Positions 1-64,000 of a stretch of DNA of 64,000 bases are shown piece by piece. The notes beneath the pieces are model-generated. The model was not told the origin of the DNA. It did no database searches and worked only from the letters and a program-made list of their open reading frames with translations. Position 1 is the stretch's first letter; each line of letters starts with the position of its first letter. Location of the stretch: positions 5,849,388 to 5,913,387 of the forward strand of contig NZ_JH976537.1 in the NCBI RefSeq assembly GCF_000309385.1, read 5' to 3'. This stretch comes from Nodosilinea nodulosa PCC 7104. Lineage in GTDB: Bacteria > Cyanobacteriota > Cyanobacteriia > Phormidesmidales > Phormidesmidaceae. A program made the position numbers and the translations under genes.

Positions 1-119
1 CGCTGAGGGCGTTAAATCCCTGGAGCGCCGGGATAAACCGCTGCAAAAAGGGCGTTACCGTCAGCAGTGCGAAGTAGCCAAACACCACCGAGGCACCCCG
101 GCCAGCAGCTCCAAAATCG
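1..119 (-). other. Open frame running off the left edge, possible membrane protein start
   Basis: On the minus strand an open frame enters from the degraded transposase at about 119 and runs to the window edge. Its residues (SVVFGYFALLTVTPFLQ and onward) are hydrophobic and unlike any transposase, so the transposase remnant appears to end here and a different protein begins or resumes. A GTG near 126 could start it, but no ribosome site is clear. I do not recognise the family and only about 40 residues are visible. Confidence 0.25.
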
Positions 120-761
120 ACCTGCACGAGCTGAACCTGCTCCGATACCTTGGCTTCAGCCGCCGTCAACGTCGTCAGCCAGCGATAGCTTTCTTTCTCC
201 TCTATCGGTTTATGCTGATGTCGCTCTTGAGCCGAGCGGTCTTTCTGTTTTACCGGGGGAACCGTCACGCACCCAGGTGTGTTGATGCAGCAGGCCCAGG
301 GGCTCACCTGCTCCGCTGACCGCAAAACAGTTATGAACTTTGATCCCTTGCTGTTGGGTTTGATTGAGATAGCCCAGGCCAGTGGTTTGCGGATGACTCG
401 TAAAATCAAAGTCGGTACTATCTTGAATCGACAACACCGTCTCACAACCTCGGGCTCGGGCGACGGTGCCCTCGCTATGACTGTTGAGAATCGCCTCACT
501 GCTCACCGTAGGGTTTGACCAAAATCGGTAAATGCTCTGCGCTTCGCTACTGGTTTGACTCGCTAACGGCACACTGGCCGTGGGATGTCGGCTCAGTGCC
601 GTTACAATCTTGCGCAGGCGTTTTGCGTGGCGCAGGTCTTGGAAATGACGGGGATTGATGTCTTAGCTCATCCAATCGTTCATGGCTTGGCTGACGGTTA
701 CAACGGCTTTTATCTTCCCGCAAATGGTTCCCCAAATGCCCGTCCTGTAACGCTTAGACAT
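120..761 (-). pseudogene. Degraded Tn5/IS4-type transposase
   Basis: The minus strand from the ATG at 761 reads as the N-terminal half of a Tn5-like (IS4 superfamily) transposase. The segment HPTASVPLASQTSSEAQ, the phrase IYRFWSNPTVSSEAIL and the first catalytic aspartate in SIQDSTDFDFTSHP match the family. An in-frame TAA lies at 663-665. A one-base frameshift near 225-240 moves the frame from TERPLGSRATSA to the expected QHKPIEEKESYRWL. The match stops at about 120, so the catalytic second half is absent. This is a dead fragment and no intact terminal repeat is visible. Confidence 0.75.
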
Positions 762-779
762 ATTTGTGCCTAACGGATA

Positions 780-901
780 GCTCCTTGGAGGGGTGCCCGA
801 AGGGCGGGGTGGGTTAAACCTACGGCAAAATACAAGCTTCTAGATAGGGTGAGTTGCCATGCTGGCCTAGACAACCCACCCCTACCCCTCCCAAGGAGGG
901 G
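780..901. repeat. Palindromic GC-rich intergenic repeat
   Basis: The left arm (TCCTTGGAGGGGT ... GGGGTGGGTT, 782-815) is mirrored by the right arm (AACCCACCCC ... CTCCCAAGGAGG, 870-900), so the whole can fold into a long imperfect hairpin. It has the look of a short non-autonomous repeat of the kind common in cyanobacterial spacers. The remaining spacer up to 1014 shows nothing else that I can identify. Confidence 0.5.
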
Positions 902-1014
902 ACAGTGGGCCTGCTTTGCCAAGGTCTTTTCTTATCCCGAATTCAGGTTGAATAACATGACGAAGGCTATATGGCTACATAACCCCGGCCCTAGCCCCAG
1001 AGAAAAGGCCCCAG

Positions 1015-1040
1015 AAAAAAGGCGCGGCCAGCGCCGCGCC
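1015..1040 (-). terminator. Rho-independent terminator of the HhoA-type protease gene
   Basis: Read on the minus strand, an 8-bp GC stem (GGCGCGGC / GCCGCGCC, four-base loop, 1021-1040) is followed directly by six T residues (1015-1020). It lies 43 bp downstream of the protease stop codon. Confidence 0.75.
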
Positions 1041-1083
1041 CGACTGCATCAGCACCGCCAGACGGCGGCGCTGGGTAGATGCA

Positions 1084-2352
1084 TTACTGGTTCGGCACGT
1101 TGCCTGGACGCACCGTAAGGGTTTGCTCGCGGCCATCGCGCCGCAGGGTAACCGACAGCTCCTGTCCCACGGTGGACTGCTCTACGACCTGCTGCACGGC
1201 ACCGCCATCTTTGACCGGCTGGCCGTCGATCGCCACAATCACATCCCCCGCCCGCAGGCCGGCCCTGGCCGCAGGGGAGTTGGGCATGACCTGGGCCACC
1301 AGCACCCCCTCGTCGTCCTGCACGGTAAAGGGGCGATTGGGCCTGCTGTTGATGTTTTGCTTCATCTCTGGCGACAGAGTCACCATCTGAATGCCCAGGT
1401 AGGCGTGCTCGGCGTGGCCAGTGGCCACCAGCTGACTGCTGATGCGCTGCACGGTGTTGATGGGAATGGCAAAGCCAATGCCCTGGGCGCCCTGAATAAT
1501 GGCGGTATTGACGCCAATCACTTCGCCGTTGAAGTTGAGCAGCGGGCCACCGGAGTTGCCGGGGTTGATGGCGGCGTCGGTCTGAATGAACTCAACCCGC
1601 TTGTCGGGGATGCCAACATCGCGGCTGGAGCGCCCAGTGGCGCTGATAATGCCCGCCGTCACGGTGCTGTCGAGGCCCAGGGGGTTGCCAATGGCGATCG
1701 CCCCATCGCCGGGCTGGAGCTGGTCGGAGTTGCTAAACGTTACGGGGGGCAGGTCATTGGCGTCGATTTTAATCACCGCAACGTCGGTGACCGGGTCGGA
1801 ACCCATCACCCGACCGACAAAGCTGCGTCCGTCCTTGAGGGTGACCTGCACCTGGTCGGCCCCGTCTACCACGTGGGCGTTGGTGATAATTTGTCCATCG
1901 GCGGAGGCCACAAACCCTGAGCCTACGCCGCGCTGCACCTGCTCGCCCTGGGGCTGGCTGTTGCCAAAGAACTGGCGAAAAAACGGATCTTGAAAGATGG
2001 GCGGCAGACTGGTCTGCACCGTGCGAGAGGCATCAATGCGCACCACCGACGGCCCCACTCGGCGCACGATGTCGGCGATCGCATTGGGGGTAGAGACCGA
2101 GGGCGCAATGGCCACAGCGGCGGGGCGATCGCTGCTCGGAGGCTGCATCTCGCTGGTCTGGGTGTCGCTATCCTGGCGGCTCAGAAGGCCGTTGTTCCAA
2201 AACACGTCGGTGGCGGTGGGCTGGCTGCTGGCCGAGGGCTGCACCAGGGCGCTGAGCGCCTGCCCCCCGATGGTGATCCCTGCCCCTAGCAGCACCAAAG
2301 CCAGCGATTTGGCCAGAGGCTGCCCGCCGCGCCCAAACTCATCCTTCTCCAT
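1084..2352 (-). CDS. hhoA: HtrA/Deg-family serine protease (HhoA type)
   Basis: Envelope quality-control protease of the trypsin-like DegP/HtrA family. The catalytic triad is visible: His in ITNAHVVDG, Asp in [10 protein letters not shown] and Ser in [10 protein letters not shown]. One PDZ domain follows (from about MKQNINSRP to the end, with [17 protein letters not shown]). A hydrophobic segment near the N-terminus ([19 protein letters not shown]) is a signal peptide or anchor. An upstream ATG at 2445 exists, but the ATG at 2352 has a good ribosome site (AAAGGA, 8 nt upstream), so I start there, giving 422 residues. A strong terminator follows. Cyanobacteria usually carry three paralogues (HtrA, HhoA, HhoB); assignment to HhoA rather than HhoB is uncertain. 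Confidence 0.9.
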
Positions 2353-2476
2353 TGTTGTGTCCTTTCGGGAATCTCGCATGATAGGTCTAACCATAGCCCC
2401 ATGGTATGGCGGGTCAGTGGCGCGATCGTGGCGAAGCTGTGACACTTTGCCCTCAGGCCCTCAGGCCCAGGGGCCG

Positions 2477-3382
2477 CTAGTATTTAATCCGATCGCGGTC
2501 TTTGTCGGGGGCGGCGTGCTTGACCACAAAGTCGATGATTTTGCCCGCCACATCGATATCGGTGGCCGTTTCAATGCCCTCCAGACCGGGGGACGAATTG
2601 ACCTCCATCACCACCGGGCCGTGGTTGGAGCGCAGCAGGTCGACTCCGGCCACCCGCAGGCCCATGGCCTTGGCGGCGCGAATGGCGGTACTGCGCTCTT
2701 CGGGGGTGAGGCGCACCCGGCTGGCCGACCCGCCCCGGTGCAGGTTGGAGCGAAACTCGCCGGGGGCTCCCTGGCGCTTCATGGCGGCCACCACCTTGTC
2801 GCCGATCACGAAGCAGCGGATGTCCATGCCGCCCGCCTCTTTGATAAACTCCTGCACCAGAATGTTGGCGTCGAGGCCGCGAAAGGCCTCAATCACCGAC
2901 TTGGCCGCCTGCTGGGTTTCGGCCAGCACCACCCCAATGCCCTGGGTGCCCTCCAGCAGCTTGATCACCAGGGGGGCGCCGCCAACGATGTCTACCAGGC
3001 CGTCAATGTCTTTGGTGGAGTGGGCAAACCCCGTCACCGGCAGGCCAATGCCCCGCCGGGCCATGATCTGGAGCGACCTGAGCTTGTCGCGCGACCTGGA
3101 AATGGCCATGGAAGTATTGGCCGTAAATACCCCCATGATCTCAAACTGGCGCACCACCGCCGTGCCGTAGAAGGTGTTCGACGCGCCAATGCGGGGGATC
3201 ACCGCGTCAATGTCCACCAGGGGCTGGCTCTGGTACATGACCTTGGGCTGGTGGGAGGTGATGTTCATGTAGCAGCGCAGGTGGTCAATCACCTGGATCT
3301 CGTGGCCGCGCTCCTCCCCAGCCTGCTTCAGCCGCCGGGTCGAATAGAGGGCGGCATCCCTGGATAAAATCGCAATTTTCAT
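2477..3382 (-). CDS. rimK: RimK-type ATP-grasp ligase
   Basis: ATP-grasp enzyme of the RimK family, which adds glutamate residues to the C-terminus of ribosomal protein S6 or, in some lineages, to other acceptors. At 301 residues it has the usual RimK length. It shows the preATP-grasp start ([18 protein letters not shown]), the nucleotide-binding stretch around [19 protein letters not shown] and the metal-binding end [15 protein letters not shown]. The next gene downstream (3413-3886 lies upstream in transcription, 30 bp away) is the RimK-associated protease, so the two probably form one operon. The true substrate in this organism cannot be read from sequence. Confidence 0.92.
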
Positions 3383-3412
3383 AGCGCTTTAGGCGTCATC
3401 CTCGGGGGTGGT

Positions 3413-3886
3413 TTAGGGGTAATCATGGGTCAAAGGGGGCGATTCGGGAAGGGGGTGCAGGTACGATCGCCCCGGATCCACCAGGTAGCGGCGGCGCACC
3501 GCCTGCCGTCCCAGCAGCATCCGAAAGCCCATTTCGTCGCGATTGGTCAAGGTCAGCTCAATGGCCCATACCGAACCACCCACCTGCACCTGGGCGTCAA
3601 TCACCGGGCGCAGCTCCTCCTGCCCGCCCGAGTTGCGCACCACCCGCTCGTCTAAGAGCGCAGCTTCGGCGGTGACAATGTAATCGTCGTTGCGCTGAAT
3701 GGGGTGGGCCTGAAAGCGTACCATCGCCCTGCCGCCCCGCTCAAACCGCTCCACCGCAAAGGCGTGGAGGGCCGACGATCGCGCCCCCGTATCAATCTTA
3801 GCCTTGATGGCATGAACCCCCAGCCCCGGCAGGGCGATCCATTCTCGCCAGCCAATGATGGCAGCCGGTGCAGCACCAGAATTCAT
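3413..3886 (-). CDS. RimK-associated aspartic/zinc-type protease (PF05618 family)
   Basis: A 157-residue protein of the family annotated as ATP-dependent zinc protease (PF05618), often found beside rimK; the fold is retropepsin-like. The diagnostic segment is IGWREWIALPGLGVHAIKAK followed by IDTGARSSALHA, where the D-T-G-A loop is the predicted catalytic motif. The later phrase RRYLVDPGRSYL is typical of the family's C-terminus. It is transcribed immediately upstream of rimK with a 30-bp gap. A role in trimming RimK-added tails is suggested by the pairing, not shown here. The start at 3886 has only a weak ribosome site. Confidence 0.82.
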   Translation of the reverse strand: MNSGAAPAAIIGWREWIALPGLGVHAIKAKIDTGARSSALHAFAVERFERGGRAMVRFQAHPIQRNDDYIVTAEAALLDERVVRNSGGQEELRPVIDAQVQVGGSVWAIELTLTNRDEMGFRMLLGRQAVRRRYLVDPGRSYLHPLPESPPLTHDYP

Positions 3887-3940
3887 ACCGCCGTTGAGAC
3901 CATAACAGGGAGCATAGCAGGACGGAAGCTAGGGGTCAGG

Positions 3941-5689
3941 TTAGGGGGCGGCGGTGGCCCCTTCCCCAACGCGATTGGGCGAGGGAGAAGCGCTGGGAGC
4001 AGGGGGCAAGGCGGGGGGAATGTCGTCCACCAGGCTGAGCCAGTAGGGGTCCATTCCCAGGGCATCGGCAAAGGCGGGCTGAAGGGCGGGCTGAAACCGC
4101 TGGTCGCCCTCCAGGGTGAGCTTGAAGTAGGCCAGTCCCAGCACCTGCATGTAAGACCATACCAGCTCGGGGCGCACCCCGATAATCTCCGGCGGAATAG
4201 CCAGGGGCTGATCCCCGGTGGCCACATCGCCAATGGTGGAAAAATGGGTGCCTCGGTCGATCAGCAGCAGGTAGCGATCGGGGGTGGTCAGCCAGGTGAA
4301 GGGCACAATCTGCTCCGGAAAGGCCGGGGCAATGGTGTCGGCGGTGCCTCCCACAATCATCACGGGCCGATCGATCCGGCCGTAGCCGGTCGGCCCAAAC
4401 AGGGCGCTGCCGATCGGATTGATCACAAAAATCGATTTTACCCGGCGATCGGTCAGGCTCGCGCCGGGATCGCCTAGGTGCGCCACCTGGCACTGGAGCA
4501 GCAGCGAGGGATTAAAGGACAGGGTGCCGGGGGGACAGGCCGCAGCCAGACCGGCCAGGTCAAAGGTCGCTCCGGCCAGTGCCAGCGCCGTGTAGCCCCC
4601 AAACGACTGGCCCACAACTCCCACTCGGCTCAAATCGAGCTGCCCTCGAATAGGAGAGGGGCTTTTGTTGAGGCGATCGAGGGTGTTGAGGGTGAGGGAC
4701 ACATCGCGGGGGCGACGCAGGAACTCTTCGTCTTGCACCACCGCGTCCGATCGCCCTGCCAGCAAGGCGTAGAGCTGCTGATCGTTGCTGCCGGGATGCT
4801 CCAGGGTGGCCACCGCAATGCCCCCCTCGGCCAGGTACTCGGCCAGGTAGGCATAGCTGTTGCGGGTGCCACCCAGCCCGTGGGAGATCACCACCAGCGG
4901 AAAGCCCTGGCGGGGAACTCCCCGCCGCCCCGGCTGGACCTGGGGCAGGTAAAGCTGCACCGGGCGCGGCAGGCCGGGCACCACCACCCGAATCAGATCT
5001 ATGCCGTACTGGCGCTCGCTCTGAACCAGCCGCAGCAGCGCCGCCGCATCGACTGGATTGGCCTCGGCCTCTTGCTTAGCCAAGGCCTGCACCTCCGCAA
5101 AGGCCGCCTCTGACTGCAAAACCGCCTGGTTGATCTCCTGGGCGATCGCCAATCCCTCCACTAGGTCAATTCGAATCGCAACGGTGGGGTAGGTTTTGAG
5201 GACGTTGAGCAGGGTAAAGCCCGACTCAGGGTCAGCGGCGGCCAAAATGAGCGCCCCCCGCAGAGCCTGTACGTTGGCCTGGCGCACCGGCGTTTGCACG
5301 ACCCGGCTGAGCTGCTCCAGCAGCAGCACCCCCTGCTCGGTATAGAGAAACTGAGCCACGGCCACGGGGCTGAGGGTAGCCGGGGTAGTCAGCACCTCGC
5401 GCACCTGGCTGAGCTGAGCGTCGGAGAGCTGGAGCTGCCGGCTGTAGATTTTGAGCTGAGGCGTCAGCTCTCCAGTGGCCGCAAATTGCTCCAGATCGGC
5501 AATCGGAATCGATCGCTCCAAGATGCCGTAGGACACCAGCAGCGCCTCGGCGGCCTGGCCCGGGGTTGCCGTCACCAGAGCGCCCACCAGCCCCAAAGCC
5601 CCGACCAAACTGCGCCGCAGCCAGGGCCGGGCAGCCTGCGCTGAGGAGGGTATCAAGGGGTGCCTTAGGGGAGGGCCGTTGAGGGTCAC
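3941..5689 (-). CDS. Secreted alpha/beta hydrolase with DUF1400 N-terminal domain
   Basis: A 582-residue cyanobacterial-type hydrolase. After a basic, hydrophobic signal peptide (RRSLVGALGLVGALVTATPGQA) comes the DUF1400 domain (about residues 45-200) and then a dienelactone-hydrolase-like alpha/beta domain. The oxyanion region is VVISHGLGGTRNSYAYLAEY, the nucleophile elbow is G-Q-S-F-G in VGVVGQSFGG, and a late Asp (GGTADTIAP) and His (DRGTHFSTI) complete the likely triad. The substrate is unknown; related proteins are described as lipases or esterases. The start codon is GTG at 5689 with no clear ribosome site, so the N-terminus could be some residues shorter. It precedes the protease/RimK pair. 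Confidence 0.85.
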   Translation of the reverse strand: MTLNGPPLRHPLIPSSAQAARPWLRRSLVGALGLVGALVTATPGQAAEALLVSYGILERSIPIADLEQFAATGELTPQLKIYSRQLQLSDAQLSQVREVLTTPATLSPVAVAQFLYTEQGVLLLEQLSRVVQTPVRQANVQALRGALILAAADPESGFTLLNVLKTYPTVAIRIDLVEGLAIAQEINQAVLQSEAAFAEVQALAKQEAEANPVDAAALLRLVQSERQYGIDLIRVVVPGLPRPVQLYLPQVQPGRRGVPRQGFPLVVISHGLGGTRNSYAYLAEYLAEGGIAVATLEHPGSNDQQLYALLAGRSDAVVQDEEFLRRPRDVSLTLNTLDRLNKSPSPIRGQLDLSRVGVVGQSFGGYTALALAGATFDLAGLAAACPPGTLSFNPSLLLQCQVAHLGDPGASLTDRRVKSIFVINPIGSALFGPTGYGRIDRPVMIVGGTADTIAPAFPEQIVPFTWLTTPDRYLLLIDRGTHFSTIGDVATGDQPLAIPPEIIGVRPELVWSYMQVLGLAYFKLTLEGDQRFQPALQPAFADALGMDPYWLSLVDDIPPALPPAPSASPSPNRVGEGATAAP

Positions 5690-5704
5690 AGGGTTACCAG
5701 GTCA

Positions 5705-6193
5705 CTAGCGGGCGGTCGCCACAGGATGCTCGAGAACGTAATCCAGGAACCCTTCACAGGCATCGAGCAGCAGCTCGATAACGTAAGTAAAACCTTCGGG
5801 ACCGCCGTAGTAGGGGTCGGGCACCTCGCGATCGGGGTGGGTACGGCAGTAGTCACAAATCATCCGCACGCGATCGCGGTGCTGGCCTGCCGGGTCCAGG
5901 GCCAGAATGTCGCGATAGTTCTGGCGATCCATAGCCAGAATATAGTCGAAGCGATCGAAGTCAGCGGCATTGAACTGGCGCGCCCGACCCACCAGATCGA
6001 TTCCCCTGGCTTTAGCGGCCTGGGTCATGCGGCGATCGGGGGGGCTACCCACGTGGTAGCTGGCGGTACCCGCCGAGTCGCACACCACCCGCTCGCCCAG
6101 CTGCCGCTGCGCAATCAGGTAGTTCATAATATTTTCAGCCGAGGGCGACCGGCAGATATTGCCCAGGCAGACAAATAAAAGGCGGGTGGTCAT
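5705..6193 (-). CDS. Low-molecular-weight protein tyrosine phosphatase
   Basis: Cytoplasmic phosphatase of the LMW-PTP family at the normal length (162 residues). The P-loop C-x5-R-S is intact near the N-terminus (FVCLGNICRS: Cys9, Arg15, Ser16), and the general-acid loop DPYYGG appears near residue 125. In bacteria these enzymes dephosphorylate tyrosine kinases of exopolysaccharide systems or act on stress-related substrates; no such kinase lies in the window. It is co-directional with the nucleoid-protein gene, 12 bp downstream of it, and with the DUF1400 hydrolase, which suggests one transcription unit. Confidence 0.93.
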   Translation of the reverse strand: MTTRLLFVCLGNICRSPSAENIMNYLIAQRQLGERVVCDSAGTASYHVGSPPDRRMTQAAKARGIDLVGRARQFNAADFDRFDYILAMDRQNYRDILALDPAGQHRDRVRMICDYCRTHPDREVPDPYYGGPEGFTYVIELLLDACEGFLDYVLEHPVATAR

Positions 6194-6205
6194 AGGGCTG
6201 AGGGT

Positions 6206-6550
6206 CTATAGGCCTGGCAGGTTGAGGCCGCCAGTGAGCAGCTCCATGCGATCGCGCATGGTGGCCGTCGATTTTTCGTAGGCGTCTTTCATCGCCGTTG
6301 CCACCAGATCAGAGAGTACCTCGGCCCCCTCGTTGAGCGCTTCGGGAGCAATGGTGACGCCCTTGGGCTCCTGGTTGCCGCTCATCGTCACTTTGACCAG
6401 ACCACCGCCCGACTCGCCTTCGATCTCCATTTGCTCCAGCTCTTCCTGCAGCTGCTTGGCCCCCTCTTGAATCTGCTGGGCTTTCTTGAAGGCTTCGGTC
6501 AGCTCCTTCATTTTGCCTAACCCAAACCCAAATCCTTGACCTTGTGACAT
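6206..6550 (-). CDS. YbaB/EbfC-family nucleoid-associated protein
   Basis: A 114-residue DNA-binding protein of the YbaB/EbfC family, which forms tweezer-like dimers and coats the nucleoid. It shows the N-terminal glycine-rich lead, the helix [20 protein letters not shown], the segment [16 protein letters not shown] and the C-terminal [17 protein letters not shown] typical of the family. It is the first gene of a minus-strand run and faces a plus-strand gene across a 297-bp spacer. Confidence 0.92.
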
Positions 6551-6847
6551 GGAGTTTCTCTCGAACGTACAGCGTGCTGGTGGCGTCGCGTCAATCAGCT
6601 ATACGATTCTAGCGCCCAGCGGCAAAATCGAAGAGACTATACCCAGTCCAGATCGGCGTCTATTGTTTTTTAACCGCTAAAATGCCCCTGCTGGCGGTTG
6701 AACTGCCCGCCGTGGCGCTGGTAAAAAGTAGGGTTATCTACCCTTGGCTGGGGGTTAGGCAAAACCTTAGGCTCTTAAATATAGAAAGCTCTATACAGAC
6801 AGCTTCGAGTTGCCCACCTTAGCGCCAAGCGTAAAACGCGTAAAACC
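6551..6847. other. Divergent promoter region
   Basis: This 297-bp spacer separates the divergent ebfC-like and DUF1825 genes and must hold both promoters. It is locally AT-rich around 6655-6690 and 6770-6800. I see no repeat, hairpin or recognisable operator in it. Confidence 0.4.
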
Positions 6848-7165
6848 ATGGGATTTTTTGATTCAGAAATTGTCCAGCAGGAGGCCATGCAGCTGTTTCA
6901 GGATTACCAATCGCTGGTTCAGCTAGGAGGCAGCTACGGTAAGTTCGATCGCGAGGGCAAAAAGATGTACATTGCCCAAATGGAAGCGATGATGGATCGT
7001 TACCACATTTTTATGAAGCGCTTCGAGCTATCCGAAGACTTTCAGGCCCAAATGACCGTAGAGCAGCTCAAAACTCAGCTGGGCCAGTTTGGCATGACCC
7101 CCGACATGATGTTTCAGCAGATGCAGCAGACCCTAGAGCGCATGAAAGCAGAAATCGAGACCTAA
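6848..7165 (+). CDS. DUF1825 family protein
   Basis: A 105-residue protein beginning MGFFDSEIVQQEAMQLF, a start highly characteristic of the DUF1825 family found across cyanobacteria and plastid-related lineages. It is predicted to be soluble, helical and methionine-rich (MYIAQMEAMMDRYHIFMKRF). No biochemical role is established that I know of. It is followed 48 bp later by the DUF815 ATPase in the same direction, so they may be co-transcribed. Confidence 0.9.
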   Translation: MGFFDSEIVQQEAMQLFQDYQSLVQLGGSYGKFDREGKKMYIAQMEAMMDRYHIFMKRFELSEDFQAQMTVEQLKTQLGQFGMTPDMMFQQMQQTLERMKAEIET

Positions 7166-7213
7166 GCCCGGCAGCCTCCAGCATTGTTAAACCGATAACT
7201 AGGATATAACGGC

Positions 7214-8509
7214 ATGCAAGAGATCGCTGCCGCCCAGGGCGAAGTGCAGCAGTACCGCCGCCGCCTGGATGGGCTATTGCTCTACGGAGGCACGTTTCAA
7301 ACCCCCGTTGGGCAAGCATTTGCGGCGCTGCTTGCGGCGCTCCAGTCGGGCGATGCTGGCCTGAGCTTAACCGCCTACGGAGGCTGGTTTCAGGCCCTGG
7401 CGGCGGCGGGTACAAGCTGGGGCAATCACCTGCTGCGGCAGATTGTCTACGCCGAAAATCCCTTCACGGCCCAGGCCCAGCGCCACAGCTATAGCGATCT
7501 GACCCCAGCCCTGATCGAGGCTGCCCGCCACGATCTGGCGCAGCTGCAGGCGCTTTATCAGCTCGATGGCGCTCGGGTGTCGGGGTGGGTACAGGCGATC
7601 GCGCGCCTACCCGAGCCCCCTGTTGTCTGGGCGATCGCGCCAGAAGCTGCCTCGCCACTGCCGCTGCCGGCGGCGGCCCCCTGGGCTGAGGCTGTAGCCG
7701 AGCTGGCGGCGCACTACCGCCGCCACGGCGCCGGGGTGTTTGCCCAGTACCGTGCCTTTAGCTGGCGCGATGGCCAACTCCAGGGCATTGCCGAACCCGA
7801 TCCGATTCGTCTGGATCAGCTCACCGCCTATGACCATCCCCGGCAGCAGCTGGTGCAAAATACCCTGGCCCTACTCAAGGGCTACCCGGCCCTCAATGTG
7901 CTGCTCTACGGCAGCCGGGGTGCGGGTAAGTCGTCGCTGGTCAAGGCGCTGGTGAATGAGTACGCGCCCCAGGGGCTGCGGCTGGTGGAGGTGGCCAAGG
8001 GCGACCTGCAGGCTCTGCCCGAGATTGTAGGAGAACTGCGATCGCGGCCGCAGAAGTTCATTATTTTTGTCGACGACCTTTCCTTTGAGGAAGACGACGA
8101 TACGTTTAAATCCCTCAAGGTGGTGCTGGAGGGCAGCACCACCGCCCGCCCCGCCAATGTGGTGGTCTACGCCACCTCCAACCGTCGCCACCTGGTGCGG
8201 GAATTCTTTAGCGATCGCCCCCGCCCCAGGGACCAGGACGAGGTGCAATCCTGGGACACCATGCAGGAAAAGCTGTCCTTCAGCGATCGCTTTGGCCTCA
8301 CCCTCACCTTTGAGCCTGCCGACCAGCCCACCTACCTGGCGATCGTCAGGCACCTGGCCCAACAGGCCCAGATTCCTTTGACCGATGAGGAGCTAACGGC
8401 CCGCGCCCTACAGTGGGCCACTCGCCACAACGGGCGATCGGGCCGCGCAGCCCGCCAGTTTATTGACTGGTTAACCGCTGAAATTGGGTTGGGCAATCAA
8501 CCTGGCTGA
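7214..8509 (+). CDS. DUF815-family AAA ATPase
   Basis: A 431-residue ATPase of the DUF815 group (COG2607). The N-terminal 200 residues are a poorly conserved helical region. The AAA core follows with Walker A GSRGAGKSSLVKAL (about residues 233-246), Walker B FIIFVDDLSFEEDD, the sensor/arginine region VVVYATSNRRHLVREFF, and a C-terminal lid with HNGRSGRAARQF. The function is not known; the fold resembles helicase-loader and DnaA-like ATPases. It stands alone after DUF1825 and is followed by repeats. Confidence 0.87.
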   Translation: MQEIAAAQGEVQQYRRRLDGLLLYGGTFQTPVGQAFAALLAALQSGDAGLSLTAYGGWFQALAAAGTSWGNHLLRQIVYAENPFTAQAQRHSYSDLTPALIEAARHDLAQLQALYQLDGARVSGWVQAIARLPEPPVVWAIAPEAASPLPLPAAAPWAEAVAELAAHYRRHGAGVFAQYRAFSWRDGQLQGIAEPDPIRLDQLTAYDHPRQQLVQNTLALLKGYPALNVLLYGSRGAGKSSLVKALVNEYAPQGLRLVEVAKGDLQALPEIVGELRSRPQKFIIFVDDLSFEEDDDTFKSLKVVLEGSTTARPANVVVYATSNRRHLVREFFSDRPRPRDQDEVQSWDTMQEKLSFSDRFGLTLTFEPADQPTYLAIVRHLAQQAQIPLTDEELTARALQWATRHNGRSGRAARQFIDWLTAEIGLGNQPG

Positions 8510-8544
8510 GAACGTCTGGCCAAGACAATTTAGAGGTGACTCGC

Positions 8545-8681
8545 CTGGCCGATTGACTGGCAAAAGGTCTGATGTAGGTAGGTATTGAGCGAAGCGTTCG
8601 CGTAACGTCTCCGGCGGAGAAAACTCAACACCATAAACGGTTTTGTTGGGTTACGCTGGCGCTTCACCTAACCTACGGCAG
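8545..8681. repeat. Dispersed palindromic repeat, family A copy 1
   Basis: Starts with a version of the terminal motif (GATTGACTGGCAAAA, 8551-8565) and continues through arms built on GTAGGTTGGTGTTGAGCG and TGTTGGGTTACGCT to CTACGGCAG. The arms are inverted relative to one another. The same family recurs at about 15.0, 18.5-18.8, 20.5, 25.0, 51.4 and 58.9/60.4 kb. Confidence 0.7.
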
Positions 8682-8683
8682 CT

Positions 8684-8760
8684 AAATCCCCCTTTTTAAG
8701 GGGGGTGTGGGGGATCGGCAGGTGGCTAAAGCTACAGCGACTCACTTTTCAAACGCCCTT
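8684..8760. repeat. Dispersed repeat, family B half copy (left bracket of ParA operon)
   Basis: Contains the cyanobacterial-style CCCCCTTTTTAAGGGGGG hairpin (8689-8706) and then a 52-bp arm (8709-8760) ending TTTTCAAACGCCCTT. The arm is an inverted copy, about 46 of 52 identical, of 11835-11886. It ends exactly against the stop codon of the HAMP-protein gene. Confidence 0.7.
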
Positions 8761-9890
8761 TAAGACCGCCAAAACTCATCGACCTGCAAGTGCTTTAGCT
8801 CCGCCTGAATCTCGCGAAAGTAGTCGCTCTCGGTAATTTGTGCCACCTGCTTTTGCAGCTTCGCCTGGTCGATTTCGATGGTCAGCTCCATCAACTGCTG
8901 TTTCAACTGGCTTTCGCGCTGCTGCACATGGGCCGCCATCAGCTGAAACATGCGGGCCAGCTGGCCCAGTTCATCGTCGCGCTGGGCTACCTCATCCAGC
9001 GTTGCAGGGTCAAAGGTGCCCGCATCGACGGCGGTGGCGGCGGCGGTGACCTGGTCTACCTGCTCGATGTAGTTTTGCATTTCCTGGTTGTGGTGGCGCA
9101 GGCTGGCTTCGGCCTGCTTGCGATCGCCAATTTCCGCGCAGATCTGCCCGTACATCTGCTTAAAGGTAGCAATCACCTCCCCCAGCTCATCCCGCCGCTG
9201 GTAGCGCAGCGAGGCAAACTCGGCGGCGCTGTCGTCGCAGGCCACGGTTTCGCCCGCCAGAGCCAGGTCGCGGCGCAGGGTCAGAATTGGGGTAATCAGC
9301 AGCCGACTCAGCAGCACCATCATCGCCAGGGTAATGAAGGCGGCAATCAGCAGCACCAGCCCGCTAATTCTGAGGATGTAAAACATCAGCGCCCGCTGGG
9401 TGCCGTCAGCATCGTGGCGCAGCACAATCCAGTGGTTCTCGGTCAAGTCGGGCAGCATGCCTTCGCCAATGCCCGTCGTCGTCCAGGCGATGTCGTAGCG
9501 GCGGCCCGCTGCGGTGGTAAAAAGCTGGCTGCGGTCCTGGCGGGCGCTGGCAGGGGATAGCTGCGGTGGTTCGCCAAAGGCTTCGACCCGGTTGCCTTCG
9601 TTGTCGTACACCGCGCCGCCCAAAATGCCCTGGAGCAACGAGTCTTTTTGCAGCTGTTGTAGGTGCTCGGCCAGCTCTGTCCCCGTGGCGGCGGGATAGG
9701 TGGTAACAATCCACCGCACCTTGCCCATAGAAACGTCTTCGATCTGATTGAGCAGTTCGCCCCGGCGGCGATGCACCGAGGGCACCAGCAAAATCGCTTC
9801 GATCGCCACCAAACTGACAAACATGCCTGCAATAATGCGCGACGAAAGGGGCGATCGAAAGAGACGAAGGGTGTCTTTGAGGGGCTGCAT
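8760..9890 (-). CDS. Membrane HAMP-domain sensor without a kinase
   Basis: A 376-residue membrane protein. An N-terminal helix (IIAGMFVSLVAIEAILLVP) and a second one (LMFYILRISGLVLLIAAFI, about residues 170-195) flank an extracytoplasmic domain of about 140 residues. A HAMP domain follows (SRLLITPILTLRRDLALA), then a second HAMP-like stretch (ELGEVIATFKQMYGQI) and a long coiled coil to the end. There is no histidine-kinase, cyclase or GGDEF output, so it probably signals through a partner, plausibly the ParA-like ATPase in the same operon. The start ATG at 9890 directly abuts a tandem octamer array and lacks a ribosome site. Confidence 0.82.
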   Translation of the reverse strand: MQPLKDTLRLFRSPLSSRIIAGMFVSLVAIEAILLVPSVHRRRGELLNQIEDVSMGKVRWIVTTYPAATGTELAEHLQQLQKDSLLQGILGGAVYDNEGNRVEAFGEPPQLSPASARQDRSQLFTTAAGRRYDIAWTTTGIGEGMLPDLTENHWIVLRHDADGTQRALMFYILRISGLVLLIAAFITLAMMVLLSRLLITPILTLRRDLALAGETVACDDSAAEFASLRYQRRDELGEVIATFKQMYGQICAEIGDRKQAEASLRHHNQEMQNYIEQVDQVTAAATAVDAGTFDPATLDEVAQRDDELGQLARMFQLMAAHVQQRESQLKQQLMELTIEIDQAKLQKQVAQITESDYFREIQAELKHLQVDEFWRS

Positions 9891-9930
9891 GGGGTGAGGG
9901 GGTGAGGGGGTGAGGGGGTGAGGGGGTGAG
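9891..9930. repeat. Tandem octamer array (5 x GGGGTGAG)
   Basis: Five perfect copies of GGGGTGAG lie immediately upstream of the start codon of the HAMP-protein gene (its ATG occupies 9890-9888). On the coding strand they read CTCACCCC, leaving no room for a Shine-Dalgarno site. Confidence 0.9.
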
Positions 9931-9937
9931 AGAGAAA

Positions 9938-9958
9938 TTCAAAATTCAAAGTTCAAAA
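9938..9958. repeat. Heptad short repeat TTCAAAR, 3 units
   Basis: Three consecutive heptamers TTCAAAA / TTCAAAG / TTCAAAA in the glutaminase-to-HAMP spacer. The same heptad family makes an eight-unit array at 38469-38524. Short tandem heptads of this kind are common in filamentous cyanobacteria. Confidence 0.8.
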
Positions 9959-9968
9959 TTTGCCCCGG

Positions 9969-11000
9969 CTACCAGCGGTCGAGGTCTGCATCGCCTTTGA
10001 TCCAGCTGTCGAGGTCTTTGGGCGGGGGGGCCACATTAAAGGGGTGCAGGCCAAAGTCTTGGGAGAGCTGCTGGCAGACCCGAATGCCGCGCAGGCTGTT
10101 GCCCTTGGCATCGAGGGGGGGCGAAAAGGTGCCGATGCCCAGCTTGCCGGGCGAGACGGCGGTGATGCCGCCGCCGACACCGCTTTTGGCGGGCATGCCC
10201 ACCCGGTAGGCCCAGTCGCCCGATGAGTCGTACATGCCGCAGGTGAGCATGACGCTGACCACATCCTGCACGTAGCGCTGGTCGAGGGCGCGATCGCCCG
10301 TCACCGGGTTGACGCCGCCGTTGGCCAGCGTCGCCGCCATCAGGCTCAGGTCGCGGGCGGTAACCAAAATCGAGCATTGCTGAAAGTAGAGGTCGAGGGT
10401 TTCGTCGATGCGATCGCTGACCATGCCAAAGTTGAGCATCAGGTAGGCGATCGCTCGGTTGCGGTTGCCGGTGGCCCTTTCTGACAAAAACACCGGCACA
10501 TGGATGTCGTGGCTGCGGCCCGTGTAGCGGCTAAACATATCCAGCATGCGCTTTAGCCGTTCGGTGCCGTCTTTGCCCTTAATCAGGTCGGCGGTGGCGA
10601 TCGCCCCGGCATTCACCATCGGGTTGTAGGGGCGATTGGTGGCCTCATCCAGCACAATGGCGTTGAAAGCTTCCCCCGTGGGCTCGACCCCGACTTTGCT
10701 ATTCACGTAGTCGCGTCCGTGATCCTCCAGGGCCAGCCCGTAGACAAACGCCTTCGAAATCGACTGAATGGTGAAGGGCTGGGCGCAATCCCCCACCTCA
10801 AACACCTGACCCTCGACCGTCGCCACCGCCACGCCAAACCAGCTGGGGTCAGCCAGGGCCAGCTCTGGAATGTAGTCGGCCACAGTTCCATCGCTCAGGG
10901 GCAAATATTTGCGGTGCAAATCGCTGAGGTAGTTGCGAAAGGGCGAGGTCGCCGCCGCAATCGAATCTGCAAACGCCTTTAGCTTGCCGGTATTGCTCAT
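9969..11000 (-). CDS. glsA: Glutaminase A
   Basis: Beta-lactamase-fold glutaminase that hydrolyses glutamine to glutamate and ammonia. The catalytic S-x-x-K is visible as SISK at about residues 80-83 ([10 protein letters not shown]). Other family signatures are [23 protein letters not shown] and the tyrosine-containing [29 protein letters not shown]. The length (343) is near the upper family norm. ATG at 11000 is used; a GTG three bases earlier overlaps the spacer after the ParA stop. It lies 6 bp downstream of the ParA-like gene, so both are one operon. In cyanobacteria it may balance nitrogen pools, but the operon partners suggest a signalling or localisation context. Confidence 0.93.
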
Positions 11001-11006
11001 CACCTG

Positions 11007-11762
11007 CTACTCCATAATCCGGCGGGCCACCGCCTGAAACTCCTGCGTCACCGAATGCTCGGGGTGGCGCGCGCAAAACACCCCCTCGCTCGCCAGTTTG
11101 ACCACATCCTCCGAGAGGGGAAACAGCCCCGCTACGGGCACCTCGTAGGTTTCTTCCACCTTTTGCCGCAACGCCCCAGGCTCCAGGCAGGAAAGGGCCT
11201 TATTGATCACAATTTGCACATGGCGAACGTTGAGCTGTCGGGCCACATCGAGGGTGACCGCCGTGCCCTGGTAATCTTGCTTGTCGGGCCGCACAATTAG
11301 CAGCAAACAGTGGGAAATAGCGATGGTCAAAAAGGTTTCTTTTGACAGCCCTGGGTGCGTGTCAATAAATAGATAATCTAGCTCCAGGGTTTTCACCAGC
11401 TGACGAAACCCATCGTTGAGCAGGCGCACATCGTAGCCGTCTTTGAGAATGTGGGCGATGTCGTCGGCTTTGCAGCTAGAGGGCACCAAAAACAGTTCTC
11501 CGCCATTGCCAAGGTCCAGGTTTTGGCTGACATCGTAGGCCCCGTCAGCCAACTCGGCCTCGCCCCACAGGTAGCTGTTGAGGGTTTTAGTAATCATCTC
11601 TGGCTCCAGGCCAAAAATATTGTGAATGCCTGGGGACGGCATATCGGTGTCGACTACCCCCACCCGGTAGCCCTGCTGAGCTACGGTAGTAGCTAAATTT
11701 GCGGTCAAATTAGACTTACCGGTTCCCCCCCGATAGGAGTGAACTGCAATCACTTTTGGCAT
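11007..11762 (-). CDS. ParA/MinD-like ATPase
   Basis: Deviant-Walker ATPase of the ParA/MinD superfamily (251 residues). The P-loop is YRGGTGKSNL (GGTGKS at residues 12-17), followed by the switch region VVDTDMPSPGIH and the third motif YLFIDTHPGLSKE. The lysine that marks deviant Walker A motifs (KGG) is replaced by Arg11, so it is not a canonical ParA. It has no ParB partner nearby. As the first gene of a three-gene operon with glutaminase and a HAMP membrane sensor it may position or switch a membrane signalling complex; that role is inferred. Confidence 0.85.
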   Translation of the reverse strand: MPKVIAVHSYRGGTGKSNLTANLATTVAQQGYRVGVVDTDMPSPGIHNIFGLEPEMITKTLNSYLWGEAELADGAYDVSQNLDLGNGGELFLVPSSCKADDIAHILKDGYDVRLLNDGFRQLVKTLELDYLFIDTHPGLSKETFLTIAISHCLLLIVRPDKQDYQGTAVTLDVARQLNVRHVQIVINKALSCLEPGALRQKVEETYEVPVAGLFPLSEDVVKLASEGVFCARHPEHSVTQEFQAVARRIME

Positions 11763-11834
11763 GGCCGATCGCCCCCGGGCGCAATTACGAGGATTCAGCT
11801 TAACTAGAGGAAAAGAACATTCAAATTTGTCTCA

Positions 11835-12012
11835 AAGGGCGTTTGAAAAGTGGATCGCTGTAGCTTTAGTCACCGACCGATCCCCCCTGCCTCCCTTAAA
11901 AAAGGGGTGTAAAAGTCCCCCTTTCTATAGACGCTTGCGGCTTCCCACAAGGTAGAAAGATTTAGGGGGATCTTCACTTTTGCTACAGAAAGCAAAACTT
12001 CTCAAACGCCCT
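11835..12012. repeat. Dispersed repeat, family B full palindromic copy (right bracket)
   Basis: Begins AAGGGCGTTTGAAAAG and ends with the inverse complement version CTCAAACGCCCT, enclosing CCCTTAAAAAAGGGG and TTTAGGGGGATC blocks. It therefore looks like a complete short non-autonomous element with terminal inverted repeats. Its first 52 bp mirror the arm at 8709-8760. Confidence 0.65.
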
Positions 12013-12013
12013 C

Positions 12014-12166
12014 TCAGGAAATATCCATAAATCGAATCAGTGCCTCAGCTGTAAGCTCTATGATGAGGTCACCCTCCAGGTCAGTCAAGATCAGTTTTGG
12101 ATCAGTAAATTGCTGATCCAAAACTGATCTGAAACCAATCCACGCCTGATCTTTTAATCCTGACAT
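12014..12166 (-). CDS. Small protein of unknown function (50 aa)
   Basis: An open frame from the ATG at 12166 encodes 50 residues beginning MSGLKDQAWIGFRSVLDQ and ending IELTAEALIRFMDIS. The composition (amphipathic, with alternating hydrophobic and acidic stretches) looks like a real protein, and it ends two bases from the neighbouring repeat. No ribosome site is obvious. I do not recognise the family. A perfect 18-bp inverted repeat lies inside the reading frame, which is unusual and could mean that the coding signal is fortuitous. Confidence 0.4.
   Translation of the reverse strand: MSGLKDQAWIGFRSVLDQQFTDPKLILTDLEGDLIIELTAEALIRFMDIS
12088..12130. repeat. Perfect 18-bp inverted repeat
   Basis: AGATCAGTTTTGGATCAG (12088-12105) is followed, after the 7-base loop TAAATTG, by its exact inverse complement (12113-12130). 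The stem has no following T-run on either strand, so it is not a standard terminator. Confidence 0.85.
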
Positions 12167-12320
12167 GGTTGAGCCACACTACAGGGGTACACAACGTATA
12201 GGGGTGCCCTTTAGCGGCCCGCCAGTTTTACGCTGCCCAGAGTGGCCGAGACTCTTTTGCATCAAACAGTTGCATCAAACGGTGCTGAGTTATAGTCCAG
12301 GCCCATCTCAGGAGGCTGCC

Positions 12321-12917
12321 ATGCTGTCTACGCCCTCGGTGAATGCTTTAATGAACACCCCAGGCAGACTACCTTTGTCCCCAGGGCAAGATTTGGTGGT
12401 GATTAGCACGGCCCTAGAGGGCTATCGTTTTTTGGCCCAAAGTGTGGCACCCCAGGCGGAGGTACTGCTGTTGCGCCAGGAGCGGGATGGGGTAGCTGCG
12501 ATCGCCCAACAGCTCGCCATCCTATCCCCCATTTGCCGCCTGCATCTGGTGACGCCAGAGGGAGACGGTTTGCGGCTGGGCCTTGTCACCCTCCGCTTCG
12601 ACAACCTGCCCACCTACGCCAGCATGCTGGGTCAGTGGCGATCGCACCTGGCCCCGAGCGCAACAATTTTGATCTACAACGGCAAAATGGCCCGCACCGA
12701 GGCAGGCCGACTCTTAATCGATGTGCTGCATCACCTGACCGGGGCCGCGATCGCCGCCTGCACCACCCCGCCCAATGCCACGGCTCCCAGCGGCAGATGG
12801 GAGCTGGATTGCGCTACCCCGTCGCTATCGTCCTCGCTGGCATTGCCCTTAGCATTAGTCAGTCACAGCCTTGGGCATAGCCATGTCCCCAATCTACGGC
12901 GGGTAGCACCCCCCTGA
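12321..12917 (+). CDS. Stand-alone DUF4347-like protein
   Basis: The ATG at 12321 has a ribosome site (AGGAGG 5 nt upstream) and gives 198 residues. The central part, LVVISTALEGYRFLAQSV, the segment LLRQERDGVAAIAQQL, HLVTPEGDGLRLG and AGRLLIDVLHHLTGAAIAAC, resembles the DUF4347 domain, normally the first module of very large cyanobacterial adhesins or calcium-binding proteins. Here it is not followed by repeats: the frame closes after a low-complexity Ser/Leu-rich tail. It may be a remnant N-terminal piece or a free-standing form. Domain assignment rests on recalled sequence resemblance only. Confidence 0.6.
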   Translation: MLSTPSVNALMNTPGRLPLSPGQDLVVISTALEGYRFLAQSVAPQAEVLLLRQERDGVAAIAQQLAILSPICRLHLVTPEGDGLRLGLVTLRFDNLPTYASMLGQWRSHLAPSATILIYNGKMARTEAGRLLIDVLHHLTGAAIAACTTPPNATAPSGRWELDCATPSLSSSLALPLALVSHSLGHSHVPNLRRVAPP

Positions 12918-12994
12918 TCGAGATTGCAGGCGATCTGGTCTACTCAACATCGACATCGACACGTTTTATAAATCACCTGAAAGGATGATCGTTA

Positions 12995-13031
12995 AAATGC
13001 GGCAAACAGCATTGTGCTGCTTGCCGCATTT
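12995..13031. terminator. Bidirectional terminator hairpin
   Basis: A near-perfect stem (AAATGCGGCAA ... TTGCCGCATTT, with an inner CAGCA/TGCTG extension) sits between the convergent DUF4347-like and Dps genes. A/T bases close both sides, so it can serve both strands. Confidence 0.75.
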
Positions 13032-13045
13032 CAAGCCGGTAAAAA

Positions 13046-13636
13046 TTAGCTGCGTACCAGGGGTGTATCGACCAAATGCTCTGCTAAGAACCAGACCTGT
13101 AGCTCATGGGTCCGCAGCGCCTGGCTAACCAACATATCATTCGTGCCGCTGTCCTGATTTGCGGCGGTTTTGTCGAGCGCCTCTCGCAGTTCTGTAATAA
13201 TCAATTCGTGTATTTCTAACAGGCGCGACAGCATTACGGGCACTTCTTCCACCCCATTGGGAGGGCGTTTCACTTTAGTGACTTCGGCAACATGGCGCGG
13301 ATCGGCGATCGCCACTCCCCCCAGCGTTTGGACTCGCTCCCCCATCACATCGATGATTTCGAGCTGCTCGCTGGCGTGTTTGTCGAGCAGCAGATGCAGT
13401 TGATAAAACGTGCTGCCGCGCATCATCCAGTGATGCTTTTTGTAGAGGTGATAGAGAATGATAGTGTCGGCTAAAATTTGGTTGATCAGGGTACAGCTTT
13501 CGCTGCGGGTCTCTGGGCTGAGGGCGATCGGGGTGTTGACTAAGCTGCCGTAGGCCTGAATCTCATGGCCTTTTTGGTGGAGTAGGGGCTGGCTGTCGCT
13601 GGTTTTAGAAAGTTCGATCGAGCTTGGTGCAGACAT
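13046..13636 (-). CDS. dps: Dps-family ferritin-like protein
   Basis: Mini-ferritin of the Dps family (196 residues) that stores iron by oxidising it with peroxide and so protects DNA. The ferroxidase-type segment is clear: LYHLYKKHHWMMRGSTF, followed by the helix LDKHASEQLEIIDVMGERV, with the His, Asp and Glu residues at the expected spacing. The first 45 residues are a variable tail. A strong ribosome site (AGGAG, 7 nt before ATG) fixes the start. A short dyad lies upstream. It is the last gene before a convergent terminator and opens the stress-related region. Confidence 0.92.
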   Translation of the reverse strand: MSAPSSIELSKTSDSQPLLHQKGHEIQAYGSLVNTPIALSPETRSESCTLINQILADTIILYHLYKKHHWMMRGSTFYQLHLLLDKHASEQLEIIDVMGERVQTLGGVAIADPRHVAEVTKVKRPPNGVEEVPVMLSRLLEIHELIITELREALDKTAANQDSGTNDMLVSQALRTHELQVWFLAEHLVDTPLVRS

Positions 13637-13698
13637 GTGGTTATCTCCTAAGGCGGTTAATGTTTACAATTTGACGATGCAAAGCTAACAAAACAGGA

Positions 13699-13717
13699 TT
13701 GTCTTCCTAAAAGACAA
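13699..13717. promoter_or_regulatory. Short dyad upstream of dps
   Basis: TTGTCTT-CCTAA-AAGACAA is a perfect 7-bp inverted repeat 63 bp upstream of the dps start and 21 bp past the stop of the LuxR-type gene. It may be an operator or a weak transcript end. It does not resemble a Fur or PerR box that I can recognise. Confidence 0.3.
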
Positions 13718-13737
13718 AATTCAAAACTATCGAGACC

Positions 13738-14391
13738 TCAATGGGTTAGACCTAAACGAAGCGATCGAATGGCCGCCTGGGTACGATCTTTTGCGCAGAG
13801 CTTCTTCAAAATATTGCAGACGTGACTTTTGACTGTGCCCGTGCTGATGTATAGCGTCTGGGCGACTTCCCCATTGCTGCACCCATCCACAATCAGCTGC
13901 AATATATCTAGCTCGCGCTCAGTCAACGGCTCAGCCATAAAAACTTGCCTGTATTCAGGCTCGATCGCCCGAATTGCTATTATTTCCGCAGGGCTGCTGC
14001 CCTTAGATTGATCCAGATAGCCGTATCGAAGAAGCTCGGCGACCTCCTGGGTGACGGTGATGAAAGCACGATTGATGGGGCAATTCATCAAAGAATCCGA
14101 TTGATTTGATCCTTTGCTATATCCCAAATTGTCGTCGCTCAGTGACATTGTAGATGGCATAGGAATGTTCTCTGTAGGTACTGATTGCTGCGGTAAAACC
14201 ATACCTGGACTGCGACTCCGCTTGTTTGGCGATCGGCACAAATTATGGTCTGCTTGGCCAGACTGCCAAGGATACCTTGACTTTTCAGCAATATAAATGG
14301 ATTGCTTCCGTGGGGGTTGAGTCATCTGTGCCGCCTCAATATTCTGATGAATGTTCTGATGCCCTAGTAGGCTATGGGCTGGAATTGGCAA
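13738..14391 (-). CDS. LuxR-type transcription factor without a receiver domain
   Basis: A DNA-binding regulator whose C-terminal 65 residues form a LuxR/GerE helix-turn-helix (PLTERELDILQLIVDG, then ISTGTVKSHVCNILKKL). The N-terminal 130 residues show no phospho-receiver Asp pattern and no recognised sensor domain. The first ATG (14391) overlaps the end of the DsbA-like gene by 20 bp. An ATG at 14325 has a better ribosome site (GAGGCGG) and may be the real start. It lies in the same transcript as the DsbA-like gene, under the 116-bp promoter module at 15210, so it is a candidate regulator of that module. Confidence 0.85.
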   Translation of the reverse strand: MPIPAHSLLGHQNIHQNIEAAQMTQPPRKQSIYIAEKSRYPWQSGQADHNLCRSPNKRSRSPGMVLPQQSVPTENIPMPSTMSLSDDNLGYSKGSNQSDSLMNCPINRAFITVTQEVAELLRYGYLDQSKGSSPAEIIAIRAIEPEYRQVFMAEPLTERELDILQLIVDGCSNGEVAQTLYISTGTVKSHVCNILKKLCAKDRTQAAIRSLRLGLTH

Positions 14392-14929
14392 TGGCTGCCA
14401 TCAGTTGTAAAATGTTCCAGCGATCGCGATAGCGGATTCCATTAATAAATAAAGCGGGTTCAGTCACCACACCGCTCTGATGTCCACTGGCGATATCGTC
14501 ATTAACCCGATCGGCGTAGGTTTGTTTCGAGATATCCTGTAAAAATCGTGAGATATCTAGCCCTAAGTCGTTGGCGTATTCCACCAGAAAACCATTCCCT
14601 AGCGACTGCTGATGAATAAACAGGCTCTCGTGCATTGGCCAAAATAATCCCTGAGCGGCAGCAGCCTCTGCTGCTTCGGCGGCGTGCTGAGCCTGGGGAT
14701 GAATTTGAGTCTGGGGAAAATGGCGGAAAATGAAGCATAAATCAGGTGCTCCAAATGAGTTTCTAAGCTGGTACTGAACGGCTTTGATTAATCGATAAAC
14801 CTTTGCACTTTGGGGAGATTCATAATCTCCATACATCACTAAAACTGCGGCAGCGCTCAGTGCGCCTTGCCTATGATCCTGTGCTGAAGGTGGAACGGCT
14901 AACGAACTGCGGTCACGGTCATCGCTCAC
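14372..14929 (-). CDS. DsbA-like thioredoxin-fold protein lacking the CXXC motif
   Basis: A DsbA/thioredoxin_4-type protein resembling the C-terminal domain of some NhaA antiporters: LMYGDYESPQSAKVYRLIK-like start after AAAVLV, then FRHFPQTQIHPQAQHAAEAA, LFWPMHESLFIHQQ and TEPALFINGIRY. Where family members carry a C-x-x-C, this one reads E-S-P-Q-S, so it cannot act as a thiol oxidoreductase; the cis-Pro site is also altered (TEPALF). The open frame extends to 15076, but those residues are encoded by a dispersed repeat, so I place the start at the GTG at 14929, preceded by a G-rich stretch. It precedes the LuxR-type gene with overlap. Confidence 0.75.
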   Translation of the reverse strand: MSDDRDRSSLAVPPSAQDHRQGALSAAAVLVMYGDYESPQSAKVYRLIKAVQYQLRNSFGAPDLCFIFRHFPQTQIHPQAQHAAEAAEAAAAQGLFWPMHESLFIHQQSLGNGFLVEYANDLGLDISRFLQDISKQTYADRVNDDIASGHQSGVVTEPALFINGIRYRDRWNILQLMAAIANSSP

Positions 14930-14997
14930 TAATACCCCCGAGGTAAAGTGTGGCGATCGCAAGCGAGCATCTAAACCTGACTGTCTGACATATTTCC

Positions 14998-15125
14998 AAC
15001 GTAGGTTGGGTAAAACGCAGTGGAACCCAACACGAGCCGATAACCTGATGTCTGTTGGGTTTTGCTGTCGCGCCACCCAACTTTCGGGATATCAATGCTT
15101 TCCAAAGTTGTGTCAGTCAACCAGC
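14998..15125. repeat. Dispersed palindromic repeat, family A copy 2
   Basis: Runs from GTAGGTTGGGTAAAACGCAG through TGTTGGGTTTTGCTGTCGCG to the terminal motif TGTCAGTCAACCAGC. It sits between the promoter module at 15210 and the DsbA-like gene and creates a spurious N-terminal extension of that frame. Confidence 0.7.
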
Positions 15126-15209
15126 ATCTAACTTCTCTTCTTGCGATCTTTATAAAGTAAGCTTGAAGCCTATAAATCAAATGTTGCATGACTTTTTTGG
15201 CATGACCTT

Positions 15210-15325
15210 ACTATAGGTAACTGACTTAGGCTTGTCGTCACCTCAGAGTTGAGACTTTTGCCCCATAAAAGGATTGGGCAACGAATCAACCTGATAGGGG
15301 AAACTTAATTCCAACTTTAGTTGGA
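15210..15325 (-). promoter_or_regulatory. 116-bp promoter module, copy a
   Basis: Read on the minus strand: distal palindrome TCCAACT-TT-AGTTGGA (15325-15310; extends to a perfect 18-mer at 15309-15326), a conserved middle part, GGGGCAAAAG plus TCTCAACT, GACGAC at 15239-15234 in the -35 position, an 18-bp spacer and TATAGT at 15215-15210. It points toward the DsbA-like and LuxR-type genes across a family A repeat. Four more copies share the exact length. Confidence 0.75.
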
Positions 15326-15339
15326 ATCTAAAGCGTACT

Positions 15340-15425
15340 GTCGGGATAGCGCTCTGAAAGTTCGGCGGCGGTCTCGCCCGTAACGGGAGCAAAGACAGTG
15401 ACGACCAGACGATTAGGCTCTGGGA
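15340..15425 (-). pseudogene. Fragment of an alpha/beta hydrolase gene
   Basis: The minus strand encodes FAPVTGETAAELSERYP, almost the same as FAPDVGESATELSERYP in the hydrolase at 22187-23008. Sequence outside this stretch does not continue the gene, so it is a relic of a paralogue. The rest of the spacer up to 15704 shows nothing that I can identify. Confidence 0.6.
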
Positions 15426-15704
15426 TGGGCGAGACGACACTTGCCAGAGAGTGCTGCAAGGGTACACAAGCCGGGTATGTTCCGTTCAGTTCAGCCCAGT
15501 CGACGTGAGTCTGTCACTTGATGCAGAGCCGATTTTGGTCAGAGGTAATCAGGATTAAACCATTGAGCTGTAGAACCCAGCAACAGGTGAATGCTTCAAG
15601 ACGTTGAGAGCCGATCGCCTCTACGAAGGCATGGCTATTCAAGGCACAACCGGGCTAACGGCATCTCAAAGAGCCACGCTAAAAACGTTGGGGGCGATCG
15701 ACCA

Positions 15705-16055
15705 TTAGGACTGTAGCCGAATCAGCGTTTTTGTTCCGGCAGCATCACTAATTGAAAGGGCTACCATCTGGCCGGTTTCACTTTGCCCGGTCAAGACTTC
15801 AATGGGCGCATCGATGGTGTGCGCGTAGGTCACTTCGTCTTTGCCGACTTCAATCACCAGGTCATTGCCTTTGCCGGGGCGATCGTAGACGATCGCCATC
15901 AGCGGTGCATTTTGAATTAGCTCTTCATCACCGAGTTCTGGATCGATGATTTCAATCAAGATGTGCCGTCCCCGATTGCCGTTGGAAAATTGGTCAAAAA
16001 ACTCGCCCCAGCGCTCCTGCGGCAGAGATTTGTTAATCTCAATCTTGTTGTTCAT
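15705..16055 (-). CDS. DUF5335 family protein
   Basis: A 116-residue soluble protein. The pattern [19 protein letters not shown] followed by [15 protein letters not shown]-like text (here [17 protein letters not shown]), [20 protein letters not shown] and ITYAHTI-like text matches the DUF5335 family, which has no assigned function and is scattered in bacteria with stress-related neighbours. It appears to be transcribed alone, with a 250-bp upstream spacer in which I see no clear promoter. Confidence 0.75.
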
Positions 16056-16307
16056 AATACGATTCCTTGTGAAAAAGCTTGGTGTAAAAACTCGACATTA
16101 CAGCAGCGGAAAACCCAGCCGATTTGTATTCCTTTTATCTGCCCACGCCCGCCCCCTGCCCAGGCTGCGGCAACTCGCCGGAGATAATGTCCTACGACTC
16201 AAAAGCTGAAATATGCCAACTACTCCAGCTCCCCTACTCCCTCGCAATTGGCAATAGTCACCAACTTGTGCCGCAGTCTACTAGCCAGCCTCCCAAAACA
16301 TTCATCC

Positions 16308-16565
16308 TTAAACGAACGTATTGTCGATATAGCACCAGCGCCAATCTTCGCCCGGCTCAAACGACTCGACAATGGCATGCTGAGTAGCGTGAAAATGCTG
16401 GGTCGCATGCTTGTTTTTAGAAGAATCGCAGCAGCCCACATGCCCACAGATCAGACAAAGGCGCAGGTGAACCCAGCGATCGCCCATGGCCAGACATGCT
16501 TCACAACCGCTAGCGCTCGGTGTTACTTGATGAATTTGGTTGAGATGGGTACAAAGTTGATTCAT
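16308..16565 (-). CDS. UBP-type zinc-finger protein
   Basis: A free-standing ZnF-UBP domain of 85 residues. The zinc ligands can be followed in SGCEACLAMGDRWVHLRLC, then LICGHVGCCDSSKNKHATQH and FHATQHAIVESFEPGEDW. In eukaryotes this domain binds the ubiquitin C-terminus; bacterial versions are of unknown use and are often encoded beside oxidoreductases. The ATG at 16565 has a GTGGAA ribosome site, so I reject the longer frame that starts at 16745. It lies 64 bp downstream of the dehydrogenase at 16630-17424 and is probably co-transcribed with it. Confidence 0.85.
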   Translation of the reverse strand: MNQLCTHLNQIHQVTPSASGCEACLAMGDRWVHLRLCLICGHVGCCDSSKNKHATQHFHATQHAIVESFEPGEDWRWCYIDNTFV

Positions 16566-16629
16566 GGTTTTTCCACACAATGTGAATCCAGCCGATCGCA
16601 AGCCATCCGGTATCAATATCCAGCCCCCG

Positions 16630-17424
16630 TCAAACAATCGATCGCACGACCCCTCCATCAACCCGCAGGGCCGCCCCATTAGTTGCCGACGACAGCGGGC
16701 TGGCAACATAGGCCACCATAGCAGCGACTTCCTCGGGCGTGGCAAACCGCTTGATCAGCGATGAGGGGCGCGTTTTTTCAAAGAACTCTTGCTCTACCTG
16801 TTTGGGCGTAATCGACTGATCGGCGGCCAATCCTTGAATGAACTCTTCAACCCCTTCTGAGCGGGTGGGGCCGGGCAGCACCGAATTGACGGTGACATTG
16901 GTGCCCACTGTTGTTTCAGCTAATCCACGAGCGAGGGCGATCTGGGCCGTTTTGGTAACGCCATAGTGAATCATTTCGGCTGGAATATTCACCCCAGACT
17001 CACTGGAGATAAAAATAATTCTTCCCCAATTCTTTTGCAGCATCAGCGGTAGGTAATGCCGCGAAAGCCGCACGCCGCTCATGACGTTGACGTCGAGGAA
17101 TTTCATCCACTCGTCATCGGAAATTTCGGCAAAGGCTTGAGCACCGTAGATGCCCAAATTGTTAACCAAAATATCGACTTCAGGAACCTGCTGAAACAAA
17201 TTGGTAGCCCCGGCCTGGGTGCTGAGATCGGCGACAACGCTCTGAAGTTTGGCCTCGGGTGCCAATCGCTTAATCTGAGCGATCGCCCCATCTACTCGTT
17301 CAGCGGTGCGGCCATTGATGATGACAGTAGCGCCTTCCTGGGCCAGAGTGGTGGCGATCGCCAGGCCAATTCCTGCGGTCGAACCGCTGACCAGGGCAGT
17401 GCGGGCGGTGAGGTTGAGATCCAT
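16630..17424 (-). CDS. Short-chain dehydrogenase/reductase
   Basis: Classical SDR oxidoreductase. The cofactor motif is SGSTAGIGLAIA, the structural motif NNLG, the catalytic Tyr and Lys are in HYGVTKTAQ, and the Ser is in IFISSESGV. The C-terminus (LRVDGGVVRSIV) is typical. The frame is open to 17505, but the family start MDLNLTARTALVSG at 17424 has a GAGA ribosome site. NADP preference and substrate are not evident. It sits in a region of similar stress-type enzymes and is followed by the UBP zinc-finger gene. Confidence 0.88.
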   Translation of the reverse strand: MDLNLTARTALVSGSTAGIGLAIATTLAQEGATVIINGRTAERVDGAIAQIKRLAPEAKLQSVVADLSTQAGATNLFQQVPEVDILVNNLGIYGAQAFAEISDDEWMKFLDVNVMSGVRLSRHYLPLMLQKNWGRIIFISSESGVNIPAEMIHYGVTKTAQIALARGLAETTVGTNVTVNSVLPGPTRSEGVEEFIQGLAADQSITPKQVEQEFFEKTRPSSLIKRFATPEEVAAMVAYVASPLSSATNGAALRVDGGVVRSIV

Positions 17425-17707
17425 GGGCATTTTCTCGCTGGTATCCGGGTTTGTAGCGGTGGCGTATCTTGCGCTAATTCTAGGGGAATTGGCCGACGCG
17501 ATCACCCCCCACCCGGCAGATCACATCTCTACGGAGTTCCTGCGGCTGGGCTATTTTCTCCCAAATCTGCCACACCTGCTATAAAGTTAATTTCAGCATT
17601 TGAGCGGTTTTGGCGAGTCAGATAAACAAAGCTATCAATCGACAGTTGTTGCAGCCACGGTTGAAACAGTCTTGCAAAAAGTTCTGTGTCAGCCAATCTC
17701 CGCAAAC

Positions 17708-18349
17708 TCAATTTGAGTTGCCGTAAAAATTAATCCGCCCGTAGCCTACAAACTGACCCAAACCATTTTCTCCGGCTGGGTAGGCGGTGACACCAAACTG
17801 ATACACACCGCCCCAACTTGGGTTGCGCTCAACGGCAATAGCGATGGTAACCGTGCTGCCGGGCTGCACCGGTTGCGCAAATACAACGGTTGCTTCACCG
17901 GGATTAGTCGGTTGTTCGCCACCCACGCTGGCAAGCGGAATTTCAGTTGCAGCGGCAACCCGATCGCCGAGAAAAGCCTGGCTGCTGCTGACATCAAATC
18001 TGACCGTCTCCAGGTTTTTCTCCTGGACAATGGTGACTGCTTGCAGCGGTTGTCCGGCATCCTCGGGCACCGTCAGCGTAAATTCATAGGTGGTAGGGGT
18101 AGCGCTGTCAATCTGAGAAGCTCTGGCCTGAACCAGCTGAGGCGGGTGGCTAAAGAAAGTTTGTCCCTCCAGATTTGTGGCCGAAAATGCTTTTAACTGA
18201 GCCACGCGAACTGGCCGAGACTGAAGGATTTGGAGACCTGCTTGGTTGGCAATCGCCGCATAGTTGTCAGCCGCGTGGGAAGCCGACTGTAGCCCAAGGG
18301 TGGCGGCGATCGCTAGGGTAATCTTGATAGTGAGTTTACGAAAAGTCAC
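17708..18349 (-). CDS. DUF2808 domain secreted protein
   Basis: A 213-residue exported protein. The signal peptide is KLTIKITLAIAATLGLQSASHA. The mature part matches the DUF2808 family, found mostly in cyanobacteria, with the segments FSATNLEGQTFFSHPPQLV, YEFTLTVPEDAGQPLQAVTI and the C-terminal YQFGVTAYPAGENGLGQFV. The family is predicted to be a periplasmic beta-sandwich of unknown role. A 116-bp promoter module (18388-18503) places a -10 element only 39 bp before the start codon, which makes it the cleanest target of that module. Confidence 0.85.
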   Translation of the reverse strand: MTFRKLTIKITLAIAATLGLQSASHAADNYAAIANQAGLQILQSRPVRVAQLKAFSATNLEGQTFFSHPPQLVQARASQIDSATPTTYEFTLTVPEDAGQPLQAVTIVQEKNLETVRFDVSSSQAFLGDRVAAATEIPLASVGGEQPTNPGEATVVFAQPVQPGSTVTIAIAVERNPSWGGVYQFGVTAYPAGENGLGQFVGYGRINFYGNSN

Positions 18350-18387
18350 GGCTAATTTCTTGACCTCATGGAGTATTTACAAACTTC

Positions 18388-18503
18388 AGTATAGGCAAAT
18401 AATTCCGGCCTGTCGTCCCCCCAAAGTTGACATTTTTGATCCATGAAAAGATCGATTGATTGGTCCATCTCAGAAGGGTAGGTTCGCTACAACTTTAGTT
18501 GCA
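18388..18503 (-). promoter_or_regulatory. 116-bp promoter module, copy b
   Basis: On the minus strand: distal CAACT-AA-AGTTG core (18501-18490), GGACCAATCAATC, TGTCAACTT, GACGAC (18417-18412), 18 bp, TATACT (18393-18388). The predicted transcript start would be about 30 nt before the DUF2808 start codon. Sequence is more diverged than in copies d and e, yet the length is identical. Confidence 0.75.
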
Positions 18504-18528
18504 ATCCGTCTAGCAACATGGGCCTTAG

Positions 18529-18664
18529 CCACCTGACCACCTAACATATTGCTAATGTAGATTGGTGTTGAGCAAAGCGAAACCCAACACCAGCAACGTT
18601 ACGCTAAAACTAATTCGACCTACGTACGATAGTAATGGATCTCAAGGCTTTTGTCAGTCCACTG
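18529..18664. repeat. Dispersed palindromic repeat, family A copy 3
   Basis: Degenerate copy: TAGATTGGTGTTGAGCAAAG, CCCAACACC and the terminal motif TTTTGTCAGTCCACTGG are recognisable. It is immediately followed by a second degenerate copy. Confidence 0.55.
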
Positions 18665-18666
18665 GA

Positions 18667-18812
18667 TGCCTGAGATATTGCCAATATAGACTAGGTGAAA
18701 CGCAGTGTTACCCAACAATAGCCGATAATCTGAGGCCTGTTGGATTCTGCTGTCGCGCCACCCAACCTACAGCATATCAATGTTTTCCAAAGTTGTGTTA
18801 GATAACCAGCTC
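18667..18812. repeat. Dispersed palindromic repeat, family A copy 4
   Basis: Degenerate copy with AGGTGAAACGCAGTGTTACC, CTGCTGTCGCGCCACCCAAC and a mutated terminal motif GTGTTAGATAACCAGC. The rest of the spacer to 18970 shows nothing that I can identify. Confidence 0.6.
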
Positions 18813-18970
18813 AGCTATTCCGTTTGCAGGTTGATATTCTAAATTCATCCTCCAATTTCAGCATATAAAGAATACTCTCTTCTATCCAAAATCGGGCATT
18901 GGCGAGAAGTTTCCCATGTTCCAATAGCGCTTGATTTCAACCACTAAAGACCTAATTTATATTCTGTTAT

Positions 18971-20359
18971 TTACAGCCTTGAAAACAGCAGGTTTAAGCC
19001 TTCAGTCATAGTAGGATGGGTCAAAACGCTGTCTCGCAGAACGGTGTAGGGCATGTGAGCCTGCATCACCATTTGCACCGTTGAAATCACTTCACCCGCG
19101 TCATGGCAAAACAGGGAGCAGCCGAGAATGAGACCTGTCTTCGTATCCACGATCGCCTTCATCATGCCATCCGTTTGCCCCAGCGTTCTGGCTCTGGGAA
19201 TGGCCGATGTTTCCAGCTTGGCCACGCGAATGGTATAGCCCTGTCGCCGCGCTTCAGTCTCGGTCAGGCCAACCTGCGCCAGTTCGGGATCGATGAACAG
19301 ACAGGACGGTACCGGGCGATCGCTCGTTCTGCGGTGGCCGCCGTCGATTAAATTGGCTTTGATGATGCGGTAATCGTCCAGCGCCACATGGGTGTATTGC
19401 GGGCCGCCGTTGATGTCGCCCAGAGCCCAAACGTCGGGTGCGCTGGTCTCCAGGCGATCGTTGACGGGGATAAAGCCATTCTGATCCATTGCGATACCAG
19501 CGGCAGCTAAGTTTAGGGTGTCGGTGGTGGGGGCACGACCGACGGCCACCAGAATATGTGATCCCTGCAGGTTGATGGCTTGATCGGGCAGCTGAAGTTG
19601 AAGGCTAGTCACATTGCCAGTGCGCTCGACCTGGAGGACTTTGGCGTTTAACAAGAAATCAATGCCGTCTTTTTCTAAACGGGTTTGAACCGCGATCGCA
19701 ACGTCAGGATCTTGCTTCGACAAAATCTGCTCACTTTGCCCCACAACAGTCACGCGAGACCCAAAGCGGCGAAACATCTGGGCAAACTCCAGCCCAATGT
19801 AGCCGCTGCCCAGCACAATCAGGTGCTCAGGTAACTGTTCCATCTCCATGATCGACTCGCTGGTTAAAAACCCGGCATCTTTCAGCCCCAGCACCGATGG
19901 AATCAGCGGTCGCGTCCCCGTGTTGATGAAGATCCGCTCGGCGGTCAGGTGCCGAATAGTGCCCTCCGCCGTTGCCACCTCGATGGTTTTAGGAGCCACA
20001 AACCGCCCTGTGCCAATGATCAGTTCGTGACCCAGAGCCGTTTCCAGATTGTGCAAATTGATCGCCCGCAGCGCCTGCACCACCGAGCGCTTGCGCTCAA
20101 TTACGGCAGCTAAATCGACGATGGGGGTATCCGCCTTGATGCCATAGGCCGCGCTGTGGCGCACGGTGTGGGCAACCTCTGCACTCGCCACCATTGTTTT
20201 GGTGGGAATGCAGGCGACGTTGATACATCCGCCCCCAATCATGCTTAAACTGCGTTCTACTAGAGCAACTTTGCGGCCACTTGCAACCAGTGCGGGTGCC
20301 AATGTTTTACCCGCTTTGCCGCCGCCAACAATAATGTCATCGTAGTATTCAACGTCCAC
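18971..20359 (-). CDS. RclA-like pyridine nucleotide-disulfide oxidoreductase
   Basis: Flavoenzyme of the glutathione-reductase superfamily (462 residues). The FAD motif is IVGGGKAGKTLAPAL, the redox pair is C-I-N-V-A-C (Cys45, Cys50), the NAD motif is VLGSGYIGLEFAQMF, and the C-terminal dimer region with the His-Glu pair is HPTMTEGLNLLF. The G-K-A-G-K-T start and the MIGGGCINVACIPTK block resemble E. coli RclA, which protects against reactive chlorine species and reduces copper(II) or hypothiocyanous acid, more than mercuric reductase, whose extra metal-binding cysteines are missing. The start is GTG with an AAAGGAG ribosome site; a TTGACA box lies at 20403-20398. The precise substrate is open. 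Confidence 0.85.
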   Translation of the reverse strand: MDVEYYDDIIVGGGKAGKTLAPALVASGRKVALVERSLSMIGGGCINVACIPTKTMVASAEVAHTVRHSAAYGIKADTPIVDLAAVIERKRSVVQALRAINLHNLETALGHELIIGTGRFVAPKTIEVATAEGTIRHLTAERIFINTGTRPLIPSVLGLKDAGFLTSESIMEMEQLPEHLIVLGSGYIGLEFAQMFRRFGSRVTVVGQSEQILSKQDPDVAIAVQTRLEKDGIDFLLNAKVLQVERTGNVTSLQLQLPDQAINLQGSHILVAVGRAPTTDTLNLAAAGIAMDQNGFIPVNDRLETSAPDVWALGDINGGPQYTHVALDDYRIIKANLIDGGHRRTSDRPVPSCLFIDPELAQVGLTETEARRQGYTIRVAKLETSAIPRARTLGQTDGMMKAIVDTKTGLILGCSLFCHDAGEVISTVQMVMQAHMPYTVLRDSVLTHPTMTEGLNLLFSRL

Positions 20360-20397
20360 GGCTATCTCCTTTGGGTATGATAATCAAACGATAGTGT

Positions 20398-20403
20398 TGT
20401 CAA
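20398..20403 (-). promoter_or_regulatory. Candidate -35 box of the RclA-like gene
   Basis: A consensus TTGACA on the minus strand lies 39 bp upstream of the GTG start. The best -10 candidate, TATCAT at 20382-20377, leaves a short 15-bp spacing, so the assignment is tentative and an activator may be needed. Confidence 0.35.
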
Positions 20404-20486
20404 CTTACTTGCGATCGCAAAAGCTGGAAAAGCCCGATATAGCTGTTTTGGTTTATTACCTGAGCAAAAAGTCTAAATAAATAACC

Positions 20487-20552
20487 ATCCAACCCTGATT
20501 GACTGACAAAAGTTCTGATATAGGTTGGTGTTGAGCGAAACGTTCGCGTTAG
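20487..20552. repeat. Dispersed palindromic repeat, family A partial copy 5
   Basis: Left half of the element only: CCTGATTGACTGACAAAAG, then TAGGTTGGTGTTGAGCGAAA and GTTCGCGTTAGC. It ends just before the stop codon of the cupin gene. Confidence 0.65.
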
Positions 20553-20559
20553 CAATGTG

Positions 20560-21003
20560 TCAGGCAGCCAGAGAGGGCAGCGTTCCGGGTGGCCCCAGAA
20601 ATTCGTCGCCAATCTCGGCAGAAATTTGCTCAAACAACACCATGTCTGCTGATTCCGTCTCATCTGCGGTCCCGGTTGCGGCAATCAGCCGAGCAAAACT
20701 GCTGGGAGCAGAAACGACCAATGCCCGCGCGGGTTGATCGCTGAGCACGCCAACGACGTGGGGAATACCAGGAGAAATCAGAAAACTTTCCCCAGATGTG
20801 AGCACCACCTTTTTCTCACCCGCCCACACCGTGAGTTCCCCGTCCAGCACGTAGAGTTGTTCGGAATAGCGCGTGTGGCGGTGGAGGGGCGTCATTGTCC
20901 CCGGAGGGTTGTAGCCCTCGATTAAGTCGTACTGCCCATCGGTTGTCGTGTGATCGGCAATGATAGTCAGACGATTGCCAAACAGCCAGAAAGATTGTGT
21001 CAT
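20560..21003 (-). CDS. Cupin-domain protein
   Basis: A single-domain cupin of 147 residues. Motif 1 is present as PLHRHTRYSEQLYVLDGEL (His-x-His ... Glu) and motif 2 as SFLISPGIPHVV. It probably binds a metal such as iron, manganese or nickel and could be a dioxygenase, isomerase or sensor. The ATG at 21003 has a GAGGT ribosome site, so the longer frame to 21081 is rejected. It precedes the RclA-like gene with a 200-bp spacer holding a partial repeat. Small cupins often accompany quinone- and electrophile-detoxifying enzymes. Confidence 0.85.
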   Translation of the reverse strand: MTQSFWLFGNRLTIIADHTTTDGQYDLIEGYNPPGTMTPLHRHTRYSEQLYVLDGELTVWAGEKKVVLTSGESFLISPGIPHVVGVLSDQPARALVVSAPSSFARLIAATGTADETESADMVLFEQISAEIGDEFLGPPGTLPSLAA

Positions 21004-21087
21004 CAAATTACCTCGATGAATCCTTGATCTGGAACAGCGAAAACTGGCTGTGAACCCCAGCAGAACTGCTGCACAGCACAAGAGCGC

Positions 21088-21477
21088 TTAGAGAAGTGCC
21101 TGATGAATCAATGGCGCAGTCACCGCAATGTTTTTCATCAGCTCATCTGAAAGTGAGAACCGCTGCTGTAGGTAAAGGGGATCGTTGTAGCTCAGCCATA
21201 CGTCACCGTCTACCGCTTCCCAGGCCAGCACTTTCAGGGGTAATTCGAGGGCGATCGCCGGTTCTGCAATCATCAATGGCGTTCCTGCCTGGGGGTTACC
21301 AAATAGCAACAGCTGCGTTGGGCGCAAGCTTAACCCAACTTTTTCGGCTTCTACTTTTTGATCAATGCGGGCAAAAATGGTAATCCCTTTTGCCTGTAGA
21401 ACGGCAACCAGGCGATCGATGGTTTCACTCACTGAATACGGACTGGGTTGATGGATAATGCCATTCGTTGCAGTCAT
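21088..21477 (-). CDS. DUF302 family protein
   Basis: A 129-residue DUF302 protein. The family pattern is visible in SVSETIDRLVAVLQAKGITIFARID, LLLFGNPQAGTPLM, ALELPLKVLAWE and WLSYNDPLYLQQRF. DUF302 proteins are small alpha/beta folds of unknown role that recur in sulphur and redox-stress gene clusters. The start ATG at 21477 is chosen because the residues before it are not family-like; the ribosome site is weak. It lies 47 bp downstream of the isochorismatase-like gene and 84 bp upstream of the cupin gene, so the three are probably one operon. Confidence 0.82.
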   Translation of the reverse strand: MTATNGIIHQPSPYSVSETIDRLVAVLQAKGITIFARIDQKVEAEKVGLSLRPTQLLLFGNPQAGTPLMIAEPAIALELPLKVLAWEAVDGDVWLSYNDPLYLQQRFSLSDELMKNIAVTAPLIHQALL

Positions 21478-21524
21478 AGCAATCGAGTTACGTCTTAGAT
21501 AAATGGCTCGGAGCAATACCTTAA

Positions 21525-22172
21525 TTACGACAGCGCTTCGACAACGTCGTCCGTAGACCAAACAGCATTCGCAAGATAGCCAAAATTGATCAACGCAGCC
21601 TTATAGCCATCGCCCAGTTCTGGATGGTGCGGAGCAGCCGTTGCATCCTTGACGACAAGCACTTCAAAGCCTTGTTCAAGTAAATCCCGGAGATGAGCTT
21701 CAATGCAAAGATTGGCAAGCATACCCAGCAGAATAACTTTGCCAATGTTGCGCTTTCGCAGCTGCAAAACTAAGTCGTTATTCTGTGGCCCATAGACCTT
21801 ATGGGGATTGACCACCACTGTTTTGCCGTCTTCAATGAAGGGCTTATAGCGTTCGAGCCAGTCGGCCCCTGACCCTACAAATCCATCGAGGCTGAGAGGG
21901 CCGGTGCGAGCAAATTCCTTGACCCCAAGCATCATCTGCTCCAGATTGCCGAGAAATTTCCAGCCGTAGTCGGTGGGGTAGTAGTAGTGGGGAGAGATAA
22001 AAACCTCAAAGTCATTTTGCTTTGCGGCTTTAAAGATGCGCTCAATGTTCTCGACGGTTTTGTTGGCTTTGACGCTAGCGCCGACCAAATCCCAAGAAAC
22101 CCCGGTTTCACTCAGGACATCGTTTTGTGGATCGATTACGACAACTGCGGTGTCATTGTTGTTGATATTCAT
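21525..22172 (-). CDS. Isochorismatase-family cysteine hydrolase
   Basis: Member of the isochorismatase/nicotinamidase superfamily (215 residues). The catalytic Asp (VVVIDPQNDVLS, residue 14) and Cys (LGMLANLCIEAHLRD) can be seen; a Lys in NPHKVYGPQ completes the likely triad. Possible substrates include isochorismate, nicotinamide and N-carbamoyl amides. The start follows an AAGGA ribosome site. It lies 14 bp downstream of the secreted-hydrolase gene, in a run of detoxification-type genes. Confidence 0.88.
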   Translation of the reverse strand: MNINNNDTAVVVIDPQNDVLSETGVSWDLVGASVKANKTVENIERIFKAAKQNDFEVFISPHYYYPTDYGWKFLGNLEQMMLGVKEFARTGPLSLDGFVGSGADWLERYKPFIEDGKTVVVNPHKVYGPQNNDLVLQLRKRNIGKVILLGMLANLCIEAHLRDLLEQGFEVLVVKDATAAPHHPELGDGYKAALINFGYLANAVWSTDDVVEALS

Positions 22173-22186
22173 CCTTTTTTTCCTTT

Positions 22187-23008
22187 TTAGGGAGCGATCG
22201 CTGCGTGTTCGATGATCTCGGCGACCGCATCTGGATGAGAAACCATCACGACATGGGATGAACCGTTTACGGCGACTGTTTCCCTTGAGTTAGCACGCTC
22301 CGCCATGAAAGCATGTACCGCTGCCGGAATGTTTAAGTCGCGATCGCCATAAATGAACCAGGACGGGGTAGATTTCCATGCAGACGCACCAGAGGCTTCG
22401 TTCAGTGCAGCTTCTGTAATCGGACGCTGGGTACTCGCCATCAACTCTGCGTCGCTAGCGGGCACATCCGCTGCAAACTGGGCGTGAAACTTGTCCTGCT
22501 GAATATACAAGTCCTTACCACCATCGGGCAATACAACGGGTGGTGCGAGGGTTGGCGCAAGGGTGCTGCCGGGATAACGTTCTGAGAGTTCAGTGGCACT
22601 CTCGCCCACGTCCGGAGCAAATGCACCAACGTAGACCAATGCCTTCACGTTACTGTTGTCATGAACGGCATTGGTAATCACTGAACCTGCGTAGGAGTGC
22701 CCAACTAACACGATAGGACCTTCGATATCCTGGAGAACGCTAGCCACATAGTCCGCGTCGCTCTGAACACCGCGTAAAGGGTTGGCGACTGCAACCGTCG
22801 AATATCCTTTCGGAATCAATTGCGACAATACACCGTTCCAACTGGATGACTCAGCAAATGCACCGTGAACCAGAACGATGGTAGGCTTGCTATCCTGCGC
22901 GCTTGCAGGATTCATAGTGGTTCCTAACGACGTGATGATGGTAGTGCCTAAAAAGAGTGTGACAATCAAAAGCATGCGAATGCTGTTTCTGAGCGTGAGC
23001 CTGTTCAT
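22187..23008 (-). CDS. Secreted alpha/beta hydrolase
   Basis: Alpha/beta hydrolase of 273 residues with a signal peptide (MLLIVTLFLGTTIITSLG then ASAQ). The catalytic triad reads Ser in VLVGHSYAGSVI, Asp in YGDRDLNIP and His in GSSHVVMVSHP. It resembles bacterial salicylate esterase/methylesterase-like enzymes (PFAM Abhydrolase_6), with a periplasmic location. The ATG at 23008 has an AAAGGA ribosome site. A relic of a close paralogue lies at 15340-15425. Its promoter region holds a long-armed dyad. Confidence 0.87.
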   Translation of the reverse strand: MNRLTLRNSIRMLLIVTLFLGTTIITSLGTTMNPASAQDSKPTIVLVHGAFAESSSWNGVLSQLIPKGYSTVAVANPLRGVQSDADYVASVLQDIEGPIVLVGHSYAGSVITNAVHDNSNVKALVYVGAFAPDVGESATELSERYPGSTLAPTLAPPVVLPDGGKDLYIQQDKFHAQFAADVPASDAELMASTQRPITEAALNEASGASAWKSTPSWFIYGDRDLNIPAAVHAFMAERANSRETVAVNGSSHVVMVSHPDAVAEIIEHAAIAP

Positions 23009-23075
23009 GGTGTGATTTCCTTTGAGGTTGTTTGGTTGTTGGATGGGCAAAAACCTGGAACATAAACCCTAGCCA

Positions 23076-23128
23076 CGTCCAGACTTGTAGTTTTTTTGTG
23101 GAGAAAACTATAGATTTTGAACTGGACG
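23076..23128. promoter_or_regulatory. Dyad CGTCCAG...CTGGACG around a -10 element
   Basis: CGTCCAG (23076-23082) and its inverse complement CTGGACG (23122-23128) flank the minus-strand TATAGT at 23113-23108, with TTAAAC 17 bp further upstream. This lies about 70 bp before the secreted-hydrolase start and could be a promoter with paired operator half-sites. Confidence 0.35.
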
Positions 23129-23156
23129 CGGTTTAACTACTCGATTTCAAAGCACG

Positions 23157-23906
23157 TTAGATCTGCGCCATACCGCCATCGACAAACAGCTCAATGCCGT
23201 TGACAAAGCTGCTGTCGTCTGACGCGAGAAAAACAACGGCTTTGGCGATTTCATCCGGTGTGCCGACTCGCCCTAGCGGAATGCCGATGGCCTGGCTGTC
23301 CACAAATTCCTGCATCTGCTGCTCATTCAATCCGAGCAAGTCGTAGCCCGGCGTCGGCACCACGCCAGGGCTGATGGCATTCACCCGGATTTTGCGCCCT
23401 TTGAGGTCGAGAGTCCAGTTGCGGGCGAACGATCGCACCGCCGCTTTGGTCGCGCTGTAAACACTGAAGGCTGGTGTTCCTTTGATCGATGCCGTCGAGG
23501 CATTCAAAACAATCGAACTTCCCTCTGGCAACAGAGGCAGGGCTTTCTGCACAGTGAACAACAGACCTTTGACATTGGTGTCAAACGTTTTGTCGAAGTG
23601 CTCTTCGGTGATTGAGCCGAGCGGGGCGATCGCGCCTCCTCCTGCATTGGCAAAGACCACATCGAGGTGCCCCTTCTCTTGCTGAATTGTGGCAAACAGG
23701 CGATCGAGGTCGGCCAAATTGGAGACATCGCTTTGCACACCCCTGATGTTCTCACCGATCGCCTTCACCGCCGCATCGAGCTCAGCTTGACGACGACCTG
23801 TGATGAAAACGTAAGCCCCTTCAGCAACAAATTGCTTGGCGGTAGCCAGACCGATGCCGCTATTGCCGCCGGTAACCAGAGCCACTTTTCCTTGTAGTTT
23901 GTTCAT
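23157..23906 (-). CDS. Short-chain dehydrogenase/reductase
   Basis: Classical SDR of 249 residues: [12 protein letters not shown] cofactor motif, NAGGG, catalytic Ser in VLNASTASI, Tyr and Lys in VYSATKAAV, and a standard C-terminus ([14 protein letters not shown]). The start [13 protein letters not shown] at 23906 is chosen on family length over the earlier ATG at 23957. It lies 40 bp downstream of the quinone-oxidoreductase-like gene. Such SDRs in detoxification clusters often reduce carbonyls or quinones; the substrate is not readable. Confidence 0.9.
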
Positions 23907-23946
23907 GATGGTTAAGATTGCAAACAAGATTTGCAGTGAATGTGAG

Positions 23947-24948
23947 CTATAAATCAATCACGATTTTGCTAACCGCTGTGCCTTGCTCTGCCGCTTCGTG
24001 GGCAGCCAGAGCTGTATCTAATGTGAACCGACGCGGATCGACCACCGGACGCAGCAGATTCGCTTCTACCAACTGGGTCGCTTGACGCAAAATCTCCCCA
24101 TGGTGCGCGCGACCGATACCCGTCAAGAGCGGCAGCAGGACAAACACGCCAGAATACGTGGCCCCCTTTCGAGAGAGGGGCATCAGGGAATGGGTTCCCC
24201 AGCCGTAGCTGCTGACGACGTGACCGTAGCGACAGACGGCCTGAAATGCATCGTCCAACGTGGCGCTACCCACGGTGTCGTAGACCACATCAAACCCCTG
24301 TCCCTCTGTAAACCGCTGCACAATCTGCTCGATCGAGGTGGTGCGATAGTCGATGGGCACAGCACCCAGTTGTTGCACCAAGTCATGCTTTGCCGCCGAC
24401 GCGGTTGCAAAAACCGTGGCACCCCGCGCCTTTGCAATTTGCACCGCAACATGGCCGACCCCGCCTGCACCACCCAGCACCAGAACGGTTTGCCCCTGAC
24501 GCACGTTGGCCCGGTCCACCAGCCCTTCCCACGCGGTTAAAAACACGAGCGGTAGGGCAGCCGCTTCCCGCAAGGTCAGGTTAACTGGCGCTTTTGCGAG
24601 CAGATCGGCATCGACCGCCGCAAATTCAGCGAGAGAGCCTTGCAGCCCACCCACTCCACCGGTCAGCCCGTAGACCTTATCGCCAGCCTGAAACGCGGTG
24701 ACATTTCGTCCCACGGATTCAACAATGCCAGCCAAATCAGTCCCCAGCACGGCGGGGAGAACGGGCTTCGCGTGGGGCGCTTTGCCGGTGCGGATTTTGC
24801 TGTCGAGCGGGTTAACGCCACTGGCCTTAATGCGGACTAAGACTTGGTTGGTATCGGGCTCTGGTCGCAAGATCTCGCCCTGGCGAAACAACGCCGTTTG
24901 AAAATCATCGACAATCAACGCGCGCATTGTTGATGATGCTTTCATCAT
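23947..24948 (-). CDS. Zinc-independent MDR quinone/alkenal oxidoreductase
   Basis: Medium-chain dehydrogenase of 333 residues in the quinone-oxidoreductase branch. It has the GroES-like N-terminal half ([32 protein letters not shown]) and the NADPH motif [20 protein letters not shown]. The structural and catalytic zinc ligands of alcohol dehydrogenases are missing, as usual for this branch. Members reduce quinones or alpha,beta-unsaturated carbonyls. A GGAG ribosome site precedes the paired ATG codons. It heads a minus-strand run with the SDR. Confidence 0.9.
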
Positions 24949-24992
24949 TCAACTCCATAGTTGTAGGGAACTCAGCCGACACCTGACAACAG

Positions 24993-25080
24993 CAGAGGTA
25001 GGTTGGGTGAAACGCAGTGGAACCCACACCAGAGGTGGTTTTGTTGGGTTTTGCTGCCGCGCCACCCAGCCTCCGAGTAA
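24993..25080. repeat. Dispersed palindromic repeat, family A partial copy 6
   Basis: Core arms only: GTAGGTTGGGTGAAACGCAG and TGTTGGGTTTTGCTGCCGCG. It lies between the hydrolase and MDR genes. Confidence 0.65.
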
Positions 25081-25094
25081 TATCTCAATAGTTT

Positions 25095-26090
25095 CTATTG
25101 CAGATATTTCTTCAGTTCGGCTGCCGCTTGGACGAAGAGCGATCGCACCGCCGGAACCTCGGCCAACCCATTTAACAACCCAAAGTCATGAATCATGCCG
25201 TTGTAGCGCACCGTTGTCACGGTCACTCCAGCTTCATCCAGTTTGCGTCCATAGGCTTCGCCTCCATCTCGCAAAATGTCGCTCTCGGCCACTTGAATGA
25301 GTGCCGGGGGCAATCCTTTCAGTTGCTCAACCGTCGCCTGGAGCGGTGAGGCATAGATATCTTTGCGCTTTTCAGGGTCAGCAATGTACATGTCATACAT
25401 CCACTTCATCAGCGGTGTGGTCAAAAAGCGCTTATCACCAAATTGCCTATAAGACTCTGTTTCAAAACTGGAGTCTACGATGGGCCACATCATGATTTGC
25501 AGCTTAATGTGCGGACCGCCCCTGTCTTTTGCCATCAGCGATGTCACTGCCGTCATGTTGCCGCCGACGCTGTTGCCGACTACAGCTAGATTGCTGCCGT
25601 CCACACCAATTTCCTCGCCATGCTCAGCCACCCATTTCGTCGCCGCATAGATTTCATTGATCGCCTGGGGAAACTGAGCATCGGGCGTGCGCGTATAGTT
25701 GACAAAGACTCCGGAAAATCCGCTGAGCACAACCAGATCGCGCACCATACGCTTGTGGGTGGGATAATCGCCCAGCACCCAGCCGCCACCGTGAATGAAG
25801 ATGAACACAGGCAAAATTCCTTGAACGCCCTCAGGCCGAACGATGTTGAGCGTTATTGAATATTCATCAGCGGTAATTGTTTTTTCAGACTCGTCAATGC
25901 CTGACAAATCAACATCAGCAGAAGCCTGAGCATCCACCAATACTTGACGCGCTTCGAGGGGAGGGAGGGTTTCTAGAGGTACACCACCTGAATTCAATAC
26001 TTTCAAGAATGCCTTGACTTCTCTGGAAAGACGTGGATCGTCTGCGACTTCTAAAATAGTTTCTGATTGAGCTTTTACTTGAGCAATCAT
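25095..26090 (-). CDS. HSL-family alpha/beta hydrolase (esterase)
   Basis: Hormone-sensitive-lipase-type esterase of 331 residues. The oxyanion motif HGGG is in FIHGGGWVLGDYP, the nucleophile in VVGNSVGGNMTA, the Asp in AESDILRDGGE and the His in GMIHDFGLLN. These enzymes act on short acyl esters and are cytoplasmic. A ribosome site (AAAGGA) precedes the start. It is separated from neighbours by an MDR-side repeat and a 287-bp upstream spacer in which no module copy is visible. Confidence 0.9.
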   Translation of the reverse strand: MIAQVKAQSETILEVADDPRLSREVKAFLKVLNSGGVPLETLPPLEARQVLVDAQASADVDLSGIDESEKTITADEYSITLNIVRPEGVQGILPVFIFIHGGGWVLGDYPTHKRMVRDLVVLSGFSGVFVNYTRTPDAQFPQAINEIYAATKWVAEHGEEIGVDGSNLAVVGNSVGGNMTAVTSLMAKDRGGPHIKLQIMMWPIVDSSFETESYRQFGDKRFLTTPLMKWMYDMYIADPEKRKDIYASPLQATVEQLKGLPPALIQVAESDILRDGGEAYGRKLDEAGVTVTTVRYNGMIHDFGLLNGLAEVPAVRSLFVQAAAELKKYLQ

Positions 26091-26377
26091 GACGTTCTCC
26101 TTTGGTTGATAAATGGTGAAAATCTGTGAAGTAACACGGTCAAGTCAACGCTTAGTTTTAGGGAGCACGGACTAACATATTGTTGTTCTCATATAGGTCG
26201 TTATTGTCTAATTTCTATGCCAAACCATTTAGTGGCGATCGCTGCCTAATTCCTTTTGATGCAACGATTGCAACTGCAATTTTGCCGTCTAGCTTACGTA
26301 TGATAATCAGCCTTAGATTGTCCAATGTGAGAGGATAATTGCGTGGTTTTCTAGATAATTGATTGAGTTCGAGCAAC

Positions 26378-27382
26378 TTACACATGGGCTAATGCCGGAA
26401 AGAGTTTGCCCCGCAGCACGAGTCGTACTGTCCCCAGCGCAATGCTGCCAATCACGATATTTGCACCAATAAAAAGGAGCACTGCCAAACCTTCTATTGT
26501 TCCGGTCATGCCGCGTTCAACAAAGCGCAAGGGTGCCAACGCCAAGGCCGCAACGCCCAGTGTAAAAGCCCAATAGGATGCTTCAAACGGTTGTTGGCCC
26601 AACCACGGCAGCAGTCGCAATAGTATCAATGCCTGCATTAGGCCATACCCAAAGAGGATTTGGGCAAAGATGTCGGGCTGACCGCTCGTGAGGCTTAAGT
26701 AGGCAACACAGCCGACGGCAGGCGGTGCTAGTTGAATACCCAGCGTTGGACGCAGGGGTTTGGGCAGCGCTTCCAGCAGATATAAGCGCTGCATGATGAT
26801 AGACTCCAGCGCAAACCACGAAAACAGCCCCATCCCAAAAAACAACGCGCCCCATTCTCGATAGCCGAACGCGCTGGCCGCGATCGAACCGACAAACCCA
26901 CCAGCAACAGCTGTCAGATATAGCACTGGCGTAGTAGATTCTGGCGTGCGTCCGCCCATCCAAAATTGCCCAGACCGATAGACGCCAAAGCTCAATTGAC
27001 CGATCGCGCCAACTCTAAAGAGTGCAACTGCGATCCCATGGCTATAGGGGGCAATGGCCAACGACACCAGCAATGTAGACACAGGCACCAATCCGATAAA
27101 GCAACACAAAACAGGATGTTTGAATTCAGCCAGCGCTTCCGTTCGTGCCCACAGCCACTTGCTGAGATAAAGAAGTAATAACGTAAACCACACCACAACG
27201 GCAAGCAGCATGATCGCCTCACCAATCCAGGTAGGCAAATGCCAGATCTTACTCGCCACCCGCCAGCAGTTTCCTAACCCAATTAACCCTAGAATCATGC
27301 CAAAAAAGGAAGCAGAAACATTGATGCGATTGGTTTTCAGAGGAGTGAATTTTAGCCGTGGTTTTCTGATGGACATATTCAC
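26378..27382 (-). CDS. TehA/SLAC1-family transporter
   Basis: Integral membrane protein of 334 residues with about ten hydrophobic helices, matching the TDT family (tellurite-resistance/dicarboxylate transporter TehA and plant SLAC1 anion channels). Recognisable blocks are NRINVSASFFGMILGLIGLG, FRVGAIGQLSFGVYRSGQFW and YWAFTLGVAALALAPLRF. The start GTG at 27382 overlaps the stop of the hydrolase upstream (TAGTG), with an ATG two codons later, so translation is probably coupled. The cargo may be an anion or organic acid. Lies at the end of the MOSC-hydrolase-TehA operon. Confidence 0.88.
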   Translation of the reverse strand: MNMSIRKPRLKFTPLKTNRINVSASFFGMILGLIGLGNCWRVASKIWHLPTWIGEAIMLLAVVVWFTLLLLYLSKWLWARTEALAEFKHPVLCCFIGLVPVSTLLVSLAIAPYSHGIAVALFRVGAIGQLSFGVYRSGQFWMGGRTPESTTPVLYLTAVAGGFVGSIAASAFGYREWGALFFGMGLFSWFALESIIMQRLYLLEALPKPLRPTLGIQLAPPAVGCVAYLSLTSGQPDIFAQILFGYGLMQALILLRLLPWLGQQPFEASYWAFTLGVAALALAPLRFVERGMTGTIEGLAVLLFIGANIVIGSIALGTVRLVLRGKLFPALAHV

Positions 27383-28251
27383 TAAGCAGGGAGAGGTTGC
27401 AGTCGTGATGCGAAAAACTGGGTGATATAATCGGCGATCGCATCCCCATCTTCTTCGAGGGCGAAGTGGCCAGTATCGAGCAAATGAAACTCAACATCCT
27501 TCAAATCACGCTGGTAGGGATAGGCTCCCTCAGCGGGAAAGATGAAGTCGTTTTTGCCCCATACGATTAGAGCAGGCGGTTGATAGGTGCGAAAATACTC
27601 CTGCCATTGGGGATAGAGCGGCGGGTTGGTGCCGTAGCTATACAGCAGCTGTAGCTGAATCTCACCGTTGCCAGGGCGATCGAGGAAATGTTGATCTATC
27701 GTCCAGGTATCGGGGCTGATCGCCTCAGGACTCCGAACGCCGTTGGTGTATTGCCACTTGGTAGCTTCTAGCGTCACCAGGTAAGCCAGCTTACTTTCAT
27801 TTTCGGGCGATCGTGCTTGCCAATAGGCTTTAATTGGTTCCCAAAATTCGCGCAGTCCTTCGTCGTAGGCATTGCCATTTTGGATGATCAGCCCTTGCAC
27901 CCGCTCAGGATGGTTTGCTGCAATGCGATAGCCAATAGGTGCACCGTAATCCATCACATAGAGGCTATATTTTTTTAAATCTAGAGCAACAATAAACTTC
28001 TCCATGATTTCGGCCAGGTGATCAAACGAGTAATCAAACTCATTTACGCTTGGCATGGAGCTGTGACCATAGCCTGGATAATCGGGGGCAACCAGATGAA
28101 ACCTATCGGCCAGTGCAGGAATTAAATTGCGGAACATGTGGGAAGAGGTCGGAAAGCCATGTAGCAGTAGAATGGTCGGGCGATCGCGAGAACCGGCTTC
28201 GCGGTAGAAAATATCCAATCCATCGATCTCGATCGTGTGAAATGCAGTCAT
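27382..28251 (-). CDS. Epoxide-hydrolase/haloalkane-dehalogenase-type hydrolase
   Basis: Alpha/beta hydrolase of 289 residues. The nucleophile is aspartate ([12 protein letters not shown]) rather than serine, which marks the epoxide hydrolase and haloalkane dehalogenase branch. The oxyanion region is [18 protein letters not shown], the late Asp/Glu is in [10 protein letters not shown] and the His in [13 protein letters not shown]. The substrate is unknown, but an epoxide or halogenated compound would fit the detoxification setting. It lies between the MOSC gene (29 bp upstream) and the TehA-like gene (overlap). Confidence 0.88.
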
Positions 28252-28280
28252 GGGACCATTCCTTATTAGTTAATAAAAAC

Positions 28281-28934
28281 TTATTTCTTGCCCTGACGCA
28301 GTATTTGCTCCTGAAAATAATCGCGCCAGCTTGCAGGTAAAGCTTCCAGCTGAGTTGCGCGGCGCAGTAGCTCTGGATTGGTCTGCTCGCGCACATATAG
28401 CCGAGTAATGTCGGCAACCGTGATGTTGTTTGAATCCCGGCTGGTTTGCTCGATCGCATCTCCGGCCTCAACTTCGCCCTCTTGCAATACCCGAAAGTAA
28501 AATCCGGTGCGGCGGCTATCCAGAAATCGCTTTACCATATCTGGCCTCCCAAATCGAATGCCTAGCTTGTAGCAGGGCATCCGGGGCTGGGTGACAATCA
28601 GGTTTACGGCGCCAATTTGAAAGCGATCGCCAATGTTGACATCCTCTTCTTGCAGCCCCGTCACTGTGAAATTTTCGCCAAATATACCGGGGGTTAGCTC
28701 GGTATCGGGCAGCTCACTGCGCCAGTAGTCGTAATGCTCAAACGGGTAGACATAGATCGCCTTATCCGCCCCGCCGTGAACAGTGAGATCGGCCTGACCG
28801 TCGCCGTCCAAATTCAGCGATCGCACCATTACCCTTGCACTGATAGGATCTTTAAAAATCCCGGTTTTAATTGTTTTTCCTTTCCAGATGACGTCGCGAG
28901 GAAGCCCAACATTGACAGAAGTAAGCCTGATCAT
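28281..28934 (-). CDS. MOSC-domain protein (YiiM type)
   Basis: A 217-residue YiiM-like protein: MOSC domain with the conserved Cys in QPRMPCYKLGIRF, preceded by LTVHGGADKAIYVYPFEHY and GIFGENFTVTG, then a C-terminal three-helix segment (ITRLYVREQTNPELL). YiiM binds molybdenum cofactor and reduces N-hydroxylated compounds with electrons from an auxiliary protein. It leads an operon with the epoxide-hydrolase-type and TehA-like genes. A 116-bp promoter module ends 308 bp upstream, leaving a long leader with no other visible gene. Confidence 0.9.
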   Translation of the reverse strand: MIRLTSVNVGLPRDVIWKGKTIKTGIFKDPISARVMVRSLNLDGDGQADLTVHGGADKAIYVYPFEHYDYWRSELPDTELTPGIFGENFTVTGLQEEDVNIGDRFQIGAVNLIVTQPRMPCYKLGIRFGRPDMVKRFLDSRRTGFYFRVLQEGEVEAGDAIEQTSRDSNNITVADITRLYVREQTNPELLRRATQLEALPASWRDYFQEQILRQGKK

Positions 28935-29241
28935 AGCTATCAGTCCTCTCAGAATTCTCTTGATGCAAACTGCCCAAGCAAATTTTGATCGCCATCAAAT
29001 TGCATCGATATAGCTGTAGTCAGTCTGATTAAGACATGTCTTCCATAAATGTTCAAACATTAGTAGGGTTTCTAGATGTCCTGACCAACGTGACTATGGC
29101 TATAAGTAATGCAGGAAAAACGCCATACCACTTTTCCCAGATAAAACTACCAAACGCTGCAATGGGTAAAACGCTTATGCCCCCACGGCTATGCTGGCTG
29201 GTAGCTGAATTTGAGAGAATTGCTATTGCTCGACTGGGTTT
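28935..29241. other. Leader between promoter module c and the MOSC gene
   Basis: A 307-bp spacer without a convincing gene or repeat. A small open frame on the minus strand (29053-29274) runs through the module itself and is not credited. If transcription starts at the module's -10, this stretch is an untranslated leader. Confidence 0.35.
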
Positions 29242-29357
29242 AATATAGAGAACTGATGCTCGCCTGTCGCCCACTCAGGGTTGACACTTTTGCCCCGTAA
29301 CGCGATTGATCAAATCGTCCATCTCACACCGGATAGGGGACTCCAACCTGAGTTGGA
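29242..29357 (-). promoter_or_regulatory. 116-bp promoter module, copy c
   Basis: On the minus strand: palindrome TCCAACT-CA-GGTTGGA (29357-29342), a middle part with GGACGATT, GGGGCAAAAG plus TGTCAACC, GGCGAC (29271-29266), 18 bp, TATATT (29247-29242). It lies between the NarL-type regulator gene and the MOSC gene and points at the latter. Confidence 0.7.
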
Positions 29358-29381
29358 ATCTGCCCTCAACCTCAGCTGCGG

Positions 29382-30014
29382 CTATAGGCTGACAATGCCG
29401 CGTTTAACCGCCACAATCACCGCCTGGGTGCGATCGTTTACGCCCAGTTTGCTTAAAATGCGGTTAACGTGAGACTTAACGGTGCTTTCACCAATGCACA
29501 AAGCGGTGCCAATTTCCAGGTTAGTCATCCCCTGCGCCATAGAGCGCAGCACCTCTAGCTCTCGCTCACTCAGCTCTGGATTGCTCATCCGCTGCACCAG
29601 CTTCGCTCCCACCTCTGGCGGCACGTACTTCTGACCGCTATAAATGGTGCGAATCGCATTGAGCAGCTCGTCGGGCTTGGCATCCTTGAGCAGGTAGCCC
29701 TGGGCACCGGCCTGCAAGCCGCGATAGATGTCCTCATCGCTGTCGTAGGTGGTTAGCACAATCACTCGCGCCTGCTTAAACTCAGTGCAGATCGCGGCGA
29801 TCGCCTCTACCCCGGTCACCTGCGGCATGCGCAGATCCATCAGCGTCACATCGGGCTGGTGCTCTCGAAAGAGGGCGATCGCCTGCTGTCCGTCTTCGGC
29901 CTGGGCCACCACCGTCATCTCTGGCACCCGGTTGATGATTGTCGCCAACCCCTGCCGGACGATGGAATGATCATCAACAATCAGAATGCGAATCGGACTG
30001 GATGGGTCTATCAT
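29382..30014 (-). CDS. NarL/FixJ-family response regulator
   Basis: Two-component regulator of 210 residues. The receiver has the acidic pair (VDDHSIVRQG, Asp14-Asp15), phospho-acceptor Asp60 in TLMDLRMPQVTG and the Lys in LLKDAKPDELL. The C-terminal LuxR-type helix-turn-helix covers about residues 145-205 (LSERELEVLRSMAQG, then IGESTVKSHVNRILSKL). Its start overlaps the stop of the giant kinase by 4 bp, so the pair is translationally coupled and almost certainly cognate. It is the only full response regulator in the window and a candidate for control of the adjacent 116-bp module. Confidence 0.95.
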   Translation of the reverse strand: MIDPSSPIRILIVDDHSIVRQGLATIINRVPEMTVVAQAEDGQQAIALFREHQPDVTLMDLRMPQVTGVEAIAAICTEFKQARVIVLTTYDSDEDIYRGLQAGAQGYLLKDAKPDELLNAIRTIYSGQKYVPPEVGAKLVQRMSNPELSERELEVLRSMAQGMTNLEIGTALCIGESTVKSHVNRILSKLGVNDRTQAVIVAVKRGIVSL

Positions 30015-33000
30015 GATGCTCGCTCTTGGGAAAACACAACAACAATTTCGGTGCCCTGCCCCGGCTGACTCTGAATCGTCAGCTGTGCGCCCATCTGCTC
30101 GGCCCGTTCACTCATGCCCAGCAGGCCAAAGCCCCCTTCCGCTGGCAGGTTATCCATCCTGAAACCACAGCCGTCGTCTTGAATGTGCAAGCGACATTGG
30201 CCATCTTCGTACCATAATTCAATCCGAATTTCATGGGCACTGGCGTATTTGACCGCATTGGTCAGGGCTTCCTGCCCTATCCGCAGCAGGTGATTTTCGA
30301 CCTCCGTGGGGAGGGGATAGGCTGTGCCGTAAACGTCATAGATTAAGGCGGTGTCGGCGGCCGCTCTCATTTGAGTCACTAACCGATGCAGGGCGCTGCT
30401 TAAATCGCCCTCCTCCAAAAGCTGGGGGCGCAAAGCGGACACCGATCGCCGCGCCTCAGCCAGCCCGGTGCGGGCCAGTTCCTCCATAATCTCCAGGTGG
30501 GTCTGGGTCGCCTGGAGATCGTCGGTGAGCACCTGCGTGGCGGCGGTGATCTGGAGCAAAATGCCGGTGAAGGATTGGGCCAGCGTATCGTGGATTTCCC
30601 GCGCCATGCGGTTGCGCTCCTCCAGAATTGAGGCGGCTTCAGCTTTGTTGCGTTCCCGCAGGGCCGCCTCTCGCTGTTCGCTAACGTCGAGAATCACCCC
30701 CAACATGCGCACGGGCTGACCCGCTGCGTTATAAACGCCTCGACCCCTGGCCACCACCCAGTGGATATCGCCATTGGGGTAAACCACTCGATATTCAGCT
30801 TCATAATCGTTGCGGGTGGCCAACGTGGATGCAATCGTTTGCTCAACCCGGTCGATATCGTCTGGATGAACGCGATCGCGCCACGCCTGATAGCCACTTT
30901 CAACCTCACCGGGCACCAATCCTATCAATCGAATGTGGTTATCGTCCCACTCGACTGTACCCTCCACAATGTCCCAATTCCAGCTGCCGATGTGGGTGAA
31001 GTCCATGGTCAGCCTGCGCTGCGCTTCGCTTTGGCGCAGGGCGTTTTCAATGTGCTGGCGCTCTTCAATCTCCTGCGAAAGCAGCAGTGTTCGCTCGGCA
31101 ACCTGCTGTTCTAGCGTTTGGTTATAGTCAGCCAGGAGTTTCTCTGCCCGTCTGCGCTCGGTGATGTCTTGAAAGGCGGCGATCGCATATACGACATTCC
31201 CCTGTTCATCAAAGACGGGCGTCCCCCAGGCCTCAGCGGGAATAATTGCGTCGTTCTGGTGAATATCTGCATCATCAGTCCTGGTGCGTTCGCCCTTTAG
31301 CGCCCGAATAATGGGCAGTCTCTCGGATGGATAGATTTGATCCGTTCCCGTCACATAGAGCTGATAAACCTCCGAAAGTTGCTCCGGTGTCGCGGCAGGA
31401 TCAACCCCTTTACCCAACAGCTCAATTCCCTGCTGATTGACATAGTAAGGGCGACCCGTCGCATCTAGGATGGCAATTCCCACCGGCATCGCTTCTAAAA
31501 ATTGAGCCATTTGACTTTCGCTAGCGCGCAGCCTTGAGTAAAGTTTGGCATTTTCAATGGCGATCGCCGCCTGAGTGGAGAGTAGATTCAAAACTTGGGA
31601 GCGATCGGGGGTGAATGCTCCCGCTATTAGATGATTTTCTAGATACAGTACTCCGACGAGCTTACTCTGATTCAGCAGCGGCAAGCAGAGCAAAGATTGG
31701 GTTTTGTTCTGCTGAATGTAGGGATCATTGGTAAAATTTCCTTCGCGAGTGGCATCATTCAAGATGACAGATTCATGCGTCCGGATCACATACTGAATAA
31801 TGGATTCAGGTAAGCGATTTGCCATTGAAATCGATTGCAGTATTTGCGTCGTGCAAACGTTCTCACCGTCATTAAGTTCACAAGCCGCCTCGATTACCCA
31901 TTCTCCTGAATTTTGCAGAAGTAAACATCCAGTTTGCGCCCCAGCATTCTCGATTAAAATTTGCATTAAGGAGTGGAGCAAGTGATCCAGCTCAATTTCG
32001 CTCGAAATTGCCTGGGCTGCTTTCATCACTGCGGTCAGATCAAAGGCAACCTGGGAGGTATTAGAGGTAGTTTTACCTGTGGTACGGTTTACGCTGTCAA
32101 CCACACGCGAAGCTTGAGGGAAAAACTGTGGGTAGCGAGCTTCTAAATCTTTGACTTTTGCCATTGCTCCCCAGCATTCATAGCAGTAGTGCGCTTCTTT
32201 CATATAGGTCTGAGCGATTTTTCCACGACCTAGCGCAAGATAATGTCTGGCCGCTAATTCATAGGCCAACGCTTCCTCTTGCAGATACTCGTTATCCCTA
32301 GCACCCCGGATCGCTTTTTCATATAGTTCTTCTGCCTCAAAAAACTGATTTAAGATCCGTGCCTTCTCTGCTTCAATTAATTCGTATTTATGCTGAAAAT
32401 TGGTTGGAGCGGAATGCGCCCATTTCTGCATCTTCTCTTGATTGCTGTTTATTTTGAGCAGCAGATGCCCTCGTTCTGAGAAAGGAACAGATTGATAGAA
32501 TTGAATTTGGGCTAAAGAATCGTAGAAATAGAATACAGATGCTGAGAAAGTTCCTCCTACTCCATCCAAATAAAGTTCGGCTTGAGAAGCATACTCTAGT
32601 GCCTGTGATATCTCCTCGAATAAATAATTTAAAATAAGCTTATCTAAATACAGATAGTAAAGATGTGTTCTATCATTTGCTTTGAGGTGGATTTGCAAAT
32701 AATGGCTTTCATCATAATTCTCACTAAGTAATCGACCTGGATTCTCAACTTGTTCTTGTAAATTAAAAACAACCTGCTGCAGTCTGCGAAAATGAATTAA
32801 AATGTTCTGCTGCTTGAACTGCGCTAAAACCTCGCTGTAGGTCCTGACTGCCAATACAACATTTGCTAATTCCAACCCAGCAAAATACGAATACAAACAG
32901 CTAAAGCCCGCAGCATACATGCTGAACTCTACATCTCCAGTTTCTAGCCCAGTTTCATAGGACTCCTGAAGTAAGGGTAAAGTTTGTCGAATATGAGCTT

Positions 33001-36000
33001 TACAATGTGTGAGATGCGCTCCAACCATCTCTAGAACCTTGGGCTTAAGTTTTTTACTATCTAATCGCTCAGTCAGATTTAGCGCCAATTTGCCAAATTT
33101 GTAACCTCGTTCAAAATCCTGCATTATTCCATTAAGAACGACACCGCCATAAGTAGCATAGGCAAAAGATGAGAAGGAAGTATTTCCATACTTAATAGAT
33201 AAATTTATTTGCTCTAACACAATCAGCGGTAGCAGTGAGGGAGCTGCTTGAAAGGCAGCTCCAACGAGACTCGATAAGATTTGCATAGCAGCCAGCTTAT
33301 CTGGCTCCGTCATTGACGGTAGCTCCAGCAAGTCTCTTGTGCTTGTGGCATCTAAATTATCTACTTCTTCCTTTAAATACCTTTGAAAGTCAACGTCTGT
33401 TTGCAACGTGGGTAAAGTGATGCCCAGCAGATCTAAAACTTCTAAGCCAATCTCAATTGCCTCTGTTTGTCTACTTTGTATCATGCAAATTTGAAGTTTC
33501 GTTTCGTAGACTTTTATCTTGTCTAGAACAGTGTTTGCATGCTCTAGAACAACGATTTCCAATTGTTCCATTTGGTGAAGTTCGCCACAAAGATATGCTG
33601 CTTCTGTCGCTTCTTCGTATAGCGCCAAGGTCAAAGCATACTGCAACTGCCACCTATCAGCAGTCAGTAATTTTATTCCTGTCGTTAAGTACTGTAGTGC
33701 AGCACTGTGAGCTGATGCTCTTTTAGCTTTCTGTCCTGCAATCAGATTCAGCCTAGCTATCTTATCTCGCTCCTGCTGATTCGTGACGAGATGACGACCT
33801 AGATTAAGGTGATCAATTACCTCAAATACGTTATGAGGTATAATTTCAGGCTCGCTACTTTGCAGTAAGAGATAGCCAATCTGCAGGTGAACAGCCTGCT
33901 GCTGCTCCTTTGCAATTAGGGTGTAAGCAGCCTGCTGTACGCGATCGTGCGAAAACTTGTAGCTCTGAACTAATAGATTTTCATCTAGCTCGGAGGTAGA
34001 TAGAATCAACTCTGACTGAATCACGGTCGAGAGTTCTGCGTAAATTTCAACTGCTGGTTGCTCACAGATTGCCGAGAGGGTTGCCAAATTAAATTCAGCA
34101 CCAATACAAGCCGCCAAACGCAGGACCTGTTGAGTTCGCTCCGGCAGCTGCTTCAGCTTACCAATCATTAACTCCACCACATTGTCGGTGATGTTTTTGG
34201 CTTTAATCTGAGCAATATCCCATTGCCAGCATTGCTGATGAATGTTGAAGACAACCAGATTTTCGGCATGCAGCGTTTTGATAAATTCACTGACAAAGTA
34301 GGGGTTGCCGTTTGTTTTACGCCATACCAACTCTGCTAAAGGTGCGATCGCCTCAGCAGAGGCATGTAGCGTATCTGCAATCAGTTGAGCCACTGCCCCC
34401 AGCTCCAGCGGAGCCAGGGTAATCTGATGAATGGCGACGCTTTCCTGTTTTAGTTTCTCCACCGCTGTAAGCAGCGGATATATTTGAGTAGCGTCATTAT
34501 CTCGATAGGCTCCAATTAAAAGTAGAAACTGCACCGCGCGATCGCGCAAGATCAATTCAATCAACTTAAGGGTAGCCGAGTCTGCCCATTGCAAATCATC
34601 CAGAAAGATAACGAGGGGATGCCGATCGGAGCAGCAGGCCCGAATAAACTTTTGAAAGACAAGGTTAAACCGATTTTGGGCCTCAGTCGATCCAACTTCG
34701 GGTAAGGGTAGCTGCTGACCAATAATCAGCTCTACCTCTGGGATTACATCAATGATCAGCTGCCCGTTGTTGCCCAGGGCGTTTAGAAGCTGCGATCGCC
34801 ACTGCTGCACCCGATCCTCAGGTTCGCTAAGCAGCTGCTGCACCAATTTTCGCAGGGCATCGACGATCGCGCTGTAGGGAATGTTGCGCTGAAACTGGTC
34901 AAACTTACCCGAGATAAAGTATCCGCGCTTTGCCGTAATCGGCTTGTAGAGTTCCTGCACCAGGGCCGATTTGCCGATTCCAGAATAGCCAGAGACCAAC
35001 ATCATTTCAGCAGGCACCGGACTATTGTCGCGCTCCGTTTCTCTATGTCTCTCTGTCTCTGTATCACTTCCCCCGGCGACCCTCTCAAAGGCCGCCAGCA
35101 ACGCGGCAATTTCCGCCTCCCGTCCATACAGCTTTTGGGGAATGTGAAACTGATCTGAGACATCTTTCAGTCCCAGTTGGAAATCATTAATTTGACCGCC
35201 TGTTGCTAATTTTTCAGCGCACAGTTCCAAGTCTGCTTTGATACCCCAGGCGCTCTGATAGCGATCTTCGGCATTCTTTGCCATCAGTTTCAAAATGATA
35301 GCTGCAACAGCTTTAGGGATGGCTGCATTCAAGTCCTGGGGCGGTGTGGGCGGCTTGGCAATATGGCAGTGGACCAGTTCGAGAATGTCTGTGGTGGGAA
35401 ACGGCAGCTGCCCGGTCAGCAGTTCGTAGAACGTCACGCCGAGCGAGTAAAAATCAGTGCGATAGTCGATCGTCCGATTCATCCGCCCGGTTTGCTCCGG
35501 CGACAGGTAGGCAAGGGTTCCTTCCAAACCGTGGGGACTTTTGAAGGTTGAGTTCGTGCGGTTAAAGCGGGTGGCAATGCCAAAGTCGATGATCTTGACC
35601 ACGCCCGAAGCGGGGTTGAGAACGATATTGCCAGGATTAATATCTTTATGAATAATGCCAGCAGCGTGGATTTGGCCCAGGATATCGGTGAGGGCGATCG
35701 CTAGCCCCAAAAAATACGGCAGCGGCATCGGGCCAACGTTCGACGGCTGCCGCATCCAGTGCTCCAGAGACTCACCGCCAAAGTCTTCTAGAAGAATAAC
35801 CAGCGTGCGCTGATAGGCTTGCTGGTCATAGGCTCTGATCACTCCTGGCAGATTCAGGGAGCGAGTAATGTCATACTCCTGTCGGTAGCGCGTGAGTTCC
35901 TGGGGCGAGGGATAGTCCTGCTTGAGCAGCTTGACGATAACCGCCAGTCCATCTTCTCTAGTACCGCGATATACCAGGGAATTAGAGCTTTCGTAAATTT

Positions 36001-36034
36001 TGGCCTGGATGGCAATACTTGGTAGAGTAACCAT
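30011..36034 (-). CDS. Giant Ser/Thr kinase - AAA ATPase - GAF - PAS - histidine kinase hybrid
   Basis: Multi-domain signalling protein of about 2007 residues. Order: an N-terminal Ser/Thr kinase (ATP Lys in AVIVKLLKQD, catalytic HKDINPGNIVL, DFG in IIDFGIATRF); a P-loop ATPase (VSGYSGIGKSALVQEL) of the AAA_16 type, with a Walker B-like VIFLDDLQWADSAT; a long helical TPR-like middle of about 700 residues; GAF (LMQILIENAGAQTGCLLL...); two PAS segments, the second with GSWNWDIVEGTVEWDD; and a HisKA_3/HATPase transmitter (REIHDTLAQSFTGILLQ, DDGCGFRMDN). The glycine-rich loop of the Ser/Thr kinase is weak (YESSNSLVYRG). The ATG at 36034 has an AGAGG ribosome site. Couples to the downstream NarL-type regulator. 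Confidence 0.93.
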   Translation of the reverse strand: MVTLPSIAIQAKIYESSNSLVYRGTREDGLAVIVKLLKQDYPSPQELTRYRQEYDITRSLNLPGVIRAYDQQAYQRTLVILLEDFGGESLEHWMRQPSNVGPMPLPYFLGLAIALTDILGQIHAAGIIHKDINPGNIVLNPASGVVKIIDFGIATRFNRTNSTFKSPHGLEGTLAYLSPEQTGRMNRTIDYRTDFYSLGVTFYELLTGQLPFPTTDILELVHCHIAKPPTPPQDLNAAIPKAVAAIILKLMAKNAEDRYQSAWGIKADLELCAEKLATGGQINDFQLGLKDVSDQFHIPQKLYGREAEIAALLAAFERVAGGSDTETERHRETERDNSPVPAEMMLVSGYSGIGKSALVQELYKPITAKRGYFISGKFDQFQRNIPYSAIVDALRKLVQQLLSEPEDRVQQWRSQLLNALGNNGQLIIDVIPEVELIIGQQLPLPEVGSTEAQNRFNLVFQKFIRACCSDRHPLVIFLDDLQWADSATLKLIELILRDRAVQFLLLIGAYRDNDATQIYPLLTAVEKLKQESVAIHQITLAPLELGAVAQLIADTLHASAEAIAPLAELVWRKTNGNPYFVSEFIKTLHAENLVVFNIHQQCWQWDIAQIKAKNITDNVVELMIGKLKQLPERTQQVLRLAACIGAEFNLATLSAICEQPAVEIYAELSTVIQSELILSTSELDENLLVQSYKFSHDRVQQAAYTLIAKEQQQAVHLQIGYLLLQSSEPEIIPHNVFEVIDHLNLGRHLVTNQQERDKIARLNLIAGQKAKRASAHSAALQYLTTGIKLLTADRWQLQYALTLALYEEATEAAYLCGELHQMEQLEIVVLEHANTVLDKIKVYETKLQICMIQSRQTEAIEIGLEVLDLLGITLPTLQTDVDFQRYLKEEVDNLDATSTRDLLELPSMTEPDKLAAMQILSSLVGAAFQAAPSLLPLIVLEQINLSIKYGNTSFSSFAYATYGGVVLNGIMQDFERGYKFGKLALNLTERLDSKKLKPKVLEMVGAHLTHCKAHIRQTLPLLQESYETGLETGDVEFSMYAAGFSCLYSYFAGLELANVVLAVRTYSEVLAQFKQQNILIHFRRLQQVVFNLQEQVENPGRLLSENYDESHYLQIHLKANDRTHLYYLYLDKLILNYLFEEISQALEYASQAELYLDGVGGTFSASVFYFYDSLAQIQFYQSVPFSERGHLLLKINSNQEKMQKWAHSAPTNFQHKYELIEAEKARILNQFFEAEELYEKAIRGARDNEYLQEEALAYELAARHYLALGRGKIAQTYMKEAHYCYECWGAMAKVKDLEARYPQFFPQASRVVDSVNRTTGKTTSNTSQVAFDLTAVMKAAQAISSEIELDHLLHSLMQILIENAGAQTGCLLLQNSGEWVIEAACELNDGENVCTTQILQSISMANRLPESIIQYVIRTHESVILNDATREGNFTNDPYIQQNKTQSLLCLPLLNQSKLVGVLYLENHLIAGAFTPDRSQVLNLLSTQAAIAIENAKLYSRLRASESQMAQFLEAMPVGIAILDATGRPYYVNQQGIELLGKGVDPAATPEQLSEVYQLYVTGTDQIYPSERLPIIRALKGERTRTDDADIHQNDAIIPAEAWGTPVFDEQGNVVYAIAAFQDITERRRAEKLLADYNQTLEQQVAERTLLLSQEIEERQHIENALRQSEAQRRLTMDFTHIGSWNWDIVEGTVEWDDNHIRLIGLVPGEVESGYQAWRDRVHPDDIDRVEQTIASTLATRNDYEAEYRVVYPNGDIHWVVARGRGVYNAAGQPVRMLGVILDVSEQREAALRERNKAEAASILEERNRMAREIHDTLAQSFTGILLQITAATQVLTDDLQATQTHLEIMEELARTGLAEARRSVSALRPQLLEEGDLSSALHRLVTQMRAAADTALIYDVYGTAYPLPTEVENHLLRIGQEALTNAVKYASAHEIRIELWYEDGQCRLHIQDDGCGFRMDNLPAEGGFGLLGMSERAEQMGAQLTIQSQPGQGTEIVVVFSQERAS

Positions 36035-36128
36035 AGAATTCCTCTGAACAGGCATGAAAGCCTTGAAATGATTATCTGGCAGATCTATGGAGTTCTCCTG
36101 GTCTGGTTAGAAATCATGACCGAGAGGC

Positions 36129-38390
36129 CTACGATTGATTGATTATGACAACAATTTCGGTGCCCCGCCCCGGCTGGCTTTGAATTGTTAGCTGGGCGCC
36201 CATGCGCTCGGCCCGCTCGCTCATGCCCAGTAGGCCAAAGCCGCCCATGGTGGGGAGACTGCCCACGCCAAAGCCCTTGCCGTCATCCTTAATATGCAAA
36301 CTGCATTGCGTGGCTTCATACACCAGCTCAACCTGAATTTCGCTGGCATTGGCATATTTAACGGCGTTGGTGAGAGCTTCCTGCCCAATTCGCAGCAGGT
36401 GATTTTCAACATCGCCAGGTAAGGGGTAGGCCGTCCCCTTAATGGTGTAGATCAGCTTAGCGTCGACCGTCGTTAGCATTTGAGTCACCAGACTTTGGAT
36501 GGCACTGCGTAAATTGCCGTCTTCCAACAGCTGGGGGCGCAGGGCGGTGACCGAACGCCGCGCCTCCATCAGCCCTGTGCGGGCCAGTTCATCAATCATG
36601 TCCAGGTGGAGCAGGGTCGCATCCGGTTCGTCGGCCAGCACCTGGGTGGCGGCTCCCACCTGAAGCAAAATGCCGGTAAACGACTGGGCTAGGGTGTCGT
36701 GAATTTCGCGCGCCATTCGGTTGCGCTCGTCCAAAATTGAGGCGGCCTCGGCTTTTTTGCGATCGCTGATGTCGTAAATTGACGCGATTTTAACCACCTG
36801 CTCCCGGTAGGTTGCCCCCTTGACGCGAATCTCGGTGGGAAAGGTGGTGCCATCGTTGCGCAGACAGCTAGTCTCCTGAAATCCTTCATCCTCGGCTTGC
36901 AGCTGCCGGACCACCCGATCGCGGTCGTCTTCAACCACCAGATCGCCCACGGGCATACCCACCGCCTCCGCCAGGGGGTAGCCAAACATCCGGGTAAAGG
37001 CGGCGTTGACATCGACGATGCGCTCCTGCTCCAGGATGACGACGGCCTCGACGGCGGCCTCCGCCAGCTGACGAAACCGGGCTTCGCTCTCCCCCAAATC
37101 GCGTTCGGCCTGCTGCCGCTCGACAATCTCCTGCTGTAGGGTCAGGGTGCGCTCGTCGACTTTTTGCTCCAGGGTGCGGGCGTAGTCGTTGAGGTTGTCC
37201 CACAGCAGGTAGCTGTTGCTGGCGATCGCCGCGCCGACCAAAGCCAGCAGCGGCGGCACCACCACAATCCACCAGCCGGCCAGAAACAGTCCGTAGGCGA
37301 CCCCCAGCAGCGCCCCCCCCAGCAGCACCACCCGCAAAACGGTTTGGCGCGGCGATGAAGATTTCCAGCCGATCACGGCTCCGATCGCTGACCAGCCGAT
37401 AATCCACAGCCATTCCAGCAGGTCTGGCCAGACCTGCAGCAGCGGGCGACCCTCCAGGGCGGCGCTGAGCAATTGGCTGGCAAGCAGCGCATGTACCTCA
37501 ACCCCAGCCGGGGCCGTCAGGGTATCGGTCGTGTAGGCGGTGAAAAATTTGTCTTCGATGCTCTCTGCCGTAAGCCCAACCAGGACGATGCGATCGCGCA
37601 TTAGATCCGGCGGCACGTCGCCCTGCAGCAAATCCGTAAGTGAAACCGTGGGAAACCCGCCGTGAAATCGAGGAAAATTGGCCAGAATTTGATACCCTCC
37701 GGCATCCATGCCCACATAGCCGCCCGCGTTGGGGGTCAGGGGAGTGAAGGTGGCCCGCCCCAGCCGAAACGTCATTTGATCGGGGCTGAGGGGCTGCCGC
37801 TTGATGTCCTGTTGATCCAGATAGGCAAAGGCTAGCCGCGCCCCCAGGGTAAAGATCGAGCGATCGTCTGGCGTTCTCAGGTAGAGCAGGCTGCGGCGAA
37901 CGCGGTTATCTGGGTCCAAAAGCAGATCGCTGGCGGTAACTTGATCACGCTGCTTTAGCTCAGAGGGCGCATGAATGCGCTCTCCCTGCGCCGTTTTAAT
38001 TACCTTCTCCACACCAAATAAGTTAGGCGTAGACCTAAATACATCGACCAGATCTGAATGACCGGGCTCAACGGGCAGATCGCGAAACAAATCTAGGCCA
38101 ATCACCCTGGGCTGCTGCTGGCGGATCAGCGACAGCGTACGCGCCAGGGTGGCATCGGACATGGGCCACTGCCCCAGCTGCTTAATATCCGACTCATCGA
38201 TCGTGACTAAAACGATGCGTGGGTCTACAGGTTCCACCGGGCGCAGCCGAAACATCTGGTCGAGGGCGATCAGTTCCATGAACTGAAGCGCCCCGGCCAG
38301 ACGCAAAATCAGCAGGCCTGCGGCAATGCTGGGAGCCGTAATTAAGACGCCACGCCATTGCCCCAGGTGCTGGTTTAAGGTTGTCCACAT
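36129..38390 (-). CDS. CHASE2 - PAS - NarX-type histidine kinase
   Basis: Membrane histidine kinase of 753 residues. After an N-terminal helix (VLITAPSIAAGLLILRLAG) comes a CHASE2 extracytoplasmic sensor (DQMFRLRPVEPVDPRIVLV ... GVEVHALLASQLLSAALEG), then three closely packed membrane helices (about residues 325-395), a coiled coil, a PAS domain (RFRQLAEAAVEAVVILEQE) and the HisKA_3 transmitter (REIHDTLAQSFTGILLQVG) with HATPase (DDGKGFGVGSL). The transmitter is nearly the same as in the giant kinase downstream and the interrupted kinase at 54-58 kb. CHASE2 is common in kinases and cyclases encoded next to CHAT genes. It lies between DUF928 and the giant kinase. Confidence 0.93.
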   Translation of the reverse strand: MWTTLNQHLGQWRGVLITAPSIAAGLLILRLAGALQFMELIALDQMFRLRPVEPVDPRIVLVTIDESDIKQLGQWPMSDATLARTLSLIRQQQPRVIGLDLFRDLPVEPGHSDLVDVFRSTPNLFGVEKVIKTAQGERIHAPSELKQRDQVTASDLLLDPDNRVRRSLLYLRTPDDRSIFTLGARLAFAYLDQQDIKRQPLSPDQMTFRLGRATFTPLTPNAGGYVGMDAGGYQILANFPRFHGGFPTVSLTDLLQGDVPPDLMRDRIVLVGLTAESIEDKFFTAYTTDTLTAPAGVEVHALLASQLLSAALEGRPLLQVWPDLLEWLWIIGWSAIGAVIGWKSSSPRQTVLRVVLLGGALLGVAYGLFLAGWWIVVVPPLLALVGAAIASNSYLLWDNLNDYARTLEQKVDERTLTLQQEIVERQQAERDLGESEARFRQLAEAAVEAVVILEQERIVDVNAAFTRMFGYPLAEAVGMPVGDLVVEDDRDRVVRQLQAEDEGFQETSCLRNDGTTFPTEIRVKGATYREQVVKIASIYDISDRKKAEAASILDERNRMAREIHDTLAQSFTGILLQVGAATQVLADEPDATLLHLDMIDELARTGLMEARRSVTALRPQLLEDGNLRSAIQSLVTQMLTTVDAKLIYTIKGTAYPLPGDVENHLLRIGQEALTNAVKYANASEIQVELVYEATQCSLHIKDDGKGFGVGSLPTMGGFGLLGMSERAERMGAQLTIQSQPGRGTEIVVIINQS

Positions 38391-38468
38391 AGACTCACGC
38401 GATCGCTCAATGCAGATGATTTAGGAGCTGGAATTAAGTAGGTTTTGAGGTTTGAGTAGGCGGCTGAA

Positions 38469-38524
38469 TTCAAAGTTCAAAATTCAAAATTCAAAGTTCA
38501 AAGTTCAAAATTCAAAATTCAAAA
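38469..38524. repeat. Heptad short repeat TTCAAAR, 8 units
   Basis: Eight consecutive heptamers TTCAAAG or TTCAAAA fill part of the spacer between the DUF928 and CHASE2-kinase genes. Related to the three-unit array at 9938-9958. Confidence 0.9.
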
Positions 38525-38535
38525 CTTGGCTTTGC

Positions 38536-39348
38536 CTAGTATGAGATCGAGTTGCTTTCGACGGGAGTATCGATTCCACCCGATTGCAGCAGCTCGTGCC
38601 AGGTTGTAGCAAGGCTGGTGTCTTCTGGATCGGTGCGCCGGAGCTCAGCCAGCAGGGCGAGGGCATCGTACCAAACGCCATCTTGCTCGTATAGCGCCAG
38701 GCGATCGCTGGCCGAGGCCTGCTCTAGCTGCGCCGCCCGAGCCGGGTCGAGGTCGAGGCGCTGAACGGTGCCGGTGACAAACTGATCTTCCAGGCGATCG
38801 TTCGGGTCGCAAATGATGGCAAACGTCCAGGTATAGGTCTTGCCCACCGCCAAAGCCGCCGTCTGGTCGGGCAGGCTGATGCTGACGATGGCGGGCGTTG
38901 TAGGCAGGGGCACGGTGGTGCGATAGAGGCCCTGCCCGGCCTGGTTGCGGAGACTAAACTCTGCGCTCTCAGCATTAGTGGTAGGCACATAGACCAGAAA
39001 GGTAGGGTGGGTCGCTAGGGTTAGGCCCGGTTTGGTAATCGGACTCAGCGCCGTCAGCAGGGGGCCGGGAGTGGCTGAGTTGGGGGCTGCCCCGGCGTCT
39101 TGAGGACAGGCGGAGGCATTGCGCCGTCCCCCTGGGGCCGAGCTGCCCGGATTGGTCGGCGGCGGCGGCGGGTTGCTTTGCTTCAGGCGAGTGGCCCCTT
39201 TGCTCACGGGGGCCGCCGCCCAGATCGATGGAGGATTTTTGGCCCCAGGCTGGGGAGAGGCGATCGCCCCAGCCCCTGGGTCTAGCCCCAGGAGAACGCC
39301 AGCGGCAGCGCCATAAACGAGAGCCCTATAAACGAGAAATTTAATCAT
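38536..39348 (-). CDS. DUF928 family exported protein
   Basis: A 270-residue protein of the DUF928 family, which in cyanobacteria is repeatedly encoded beside CHAT/TPR and CHASE2 genes. A hydrophobic N-terminus (ALVYGAAAGVLLGLDPGAGA) suggests export. A proline-rich linker follows, then the family domain with LTLATHPTFLVYVP, AIVSISLPDQTAALAVGK, YTWTFAIICDPNDRLEDQ and a helical end (WYDALALLAELRRTDPED). No function is established. It starts 4 bp after the CHAT gene stops, so both are one transcript. Confidence 0.88.
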   Translation of the reverse strand: MIKFLVYRALVYGAAAGVLLGLDPGAGAIASPQPGAKNPPSIWAAAPVSKGATRLKQSNPPPPPTNPGSSAPGGRRNASACPQDAGAAPNSATPGPLLTALSPITKPGLTLATHPTFLVYVPTTNAESAEFSLRNQAGQGLYRTTVPLPTTPAIVSISLPDQTAALAVGKTYTWTFAIICDPNDRLEDQFVTGTVQRLDLDPARAAQLEQASASDRLALYEQDGVWYDALALLAELRRTDPEDTSLATTWHELLQSGGIDTPVESNSISY

Positions 39349-39352
39349 GGTT

Positions 39353-42082
39353 TTAAAGCCAATTTCCTAACAGAATAAACGGTGCCCAGTAGTAGGGAGA
39401 GAGGTAGTCGTCCTGGTGCAGCAGGGTGACCTGGGCGCGACGCAGGGCCTCGGCCTTGGTGACGCCGGGCAACCCCAGCTGGCGGTAAAACTCAATCATC
39501 AGGGCAGCGGTGGAGCGATCGCCCACCGACCACAGCGAGGCCAGGGTGCTGCGCGCCCCCGATCGCACCGCCACCCCGGCCATGCCCAGGGCGGCCCGGC
39601 GATCGCCCGTGGCGGTCTGGCAGGCGCTCAGCACCAGCAGCTCGATTGGCGTGCGATCGCCCTCGCGAAAGCGCAGCAGCTGATCGAGCTGCTTCACGTC
39701 AATGCGGCCATCCCAGGTCAAGATAAACGTGTCTTCCGCCCTGGAGCTAAACTGGCCGTGGGTGGCCAGGTGAACCACAGAGGCCGGGGTAGACTCCACC
39801 TGGGCCTCAAAGGACTGCTTGGTAAAGGCCTGATCCAGCAGCACTCGGCCCGGCAGTTCGGCCTGAATCTGCTGAATTTCCACCGCCACGTTGGGCAGAG
39901 CCGTAAAACCTTCGCGGGCCTGACTCAGCCCCGCCAGCAGCAGGCGCAGGCGCTGCCGCTCCAACGCCTGGGGTTGCAGCAGCTGCAATCCAGGGGTGAG
40001 CACAACGCTGTAGGTTTCCACCAGGTAGCGATCGCCGTCGTGGAGGGCGGTCATGGGCAAGTTTCGCAGCGGGCCGTCGGGCACAAAAACCAGGGTGGTG
40101 ATGCCGCTGGCCGTGAGCTGATCGGCGATCGGGCGCAGCAGCAGATCGTAGACCCGCTGGGCGGCAGGCAGCCAGTCTTCGACAAAGGCGGTCGGCCTGA
40201 GCGACTGGCGCATTTCGGTCAGAATGCCTTCGACCTCCGCCTGGGAGAGCTGGGTTTTGTGGTAGCGCAGTGGCTGGTTGGGCAACGCCAGAATCACCGC
40301 CAGCTGGTTCGGCAGAATGATTGGGTAAATCACCGCGGCGTGGGGATCAATCTGGTCGATGTCAACCGGGCGCGCATTCACGCAGGCCTCTCGAAAGAAG
40401 TTGTCGAGTTCGGCCAGCTGTAGCGCTTCGATCACCTGCCGCGCCTGCTTCAGGTTTTCCTGACTGGGCGACTGGTCTGGGCCGGAGGCATCCGATTGCA
40501 GCAGCAGCTCCACAAACTGGCGATAGACCGGCTCGACGCTCTCTCGAAAGGAAAACTGCACATCCTGACTAATCGCCACCAGATCGCTGCGCAGCGATTG
40601 CAGCGATTTAACCGCGTCTCCATAGGCCGCCGTGGCCTGGGGCAAATTGCCGGTGCAGGGCTGGGTGCCCCGGCAGCCGATGCGGCCCAGCTGCCACTGC
40701 CACTGGTAGGCAATGTCGGCGGCACCGATAGCCTGGGCCAGCTCCAGCGCCTGCCGGGTTAGATCCTGAGCTTCGTCCCACTGGCGGGTGGTTTCATACA
40801 GACTGCCCAGGGCGCCCAGGGCATAGGATTCGGCCCGAGTATCCCCCATCTGGTGGACGTATTGGGCCGCCGTGGCCAGGCCTTGAGCCGAGGTTTTAAA
40901 CAGCTCGGGCGGCAGCGTTTCTCCGGCGGCGCTGGCGGCTTTGCCGCTCAGCTTGACCACGCTCTGGGCCAGATCAATCTGCCCATAAATGGCCAAATTC
41001 CCGGACGGCAATCTGCGCAGGAGGGACTGAATGGGCGACACCAATCGTTCAGCCTCGGCCCACCGCTGGGCTTCCACCAGAAGACTGAGCTGGGCCAGCT
41101 GCGCTTGAGCCACCGCTGCGGGGGAGGGTGCGATCGCAGCCGCCTGCTGGTAAAAAGCCATTGCCCCGTCGGGGTCTGCCTGGGCGCGCGCCGTGTTGCC
41201 CAGGCTGAGCAGAATGCCGCTAATGTCGGCTGCGGGCGCTGACGGAAGCTGCCGGGCGATCGCCAAACTCTGCTCTAAAACCTGGCGCGATCGCCCCAGG
41301 TCCCCCACCCCCCTCAACACCCTGCCCAGGTTGCGCAACCCCGTCACCTTCAGCGACGAATCGGGCTGCGCCTGCAATGATTGCTCGACCTGAGTTAGCA
41401 GGGCTCTGGCCTGCCGGTAAAACCCGTCTGCCTGTAAGGCTCTGGCCTGATTGATCTGGCTGCCCACGATGCCGTCGGCATCATCGGTGGCCCGGTAGGT
41501 TGCTTCCGCCGCCTGCCATGTGGTCAATGCGTCTGAGGCCAGCCCCTGATCGAGCTGTAGCTGGCCCTGAATGGTGAGCACCTGCGCCCGCACCCCTGCC
41601 GCCTCTGAACTGGCGGCGGCGGGCACATCGAGCAGCGACATCGCCTGCGTGATGGCATCATTGGCGGCGGTCCACTGGCCTAAATCGCCAAAAGCCTGGG
41701 CCATAAAACTCAAGATCAACGCCTGATTGAGGGCATCACCCGCCTGTTCGTAACCCGTGACGGCCTGCTGCCAGAGGGCGATCGCCTGCGTCGGCTGACC
41801 CGCCTGATAGGCAGCCTCGGCCTGCTGCACCAGTTGATTGAGCGCATCGGATTCAGCCGATGGCGGCAGGGGTGATACTGCGATCGATGGATCTGAGTCT
41901 TCCACTCCGATCTCGCGGCCAGCATCCTGAGCGGCAACCACAATAGTAGTCTGAAGAATAAGCGTGATCAAAAAGCCTAAGGCCGCCAATTGCAGCAGTC
42001 TCAGCCATCTTGTTCGGGCAAAAATACGCCCCGGCAAAGATTTCCCTTGAGTGATTTGCCTCGTCCGGTCAGCCTCATTCAT
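39353..42082 (-). CDS. CHAT-domain caspase-like protease with TPR repeats
   Basis: A 909-residue protein with an N-terminal membrane or signal segment (LAALGFLITLILQTTIVVAA), about ten TPR-type helical repeats (residues 60-450) and a C-terminal CHAT domain of the caspase/separase clan. Both catalytic positions are visible: His in VVHLATHGQFSSRAED and Cys in LLVLSACQTATGDRRA, followed by the typical GMAGVAVRSGARSTLASLW. The start codon directly follows the stop of the TPS exoprotein, and its ribosome site (AAAGGAGGT) lies inside that gene's last codons, so translation is tightly coupled. The substrate is unknown; the exoproteins next door or the kinases are candidates. Confidence 0.93.
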   Translation of the reverse strand: MNEADRTRQITQGKSLPGRIFARTRWLRLLQLAALGFLITLILQTTIVVAAQDAGREIGVEDSDPSIAVSPLPPSAESDALNQLVQQAEAAYQAGQPTQAIALWQQAVTGYEQAGDALNQALILSFMAQAFGDLGQWTAANDAITQAMSLLDVPAAASSEAAGVRAQVLTIQGQLQLDQGLASDALTTWQAAEATYRATDDADGIVGSQINQARALQADGFYRQARALLTQVEQSLQAQPDSSLKVTGLRNLGRVLRGVGDLGRSRQVLEQSLAIARQLPSAPAADISGILLSLGNTARAQADPDGAMAFYQQAAAIAPSPAAVAQAQLAQLSLLVEAQRWAEAERLVSPIQSLLRRLPSGNLAIYGQIDLAQSVVKLSGKAASAAGETLPPELFKTSAQGLATAAQYVHQMGDTRAESYALGALGSLYETTRQWDEAQDLTRQALELAQAIGAADIAYQWQWQLGRIGCRGTQPCTGNLPQATAAYGDAVKSLQSLRSDLVAISQDVQFSFRESVEPVYRQFVELLLQSDASGPDQSPSQENLKQARQVIEALQLAELDNFFREACVNARPVDIDQIDPHAAVIYPIILPNQLAVILALPNQPLRYHKTQLSQAEVEGILTEMRQSLRPTAFVEDWLPAAQRVYDLLLRPIADQLTASGITTLVFVPDGPLRNLPMTALHDGDRYLVETYSVVLTPGLQLLQPQALERQRLRLLLAGLSQAREGFTALPNVAVEIQQIQAELPGRVLLDQAFTKQSFEAQVESTPASVVHLATHGQFSSRAEDTFILTWDGRIDVKQLDQLLRFREGDRTPIELLVLSACQTATGDRRAALGMAGVAVRSGARSTLASLWSVGDRSTAALMIEFYRQLGLPGVTKAEALRRAQVTLLHQDDYLSPYYWAPFILLGNWL

Positions 42083-44575
42083 CTACCGACCTCCTTTGCA
42101 ATCGATAAACAGACTCAGCGGGTTATGGGCAACGGCGGCTGGGGCAACGAGCCAGACGGCTCCATTGGGCGCAATCTGCAATGCGGTAGCTTCAATCAGG
42201 GACGGATTAGAGAGTCGCCCATCGGACATTGAGGCATTCGCAGGGGGATTGCCTGACTCAGACGGCGAGGCTGACCAAGTCACCTCTAGCCTGCGGCGGT
42301 CTTGCCAGCCGGCATCGTCATCCAATTGCTGCTCTGGGTTGGGCGGCAGACCACCTCGCCCCGTGACCACAAAGGAATTGCCCCGGCTGGCCGGACAGCC
42401 CTGGGCAATGAGTCGGGAAGGATCGATCAGGTTATCCGGTAGCTCAACCAAGCCAAAAGTGGGGTTGAGTTGATTAACGTTGAGTTGCACCGTGCCGCTA
42501 GAGGCAGAATTGACTCCGGTGGCGGTAATGTCGCTCAAAGGCGTATCTTGGGGACGAGCCTGAATGCCAAAAATACCGGCAGCATTGATCGTCACATTGC
42601 CACCCCGAGCGTTCACCGAATTGGCACGAATGTCGCTATCTTCGGCAGGAATAGCGATGATTGAGCCTGCATTAACCTGAATATTGCCCCCATTGTCACC
42701 CGCCGAAGTTGTGATTTGACTGTGGTTTCGCAGCAGTAGAAAATCTCGCACGTTGAGGTCAATATTGCCCCCTTCCCCAGAGGCCGTAGCGGCAGTAATT
42801 GAACTGCCACGGTCTACGACAATCGAATTAGCATTCACCCTCAATGTGCCAGCGCTGCCGGTGCCATCATTGCTGGCGGTGACGTTTGCTTCATCCGTGA
42901 GGCTTAAACGGGGAGTATTGATGGTCACACTACCAGAATTGCCGCCTGGTCTGTCGGGAAGTTGATAAGCTCGTCTTAAAAAAGCACTTGGAATCGGGGC
43001 AGATGAACCTACATAGTTGGGAAGGGAAGGCAATGAGGAACGACCACTGACTTCTACAGACTCACTGGCATTGACTGTGAGACTACCTGCACGTCCCGAT
43101 CCTAATGTGGCAGTCGAAACGGCTCCTCCCTGAATAACTAACCTTGAAGTGTTGACTGTGAGTTGACCCGCATCTCCAGAACCAAGAGTGAGAGCCTGCA
43201 AGACACTTCTAATGGAAAGACTGCTCTGTCCACTCAGTTCTATTGAATCCAGCGCATTCACAGTGACATCACCACTGCGACCGATTCCAAAAGTTACCGA
43301 TCCGATGGTTCCTCCCCTGAGAATCGTTACCTTTTGCGTTGACACAGTGACATCGCCTGCATCTCCAGAACTGAAAACGCTATTGCCAATGGCACTGAGT
43401 AGACTGGGGTCAATGAATGAAAAACCAATGACTTGAATTGAGTCAGAGGCTTGCATAGTTACATTACCTGTCTTGCCGGAGTTGTAGGAGCGAGCAGATA
43501 TTTGTGCGCCATCTCGAACCGTTAATTGTCGAGTTGAAACGTCAATGTCTGCTCCACGTCCAACTCCCACAGTTTGACTTTCCAAGCCACCAGAAATTCT
43601 ACCGTCTAGGCTACTACTGCTCAGTTCTAAAGACTGGGCAGCATTCACTCTAATGCTCCCGTCTGATTGAATCCCTTGGTTTTGAATCAACAAGAGTGAA
43701 CCATCTGCCAGCGAGACCTGATTGCCCTGTATCTGAATCAACCCGCCGCCACTGGCATCAACTAACGCCTGTTGGGACAGACGGATATTGCCAAAAGTCT
43801 GCGCCCCTAACTGGCTTAGGATAAAGCTATCATCAAAGCTCACTTGCCCATCGCGCACGCTGCTTAACTCAATTTTTCCTTGTTCTGCTGTCAGAGTGCT
43901 GCCTGTCAGCTCAATATTTCCTCCAATCAAAGCAAGAGTGCGTCCTGCTGGTACTTGCAGCCCCGTTGGGTTAGCTGCTCTAGCAATGGACGAAAAATAT
44001 GGCACTGGGACGGATAAATCGTACCCAGTTCCCTGCACCGAAATTGGCCCTGGACTCGCTCCCATCTGCAAGCCAACCGGGGCAGTCACCGTCAATAGCG
44101 GCGTCGTTTGAGGATTGATTACACCGTACTGAAATCCATCGGCAAAATTGATGCTGCTGGCCGTTGTGGCCACAAAAGAACCGCCAATATTTAACGCTCC
44201 ATTAGGGCCAAACAAGATGCCGTTAGGATTGAGCAAAAACAGATTAGCTGTACCATTCGCCTGAATTAGCCCATCAATATTGGAGATTGACCCACCCGTA
44301 ACTCGGCTAAAAATAGTCTGCACATCGGCGGCATTATTAAAGTAAATAGACCCCCCGGTGGGTACCGAAAGCTGACTGAAACTGTGGAACAGATTGCCCC
44401 CGCGCCTGGCCCCACCATCCACCTGAAAGTTGGGATCGCCTGAAACCTGCGATCGCTCTCCCACCGGCAGCGTATCGTCAGAAACCACCTGCGCCACGAT
44501 GGGTTGAGCAAACCCAAAAGCCCCTAACCCACTGCCCACTATTAATAACAACCTATTCCAGTCGTGTCGGCTCAT
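42083..44575 (-). CDS. Two-partner-secretion exoprotein 2 (filamentous-haemagglutinin type)
   Basis: Secreted TpsA-like protein of 830 residues. After the signal sequence (LLLIVGSGLGAFGFAQPIVA) comes the TPS domain with NLFHSFSQLSVPTGGS, FNNAADVQTIFSRVTGG and the NLFLLNPNGILFGPNG hallmark. The rest is a right-handed beta-helix with repeats of the type GNVTI, GDVTV and GNIDL. A conserved C-terminal cap (LIAQGCPASRGNSFVVTGRG) is shared with the upstream paralogue. It needs an outer-membrane TpsB transporter, which is not in the window. Likely role: surface adhesin or contact-dependent factor. Confidence 0.92.
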   Translation of the reverse strand: MSRHDWNRLLLIVGSGLGAFGFAQPIVAQVVSDDTLPVGERSQVSGDPNFQVDGGARRGGNLFHSFSQLSVPTGGSIYFNNAADVQTIFSRVTGGSISNIDGLIQANGTANLFLLNPNGILFGPNGALNIGGSFVATTASSINFADGFQYGVINPQTTPLLTVTAPVGLQMGASPGPISVQGTGYDLSVPVPYFSSIARAANPTGLQVPAGRTLALIGGNIELTGSTLTAEQGKIELSSVRDGQVSFDDSFILSQLGAQTFGNIRLSQQALVDASGGGLIQIQGNQVSLADGSLLLIQNQGIQSDGSIRVNAAQSLELSSSSLDGRISGGLESQTVGVGRGADIDVSTRQLTVRDGAQISARSYNSGKTGNVTMQASDSIQVIGFSFIDPSLLSAIGNSVFSSGDAGDVTVSTQKVTILRGGTIGSVTFGIGRSGDVTVNALDSIELSGQSSLSIRSVLQALTLGSGDAGQLTVNTSRLVIQGGAVSTATLGSGRAGSLTVNASESVEVSGRSSLPSLPNYVGSSAPIPSAFLRRAYQLPDRPGGNSGSVTINTPRLSLTDEANVTASNDGTGSAGTLRVNANSIVVDRGSSITAATASGEGGNIDLNVRDFLLLRNHSQITTSAGDNGGNIQVNAGSIIAIPAEDSDIRANSVNARGGNVTINAAGIFGIQARPQDTPLSDITATGVNSASSGTVQLNVNQLNPTFGLVELPDNLIDPSRLIAQGCPASRGNSFVVTGRGGLPPNPEQQLDDDAGWQDRRRLEVTWSASPSESGNPPANASMSDGRLSNPSLIEATALQIAPNGAVWLVAPAAVAHNPLSLFIDCKGGR

Positions 44576-44653
44576 ATCGTGCTCTTCGTTTCCATCGTTG
44601 GCTAGGGTTTATAGGACCAAATAAGTTCGGTCAGTAACAGGCCTTCGCAGCAC

Positions 44654-47600
44654 CTACGAACTTCCCTGGCAGGCGACGGACAGACTCAGCGGGCCGTGGG
44701 CAGCGGTAGCAGCGTCTGGGGCAACGAGCCGGACTGCTCCATTGGGAGCAATCTGCAATGCGGTGGCTTCAATTAGAGGCGGGGTAGAGGGGCGTCCGTG
44801 AGACATAGAGACGTTCACAGGGGAAAGGTTTGGCTCAGGCAGCGAGGCTGATCGAGCCACCAGCCTGCGGCGATCTTGCCAGTCGGCATCGTCATCTAGC
44901 TGCTGCTCTGGGTTGGGCGGCAGGCCACCTCGCCCCGTGACCACAAAAGAATTGCCCTGGCTGGCCGGGCAGCCTTGGGCAATCAGGCGGGAGGGATCGA
45001 TCAGGTCAGTGGGTAGCGCGACTAAGCCAGAGGTGAAATCAACGCCTGCGGTGGTGACGGCGATCGCCCCGCTTAGCGATGAGGTGGCCCCGGTTGCCGT
45101 GATGTCGCTCAGGGGGGTGAGGGACGGACGAGGCTGAATGCCAAAAATCTCAAAGGCGTTGATGCTGACGTTGCCCCCCCGAAAGTCTTCGGAATTGGCG
45201 CTGATGTCGCTATTTTCCCCAGGCACCGCAACCAAAAATTGGGTGTCAATCGCGACGTTGCCACCGGGAATGTCAGAGCCTGTGGCGTTGGTGGTGATGT
45301 TGCTGCCGTTTCGCAAAACGATCAGCGGCGATCGCAGATTGACATTGCCACCCCCGCCCGTCGTATCGGCGCGAATGCTGCCCTGCTGGTCCAGAAAAAT
45401 ACGATTTGCCTCTGCAAATAGAGAGCCTGCACTGCCAGTACCCGCACTGCTGACGGTCACTTCCGCCTGATTTTGAATGTTGAGGGTATCGGTTAAGAGC
45501 GTTAAGTTCCCCCCCGCCCCACTGCCCTCTGTGCCAGCGGCAATGATGGAGCCAGCTCCGGTCAGCGTAATCGATTCTGGCGCAGCGATGGTCAATGCTC
45601 CCCCCTGACCGCTGCTGGAGGTGGAGGCAGAGATTTGAGCACCGTCCTGAAGCGTTACTCGGACATTCTGCCCATTCCCTCGGGGCTGAATGGTTAGGTT
45701 CCCAGCAGGCCCGGTATTGGTGGTGCCAGCAAAGAGACCGCTGGTTGCACCCGACAGCTGTAAATCTGGCGTGTCTACGGTGATGTCGCCAGCACGACCG
45801 CTACTAGAGGTTGTGGTCAGCAGTCGCCCACCGCTGTTTACGCCTACCCTATCGGCACTGACGGTAATGTTGCCCGCGTCTCCATCTCCAGACGTGGATG
45901 CCGAAAGCTGAGCGTTATTGATAGCTGAGAGCGATCGCGCTGTGATATCAATATCACCCCCTCGACCGACGGCTCCTGGATCAAGCGTGCTGATCACATC
46001 GCCCCCATCAAAGGAAACGGTGCCCCCGGATTGAATCTTAATATTTCCTGCATTGCCCTGGCCCTCGGCATTGGTGATGATTCTTCCCCGGTCGGCGACC
46101 GTCAGGGAGCCTGTGGTAATCGCGACATCGCCGCCGCTTCCCGTCGAGCCTTCGGTTGCCGAAGTGAACACTCCACTGATGTTTTCAGTAAAAATAGGGG
46201 CTGCGCCACGAATCTGCACAGAATCACTAGCGTTGATCACAACGCGACCTGCATTGCCGGTGCCGCCCGTATTGGCGGTATTCACAGCACCGCCATTGGT
46301 CAGAAACAGCGAACCCGTGGTGATAGTTACATCTCCCCCCTGGCCTGTAGCGCCTGGCTCCACTTGGGTGAAAATCGTGCTGGCATAGTCGCCAGTGGGG
46401 TTTTCACCGTCAATGGAGACGCGATCGCGGGCATCAATAATCACGCTGCCCGCATTGCCTTGCCCCCTTGTGCTGAAATCCAGCACCCCCCCCTCTGCAA
46501 AAGTCAGGGTTCCTGTGGTGATGGCAATACCACCCGTGTTACCGATCGCGTTAGTTTGTACGACGCCGAGCACGTAACTGTCATTAAAAGAGACGGCATC
46601 ACGGGCATTAATAATCACCCTGCCTACGTCCCCCTGCCCGCTGGTAGCAGCAATCAGCCGAGAATTTCCTTCAAGAAATAGCGATCCTGTGGTGATAGTC
46701 ATATCACCGACATTGCCCGTGCCTCCGGGAAGCACTTCGATGCGGGCGGTCGCGTTATTTAATAGGTTGACTGATTCTGTGGCATCAATCTGAATGCCCC
46801 CTGTTTGGGCACCAACAAAGCCTGAACCCCCATCAATGCCGACTCGAATTCTACTTTCATCACTCAGCGTCACATTGCGGGCTGCGATCGCAGCACTACC
46901 GCCTTCATCCGCAAGCAGCGTTATTCTGGAATCGTTGATTAGCGAAACATCGGCGCGGGCAATACTGTCGGGAAAAGTCAGTTGCCAATCGTCGAGAGCC
47001 GTCACCAAACCAATGGTTCCCGCCCCACCTACGCTGCCTATATCGACATAGCTACCCGGACTGGCTAACCGCCCATCATCCAACACCACCGGGCCGCCAA
47101 CCAGCAGTAAATTTTGCCTGAGGGGAACCTGCAACCCCGAGTCATCAAACGTGGATTGATTGACAATTGGCTGGGGCATTTGGTTAAAAAACAGCGCGTT
47201 AGGATTGACAGTCAGCAGCTGACTGGGCAATGGCTGAGCGGCATCGCTGCTAAACACCTCCCCATTGGGAAAGCCGATCGCATTGGCCGTTGTGGCCACA
47301 AAAGAACCGCCAATATCCAGCGCTCCATTGGGGCCAAATAAAATGCCGTTGGGGTTGAGAAAAAACAGGTTAGCGGTGCCATTGGCCTGAATCAAACCAT
47401 CAATAGTAGAGGCAGATGCACCCGTAACCCGAGTCAATATGTTTTGTACATCGGTGGCATTGTTGAAGTAGGCAGAGCCACCGTCGGGCACCGAAAACTG
47501 GCTAAAACTGTGGAACAGGTTGCCCCCCCGCCTCGCTCCCCCATCAATCTGAAAATTAGGATCGCCTGAAACCTGCGATCGCTCCCCTACCGGCAGCGTG

Positions 47601-47701
47601 TCGTCAGAAATGACCTGGGCCGCGATGGGTTGAGAAAGCTCTAAAACCCCCAGCACAATGCCCACTATCACTAATCCTGTGCTCCAGTAGGGTTGGCTCA
47701 T
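44654..47701 (-). CDS. Two-partner-secretion exoprotein 1 (filamentous-haemagglutinin type)
   Basis: A 1015-residue paralogue of the downstream exoprotein with the same TPS domain (NLFHSFSQFSVPDGGSAYF, NLFFLNPNGILFGPNG), a longer beta-helix rich in GDVTITTGSL-type turns (at least eight) and the same C-terminal cap (LIAQGCPASQGNSFVVTGRG). It is first in the 18-kb locus and lies 78 bp before the second copy, which points to tandem duplication followed by change in the number of helix turns. Export through a TpsB partner is expected. The 189-bp upstream spacer presumably holds the locus promoter. Confidence 0.92.
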   Translation of the reverse strand: MSQPYWSTGLVIVGIVLGVLELSQPIAAQVISDDTLPVGERSQVSGDPNFQIDGGARRGGNLFHSFSQFSVPDGGSAYFNNATDVQNILTRVTGASASTIDGLIQANGTANLFFLNPNGILFGPNGALDIGGSFVATTANAIGFPNGEVFSSDAAQPLPSQLLTVNPNALFFNQMPQPIVNQSTFDDSGLQVPLRQNLLLVGGPVVLDDGRLASPGSYVDIGSVGGAGTIGLVTALDDWQLTFPDSIARADVSLINDSRITLLADEGGSAAIAARNVTLSDESRIRVGIDGGSGFVGAQTGGIQIDATESVNLLNNATARIEVLPGGTGNVGDMTITTGSLFLEGNSRLIAATSGQGDVGRVIINARDAVSFNDSYVLGVVQTNAIGNTGGIAITTGTLTFAEGGVLDFSTRGQGNAGSVIIDARDRVSIDGENPTGDYASTIFTQVEPGATGQGGDVTITTGSLFLTNGGAVNTANTGGTGNAGRVVINASDSVQIRGAAPIFTENISGVFTSATEGSTGSGGDVAITTGSLTVADRGRIITNAEGQGNAGNIKIQSGGTVSFDGGDVISTLDPGAVGRGGDIDITARSLSAINNAQLSASTSGDGDAGNITVSADRVGVNSGGRLLTTTSSSGRAGDITVDTPDLQLSGATSGLFAGTTNTGPAGNLTIQPRGNGQNVRVTLQDGAQISASTSSSGQGGALTIAAPESITLTGAGSIIAAGTEGSGAGGNLTLLTDTLNIQNQAEVTVSSAGTGSAGSLFAEANRIFLDQQGSIRADTTGGGGNVNLRSPLIVLRNGSNITTNATGSDIPGGNVAIDTQFLVAVPGENSDISANSEDFRGGNVSINAFEIFGIQPRPSLTPLSDITATGATSSLSGAIAVTTAGVDFTSGLVALPTDLIDPSRLIAQGCPASQGNSFVVTGRGGLPPNPEQQLDDDADWQDRRRLVARSASLPEPNLSPVNVSMSHGRPSTPPLIEATALQIAPNGAVRLVAPDAATAAHGPLSLSVACQGSS

Positions 47702-47890
47702 TTGATGCTCTTCACTTCCATCGCTGGCTAGGGTTTAATCGAAGCTATCTGACTTGGAAAGCGACCCGTTTTAATTAAACTAATGACAAGAACCTCTGAT
47801 TGATTTGATTCAGCGCTACTATTTATAAACAGGTTCTTGATCGGCTATTTTTAAATCGCAGGATTCCGATTCACCTCATCACCTAGACCC

Positions 47891-48097
47891 ATGACTATTG
47901 CCCTCGTTCTACTGATACTCGGCTTGTTGACCCAGGTGATTGTTTTGGTCACCTGGCGATCGCCGCTGGTGCGCTTCAATCGCAGTTGTCAAACCTGTGG
48001 CTATCAAATTCCGCCCATGGAGCGTCCCCCGGCCTTCCACGACTGCCCCGAGTGCGATCGCCTATTTAGCCTCAGTGACCCGCTGCCCCGCCGCTAG
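47891..48097 (+). CDS. Small membrane protein with a zinc ribbon
   Basis: A 68-residue protein with one N-terminal helix (LVLLILGLLTQVIVLVTW) followed by a zinc-ribbon pattern, C-Q-T-C-G ... C-P-E-C, 17 residues apart. Both features in so short a frame argue that it is real. It overlaps the 3' end of the convergent efflux gene by 26 bp. No ribosome site is obvious. I do not recognise a named family. Confidence 0.55.
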   Translation: MTIALVLLILGLLTQVIVLVTWRSPLVRFNRSCQTCGYQIPPMERPPAFHDCPECDRLFSLSDPLPRR

Positions 48098-49670
48098 GTT
48101 TGGCTGGCTTGAGCAGCAGCACCAGCAGGGCCGCCGCAAACAGGGCATAGCCCATAAACAGAAAGCAGTCGTTAAACGACATGACGTTGGCCTCCCGGTG
48201 TACAAGTTTGGCAATTTGAGCGATCGCCTGATGGTGGGCAGCAACCGGGTCAGCCCCCTGCCCGGTAAAAAACTGGGTCAGTTGGTCAATGCGATCGCGG
48301 GTAATCGGGTTCGAGAGCGAAACCGCATCCACCAGCCGGTTGGAGTGAAACCGCTCCCGCTGGGACTGAATCGTGCCCAGGATGGCAATGCCCACCGAGC
48401 CGCCCAGGTTCCGCGACATGTTGAAAATGGCCGAGGCCGAGCCGATCTGCTTGGGCTCAATGCCAGCGGTTGAGATGCTGGAGAGGGGTGTGATAATCAG
48501 CGGCTGGCCCAGGGCTCGCACAATCTGGGCCGGAATCAGCTGCTCCATGCCCGTGTCGTGGCTCATGTGGGAATTCATCAGACAGCTGACCCCAAACAGC
48601 GACAGCCCGATCGCCACCAGCAGCCGCAGGTCAACCCGCTGCATGATCTTCGGCACAAACGGGATGATAAACAGCTGAGGAATCCCGGCCCACATGATCG
48701 TCTGGCCAATTTGCAGGGCGTTGTATTTCTGCACCTGGGCCAGGTACAGCGGCAGAATATAGGTGGAGCCATACAGCCCCAGCCCCAGGGCCAGGGTAAT
48801 TACCACCGAGAGGCCGAAGTTGCGTCGCCCCAGCAGGCGCAGATTCAGCAGCGGTTGCTGGCGGGTGAACTGAATCACCACAAACAGCGGCAGGGCGATC
48901 GCCGCCACGATCGCCGCCCGCTGAATCTCCACCGAGCCAAACCAGTCCTTGCGGTTCCCCTCATCGGCAAAAAACTCAAAGGCGGCAAACCCGATCGCCA
49001 TCGTGGCAATGCCCCACCAGTCGCCCTGCCGCAGCAGATTCAGCTGCATCGGCTTGGGGGCCAGCCCATACCACACCCCCGCAATCAGCATCAGACCGGG
49101 AATGATGTTGATGTAGAAGATAAACTCCCAGCCGTAGTTGTCGGTCAGCCAGCCGCCGATTGTCGGTCCGATGGAGGGGGCAAAAATGGCCGTAATCGAG
49201 AACATTGCCAGCCCGATCGGCTGCTTGGAGGGCGGCAGCGTCAGCAAGATCACCGTAAACGACATCGGAATCAGCACCCCGCCCGCCAGCCCCTGCCCGG
49301 CCCGAAACAGCACCATCATCGGCAGGTTGACGGCAAAGGCGCAGGCGATCGAGAACAGCAGAAACAAGACGGCATTTCCCAGCAGGTAGCGCCGCAGCGA
49401 AAACACCTGGGACAGCCACCCGGTGGTGGGGATAACCACAATCTCAGCGATCAGGTAGCCAGTCGAGATCCACGAGCCTTCATCGATGGTGGCGCTGAGC
49501 GCTCCGGTAATGTCGTTCAGGGAGGCATTGGTCACCTGGATATCCAGCACGGCCATGAATGCGCCCAGCAAAGTGGCCACCACCCCAACCCAGTCTCGAA
49601 ACGAAACCGTTTTTTCGGCGGGCGCAGGGGCAGCGCGGGGGAAAGCGGCGGCAGGCGACAGCTGGCTCAT
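48072..49670 (-). CDS. emrB: DHA2-family multidrug efflux permease (EmrB type)
   Basis: Major facilitator of 532 residues with 14 predicted helices, matching the EmrB/QacA group of drug/H+ antiporters. Motif A/C-type segments can be read: TGYLIAEIVVIPTTGWLSQ, RAGQGLAGGVLIPMSF and IFAPSIGPTIGGWLTDNYGW. Its start overlaps the end of the membrane-fusion gene by 4 bp, so they form a coupled pair that exports hydrophobic or uncoupler-like compounds, possibly with an outer-membrane channel encoded elsewhere. A 116-bp promoter module lies upstream of the pair. Confidence 0.92.
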   Translation of the reverse strand: MSQLSPAAAFPRAAPAPAEKTVSFRDWVGVVATLLGAFMAVLDIQVTNASLNDITGALSATIDEGSWISTGYLIAEIVVIPTTGWLSQVFSLRRYLLGNAVLFLLFSIACAFAVNLPMMVLFRAGQGLAGGVLIPMSFTVILLTLPPSKQPIGLAMFSITAIFAPSIGPTIGGWLTDNYGWEFIFYINIIPGLMLIAGVWYGLAPKPMQLNLLRQGDWWGIATMAIGFAAFEFFADEGNRKDWFGSVEIQRAAIVAAIALPLFVVIQFTRQQPLLNLRLLGRRNFGLSVVITLALGLGLYGSTYILPLYLAQVQKYNALQIGQTIMWAGIPQLFIIPFVPKIMQRVDLRLLVAIGLSLFGVSCLMNSHMSHDTGMEQLIPAQIVRALGQPLIITPLSSISTAGIEPKQIGSASAIFNMSRNLGGSVGIAILGTIQSQRERFHSNRLVDAVSLSNPITRDRIDQLTQFFTGQGADPVAAHHQAIAQIAKLVHREANVMSFNDCFLFMGYALFAAALLVLLLKPAKPSGGAAGH

Positions 49671-51010
49671 TTGGTTTCGACGGTGGTGATCACCGACATA
49701 CCCGAGGTAATCAGCGTTTCGTAGCCCCGAATGCTGGCGGCATTGAACACAATTTTGACGGGAATTCGCCGCACAATTTTGGTGAAATTGCCCGTGGCAT
49801 TGTCCGGGGGCAGCAGGGCAAAGTCGGCCCCCGAGGCGGGCGCGATGCTATCGACGGTGCCGGTAAACCGATGGTTTGGAAAGGCGTCAATCTCGATGTC
49901 AACCGGCTGCCCGGGCCGCATATGCTCTAGCTGGGTCTCTTTAAAGTTGGCCACAATCCAGGGCGTCGGCTGGACGACCGACATCAGCGTTTGGCCGGGC
50001 TGCACCCGCTGCCCCACCTGAACGGTTTTATTGCCAATGCGTCCGGCCATGGGAGCGGCGATCGCCGTATACGACAGCTGCAAGTCTGCGTTTTTAAGTT
50101 CGGCTTCCGACTGCGCGATCGCCGCCAGGGCAGATTGGTACTGCCGCCGGCTGGCTTCCGTTTGCTGGGCTCCGGCCTGGGCCTGCTGCAGCGTGCCCTG
50201 AGTGGCTTGCAGCTTGCCCTGGGCATTGTCTAAGCTTTTCTGGGCCTGCACCACCCGCGCCTGGGCCTGGCGAATTTGCTCTTGCAGCGCCGTTTGCTGG
50301 GCCAACAGGGCGTTGTAGGTGGCTTTAGCCGCATCTAGCTGCTGCTGGGGCAGCGCCCCTTGTTGCACCAGTTCGGTGTAGCGATCGAAGTTGAGCTTGG
50401 CATTGGCCAGATCGGCCTCAACCTTGGCCAGGTTGGCCTGGGCCACGGGCACGCCCGCCTGGGCCTCTGCCAGCGCAGCCTCCAGGGTTGAAATGCTGGC
50501 CTCTGCCGCGTCGATATTCCCCAACGCCGAAGTAGTCTGCCCCTGGGCGGTGGTCGCCACCACGCCAATATTGGCCTGGGCCACATCGGCCTGATGCCGC
50601 GCCACCTCCAGGGCCGCTTGAGACTGCTGCCGCGCCACCTCGTAGTCCCTCGGGTCGAGATGCACCAGCACCGTACCCGGCGCGACCTGCTGGTTATCCT
50701 GCACCTCAACGCTAATCACGGTGCCCTCAATGCGGGCGTTGATGGGGTGAATATCGGTGGTCACATAGGCGTCGTCGGTGGACTCGTGCACCGACGCAAA
50801 GCGCCACCAGCGATAGCCAAAAATACCGCCAGCCGTCAACCCCAGGGCCAGCAAAACGACCAGGAGCCACTTGCGGCGGGCCTGGGGCGGCTTTGCAAGC
50901 GGCACCGGCGGTTCAACCGCTGCTGCGACAGCAGGTAGTTTGCCGTCTAAGGCGGGTGGTTTATGGCCGTCGAGGGTTTGATTGTCATGGGCTGAGCGAT
51001 CGAGTTCCAT
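49667..51010 (-). CDS. emrA: HlyD/EmrA-type membrane fusion protein
   Basis: A 447-residue periplasmic adaptor. One membrane helix (WLLVVLLALGLTAGGIFGY, residues 48-68) is followed by the first lipoyl half (TTDIHPINARIEGTVISVEV), a long alanine/glutamine-rich coiled-coil hairpin (residues 120-290), the second lipoyl half (SYTAIAAPMAGRIGNK) and a beta-barrel (PWIVANFKETQLEHMRPG). It precedes and overlaps the EmrB-type permease. The 116-bp module copy d is located 234 bp upstream and should drive both. Confidence 0.92.
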   Translation of the reverse strand: MELDRSAHDNQTLDGHKPPALDGKLPAVAAAVEPPVPLAKPPQARRKWLLVVLLALGLTAGGIFGYRWWRFASVHESTDDAYVTTDIHPINARIEGTVISVEVQDNQQVAPGTVLVHLDPRDYEVARQQSQAALEVARHQADVAQANIGVVATTAQGQTTSALGNIDAAEASISTLEAALAEAQAGVPVAQANLAKVEADLANAKLNFDRYTELVQQGALPQQQLDAAKATYNALLAQQTALQEQIRQAQARVVQAQKSLDNAQGKLQATQGTLQQAQAGAQQTEASRRQYQSALAAIAQSEAELKNADLQLSYTAIAAPMAGRIGNKTVQVGQRVQPGQTLMSVVQPTPWIVANFKETQLEHMRPGQPVDIEIDAFPNHRFTGTVDSIAPASGADFALLPPDNATGNFTKIVRRIPVKIVFNAASIRGYETLITSGMSVITTVETK

Positions 51011-51168
51011 GGCTAAATCAAACGCATGATGTTTAGGACGTTACAGGGGCCAAAATTCAGAATTGTTTTGGAAATAACCGCAAGCTGAGCGGAGTCGAAG
51101 AAAATAAGCTCGTTTTCATCGTTGACGGCGAAAGCCTTTTCATGAGCGGTTGGTTTGGAAATGGAATC

Positions 51169-51249
51169 AAGAATGGACTCGAGTAGCAGATGTAGCTTTC
51201 CTTTTGCCAGCAAGCGTTAGCGGTGCGGTGACAGATGGGAATCACTATA
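51169..51249 (-). other. Leader region shared with copy e
   Basis: From the -10 of module copy d, about 80 bp downstream remain alignable with 54139-54221 after copy e (including CAAAAGGAAAG / CAAAAAGGAAGG and AGTCCATTCTTG / AGCCCATTCTTG). Two one-base length differences argue for a conserved RNA leader or common ancestry rather than a conserved peptide. Confidence 0.5.
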
Positions 51250-51359
51250 CGTAATCGCCTCTATCTTGTCGTCCCTTCCGAGTTGAGGCTTTCGCCCCAC
51301 AGAACGGTTGATTGATCGGTCCACCCTAAGGAGGAATGCGATCTCCAACTAAAGTTGGA
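51244..51359 (-). promoter_or_regulatory. 116-bp promoter module, copy d
   Basis: On the minus strand: palindrome TCCAACT-TT-AGTTGGA (51359-51344), GGACCGATCAATC, GGGGCGAAAG, CTCAACT, GACGAC (51273-51268), 18 bp, TATAGT (51249-51244). It points at the EmrA/EmrB-type pair. Confidence 0.78.
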
Positions 51360-51389
51360 CTCAAGCTAGAGCTGAGGGCCTGGTAAACC

Positions 51390-51512
51390 GCTGGTTGACT
51401 GGCAAAACCATTGAAACCCTTATCCTGCCGTAGGTTGGTGTTGAGCGAAGCGTAACCCAACACCATTACCGATTTTGTTGGGTTACGCTAACGCTAACCC
51501 AACCTACGGCAG
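51390..51512. repeat. Dispersed palindromic repeat, family A copy 7 (best preserved)
   Basis: Complete left terminal motif GCTGGTTGACTGGCAAAACC (51390-51409), CTGCCGTAGGTTGGTGTTG, the central TGTTGGGTTACGCTAACGC and a right arm ending AACCCAACCTACGGCAG. Similar bases continue to about 51545. It carries the same ACCCAACCTACGGCAG stretch that the IS110-type element has entered near 59.1 kb. Confidence 0.75.
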
Positions 51513-51635
51513 CAAAGGTTGGGTAACCCTGCGTTTCACTCAGCCTCCACTGAAAATGGTTCAGGCAGTCAAGATGAGGGCACCCCAAACCTGTAAGTTT
51601 ATGGTTCTGGTAAATAACTCTGGCGATAACGTTAG

Positions 51636-51830
51636 CTAGAATGCTCCCCAAACGCGCTGGAGATTTTCCTCGTTTATCTGTATCAAGTTTTGATCAAATG
51701 ACATCGATAAAAAAGGCTGTGCCAAAGCTGATGAAACGGAAGCTTCTGTAATTAGCAGGCTGTTGAGCAATACCAGAACTGGAGTTGTCACAGCAATGAT
51801 GATGTGGGTCGTCACGAAAATTTTTGGCAT
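51636..51830 (-). CDS. Small secreted or membrane peptide of unknown function
   Basis: The ATG at 51830 has a good ribosome site (TTGAGGA, 8 nt upstream) and gives 64 residues: a hydrophobic N-terminus (FVTTHIIIAVTTPVLVLLNS) followed by a polar tail (FDQNLIQINEENLQRVWGAF). It may be a short exported peptide. An AT-rich TATATA lies about 65 bp upstream. I do not recognise the family, and low-complexity hydrophobic frames can arise by chance. Confidence 0.4.
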   Translation of the reverse strand: MPKIFVTTHIIIAVTTPVLVLLNSLLITEASVSSALAQPFLSMSFDQNLIQINEENLQRVWGAF

Positions 51831-52021
51831 CGGTACAGTCCTCAATTTGAAGTGGATTGAATAAATCGAGAGCCCTGCCGGGGATATATAGCTAGCCAGT
51901 CAGGTTAAAACATTTCTGCTCAAAACGCCCAAACGCCCAAACGCTTCTGAATGTCTTAACCTGATCGACTACGACTATAACCGGAAGGCATTTTCACCTC
52001 GCGTTTGCCCTCAGACCACCG

Positions 52022-52765
52022 TCACGCGCTAAATCCGCCGTCAATCATCAAATTTGCGCCAGTGATATAGCCCGATTCAGGCCCCGCCAGATAGGCAACC
52101 ATGGCCGCCACCTCTTCGACCGTGCCGTAGCGAGCCACCGCGATTTGCGTTTTGAGCATCTCCGCCATTTCACCCTCCGCAGGATTCATGTCCGTGGCGA
52201 TGGGGCCGGGCTGGACGTTGTTGATGGTGATGCCGCGCGGGCCTAGATCCCGCGACAGCCCCTGCACTAGGCCCTGGAGGGCCGACTTGCTCATGGCGTA
52301 GACGCCGCCGCCCGGAAAAGGCATCCGTTCGGCGTTGGTGCTGCCGATGTTGATGATGCGCCCGCCCGACTGCATGTGCTTGACGGCGGCCTGAGTGGCG
52401 ACGAACACGGCCCGCACGTTGATGGCAAAGGTGCGATCGAAGTCCTCCAGCTTGAAGTCGTCGATGGGGGCGATCGCCAGCACGCCCGCGCTGTTGACGA
52501 GGATATCGATACCCCCTAGCTTGGCGACGGTCTGTTCAACGGCGGCGGCCACCGCACTGGCATCGGCGCTGTCGGCCTGAATGGCGATCGCCTGCACGCC
52601 AAAATCCTGCGCGGCCTGGAGCACAGCTTTAGCCGCATCGGGGGAGCTGGCGTAGGTAAAGGCAACGTCAGCGCCTTCGGCAGCCAGTCGCTTGACGATC
52701 GCGGCTCCAATGCCGCGACTGCCGCCCGTAACCAGGGCGCGTTTGGTCTTCAGGGTGTGGGTCAT
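52022..52765 (-). CDS. Short-chain dehydrogenase/reductase
   Basis: Classical SDR of 247 residues: TGGSRGIGAAIV, NSAGVL, catalytic Ser in INIGSTNAE, Tyr and Lys in VYAMSKSAL, ending GANLMIDGGFSA. Close in type to ketoacyl-reductase-like SDRs of detoxification clusters. Start at the ATG 52765 (the frame could begin at a TTG two codons earlier). An ISKra4-type element sits 171 bp upstream, between this gene and the promoter module at 54216-54331, so the gene may have lost its original promoter. Confidence 0.9.
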   Translation of the reverse strand: MTHTLKTKRALVTGGSRGIGAAIVKRLAAEGADVAFTYASSPDAAKAVLQAAQDFGVQAIAIQADSADASAVAAAVEQTVAKLGGIDILVNSAGVLAIAPIDDFKLEDFDRTFAINVRAVFVATQAAVKHMQSGGRIINIGSTNAERMPFPGGGVYAMSKSALQGLVQGLSRDLGPRGITINNVQPGPIATDMNPAEGEMAEMLKTQIAVARYGTVEEVAAMVAYLAGPESGYITGANLMIDGGFSA

Positions 52766-52936
52766 GGTCAATACCTGGAGTGGGGGTTAGTTTGAGATCG
52801 GTAAACGTCTAGACCAATTATGGGAAACTGCTGCTGCACCTGCTGGGCCCCATCGCCATCGAGGTGAAACCAGGTGCCAGAGCCACAGAAAAAGCCGTAG
52901 CGTAGGGCAATACCTTCAAGATTGGCAAACGGTAAA

Positions 52937-54100
52937 GGGAGTGCGTCATACTTTGAGCGGAGAAAATAAATCAAGGCGGCCGCTGAGATAGGCGCAGCGC
53001 AGGGCCAGGATTTGGGGCACTCGCTCAGGCTTCCATCGTGCCCCGGTAATCTGCACCCGTTCATCGATCTGCTTAATCCAAGACTCAACGGGGCCAGAGC
53101 CAATGGGCAGTCCCTCCATCTGGTAATACCGATAATTGGGAACCCGACTGCGATGGGTTTGCAAATACGTCTGAAAGCGCCGTGAGGGGCCTGTTTTAAC
53201 CGGGGCGAATAGGGCAATCGTTTTATCAACTTGCCCCTCCCACAATAGGGATTCAGCGTCCTGCAAGCGTTTCAACGACCCACCGACCTTGTGCAAATTC
53301 TCAGTCAAGTGATACCAATCCAAGATTTCCTCGGCGATCTGGGGCACGTCAAGTTGGGCAAACAGCGACCAAATCCCAGCATGGCCATCCCCTAAGCAGT
53401 AGAACAAACTGACGAAGGTTACGTGATGCAGCCAGTCCAGCAAGGCCGAATTGTCCTGGAACCACGCCATACCCGGCCCGTCACCATTGACTCGAACGGC
53501 TTTGTACTGTTTCCATTCGCTGGGCTGACCGGGGTCGCCGACCAATCGCACCAGGCCCCCATCCAGGTCAACTTCAGCGACGGGTTCGGTGATCTCAGGA
53601 GCATCGATAGGCGTGCGATTGACGATGCGCTCTTGAGTTTTGGCACTGACCCTGACCCCGCACAAGAGATCAATATCTCGGGCCGCTTGCTGGTAGGAGG
53701 CTTTGGCGCTCATCCGCTGGCAACACAACTCCAGCAACGGACTCTGTTGAATACCGGGCTTAACGCCCAGTTTCTCGGCTTGGGTGGGGCCGAGACGCAG
53801 CTTGCCCAGCAGGCTATTCAGCCCTCGTCGGTAGCCTGAGTCTGGGCCGACAACTGTTTCGATAAAAAAATCCCCAACTCTGGCGAGATATGGCGCAGCA
53901 GTTGGCTGCGGACGGCCATCTCAATTTCGCTCAGGTTGCCCATGGGCAGCCCCTTGGTCTGGGCATCGGCATACAGCAGTTTAGCGATCTCACTGACGTG
54001 CCCTTGAAGTTGTTGGTGTTGTTCAGGTGTCATAGCGGTAGCCCTGGATGACCTACCCCACTATCTTCATTTTTCTCTCGCTAAATGTTGACGCACTCCC
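52937..54100. mobile_element. Complete ISKra4-type insertion sequence (1164 bp)
   Basis: The ends are inverted: GGGAGTGCGTCA at 52937-52948 and its complement TGACGCACTCCC at 54089-54100, with looser pairing over about 32 bp. The flanks carry a 9-bp direct repeat, AACGGTAAA, at 52928-52936 and 54101-54109, which fits the target duplication of the ISKra4 group. Inside are two overlapping transposase frames. Confidence 0.88.
52946..54033 (-). CDS. ISKra4-family transposase in two frames joined by a slippery site
   Basis: The first frame (54033-53818, 71 residues) and the second (53737 ATG, but open from about 53870, to 52946) together make an ISKra4-type transposase. At 53870-53864 the mRNA reads U-UUU-UUA in the zero frame, the classic -1 slippery heptamer. 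A -1 shift there yields IETVVGPDSGYRRGLNSL, which runs without a stop into the second frame. The latter contains EVDLDGGLVRLVG (first catalytic Asp), LGDGHAGIWSL (second) and PIGSGPVESWIKQID (Glu). The protein therefore looks intact and expressed by frameshifting. Confidence 0.8.
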
Positions 54101-54138
54101 AACGGTAAATGCCGCGTGGGCCAGCAATTGGGCCAACC

Positions 54139-54221
54139 AAGAATGGGCTTGAATAACAGGCACAACCTTCCTTTTTGCTAGCAAACCCCAACGCTGCCGT
54201 GAAAGATATGGGCTCACTATA
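54139..54221 (-). other. Leader region after module e, truncated by the ISKra4-type element
   Basis: About 80 bp downstream of the copy e -10 align with the leader after copy d. The insertion at 54100 separates this leader from its original continuation at 52936 and below. Removing the element restores GGCATTTACCGTTTGCCAATC, reading toward the dehydrogenase gene. Confidence 0.5.
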
Positions 54222-54331
54222 AGCAATAGCCTCAATCTTGTCGTCCCTTCCAGGTTGAGGGTTTTGCACCCTAGAAAGATTGATGGATCGATCCATCCCC
54301 AAAGGGAATGCGAACTCCATCTAAAGTTGGA
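54216..54331 (-). promoter_or_regulatory. 116-bp promoter module, copy e
   Basis: On the minus strand: palindrome TCCAACT-TT-AGATGGA (54331-54316), GGATCGATCCATC, GGGTGCAAAA, CTCAACC, GACGAC (54245-54240), 18 bp, TATAGT (54221-54216). It lies just beyond the stop of the broken kinase gene and, before the IS landed, would have served the dehydrogenase at 52022-52765. Confidence 0.75.
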
Positions 54332-55174
54332 ATTTGGCATAGATGCGCCCTAGATGGCACCTTGATCGCAATTGATCGCCACAGTAATTTCGGTCCCCTG
54401 ACCTGGCTGGCTTTGAATCACCAGTTGCGCGTTAATGAACTCAGCCCGTTCGCTCATGCCCAGCAAGCCAAACCCGCCAACAGTGGGGACATTGCCTACC
54501 CCAAACCCGCACCCGTCATCCTTAATGTGTAAGCAACATTGGGTGGCTCTATACACCAGCTCCAGGCAAATTTCACTGGCATTGGCGTGTTTGATGGCAT
54601 TGGTCAAAGCTTCCTGCCCAATTCGCAGCAGGTTGTTTTCCACCTCGATGGGCAGGGGGTAGGCGGTGCCTTTAAGGTCATACTTCAGGGTCGTATGGAC
54701 AGTGACCCTCATCTGCGCCACCAGACGGTGTAGGGCACTGTGTAAATTACCCCCTTCTAATAGTTGCGGTCGCAGATCGGTCACCGATCGCCGCGCTTCC
54801 GCCAGCCCGGTTCGAGCCAATTCCTCAACCATGTCTAGATGGCTCTGGGTGGCATCTAGGTCGTCAGTGAGCACCTGGGTCGCCGCGCCGATCTGGAGCA
54901 AAATGCCGGTAAAAGACTGGGCCAGCGTGTCGTGAATTTCCCGCGCCATGCGGTTGCGTTCGCTCAGAATCGACGCTTCCTCCGCGCGTTTTTGTTCCCG
55001 CAGGGCGGCGTTTCGCTGTTCGCTAATGTCGATAACCAGGCCGTAATATCCTTTGACTCGATTATTTTGGTCGAAGTCGGGAATGTAGGTCGCGCTGATG
55101 TATTTGTTGTCCGCTGGATAGGGCAGTTCTAGCTCATAGGTGGTGAGCTGCCCGCCCAAGGCCTGGTAAATATA

Positions 55175-56353
55175 AGCTGTTGCGCATCTAAATTGCATCA
55201 ATAGCACTTCCCTTGTTTTTCACCTTCCGATGCCAATTTATGGCCAGTTCTCCTTCATTGAGAAGCTTATTGATAAGAGCCTCGAGATCTTCAATAGACT
55301 TAAATAAACGATTTGAGATGAACTCTTTTGCTGAATGCCAAACCAATTTGACCAGATTGTAGTCCGGGCTATACTCAGGTAAAAACTCCAAAACTAAATT
55401 TGGCATCTCTAACTTTATCTTCTCTGTAAATTCCTCCTTTTTGTGAATACTCGCATTGTCTAAAATAATCACAACCTTAGGCCCGTCTTTCTCAAATTCG
55501 CTCACGCTCCTATCCTCGCCAGCCCAGTCATAAATAACCTCCTCGTAAAAGTTCTTGAGAACCTTATAAAAATTTTCACCGGTTCCTTTGGGGAGAAAGT
55601 CCACCAACCGCTTCTTGTCCGAATAGCGGATTCCTCCCATCACATTGATACGTCCTTTCCGTCGAATTCCAGAAACCTTCTTGCGCGTCCCTTTCTTGAC
55701 CCAATCCTTTCGACGTGTCACTCTCAAACTAAAGCCACATTCATCCCAAAACCAGACCTGGAGCTTCTCTGGGGATTCTTTAGTAATTCTTAAATACTCC
55801 TCCAGTTTTGCCTTGAAGAGTTTTCGCTTCTCTGGATCTTGCTTCTCCTCTAAGCTATATTTGGCCCAGAGGTAAACGTACTTTTTTGACTTGAGAATCC
55901 TCCTCACTTGACTCCCACTTAGCTGAATCCCGGTTTCTTGTTCTAAATATGTGGCGAGCCGAGCCGCCGTCCATCGACCAAATTCGTACCCCAATTCTTG
56001 AGGCTCTTTCTCAATGACATCCAATAATAAGTTGACATATTGATCGGTGGCCTTATGATAATTCCCATGCATTCGTTCATCGGTTAAACTGGCTAAGTCA
56101 CTTGGATTTCCGTGGGCACACCAATAGGCTACTTTCCTTAAGGAGCAACCTAGAAAGTCTGCAATCTCTTGCTGTTTTCTGCCATCATTTCGCAATAGCA
56201 GAATTAGAATACGCTCACGAACGTCGGGATGCTCATGAAATTTAAGCTGCTTCTGCAATTCCTGTTTCTCTTCGGCCGTTAGGTAATTCTTGATTGGCAT
56301 GTATAACTCACCAAAATACACTCCCTAATATGTAGTTTAGATGCTTAACAGCT
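55175..56353. mobile_element. IS630-type (Tc1/mariner superfamily) insertion sequence, 1179 bp
   Basis: The ends are inverted copies of AGCTGTT-NN-GCATCTAAA. Each end is flanked by TA (55173-55174 and 56354-56355), the expected target duplication. The insertion lies inside the histidine-kinase gene, whose reading frame is perfectly restored when the element and one TA are removed, so the insertion is recent on the scale of sequence decay. Confidence 0.9.
55188..56300 (-). CDS. IS630-family transposase with altered third catalytic residue
   Basis: A 370-residue transposase: N-terminal helix-turn-helix region (NDGRKQQEIADFLGCSLRKV), winged-helix part, then the DDE core with Asp in VWFWDECGFSL and Asp in VIILDNASIHKK. 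The third acidic residue should fall in the block after PEYSPDY; relatives read N-L-x-E-L-V-W-H, while here it is N-L-V-K-L-V-W-H (codon AAA). A Glu-to-Lys change at this position would abolish catalysis. Start at ATG 56300 (family start MPIKNYLTAEEKQ); an ATG seven codons earlier is less likely. The C-terminus runs into the terminal repeat. Confidence 0.88.
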   Translation of the reverse strand: MPIKNYLTAEEKQELQKQLKFHEHPDVRERILILLLRNDGRKQQEIADFLGCSLRKVAYWCAHGNPSDLASLTDERMHGNYHKATDQYVNLLLDVIEKEPQELGYEFGRWTAARLATYLEQETGIQLSGSQVRRILKSKKYVYLWAKYSLEEKQDPEKRKLFKAKLEEYLRITKESPEKLQVWFWDECGFSLRVTRRKDWVKKGTRKKVSGIRRKGRINVMGGIRYSDKKRLVDFLPKGTGENFYKVLKNFYEEVIYDWAGEDRSVSEFEKDGPKVVIILDNASIHKKEEFTEKIKLEMPNLVLEFLPEYSPDYNLVKLVWHSAKEFISNRLFKSIEDLEALINKLLNEGELAINWHRKVKNKGSAIDAI

Positions 56354-58750
56354 TACGGCTGAATCGTTTGATAGGCCGCTTCACCTAAAATCTCGTGGTT
56401 GTGTTTGCCGATAAACTGATCTCGGCTGAGGCCAAACCAGTCCTCACAGGCCTGATTGACAAACTGATAGCGCTCATCGGTATCGGTATAGAAAATACAG
56501 ACAGGAACAGCATCCGTGATCAGCCGCAATTCCTGTTCTCGCAGGCGAAGCTCGTCGTAGACATCCCGCAGGGCGGCTTCGCTTTCCCGCAGGGCGGCCA
56601 TTCGTTCTGCGACCTGCTGCTCCAGCGTGCGGTTGTAATGGGTCAGCAGGTTTTCTGCCTGTTTACGCTCGGTAATGTCCTGGAAGGCGGCGATCGCGTA
56701 GGCCACATTCCCCTGCTCGTCAAAAATGGGGGTGCCCCAGACTTCAATGGGAATAGTTTGACCGTTTTGGCGGATTTCGATATCGTCAACTCGGGCGCGC
56801 TTACCGCTCAGCGCCTGGACAATGGGCAGTTGCTCATTCGGATAAAGCTGATCCGTGCCCGCCTGGTACAGGTGATACAGTTCGGCCAGCTGATCGGCAG
56901 AGGCGGTCGGATCGATGGTTTCCCCCATTAGCTGAAGTCTTCGCCGGTTTGCATAGTAGGGGTGGCCGGCCGCATCCAGAATGGAAATGCCAATGGGCAG
57001 CGATTCCAGAAAGGCTTTGAGGCGGGTTTCATTTTGCGCCAGGGTTTGGTTCAAGGACTGCAATTCGAAGAAGGCCGTTTGCAGCTGCTGGGCCATCTGA
57101 TTAAAGGAGTTGGCCAGTTCTCCCAGTTCATCCGATCGCTTAATGTTGACCGTTTGATGCCACTGACCATCGGCGATCGCCTTCGCCGACTGATTCAAGC
57201 TCAGCACGGGTCGGGTAATCCAGCGAGCCGTTAATACGCTCAAAATTAGCGCCGCCGCTAGCGCCAGAAGGCACAGCAGCAGCGTATCGCGAATGTTGGC
57301 CTGAATCTGGCCCAAATAGTCTGCTTCGGGCAGCACGATCACAATCAGCCAGTCCAGCCCGTAGCGATCCTGGAAGGGCACAACCTGCACAAACTGCCGC
57401 GCCCCGTCAATGTCAAACGCCAGCCGCTGCGCCGCTTGAATTTGATCAAAGCCATTAAAGCGCTGGGTCAAAAAGTCAGCCGTTGCTCGAATTGTCGAGT
57501 TACTGCTTTGACTGGCCAACAGCCGCTCGCTCTTTTCGCCTTTACTTTCGACAATGGGTTCAGCCGTGGAGGTGGAAACCAGCGTTCCTGAACGCTCGAT
57601 GATGAACGCGCTGCCGGTTTTGCCAATATTCAAACTCTTCAAAAACTGGCTCATTTCCTGGGGCAGCAAAAAGTCAATGCCACAGGCTCCGATCAACGTT
57701 CCACCACTGGGATTGTAGACGGGAATACTGGTGGCGATCGCGGGCCAGTGGGTCGTGAATCCTAAATAAATCGGGCTCCAGGTGGGCTGACGAGCCTCCT
57801 TTGCCGCTTTGTACCAGGGGCGGAGGCGAGCATCAAAGGGCTTGGCATCTTTGTCAAATTCGCCATTGCGGTTGCCCTGCTCGTCCAGGCCGTAAAAGTA
57901 GGGAATATGGTTGGTCGAGTCATTCACGAGCCAGGTTTGCAGGTGGACCTTATTGGTCATTTTGCCCACGCCCACCAGGTTCCCTTTTTCGTTGCCGCAA
58001 TAGACGAAACTCGCCGTCGAAAAAATCTGATTTTGCTGCCAGAACGTGGTTTCTCCGGCGGCGCTGTCCGGGTTAATGTCTCCCCTGGCCAGGGCGATCG
58101 CATTCAGGCGATTGATGTTGTGAGCCACCTGGACATAATCGTCCAGTTTGTCTTTAATCTGATGGAGAATCTCGTTTTGCAGTTCGTTCGCAACCTGGTT
58201 GACCGCCCGCTGGCCATTTCTAAAGGAAAGATAACCGACAACCCCAACCGCCCCCGTCATCAGCAGCATCAGAGGTACAATGAGGACGACTCACAGCGGC
58301 AGCTTGTTAGGCAGATCAATAATTTCATTGATCAACGAATTCCTCCTCAGTTTCACCCCCATCGGATCAATGCTCCTGTGAATGTGAGGCCTTGTGGTTA
58401 TTTAGTATTTAGTTGGAGCGTGCGATGAATGAATCCCTGAAAGGTAAGGGCTTAGGCCCTGCTGGGCGAAGTTTGGCTGAAAATTAAAATTTTTTGTTCA
58501 GCAAACATTGTTCAGCGCCCAGCAAAACATCCTGCATTCTCTTCTATATTGATCAAACCTGATTGGTTAAACCTGGAACTTCAGTCGCTTAAGACACTTA
58601 GCTCAATGGGTATGGGTCAGCGAAACGGTTGGCCAGATTCGGAGCATCTCCCCTAGAGCCTGTCCGAACACCGTTGGGCCGATGCCAGTGTGTGTTATTT
58701 ACCCTACAGCAGATCAAAGCGTCTAGCAATCAGCACCGATCGCTAGACGC

Positions 58751-58867
58751 CTATTTTGGGTCTACCCTGGGACTCTCGCGTTTGCTCAATCGCCGCCGCC
58801 GCGTCTGGTATGCCGTTTGAAAATGCTGCCAATCCTCACCTGGCAACTGCCCGCTCAGGGGTTCCAT
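58751..58867 (-). CDS. Possible 38-residue peptide
   Basis: Frame from the ATG 58867 encoding a polar peptide (MEPLSGQLPGEDWQHFQTAY, then a run of arginines and SKRESPRVDPK). A 9-bp stem hairpin (58719-58750, GCGTCTAGC / GCTAGACGC, 14-base loop) follows its stop at once. The pairing of a protein-like frame with a hairpin is suggestive only. It could be the end of a decayed larger gene. No family is recognised, and the ribosome site is weak. Confidence 0.25.
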   Translation of the reverse strand: MEPLSGQLPGEDWQHFQTAYQTRRRRLSKRESPRVDPK

Positions 58868-58941
58868 CGGGATGACTCGACGCCAGATTGCCGGGGTTTG
58901 CGGTGATTTTGACTTATCCCTGACAATGCACAGCCTGGTAC

Positions 58942-59111
58942 CTGGTTGACTGACAAAACCCCTGAAACCCTTATGCTGCCGTAGCCGCCGTAGGTTGTGG
59001 TTGATCGAAGTGTTCGCGTTGGCGACGTCGCCCCTTTGGGGCTAGCGTCTCCAGGGGTGAAAACCCAACACTAGCAAGGGTTTTGTTGGGTTTCCTGCGT
59101 CAACCCAACCT
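58942..59111. repeat. Dispersed palindromic repeat, family A copy 8, left part
   Basis: Starts CTGGTTGACTGACAAAAC and continues to CAACCCAACCT at 59111, where the IS110-type element begins. The right part resumes at 60366. Rejoining them gives CCCAACCTACGGCAG, as in the intact copy at 51390-51512. Confidence 0.85.
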
Positions 59112-59154
59112 TGTATATAAGCGGTACGCCCCTCGGATTTATCCTAAAGGCCTA

Positions 59155-59340
59155 TCGTTGTGGGGAGGACTCCGAACCCAACCTCAAGCTTCCAAGCTTG
59201 CTTCGTAGATTCATCAGAGCCTCCCCACCCCTCAAGCCGTCACCCCAAGCAGCCTGGACAGTATGCTGGGCCACCCTCTAGTAGGAACCCGGATTCCGCA
59301 AGGATAGTGCGCTTGTAGAGTGACTCGGTGACGACAAACA
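59155..59340 (+). ncRNA. Predicted bridge RNA of the IS110-type element
   Basis: Stem 1 pairs GTGGGGAGG plus CTC (59160-59168, 59170-59172) with GAGCCTCCCCAC (59217-59228). Inside it, in order, lie AACCCAACCT (59175-59184), a perfect hairpin CAAGCTT-CC-AAGCTTG (59185-59200) and CTTCGTAG (59201-59208). The first equals the left target (59102-59111); CGTAG is complementary to the right target CTACG. A second structure (CGTCACC near 59238-59244 with GGTGACG near 59328-59334) encloses ACAGTAT (59258-59264), the same as the right end of the element (60359-60365), as a donor guide should be. A right donor guide (GTAGG, 59281-59285) is tentative. Confidence 0.72.
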
Positions 59341-59353
59341 CAGGAGTAGGCTG

Positions 59354-60343
59354 ATGAGTGCATCCCCGATCGCGGTTCCGTTAGGTATCGACATTAGCAA
59401 AGCCAGGTTTGACGTGGCCTTGCTGAAAGAGAGGCATCGCGCGAAACGAGCCAAATTCGACAATACAGCCGCTGGTTTCGACCAGCTCAAGGCGTGGCTG
59501 AGAGCTCAAGCTATTGAGCAGGTCCACGCCTGCCTGGAAGCCACCAACACCTACGGTCATGCCCTAGCGCGCTATCTGCACCACCAGGGCCATCAGGTCA
59601 GTATCGTCAATCCAGCCCGTATCAAAGGCTATGGCAAAAGTCAGCTGAGTCGAACCAAGAATGATGCCGCCGATGCCAGTCTCATCGCCCGCTTTTGTCG
59701 CGATCTCAAACCGACGCTCTGGCACCCCGCCCCTGATGAGGTCGCCACACTCCAGCGGCTCACTCGGCGCTTAGAGGCGCTTGAACAGATGATGACGCAA
59801 GAAAAGAACCGCCGGGAGCTGTGCGACGACGACGAACTCAGGGCCGATATTGACGCTCATATTGAGTTCCTGGAGGCGCAGGAGACGTCGCTAAAAAAGC
59901 GCTTGCAGCAGCTTATTCAAGTCCATGACCGCCTAGCTGAGCAACAGGCCCTCTTGGAATCCATCACCGGCATTGGAACCCAGACCGCGCTCACCGTGCT
60001 CGGCGAGATTGGCTCGATTGAGGTCTTTGGTTCAGCACGCCAATTAGCAGCGTTTGCCGGGCTTACCCCCCAAGAGTTTCAGTCCGGTAGCTCTATCCAC
60101 GGGAAAACCCGGTTGTGCAAGATTGGCCATGCCCGTCTGCGTAAGGCCCTCTATTTCCCAGCCCTCGTGATGATTCGCTATTGCCCTGAAATCCAAGCCT
60201 TTCGCCAACGCCTCCTAGACGCTGGCAAGCAGAAGATGCAAGTCGTCGGTGCCGTTATGCACAAACTCATCCGCATCATCTACGGCGTCTTGTCTTCCGG
60301 GAAAACATTTGACTCCGCTAAATTAGTCTCTCAGAACACTTGA
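59354..60343 (+). CDS. IS110-family transposase/recombinase
   Basis: A 329-residue DEDD recombinase: N-terminal RuvC-like half with Asp in LGIDISKARFDV, Glu in ACLEATNTYGH and Asp residues in KNDAADASLIARF; coiled-coil middle; C-terminal transposase_20 half with SITGIGTQTALTVLGEIG and the putative nucleophilic serine in QEFQSGSSIHGKTR. The start has a GGAG ribosome site 9 nt upstream. No damage is visible, so it is likely active. IS110-family recombinases work with a guide RNA encoded in the element's non-coding end; a candidate lies directly upstream. Confidence 0.95.
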   Translation: MSASPIAVPLGIDISKARFDVALLKERHRAKRAKFDNTAAGFDQLKAWLRAQAIEQVHACLEATNTYGHALARYLHHQGHQVSIVNPARIKGYGKSQLSRTKNDAADASLIARFCRDLKPTLWHPAPDEVATLQRLTRRLEALEQMMTQEKNRRELCDDDELRADIDAHIEFLEAQETSLKKRLQQLIQVHDRLAEQQALLESITGIGTQTALTVLGEIGSIEVFGSARQLAAFAGLTPQEFQSGSSIHGKTRLCKIGHARLRKALYFPALVMIRYCPEIQAFRQRLLDAGKQKMQVVGAVMHKLIRIIYGVLSSGKTFDSAKLVSQNT

Positions 60344-60365
60344 CCTACAGCGACTTAAACAGTAT

Positions 60366-60408
60366 CTACGGCAGTATAAGGGTTTAAAGGGTTTTGTCAG
60401 TCAACCAG
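60366..60408. repeat. Dispersed palindromic repeat, family A copy 8, right part
   Basis: Inverse complement of 58942-58984 with about 39 of 43 positions matching: it begins CTACGGCAGTATAAGGG and ends TTTTGTCAGTCAACCAG. It is the other end of the repeat split by the IS110-type element. Confidence 0.85.
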
Positions 60409-60572
60409 CAAGAATGCTCACACCAAAAGTCAAGTGGCACTTCTGAGTAACCCACGAAACTAAATGGAATGTGCCTCCCCACCTCCCCCACCTCCTCTTA
60501 GATAGGCGGTTTCTGCCGACAGCCTTGCCGACTTAATCTTGCCAATTCAATTGAGTTTTAAGCGATCGATCG

Positions 60573-61364
60573 CTAGGGTCGCTCCGCCACCGGAGCGCAG
60601 TCAGCCAAAAACGCCAGCGGGTTAGCCATGGTGGCGGCAAAGCCGAGAATGCCGCGATCGCGGTGTTCGTACAGCAGCGCCCCCGAGGAATCAAACAAAA
60701 AGGTGCCCCCTCGCTGGGTCAGGTAGGCGGCATTGGGCACGTAGGTGCCCCAGTGTCTCAGCACCTCAGTCATGTTGCGCAGGCGCAGGGTGGCCAGTTC
60801 GAAGGGGCGCTGAAACCCTTCGCCCCCGGCCCAGCGAAAGGTTTTGCCCGACAGCGGCAGCAGCGGTCCGGCTTTGACCGTGTCATCGTTGTCGATTAGC
60901 TGGGGGGCGCGGCGATCGCCTGTGTAGCCGCGCAGCACCTCGCGGAGCGTGCCTGGGCTGGCGATTCCGGCGCACATCAGCATCAAATTGAGCCAGGCGG
61001 TCTGGGGAGGGTTCAACCCCGGCAGATTCAGGGTCAAGCCTTCGTACAGACCCAGTTCTCGGTGCAGGGCGGCGGTTTCATCCACAAACAGGTGCTCGGC
61101 GGGAAAGCCTGTGTAGGCACAAAACCGCTGGCCCGAGGCGCGATCGCCAATGCCCACCGCCCGCACGGCAATCGATCGCTGGCGCAGGGTCTCGGCATCC
61201 CGCTGCACCCACCAGGCGTATTCCAGGCTGTCGAAGTCGCCCAGCTGGGGCCACACCAGCACCAACATTTGAGCCGCACTTGCGCAGCCTGTTAGCAGGG
61301 GTACAGTTTCGCCATCGCTTACCCGCTGCCGATGGGTCTGAGCAAAGCTGTCGTAGAGGCTCAT
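60573..61364 (-). CDS. Peroxiredoxin-like (AhpC/TSA-related) protein
   Basis: A 263-residue protein of the Prx-like group: an N-terminal thioredoxin-fold domain (LVLVWPQLGDFDSLEYAWWV; FPAEHLFVDETAALHRELG) and a C-terminal part with GGTFLFDSSGALLYEHRDRG. The usual peroxidatic P-x-x-x-T/S-x-x-C is not in the standard place, so peroxidase activity is doubtful. The function is not established. It is a single gene on the minus strand after an IS-rich region. Confidence 0.7.
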   Translation of the reverse strand: MSLYDSFAQTHRQRVSDGETVPLLTGCASAAQMLVLVWPQLGDFDSLEYAWWVQRDAETLRQRSIAVRAVGIGDRASGQRFCAYTGFPAEHLFVDETAALHRELGLYEGLTLNLPGLNPPQTAWLNLMLMCAGIASPGTLREVLRGYTGDRRAPQLIDNDDTVKAGPLLPLSGKTFRWAGGEGFQRPFELATLRLRNMTEVLRHWGTYVPNAAYLTQRGGTFLFDSSGALLYEHRDRGILGFAATMANPLAFLADCAPVAERP

Positions 61365-61448
61365 TCAATCGTCCTTGGCGATCGCGTCAACCTGTTCTGG
61401 CGATGGTGGGCGGTGGTCTCCAGCGGCGATCGCCCTAACCCACCGGCT

Positions 61449-62357
61449 CTACCCAAAGCCGCCGTTGCGCCACTGGGCCGGGTCCACTGCAATTTCGTGC
61501 ACGTACAGCCCCCAGTGCAGGTGCGGCCCGGTGGATGCGCCCGTGGTGCCGATGGCCCCAATCGTTTGGCCTGCCTGCACCATGTCGCCCTCGTTTACGT
61601 TGATACGGCTGAGGTGAATCATGATGCTGAGCACCCCCTGGCCGTGATCGACGCCGATGGTGTTGCCGTTTAGCTCAAACCCTTCCGACACCCGCCCCAC
61701 CAGACCAATCCGCCCGGCGGCGGGGGCAGCTACGGGCGATCCGGCGGGGGCGGCGTAGTCTACCCCCCGGTGGTAGTAGTCCTGGGCAAACACGCCGTTG
61801 TAGTAGCGACGGACGCCGTACTCGGTGCTGACGCGGCCCTGGCTGGGGCGCTGCATGGGGCCATGCCAGTACTGCTCGGGGCTGACGGTGCGCTTAAAGG
61901 CGGCGATGCGGTCAAACTCCTGCTGGGTGCCCAGGTCGCTCTGCCCAGGCGACAGCGTGATCCGCTGGGTGGGAAAATTGCGGCTGCGCAGCCCCACGGC
62001 CAGGTTGCGGGTGTCTTCGCTGCCAATCACCCGAATGACCGTGCGACCGGGCGGATCGAGCGGGCTGGTGGGTATTAGCGCCCGAAACCGATTGCCGCCG
62101 ATGGGAAAGGTGGGGTATTCGGTGGTGTCGTTGACGGTTACTTTGGGGGCGGTGGCGGCCCCAGGGTCTTTGGGAATGACAACCACCGAGATGGTATCGC
62201 CCAGCTGGGGGGCGGTGGGGTCAATCAGGACGTCGTAGGCCTGGGCCGGGCGGCGACCCAGCAGCACCACCGTTGAGCCTGCCGCCGCCGCCGCCAGCAG
62301 CGATCGCCGGGTTAGCAAAGGGATATTTTGATTTGGCTCCATGGCTTCGCTCGTCAC
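61449..62357 (-). CDS. M23-family metallopeptidase (LytM type)
   Basis: Exported peptidoglycan endopeptidase of about 300 residues. A twin-arginine-like signal (TRRSLLAAAAAGSTVVLLG) is followed by a beta-rich N-terminal domain and a LytM domain: first zinc ligands in YYHRGVDYAAPAG, the catalytic and final ligand His in TGPHLHWGLY. It can begin at a GTG (62357) overlapping the stop of the upstream gene or at the ATG 62342; both keep the signal. Role: cleavage of cross-links in the cell wall. Confidence 0.92.
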   Translation of the reverse strand: MTSEAMEPNQNIPLLTRRSLLAAAAAGSTVVLLGRRPAQAYDVLIDPTAPQLGDTISVVVIPKDPGAATAPKVTVNDTTEYPTFPIGGNRFRALIPTSPLDPPGRTVIRVIGSEDTRNLAVGLRSRNFPTQRITLSPGQSDLGTQQEFDRIAAFKRTVSPEQYWHGPMQRPSQGRVSTEYGVRRYYNGVFAQDYYHRGVDYAAPAGSPVAAPAAGRIGLVGRVSEGFELNGNTIGVDHGQGVLSIMIHLSRINVNEGDMVQAGQTIGAIGTTGASTGPHLHWGLYVHEIAVDPAQWRNGGFG

Positions 62358-62551
62358 TCTTGATTGGCCTTGGCGTCTTTTACCGCCGCGTAGAACAGCA
62401 CGCCCACCAGCGGCACGCAGAGGCCCAAAATCACGGTGGTGGGTACTGTTCCCCAGTCGGGGCTGCCGGAGGATAGCTCAAAGATAGAGCCTACCGCCGC
62501 GATCGCAGCAATGCAGGAACCAGCCAAAAAAAGGCCACTCTTGGGGGTCAC
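62354..62551 (-). CDS. Small conserved membrane protein
   Basis: A 65-residue protein with two membrane helices (GLFLAGSCIAAIAAVGSIF and VPTTVILGLCVPLVGVLFYA) and a charged end (KDAKANQE). The GTG at 62551 has a strong ribosome site (AGGAGA, 8 nt upstream), so the longer frame to 62611 is rejected. It overlaps the peptidase gene by 4 bp and is co-translated with it. Similar small proteins are widespread in cyanobacteria; no role is known to me. Confidence 0.78.
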   Translation of the reverse strand: MTPKSGLFLAGSCIAAIAAVGSIFELSSGSPDWGTVPTTVILGLCVPLVGVLFYAAVKDAKANQE

Positions 62552-62625
62552 AGAGGTTTCTCCTAAAGGTCTGCCCAGGCCGTTCGCGGCCCTATCGAGG
62601 CAGCATACCACGGGGCCTTAACCAA

Positions 62626-63195
62626 TTATTTGACCGTTACCGGCTGCACATCTTTGGCGTAAAAGCCGTGCTTTTTCAGCTCCTGATTCAGGGCCAGGGC
62701 ATTCTCCACGCGATCGACAAACAGGACGCCAGTGAGGTGGTCCATCTCGTGCAGAATGCAGCGGGCCAGCAGATCGCTGGCCTGAAGTTTTTTGGGCCGC
62801 CCGTTCTCGTCTTTGTAGGACACCTCCAGGGCAGCGGGGCGCACCACGTCTAAATAAACCCCAGGAATGCTGAGGCAGCCCTCCTGACCAGTGGCCAGCT
62901 CCTGGGAGATTTTAATGATTTGGGGGTTGATCAGCACCAGGGGCGGGGCGGCGGCATTTTCGGGGTCAACATCGACCACCAGCAGCTGCTTGTTGACGGC
63001 CACCTGGGGTGCTGCCAAACCAATGCCATCAGCGCTGTACATGGTTTGCAGCATCTCCCGCACCAGCGACCGAATCTCATCGTCGACCTTGGCCACCCGC
63101 TTGGCGGGCTGGCGCAACGCGCGATCGCCCAGGGTGTGAATCTCCAGGGGCGGCTGTTTGAGCTTGGTTTTCTCGACTTGAATGGCGGCGGGCAT
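62626..63195 (-). CDS. def: Peptide deformylase
   Basis: Metalloenzyme that removes the formyl group from nascent proteins (189 residues). The three signature motifs are complete: GIGLAAPQVA, EGCLSIPG (metal-binding Cys) and LHEMDHLTG (two metal-binding His and the catalytic Glu). The start MPAAIQVEK at 63195 gives the normal length. It is transcribed alone, with a 75-bp spacer before the small membrane gene. Confidence 0.96.
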   Translation of the reverse strand: MPAAIQVEKTKLKQPPLEIHTLGDRALRQPAKRVAKVDDEIRSLVREMLQTMYSADGIGLAAPQVAVNKQLLVVDVDPENAAAPPLVLINPQIIKISQELATGQEGCLSIPGVYLDVVRPAALEVSYKDENGRPKKLQASDLLARCILHEMDHLTGVLFVDRVENALALNQELKKHGFYAKDVQPVTVK

Positions 63196-63291
63196 AGCGA
63201 TGCGTTCCAGGGGATGTCTTGTTCTGGTATCTATCCTAACAACACAGACTCACTTCGACATAGCAGATGCTCATAACCCACCAGGGGCAGG

Positions 63292-63687
63292 TCAGTCGCC
63301 TTCGGGTAAAACGGGTTTGGCATCTACCGTGACATCGACGGCGGTGATGTCAATGGTGCCCGCCTCGGTCACCCGCGTAAACCCATCGGCTTCGGTGTGT
63401 AGCGGCGTGCCGCAGCTGAGGCAGCGGGTTTCGGTGCCTTTAATGCCGGTCAGCGCGGTGGAGCACACCGGGCAAGGCCCCTGCACCAGATTGCGCCGCA
63501 GCCAAAACCGCAGGCCAATAAACCCCAGCACCGGAGCCGCCAGCAGCAGCACGATCAGCACCGCCAGCGACTTCACCAGCCAGCCCAGGCCCACGGCCCC
63601 CAGCAGCCAGACGACGCCGATCAGGGTGAGCCAGCAGCCCAGACCCGATAGATTGACCCGAATTTGGTTGAAGTTATTTTGGTTCAC
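63292..63687 (-). CDS. Membrane protein with a C-terminal zinc ribbon
   Basis: A 131-residue protein starting at the GTG 63687 (upstream GAGACA ribosome site). Two hydrophobic helices (LTLIGVVWLLGAVGLGWLV and LAVLIVLLLAAPVLGFIGL) are followed by a rubredoxin-like zinc knuckle, C-P-V-C ... C-L-S-C (17 residues apart), and a short acidic domain (ITAVDVTVDAKPVLPEGD). The frame is open further upstream but the added sequence is low-complexity. The family is conserved in cyanobacteria, but its function is unknown to me. Confidence 0.8.
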   Translation of the reverse strand: MNQNNFNQIRVNLSGLGCWLTLIGVVWLLGAVGLGWLVKSLAVLIVLLLAAPVLGFIGLRFWLRRNLVQGPCPVCSTALTGIKGTETRCLSCGTPLHTEADGFTRVTEAGTIDITAVDVTVDAKPVLPEGD

Positions 63688-63775
63688 GGGGGCTGTCTCA
63701 ACTCGGCAAAGGCTGGAGCAAGCTTGCCCCAAAGGCAATGCCCTGGCTCTAACACTGTATTGTAACGCCGCTGCC

Positions 63776-64000
63776 CTACCCCGTTGTGGGTAGCTCCCCA
63801 AGCCCCCCGCCAAGGGCCTGATGCAGCTGCTGGGCCAGGGCGTCGGGGCCAAAGGCCGCCAGGGTTTCCTGCCGCAGCCATGCCCCCTGGCAGCGCGGGT
63901 CTTGGCCCGCCAACATCTCCAGGCAGGCGGCGGCGACGGCCTGGGCATCGCGGTGGGGGACTCGCCAGCCCAGGCGACCATCTTGCAGGGGATCGGCGGA
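63776..64000 (-). CDS. C-terminal end of a glycosyltransferase (partial)
   Basis: An open frame of 74 codons enters from the right window edge and ends at TAG 63778-63776. The text DPLQDGRLGWRVPHRDAQ, then AVAAACLEMLAGQ, resembles the last helices of GT-B (GT4-type) glycosyltransferases, where G-x-x-V-P-x-x-D-A-x-A-V-A follows the donor-binding glutamate. The catalytic domain lies outside the window, so the assignment is tentative. Confidence 0.6.
   Translation of the reverse strand, partial: SADPLQDGRLGWRVPHRDAQAVAAACLEMLAGQDPRCQGAWLRQETLAAFGPDALAQQLHQALGGGLGELPTTG

Follow-up and report, generated by a model that had tools for sequence, protein, structure and literature searches.

A cyanobacterial IS621-like element whose predicted bridge-RNA guides fit the dispersed GTAG-tagged repeat that holds it

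To date, the bridge-RNA mechanism of IS110 elements and the covariation of guides with their targets have been established by Durrant et al. 2024 (PMC11208160). The order of the loops, the junction promoter, the targeting of REP repeats and covariation across thousands of pairs are likewise published (PMC11208160, PMC11208158, PMC11187229, PMC1525189), and knowledge of IS110 elements inserting into REP repeats goes back to Choi et al. 2003 and Tobes and Pareja 2006 (PMC1525189). For the GTAG-tagged REP, 24 families have been published and cyanobacteria are among the listed hosts (PMC3733652). On the bridge RNAs of cyanobacterial IS110 elements we found no paper in the open-access literature.

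Here, we describe an IS621-like element of the filamentous cyanobacterium Nodosilinea nodulosa PCC 7104, found in a window of 64,000 nucleotides (the whole stretch of DNA that was analysed). It is a natural example of the recently described mechanism, which is itself not new. What we add are new cyanobacterial members and evidence that their guides follow repeat families that are abundant in their own hosts.

The element, its copies and its target repeat

The window carries what is, on well-founded sequence grounds, an intact IS621-like mobile element, whose predicted leader RNA holds guides matching the dispersed repeat in which the element sits. The element, its gene and its target are as follows.

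59112..60367, + strand: IS621-like IS110 element, 1256 bp including one copy of the CT core
59354..60343, + strand: transposase, 329 amino acids, with the Pfam domains DEDD_Tnp_IS110 and Transposase_20
59102..59111, + strand: left target AACCCAAC with core CT, lying outside the element as the 3′ arm of a palindromic repeat with a GTAG tag
60366..60372, + strand: core CT and right target ACGGC, bearing the GTAG tag of the repeat (CTAC on this strand)
Target sequence of the element: AACCCAACCTACGGC

The preliminary description had placed an IS110-type element at 59102-60367. The type was right, but positions 59102-59111 belong to the target and the true element spans 59112-60367; its other statements about the sequence were all recovered where it had placed them. 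The left end measures 242 bp (59112-59353) and the right end 24 bp (60344-60367), without long terminal inverted repeats, and such an arrangement, in which the end preceding the gene is long and the right end short, is that of the IS621 group. The protein falls in the same group: both Pfam domains exceed the curated cut-off, and the closest PDB chains are those of IS621 (2.6e-73) and ISCro4 (4.9e-73), in line with the IS110/IS621-type assignment made earlier. Identity to the IS621 transposase is about 42%, and the DEDD candidates D13, E62, D104 and D107, together with the GSS serines 246-247, align with IS621.

The host genome (6.9 Mb, two contigs, C1 and C2) holds five copies of the element including that of the window, plus a right-end remnant; all six occupy an identical point in one repeat. 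The copy on C2 differs from the window copy at 5/1256 positions, a second full copy is 90% identical (C1:3398097-3399364), and two further copies are broken by 100-N assembly gaps. The solo remnant (C1:1433907-1433953), joined to CTACGGCAG, adds a sixth insertion at this target. At the left junction all five copies read ACCCAACCT followed by TG[T/C]ATATAAG; at the right junction the four readable copies all start with CTAC (CTACG, CTACC, CTACA and CTACA), and the remnant reads CTACG.

When the flanks of the window copy are joined, they align base for base and free of gaps with uninterrupted repeats at other places in the genome. The empty repeat is thus rebuilt, with the CT core (59110-59111 and 60366-60367) common to target and donor and no duplication beyond CT. 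The site ACCCAACCTAC occurs 54 times in the genome, against 3 for a reversed control pattern. On the opposite strand the repeat has the form GTAG-GTTGGGTT-loop-AACCCAAC with an 8-bp stem, a tag followed by a stem-loop, and since the insertion point lies between the two, the element separates the GTAG tag from the stem. The 41-bp sequence at 60368-60408, the right part of the repeat, has at least 14 more occurrences in the genome and an inverted partner near 58948-58984, which indicates that the REP lies within a larger MITE-like unit. The earlier proposal of an insertion in a dispersed repeat is borne out by the rebuilt empty site and by the many copies genome-wide. A literature search with the letters of the repeat returned chance matches only, and none of 8 Y1 transposase loci (0/8) carries the repeat. 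One of them, a RAYT-like Y1 transposase gene on C2 (570394-570759), has a related repeat on either side in inverted form (GTAGGGTGCAT / ATGCACCCTAC), and the GTAGGGTGCAT type matches the guide of a relative from the same genus (L098).

A shared site could also arise if homologous recombination had copied the repeat together with its insert, and the dispersed, similar repeats and the two closest element copies differing at only 5 positions would suit such a history. The flanks beyond the short repeat nevertheless differ among copies, the right targets vary after CTAC (CTACG, CTACC, CTACA), and unrelated lineages behave alike on other repeats. We rejected this barely credible origin on these grounds, and retain targeted insertion.

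The predicted bridge RNA

Along the left end, the following features were located, together with the donor sequences and a promoter-like box at the right end.

59120..59159, + strand: predicted 5′ stem-loop of the bridge RNA, from the RNA fold of 59120-59340
59162..59226, + strand: target-binding stem-loop, GGGGAGG (59162-59168) paired with CCTCCCC (59220-59226)
59175..59184, + strand: left target guide AACCCAACCT, 10/10 identical to 59102-59111, covarying among relatives
59185..59200, + strand: hairpin between the target guides, CAAGCT-TCCA-AGCTTG, 6-bp stem and 4-base loop
59201..59208, + strand: right target guide CTTCGTAG, with CGTAG complementary to CTACG (60366-60370) and a single G-U wobble at the next position; covarying among relatives
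59258..59264, + strand: left donor guide ACAGTAT, equal to 60359-60365 and invariant in the alignment
59298..59302, + strand: right donor guide GCAAG, pairing with CTTGT across the core and right donor, with one G-U
59112..59120, + strand: right donor TGTATATAA, adjoining the core; TTGTAT is conserved in relatives and IS621
60359..60365, + strand: left donor ACAGTAT, the same in all copies and in IS621
Donor sequence of the element: ACAGTATCTTGTATATA
60340..60345, + strand: TTGACC, a -35-like box in the right end, which on a circle would lie 17 bp from a core-spanning TATCTT

The target-binding stem-loop folds far better than expected by chance (z = -4.24; 0/200 shuffles as good), and the pairs of the hairpin between the guides are retained in the alignment of relatives. 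First-order shuffling of the left end produced the left-target 10-mer in 13/20,000 cases, and the 10-mer together with CGTAG at a fitting spacing in 0/20,000; AACCCAACCT itself occurs 3 times in the 64-kb window against 0.07 expected. The preliminary description had read the left guide as equal to the left target and CGTAG as pairing with CTACG before a G-U, which we verified base by base, and the order that it gave (stem, left guide, hairpin, right guide, stem) agrees with the layout of the IS621 RNA. Likewise, ACAGTAT at 59258-59264 was confirmed as the last seven bases before the right CT core (60359-60365). The present analysis adds the right donor guide GCAAG, a predicted stem-loop at the 5′ end and a putative promoter at the junction.

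For the donor loop, the stretch alone folds no better than shuffles (z = +1.87) and ACAGTAT alone is present in 225/20,000 shuffles, so that the case for the donor guides is one of conservation. Besides the invariant ACAGTAT, CAAGG of the right donor guide is invariant in 18 relatives, and IS621 carries TGCAAG where this element has GCAAG. Position 59114 is T in the window and C in the C2 copy, which turns the G-U wobble with GCAAG into a G-C pair. Joining the two ends rebuilds a putative promoter, TTGACC-17-TATCTT, as read from the sequence, and most relatives share this 17-bp junction spacing. We also note that the stop codon TGA of the transposase sits within the TTGACC box.

We also built a covariance model from 18 cyanobacterial sequences, leaving IS621 out. 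It recovers held-out cyanobacterial relatives (E no higher than 3e-7) and also the IS621 bridge RNA (E = 1.8e-5), the latter where experiments have located that RNA; as the model holds only 11 base pairs, these matches reflect mostly sequence homology. The IS621 bridge-RNA sequence that served as yardstick was confirmed through exact matches in E. coli genomes. The same model gave no match on RAYT loci and two other IS110 loci, and an Rfam search of the element region gave none either. RNAalifold on a MAFFT alignment yielded only 11 pairs, some of them implausible, owing to a one-base misalignment of the outer stem from group to group. In single-sequence folds this stem is clearer for most members, while three relatives (L069, L108 and L087) fold otherwise by minimum energy.

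Guides and targets among cyanobacterial relatives

Relatives were gathered from genomes by six-frame searches and from plasmids, and both junctions and the target loop were read for each; a peptide-pattern scan of genomes had returned only two close relatives, to which the six-frame searches added more. The host genome itself has Nodosilinea and Leptolyngbya-like cyanobacteria as its relatives. Among 13 distinct guides, the mean left match is 7.0/8 with the element's own target and 3.6 with those of others (0/200,000 permutations as good), and the mean right match 3.5/6 against 2.4 (23/200,000 permutations as good). These values are approximate and indicative, since we chose the registers by eye, at the homologous position, and since the guides are interrelated.

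Individual cases illustrate this covariation. In one relative the guide GACAGGCCCT equals its left target GACAGGCCCT and the right guide CTAG faces the right target CTAG; two others carry the guides GACGCGCCCT and GACACGCCCT, each identical to its own target, and another has CCCCGCCCCT in both places. The guide GGGGTCCCT goes with the target GGGGTCCCT and, on the right, TCGGAG with CTCCGA; finally, TTCACGGCT goes with CTCACGGCT, and TATGAAG with CTTCATA. The preliminary description had held that copies at unrelated sites without matching guide changes would speak against a guide function. All copies of the present element use one site, and in relatives other targets are accompanied by guide changes on both sides.

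The transposase alone might recognise the repeat, the match in the left end then being captured target DNA without function. Proteins are known to recognise REP repeats in other IS families (IS3 family, PMC1525189), and the left-end match does copy a common repeat. Against this, the position of the match within the structure, next to the hairpin, is constant, while its sequence follows the target across 13 distinct guides. The complementary guide on the right shifts as well (CTCCGA/TCGGAG, CTTCATA/TATGAAG, CTAG/CTAG), and captured DNA would not put a complementary second half 26 bases further on. These two-sided changes led us to reject target choice by the protein alone, a very improbable reading, in favour of guidance by the RNA.

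Matching is not always perfect, which counts against guidance by the RNA. The right guide of the 90% copy remains CGTAG, yet its site reads CTACA, and two lineages with the guide GACGCAYCCT have sites reading AACCCAYCCT. The genome of N. nodulosa also holds a second IS621-like lineage of five copies on C1 (L004-L008; 58% protein identity) with the guide GACGCACCCT. The site is AACCCACCCT for four of these copies and AACACACCCT for the fifth, even though the genome offers unoccupied sites that match the guide perfectly, and the same two guide-site mismatches reappear in another genome (L069).

Two further observations concern C1. A third IS110 lineage, also of five copies (L010-L014), has a left end starting with TTGTATTTTAAG; 4/5 copies lie at GATCCCC-CT and 1/5 at CACTCCC-CT. 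A degenerate IS621-like copy (C1:5609782-5610738) has an in-frame TAA, the guide GACACGCCCT and the site CACGCCCT.

The sites specified by the guides are repeated in the hosts, with 44 occurrences in G338, 76 in G387 and 10 in G402, and with 9 for the third lineage of the present genome; the control gave 0 in each case. The GTAG tag is not universal, the repeats of G402 and G387 being without it. Cyanobacterial guides of the IS621 group may have been rewritten repeatedly to track REP-like repeats abundant in their hosts while the donor guides stayed fixed, with two lineages (58% protein identity) in one genome aimed at two repeat families, a proposal to which we give an even chance. If it is true, these elements would form a natural record of guide retargeting, a layer of parasites upon REP repeats.

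Proposed mechanism and comparison with known systems

Almost certainly, this is an IS110 element of the IS621 group in which an RNA from the left end guides the DEDD transposase to a GTAG-tagged repeat. The protein family, the anatomy, the identical insertion sites, the covariation of guides and targets and the rebuilt empty repeat are direct observations. Layout, covariation and homology model all favour the bridge-RNA interpretation that the preliminary description gave to guides matching their own insertion site. By analogy with IS621, the RNA would be expressed and bound by the transposase, and circle formation and catalysis would proceed as in that element.

In the proposed course, the element would exit as a circle, as IS621 does (PMC11208160, PMC11208158), and the circle would join TTGACC to TATCTT across the core, creating a promoter for the bridge RNA that is absent from the inserted form. 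The left guide would pair with AACCCAAC-CT on the bottom strand and the right guide with CT-ACG on the top strand, while the donor loop would pair with the joined circle ends ACAGTAT-CT-TGTAT. RNA and transposase would in this way bring repeat and circle together via four short pairings, with strand exchange at CT. Recombination at this core would place the element between the stem and the tag of the repeat and duplicate nothing but CT.

Bridge RNAs are a young natural class of guide RNAs and candidate genome-editing tools. The elements described here offer a compact natural series, within one phylum and even one genome, in which the target guides shift on both sides with the repeat and the donor guides remain constant; such a series is useful for guide rules and mismatch tolerance.

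Among described systems, IS621 of Escherichia coli shares with our element the transposase fold family, the catalytic positions and a left-end bridge RNA with the target loop followed by the donor loop (PMC11208160; PMC11208158), and the predicted 5′ stem-loop agrees in position with that described for IS621 (PMC11208160). The two also have in common the CT core, the donor ACAGTAT-CT-TGTAT and a right target starting with CTACG, as read in a plasmid copy of IS621, and IS621 likewise inserts in GTAG-tagged REP repeats. They differ in protein sequence (about 42% identity), in the left guide (AACCCAACCT here, ATCGGGCCT in IS621), in the repeat, which is unrelated, and in the cyanobacterial host. 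ISCro4, of solved structure (9t56), is as close as IS621 (E = 4.9e-73), a likeness known here from the protein sequence. ISPa11, ISPpu9 and ISPpu10 (IS110/IS1111) belong to the same transposase family and share repeat targeting and an RNA-guided choice of target (PMC1525189; PMC11187229). ISPa11, however, belongs to the IS1111 type: its RNA follows the gene and its guides come in the reverse order (PMC11187229), whereas here the RNA lies upstream. Finally, the target repeat resembles in form the GTAG-tagged REP of Di Nocera et al. 2013 (PMC3733652), with which it shares the GTAG end, a short stem and many dispersed copies. Altogether, while the understanding of the mechanism is unchanged, the association of IS621 with REP repeats is extended from enterobacteria to cyanobacteria.
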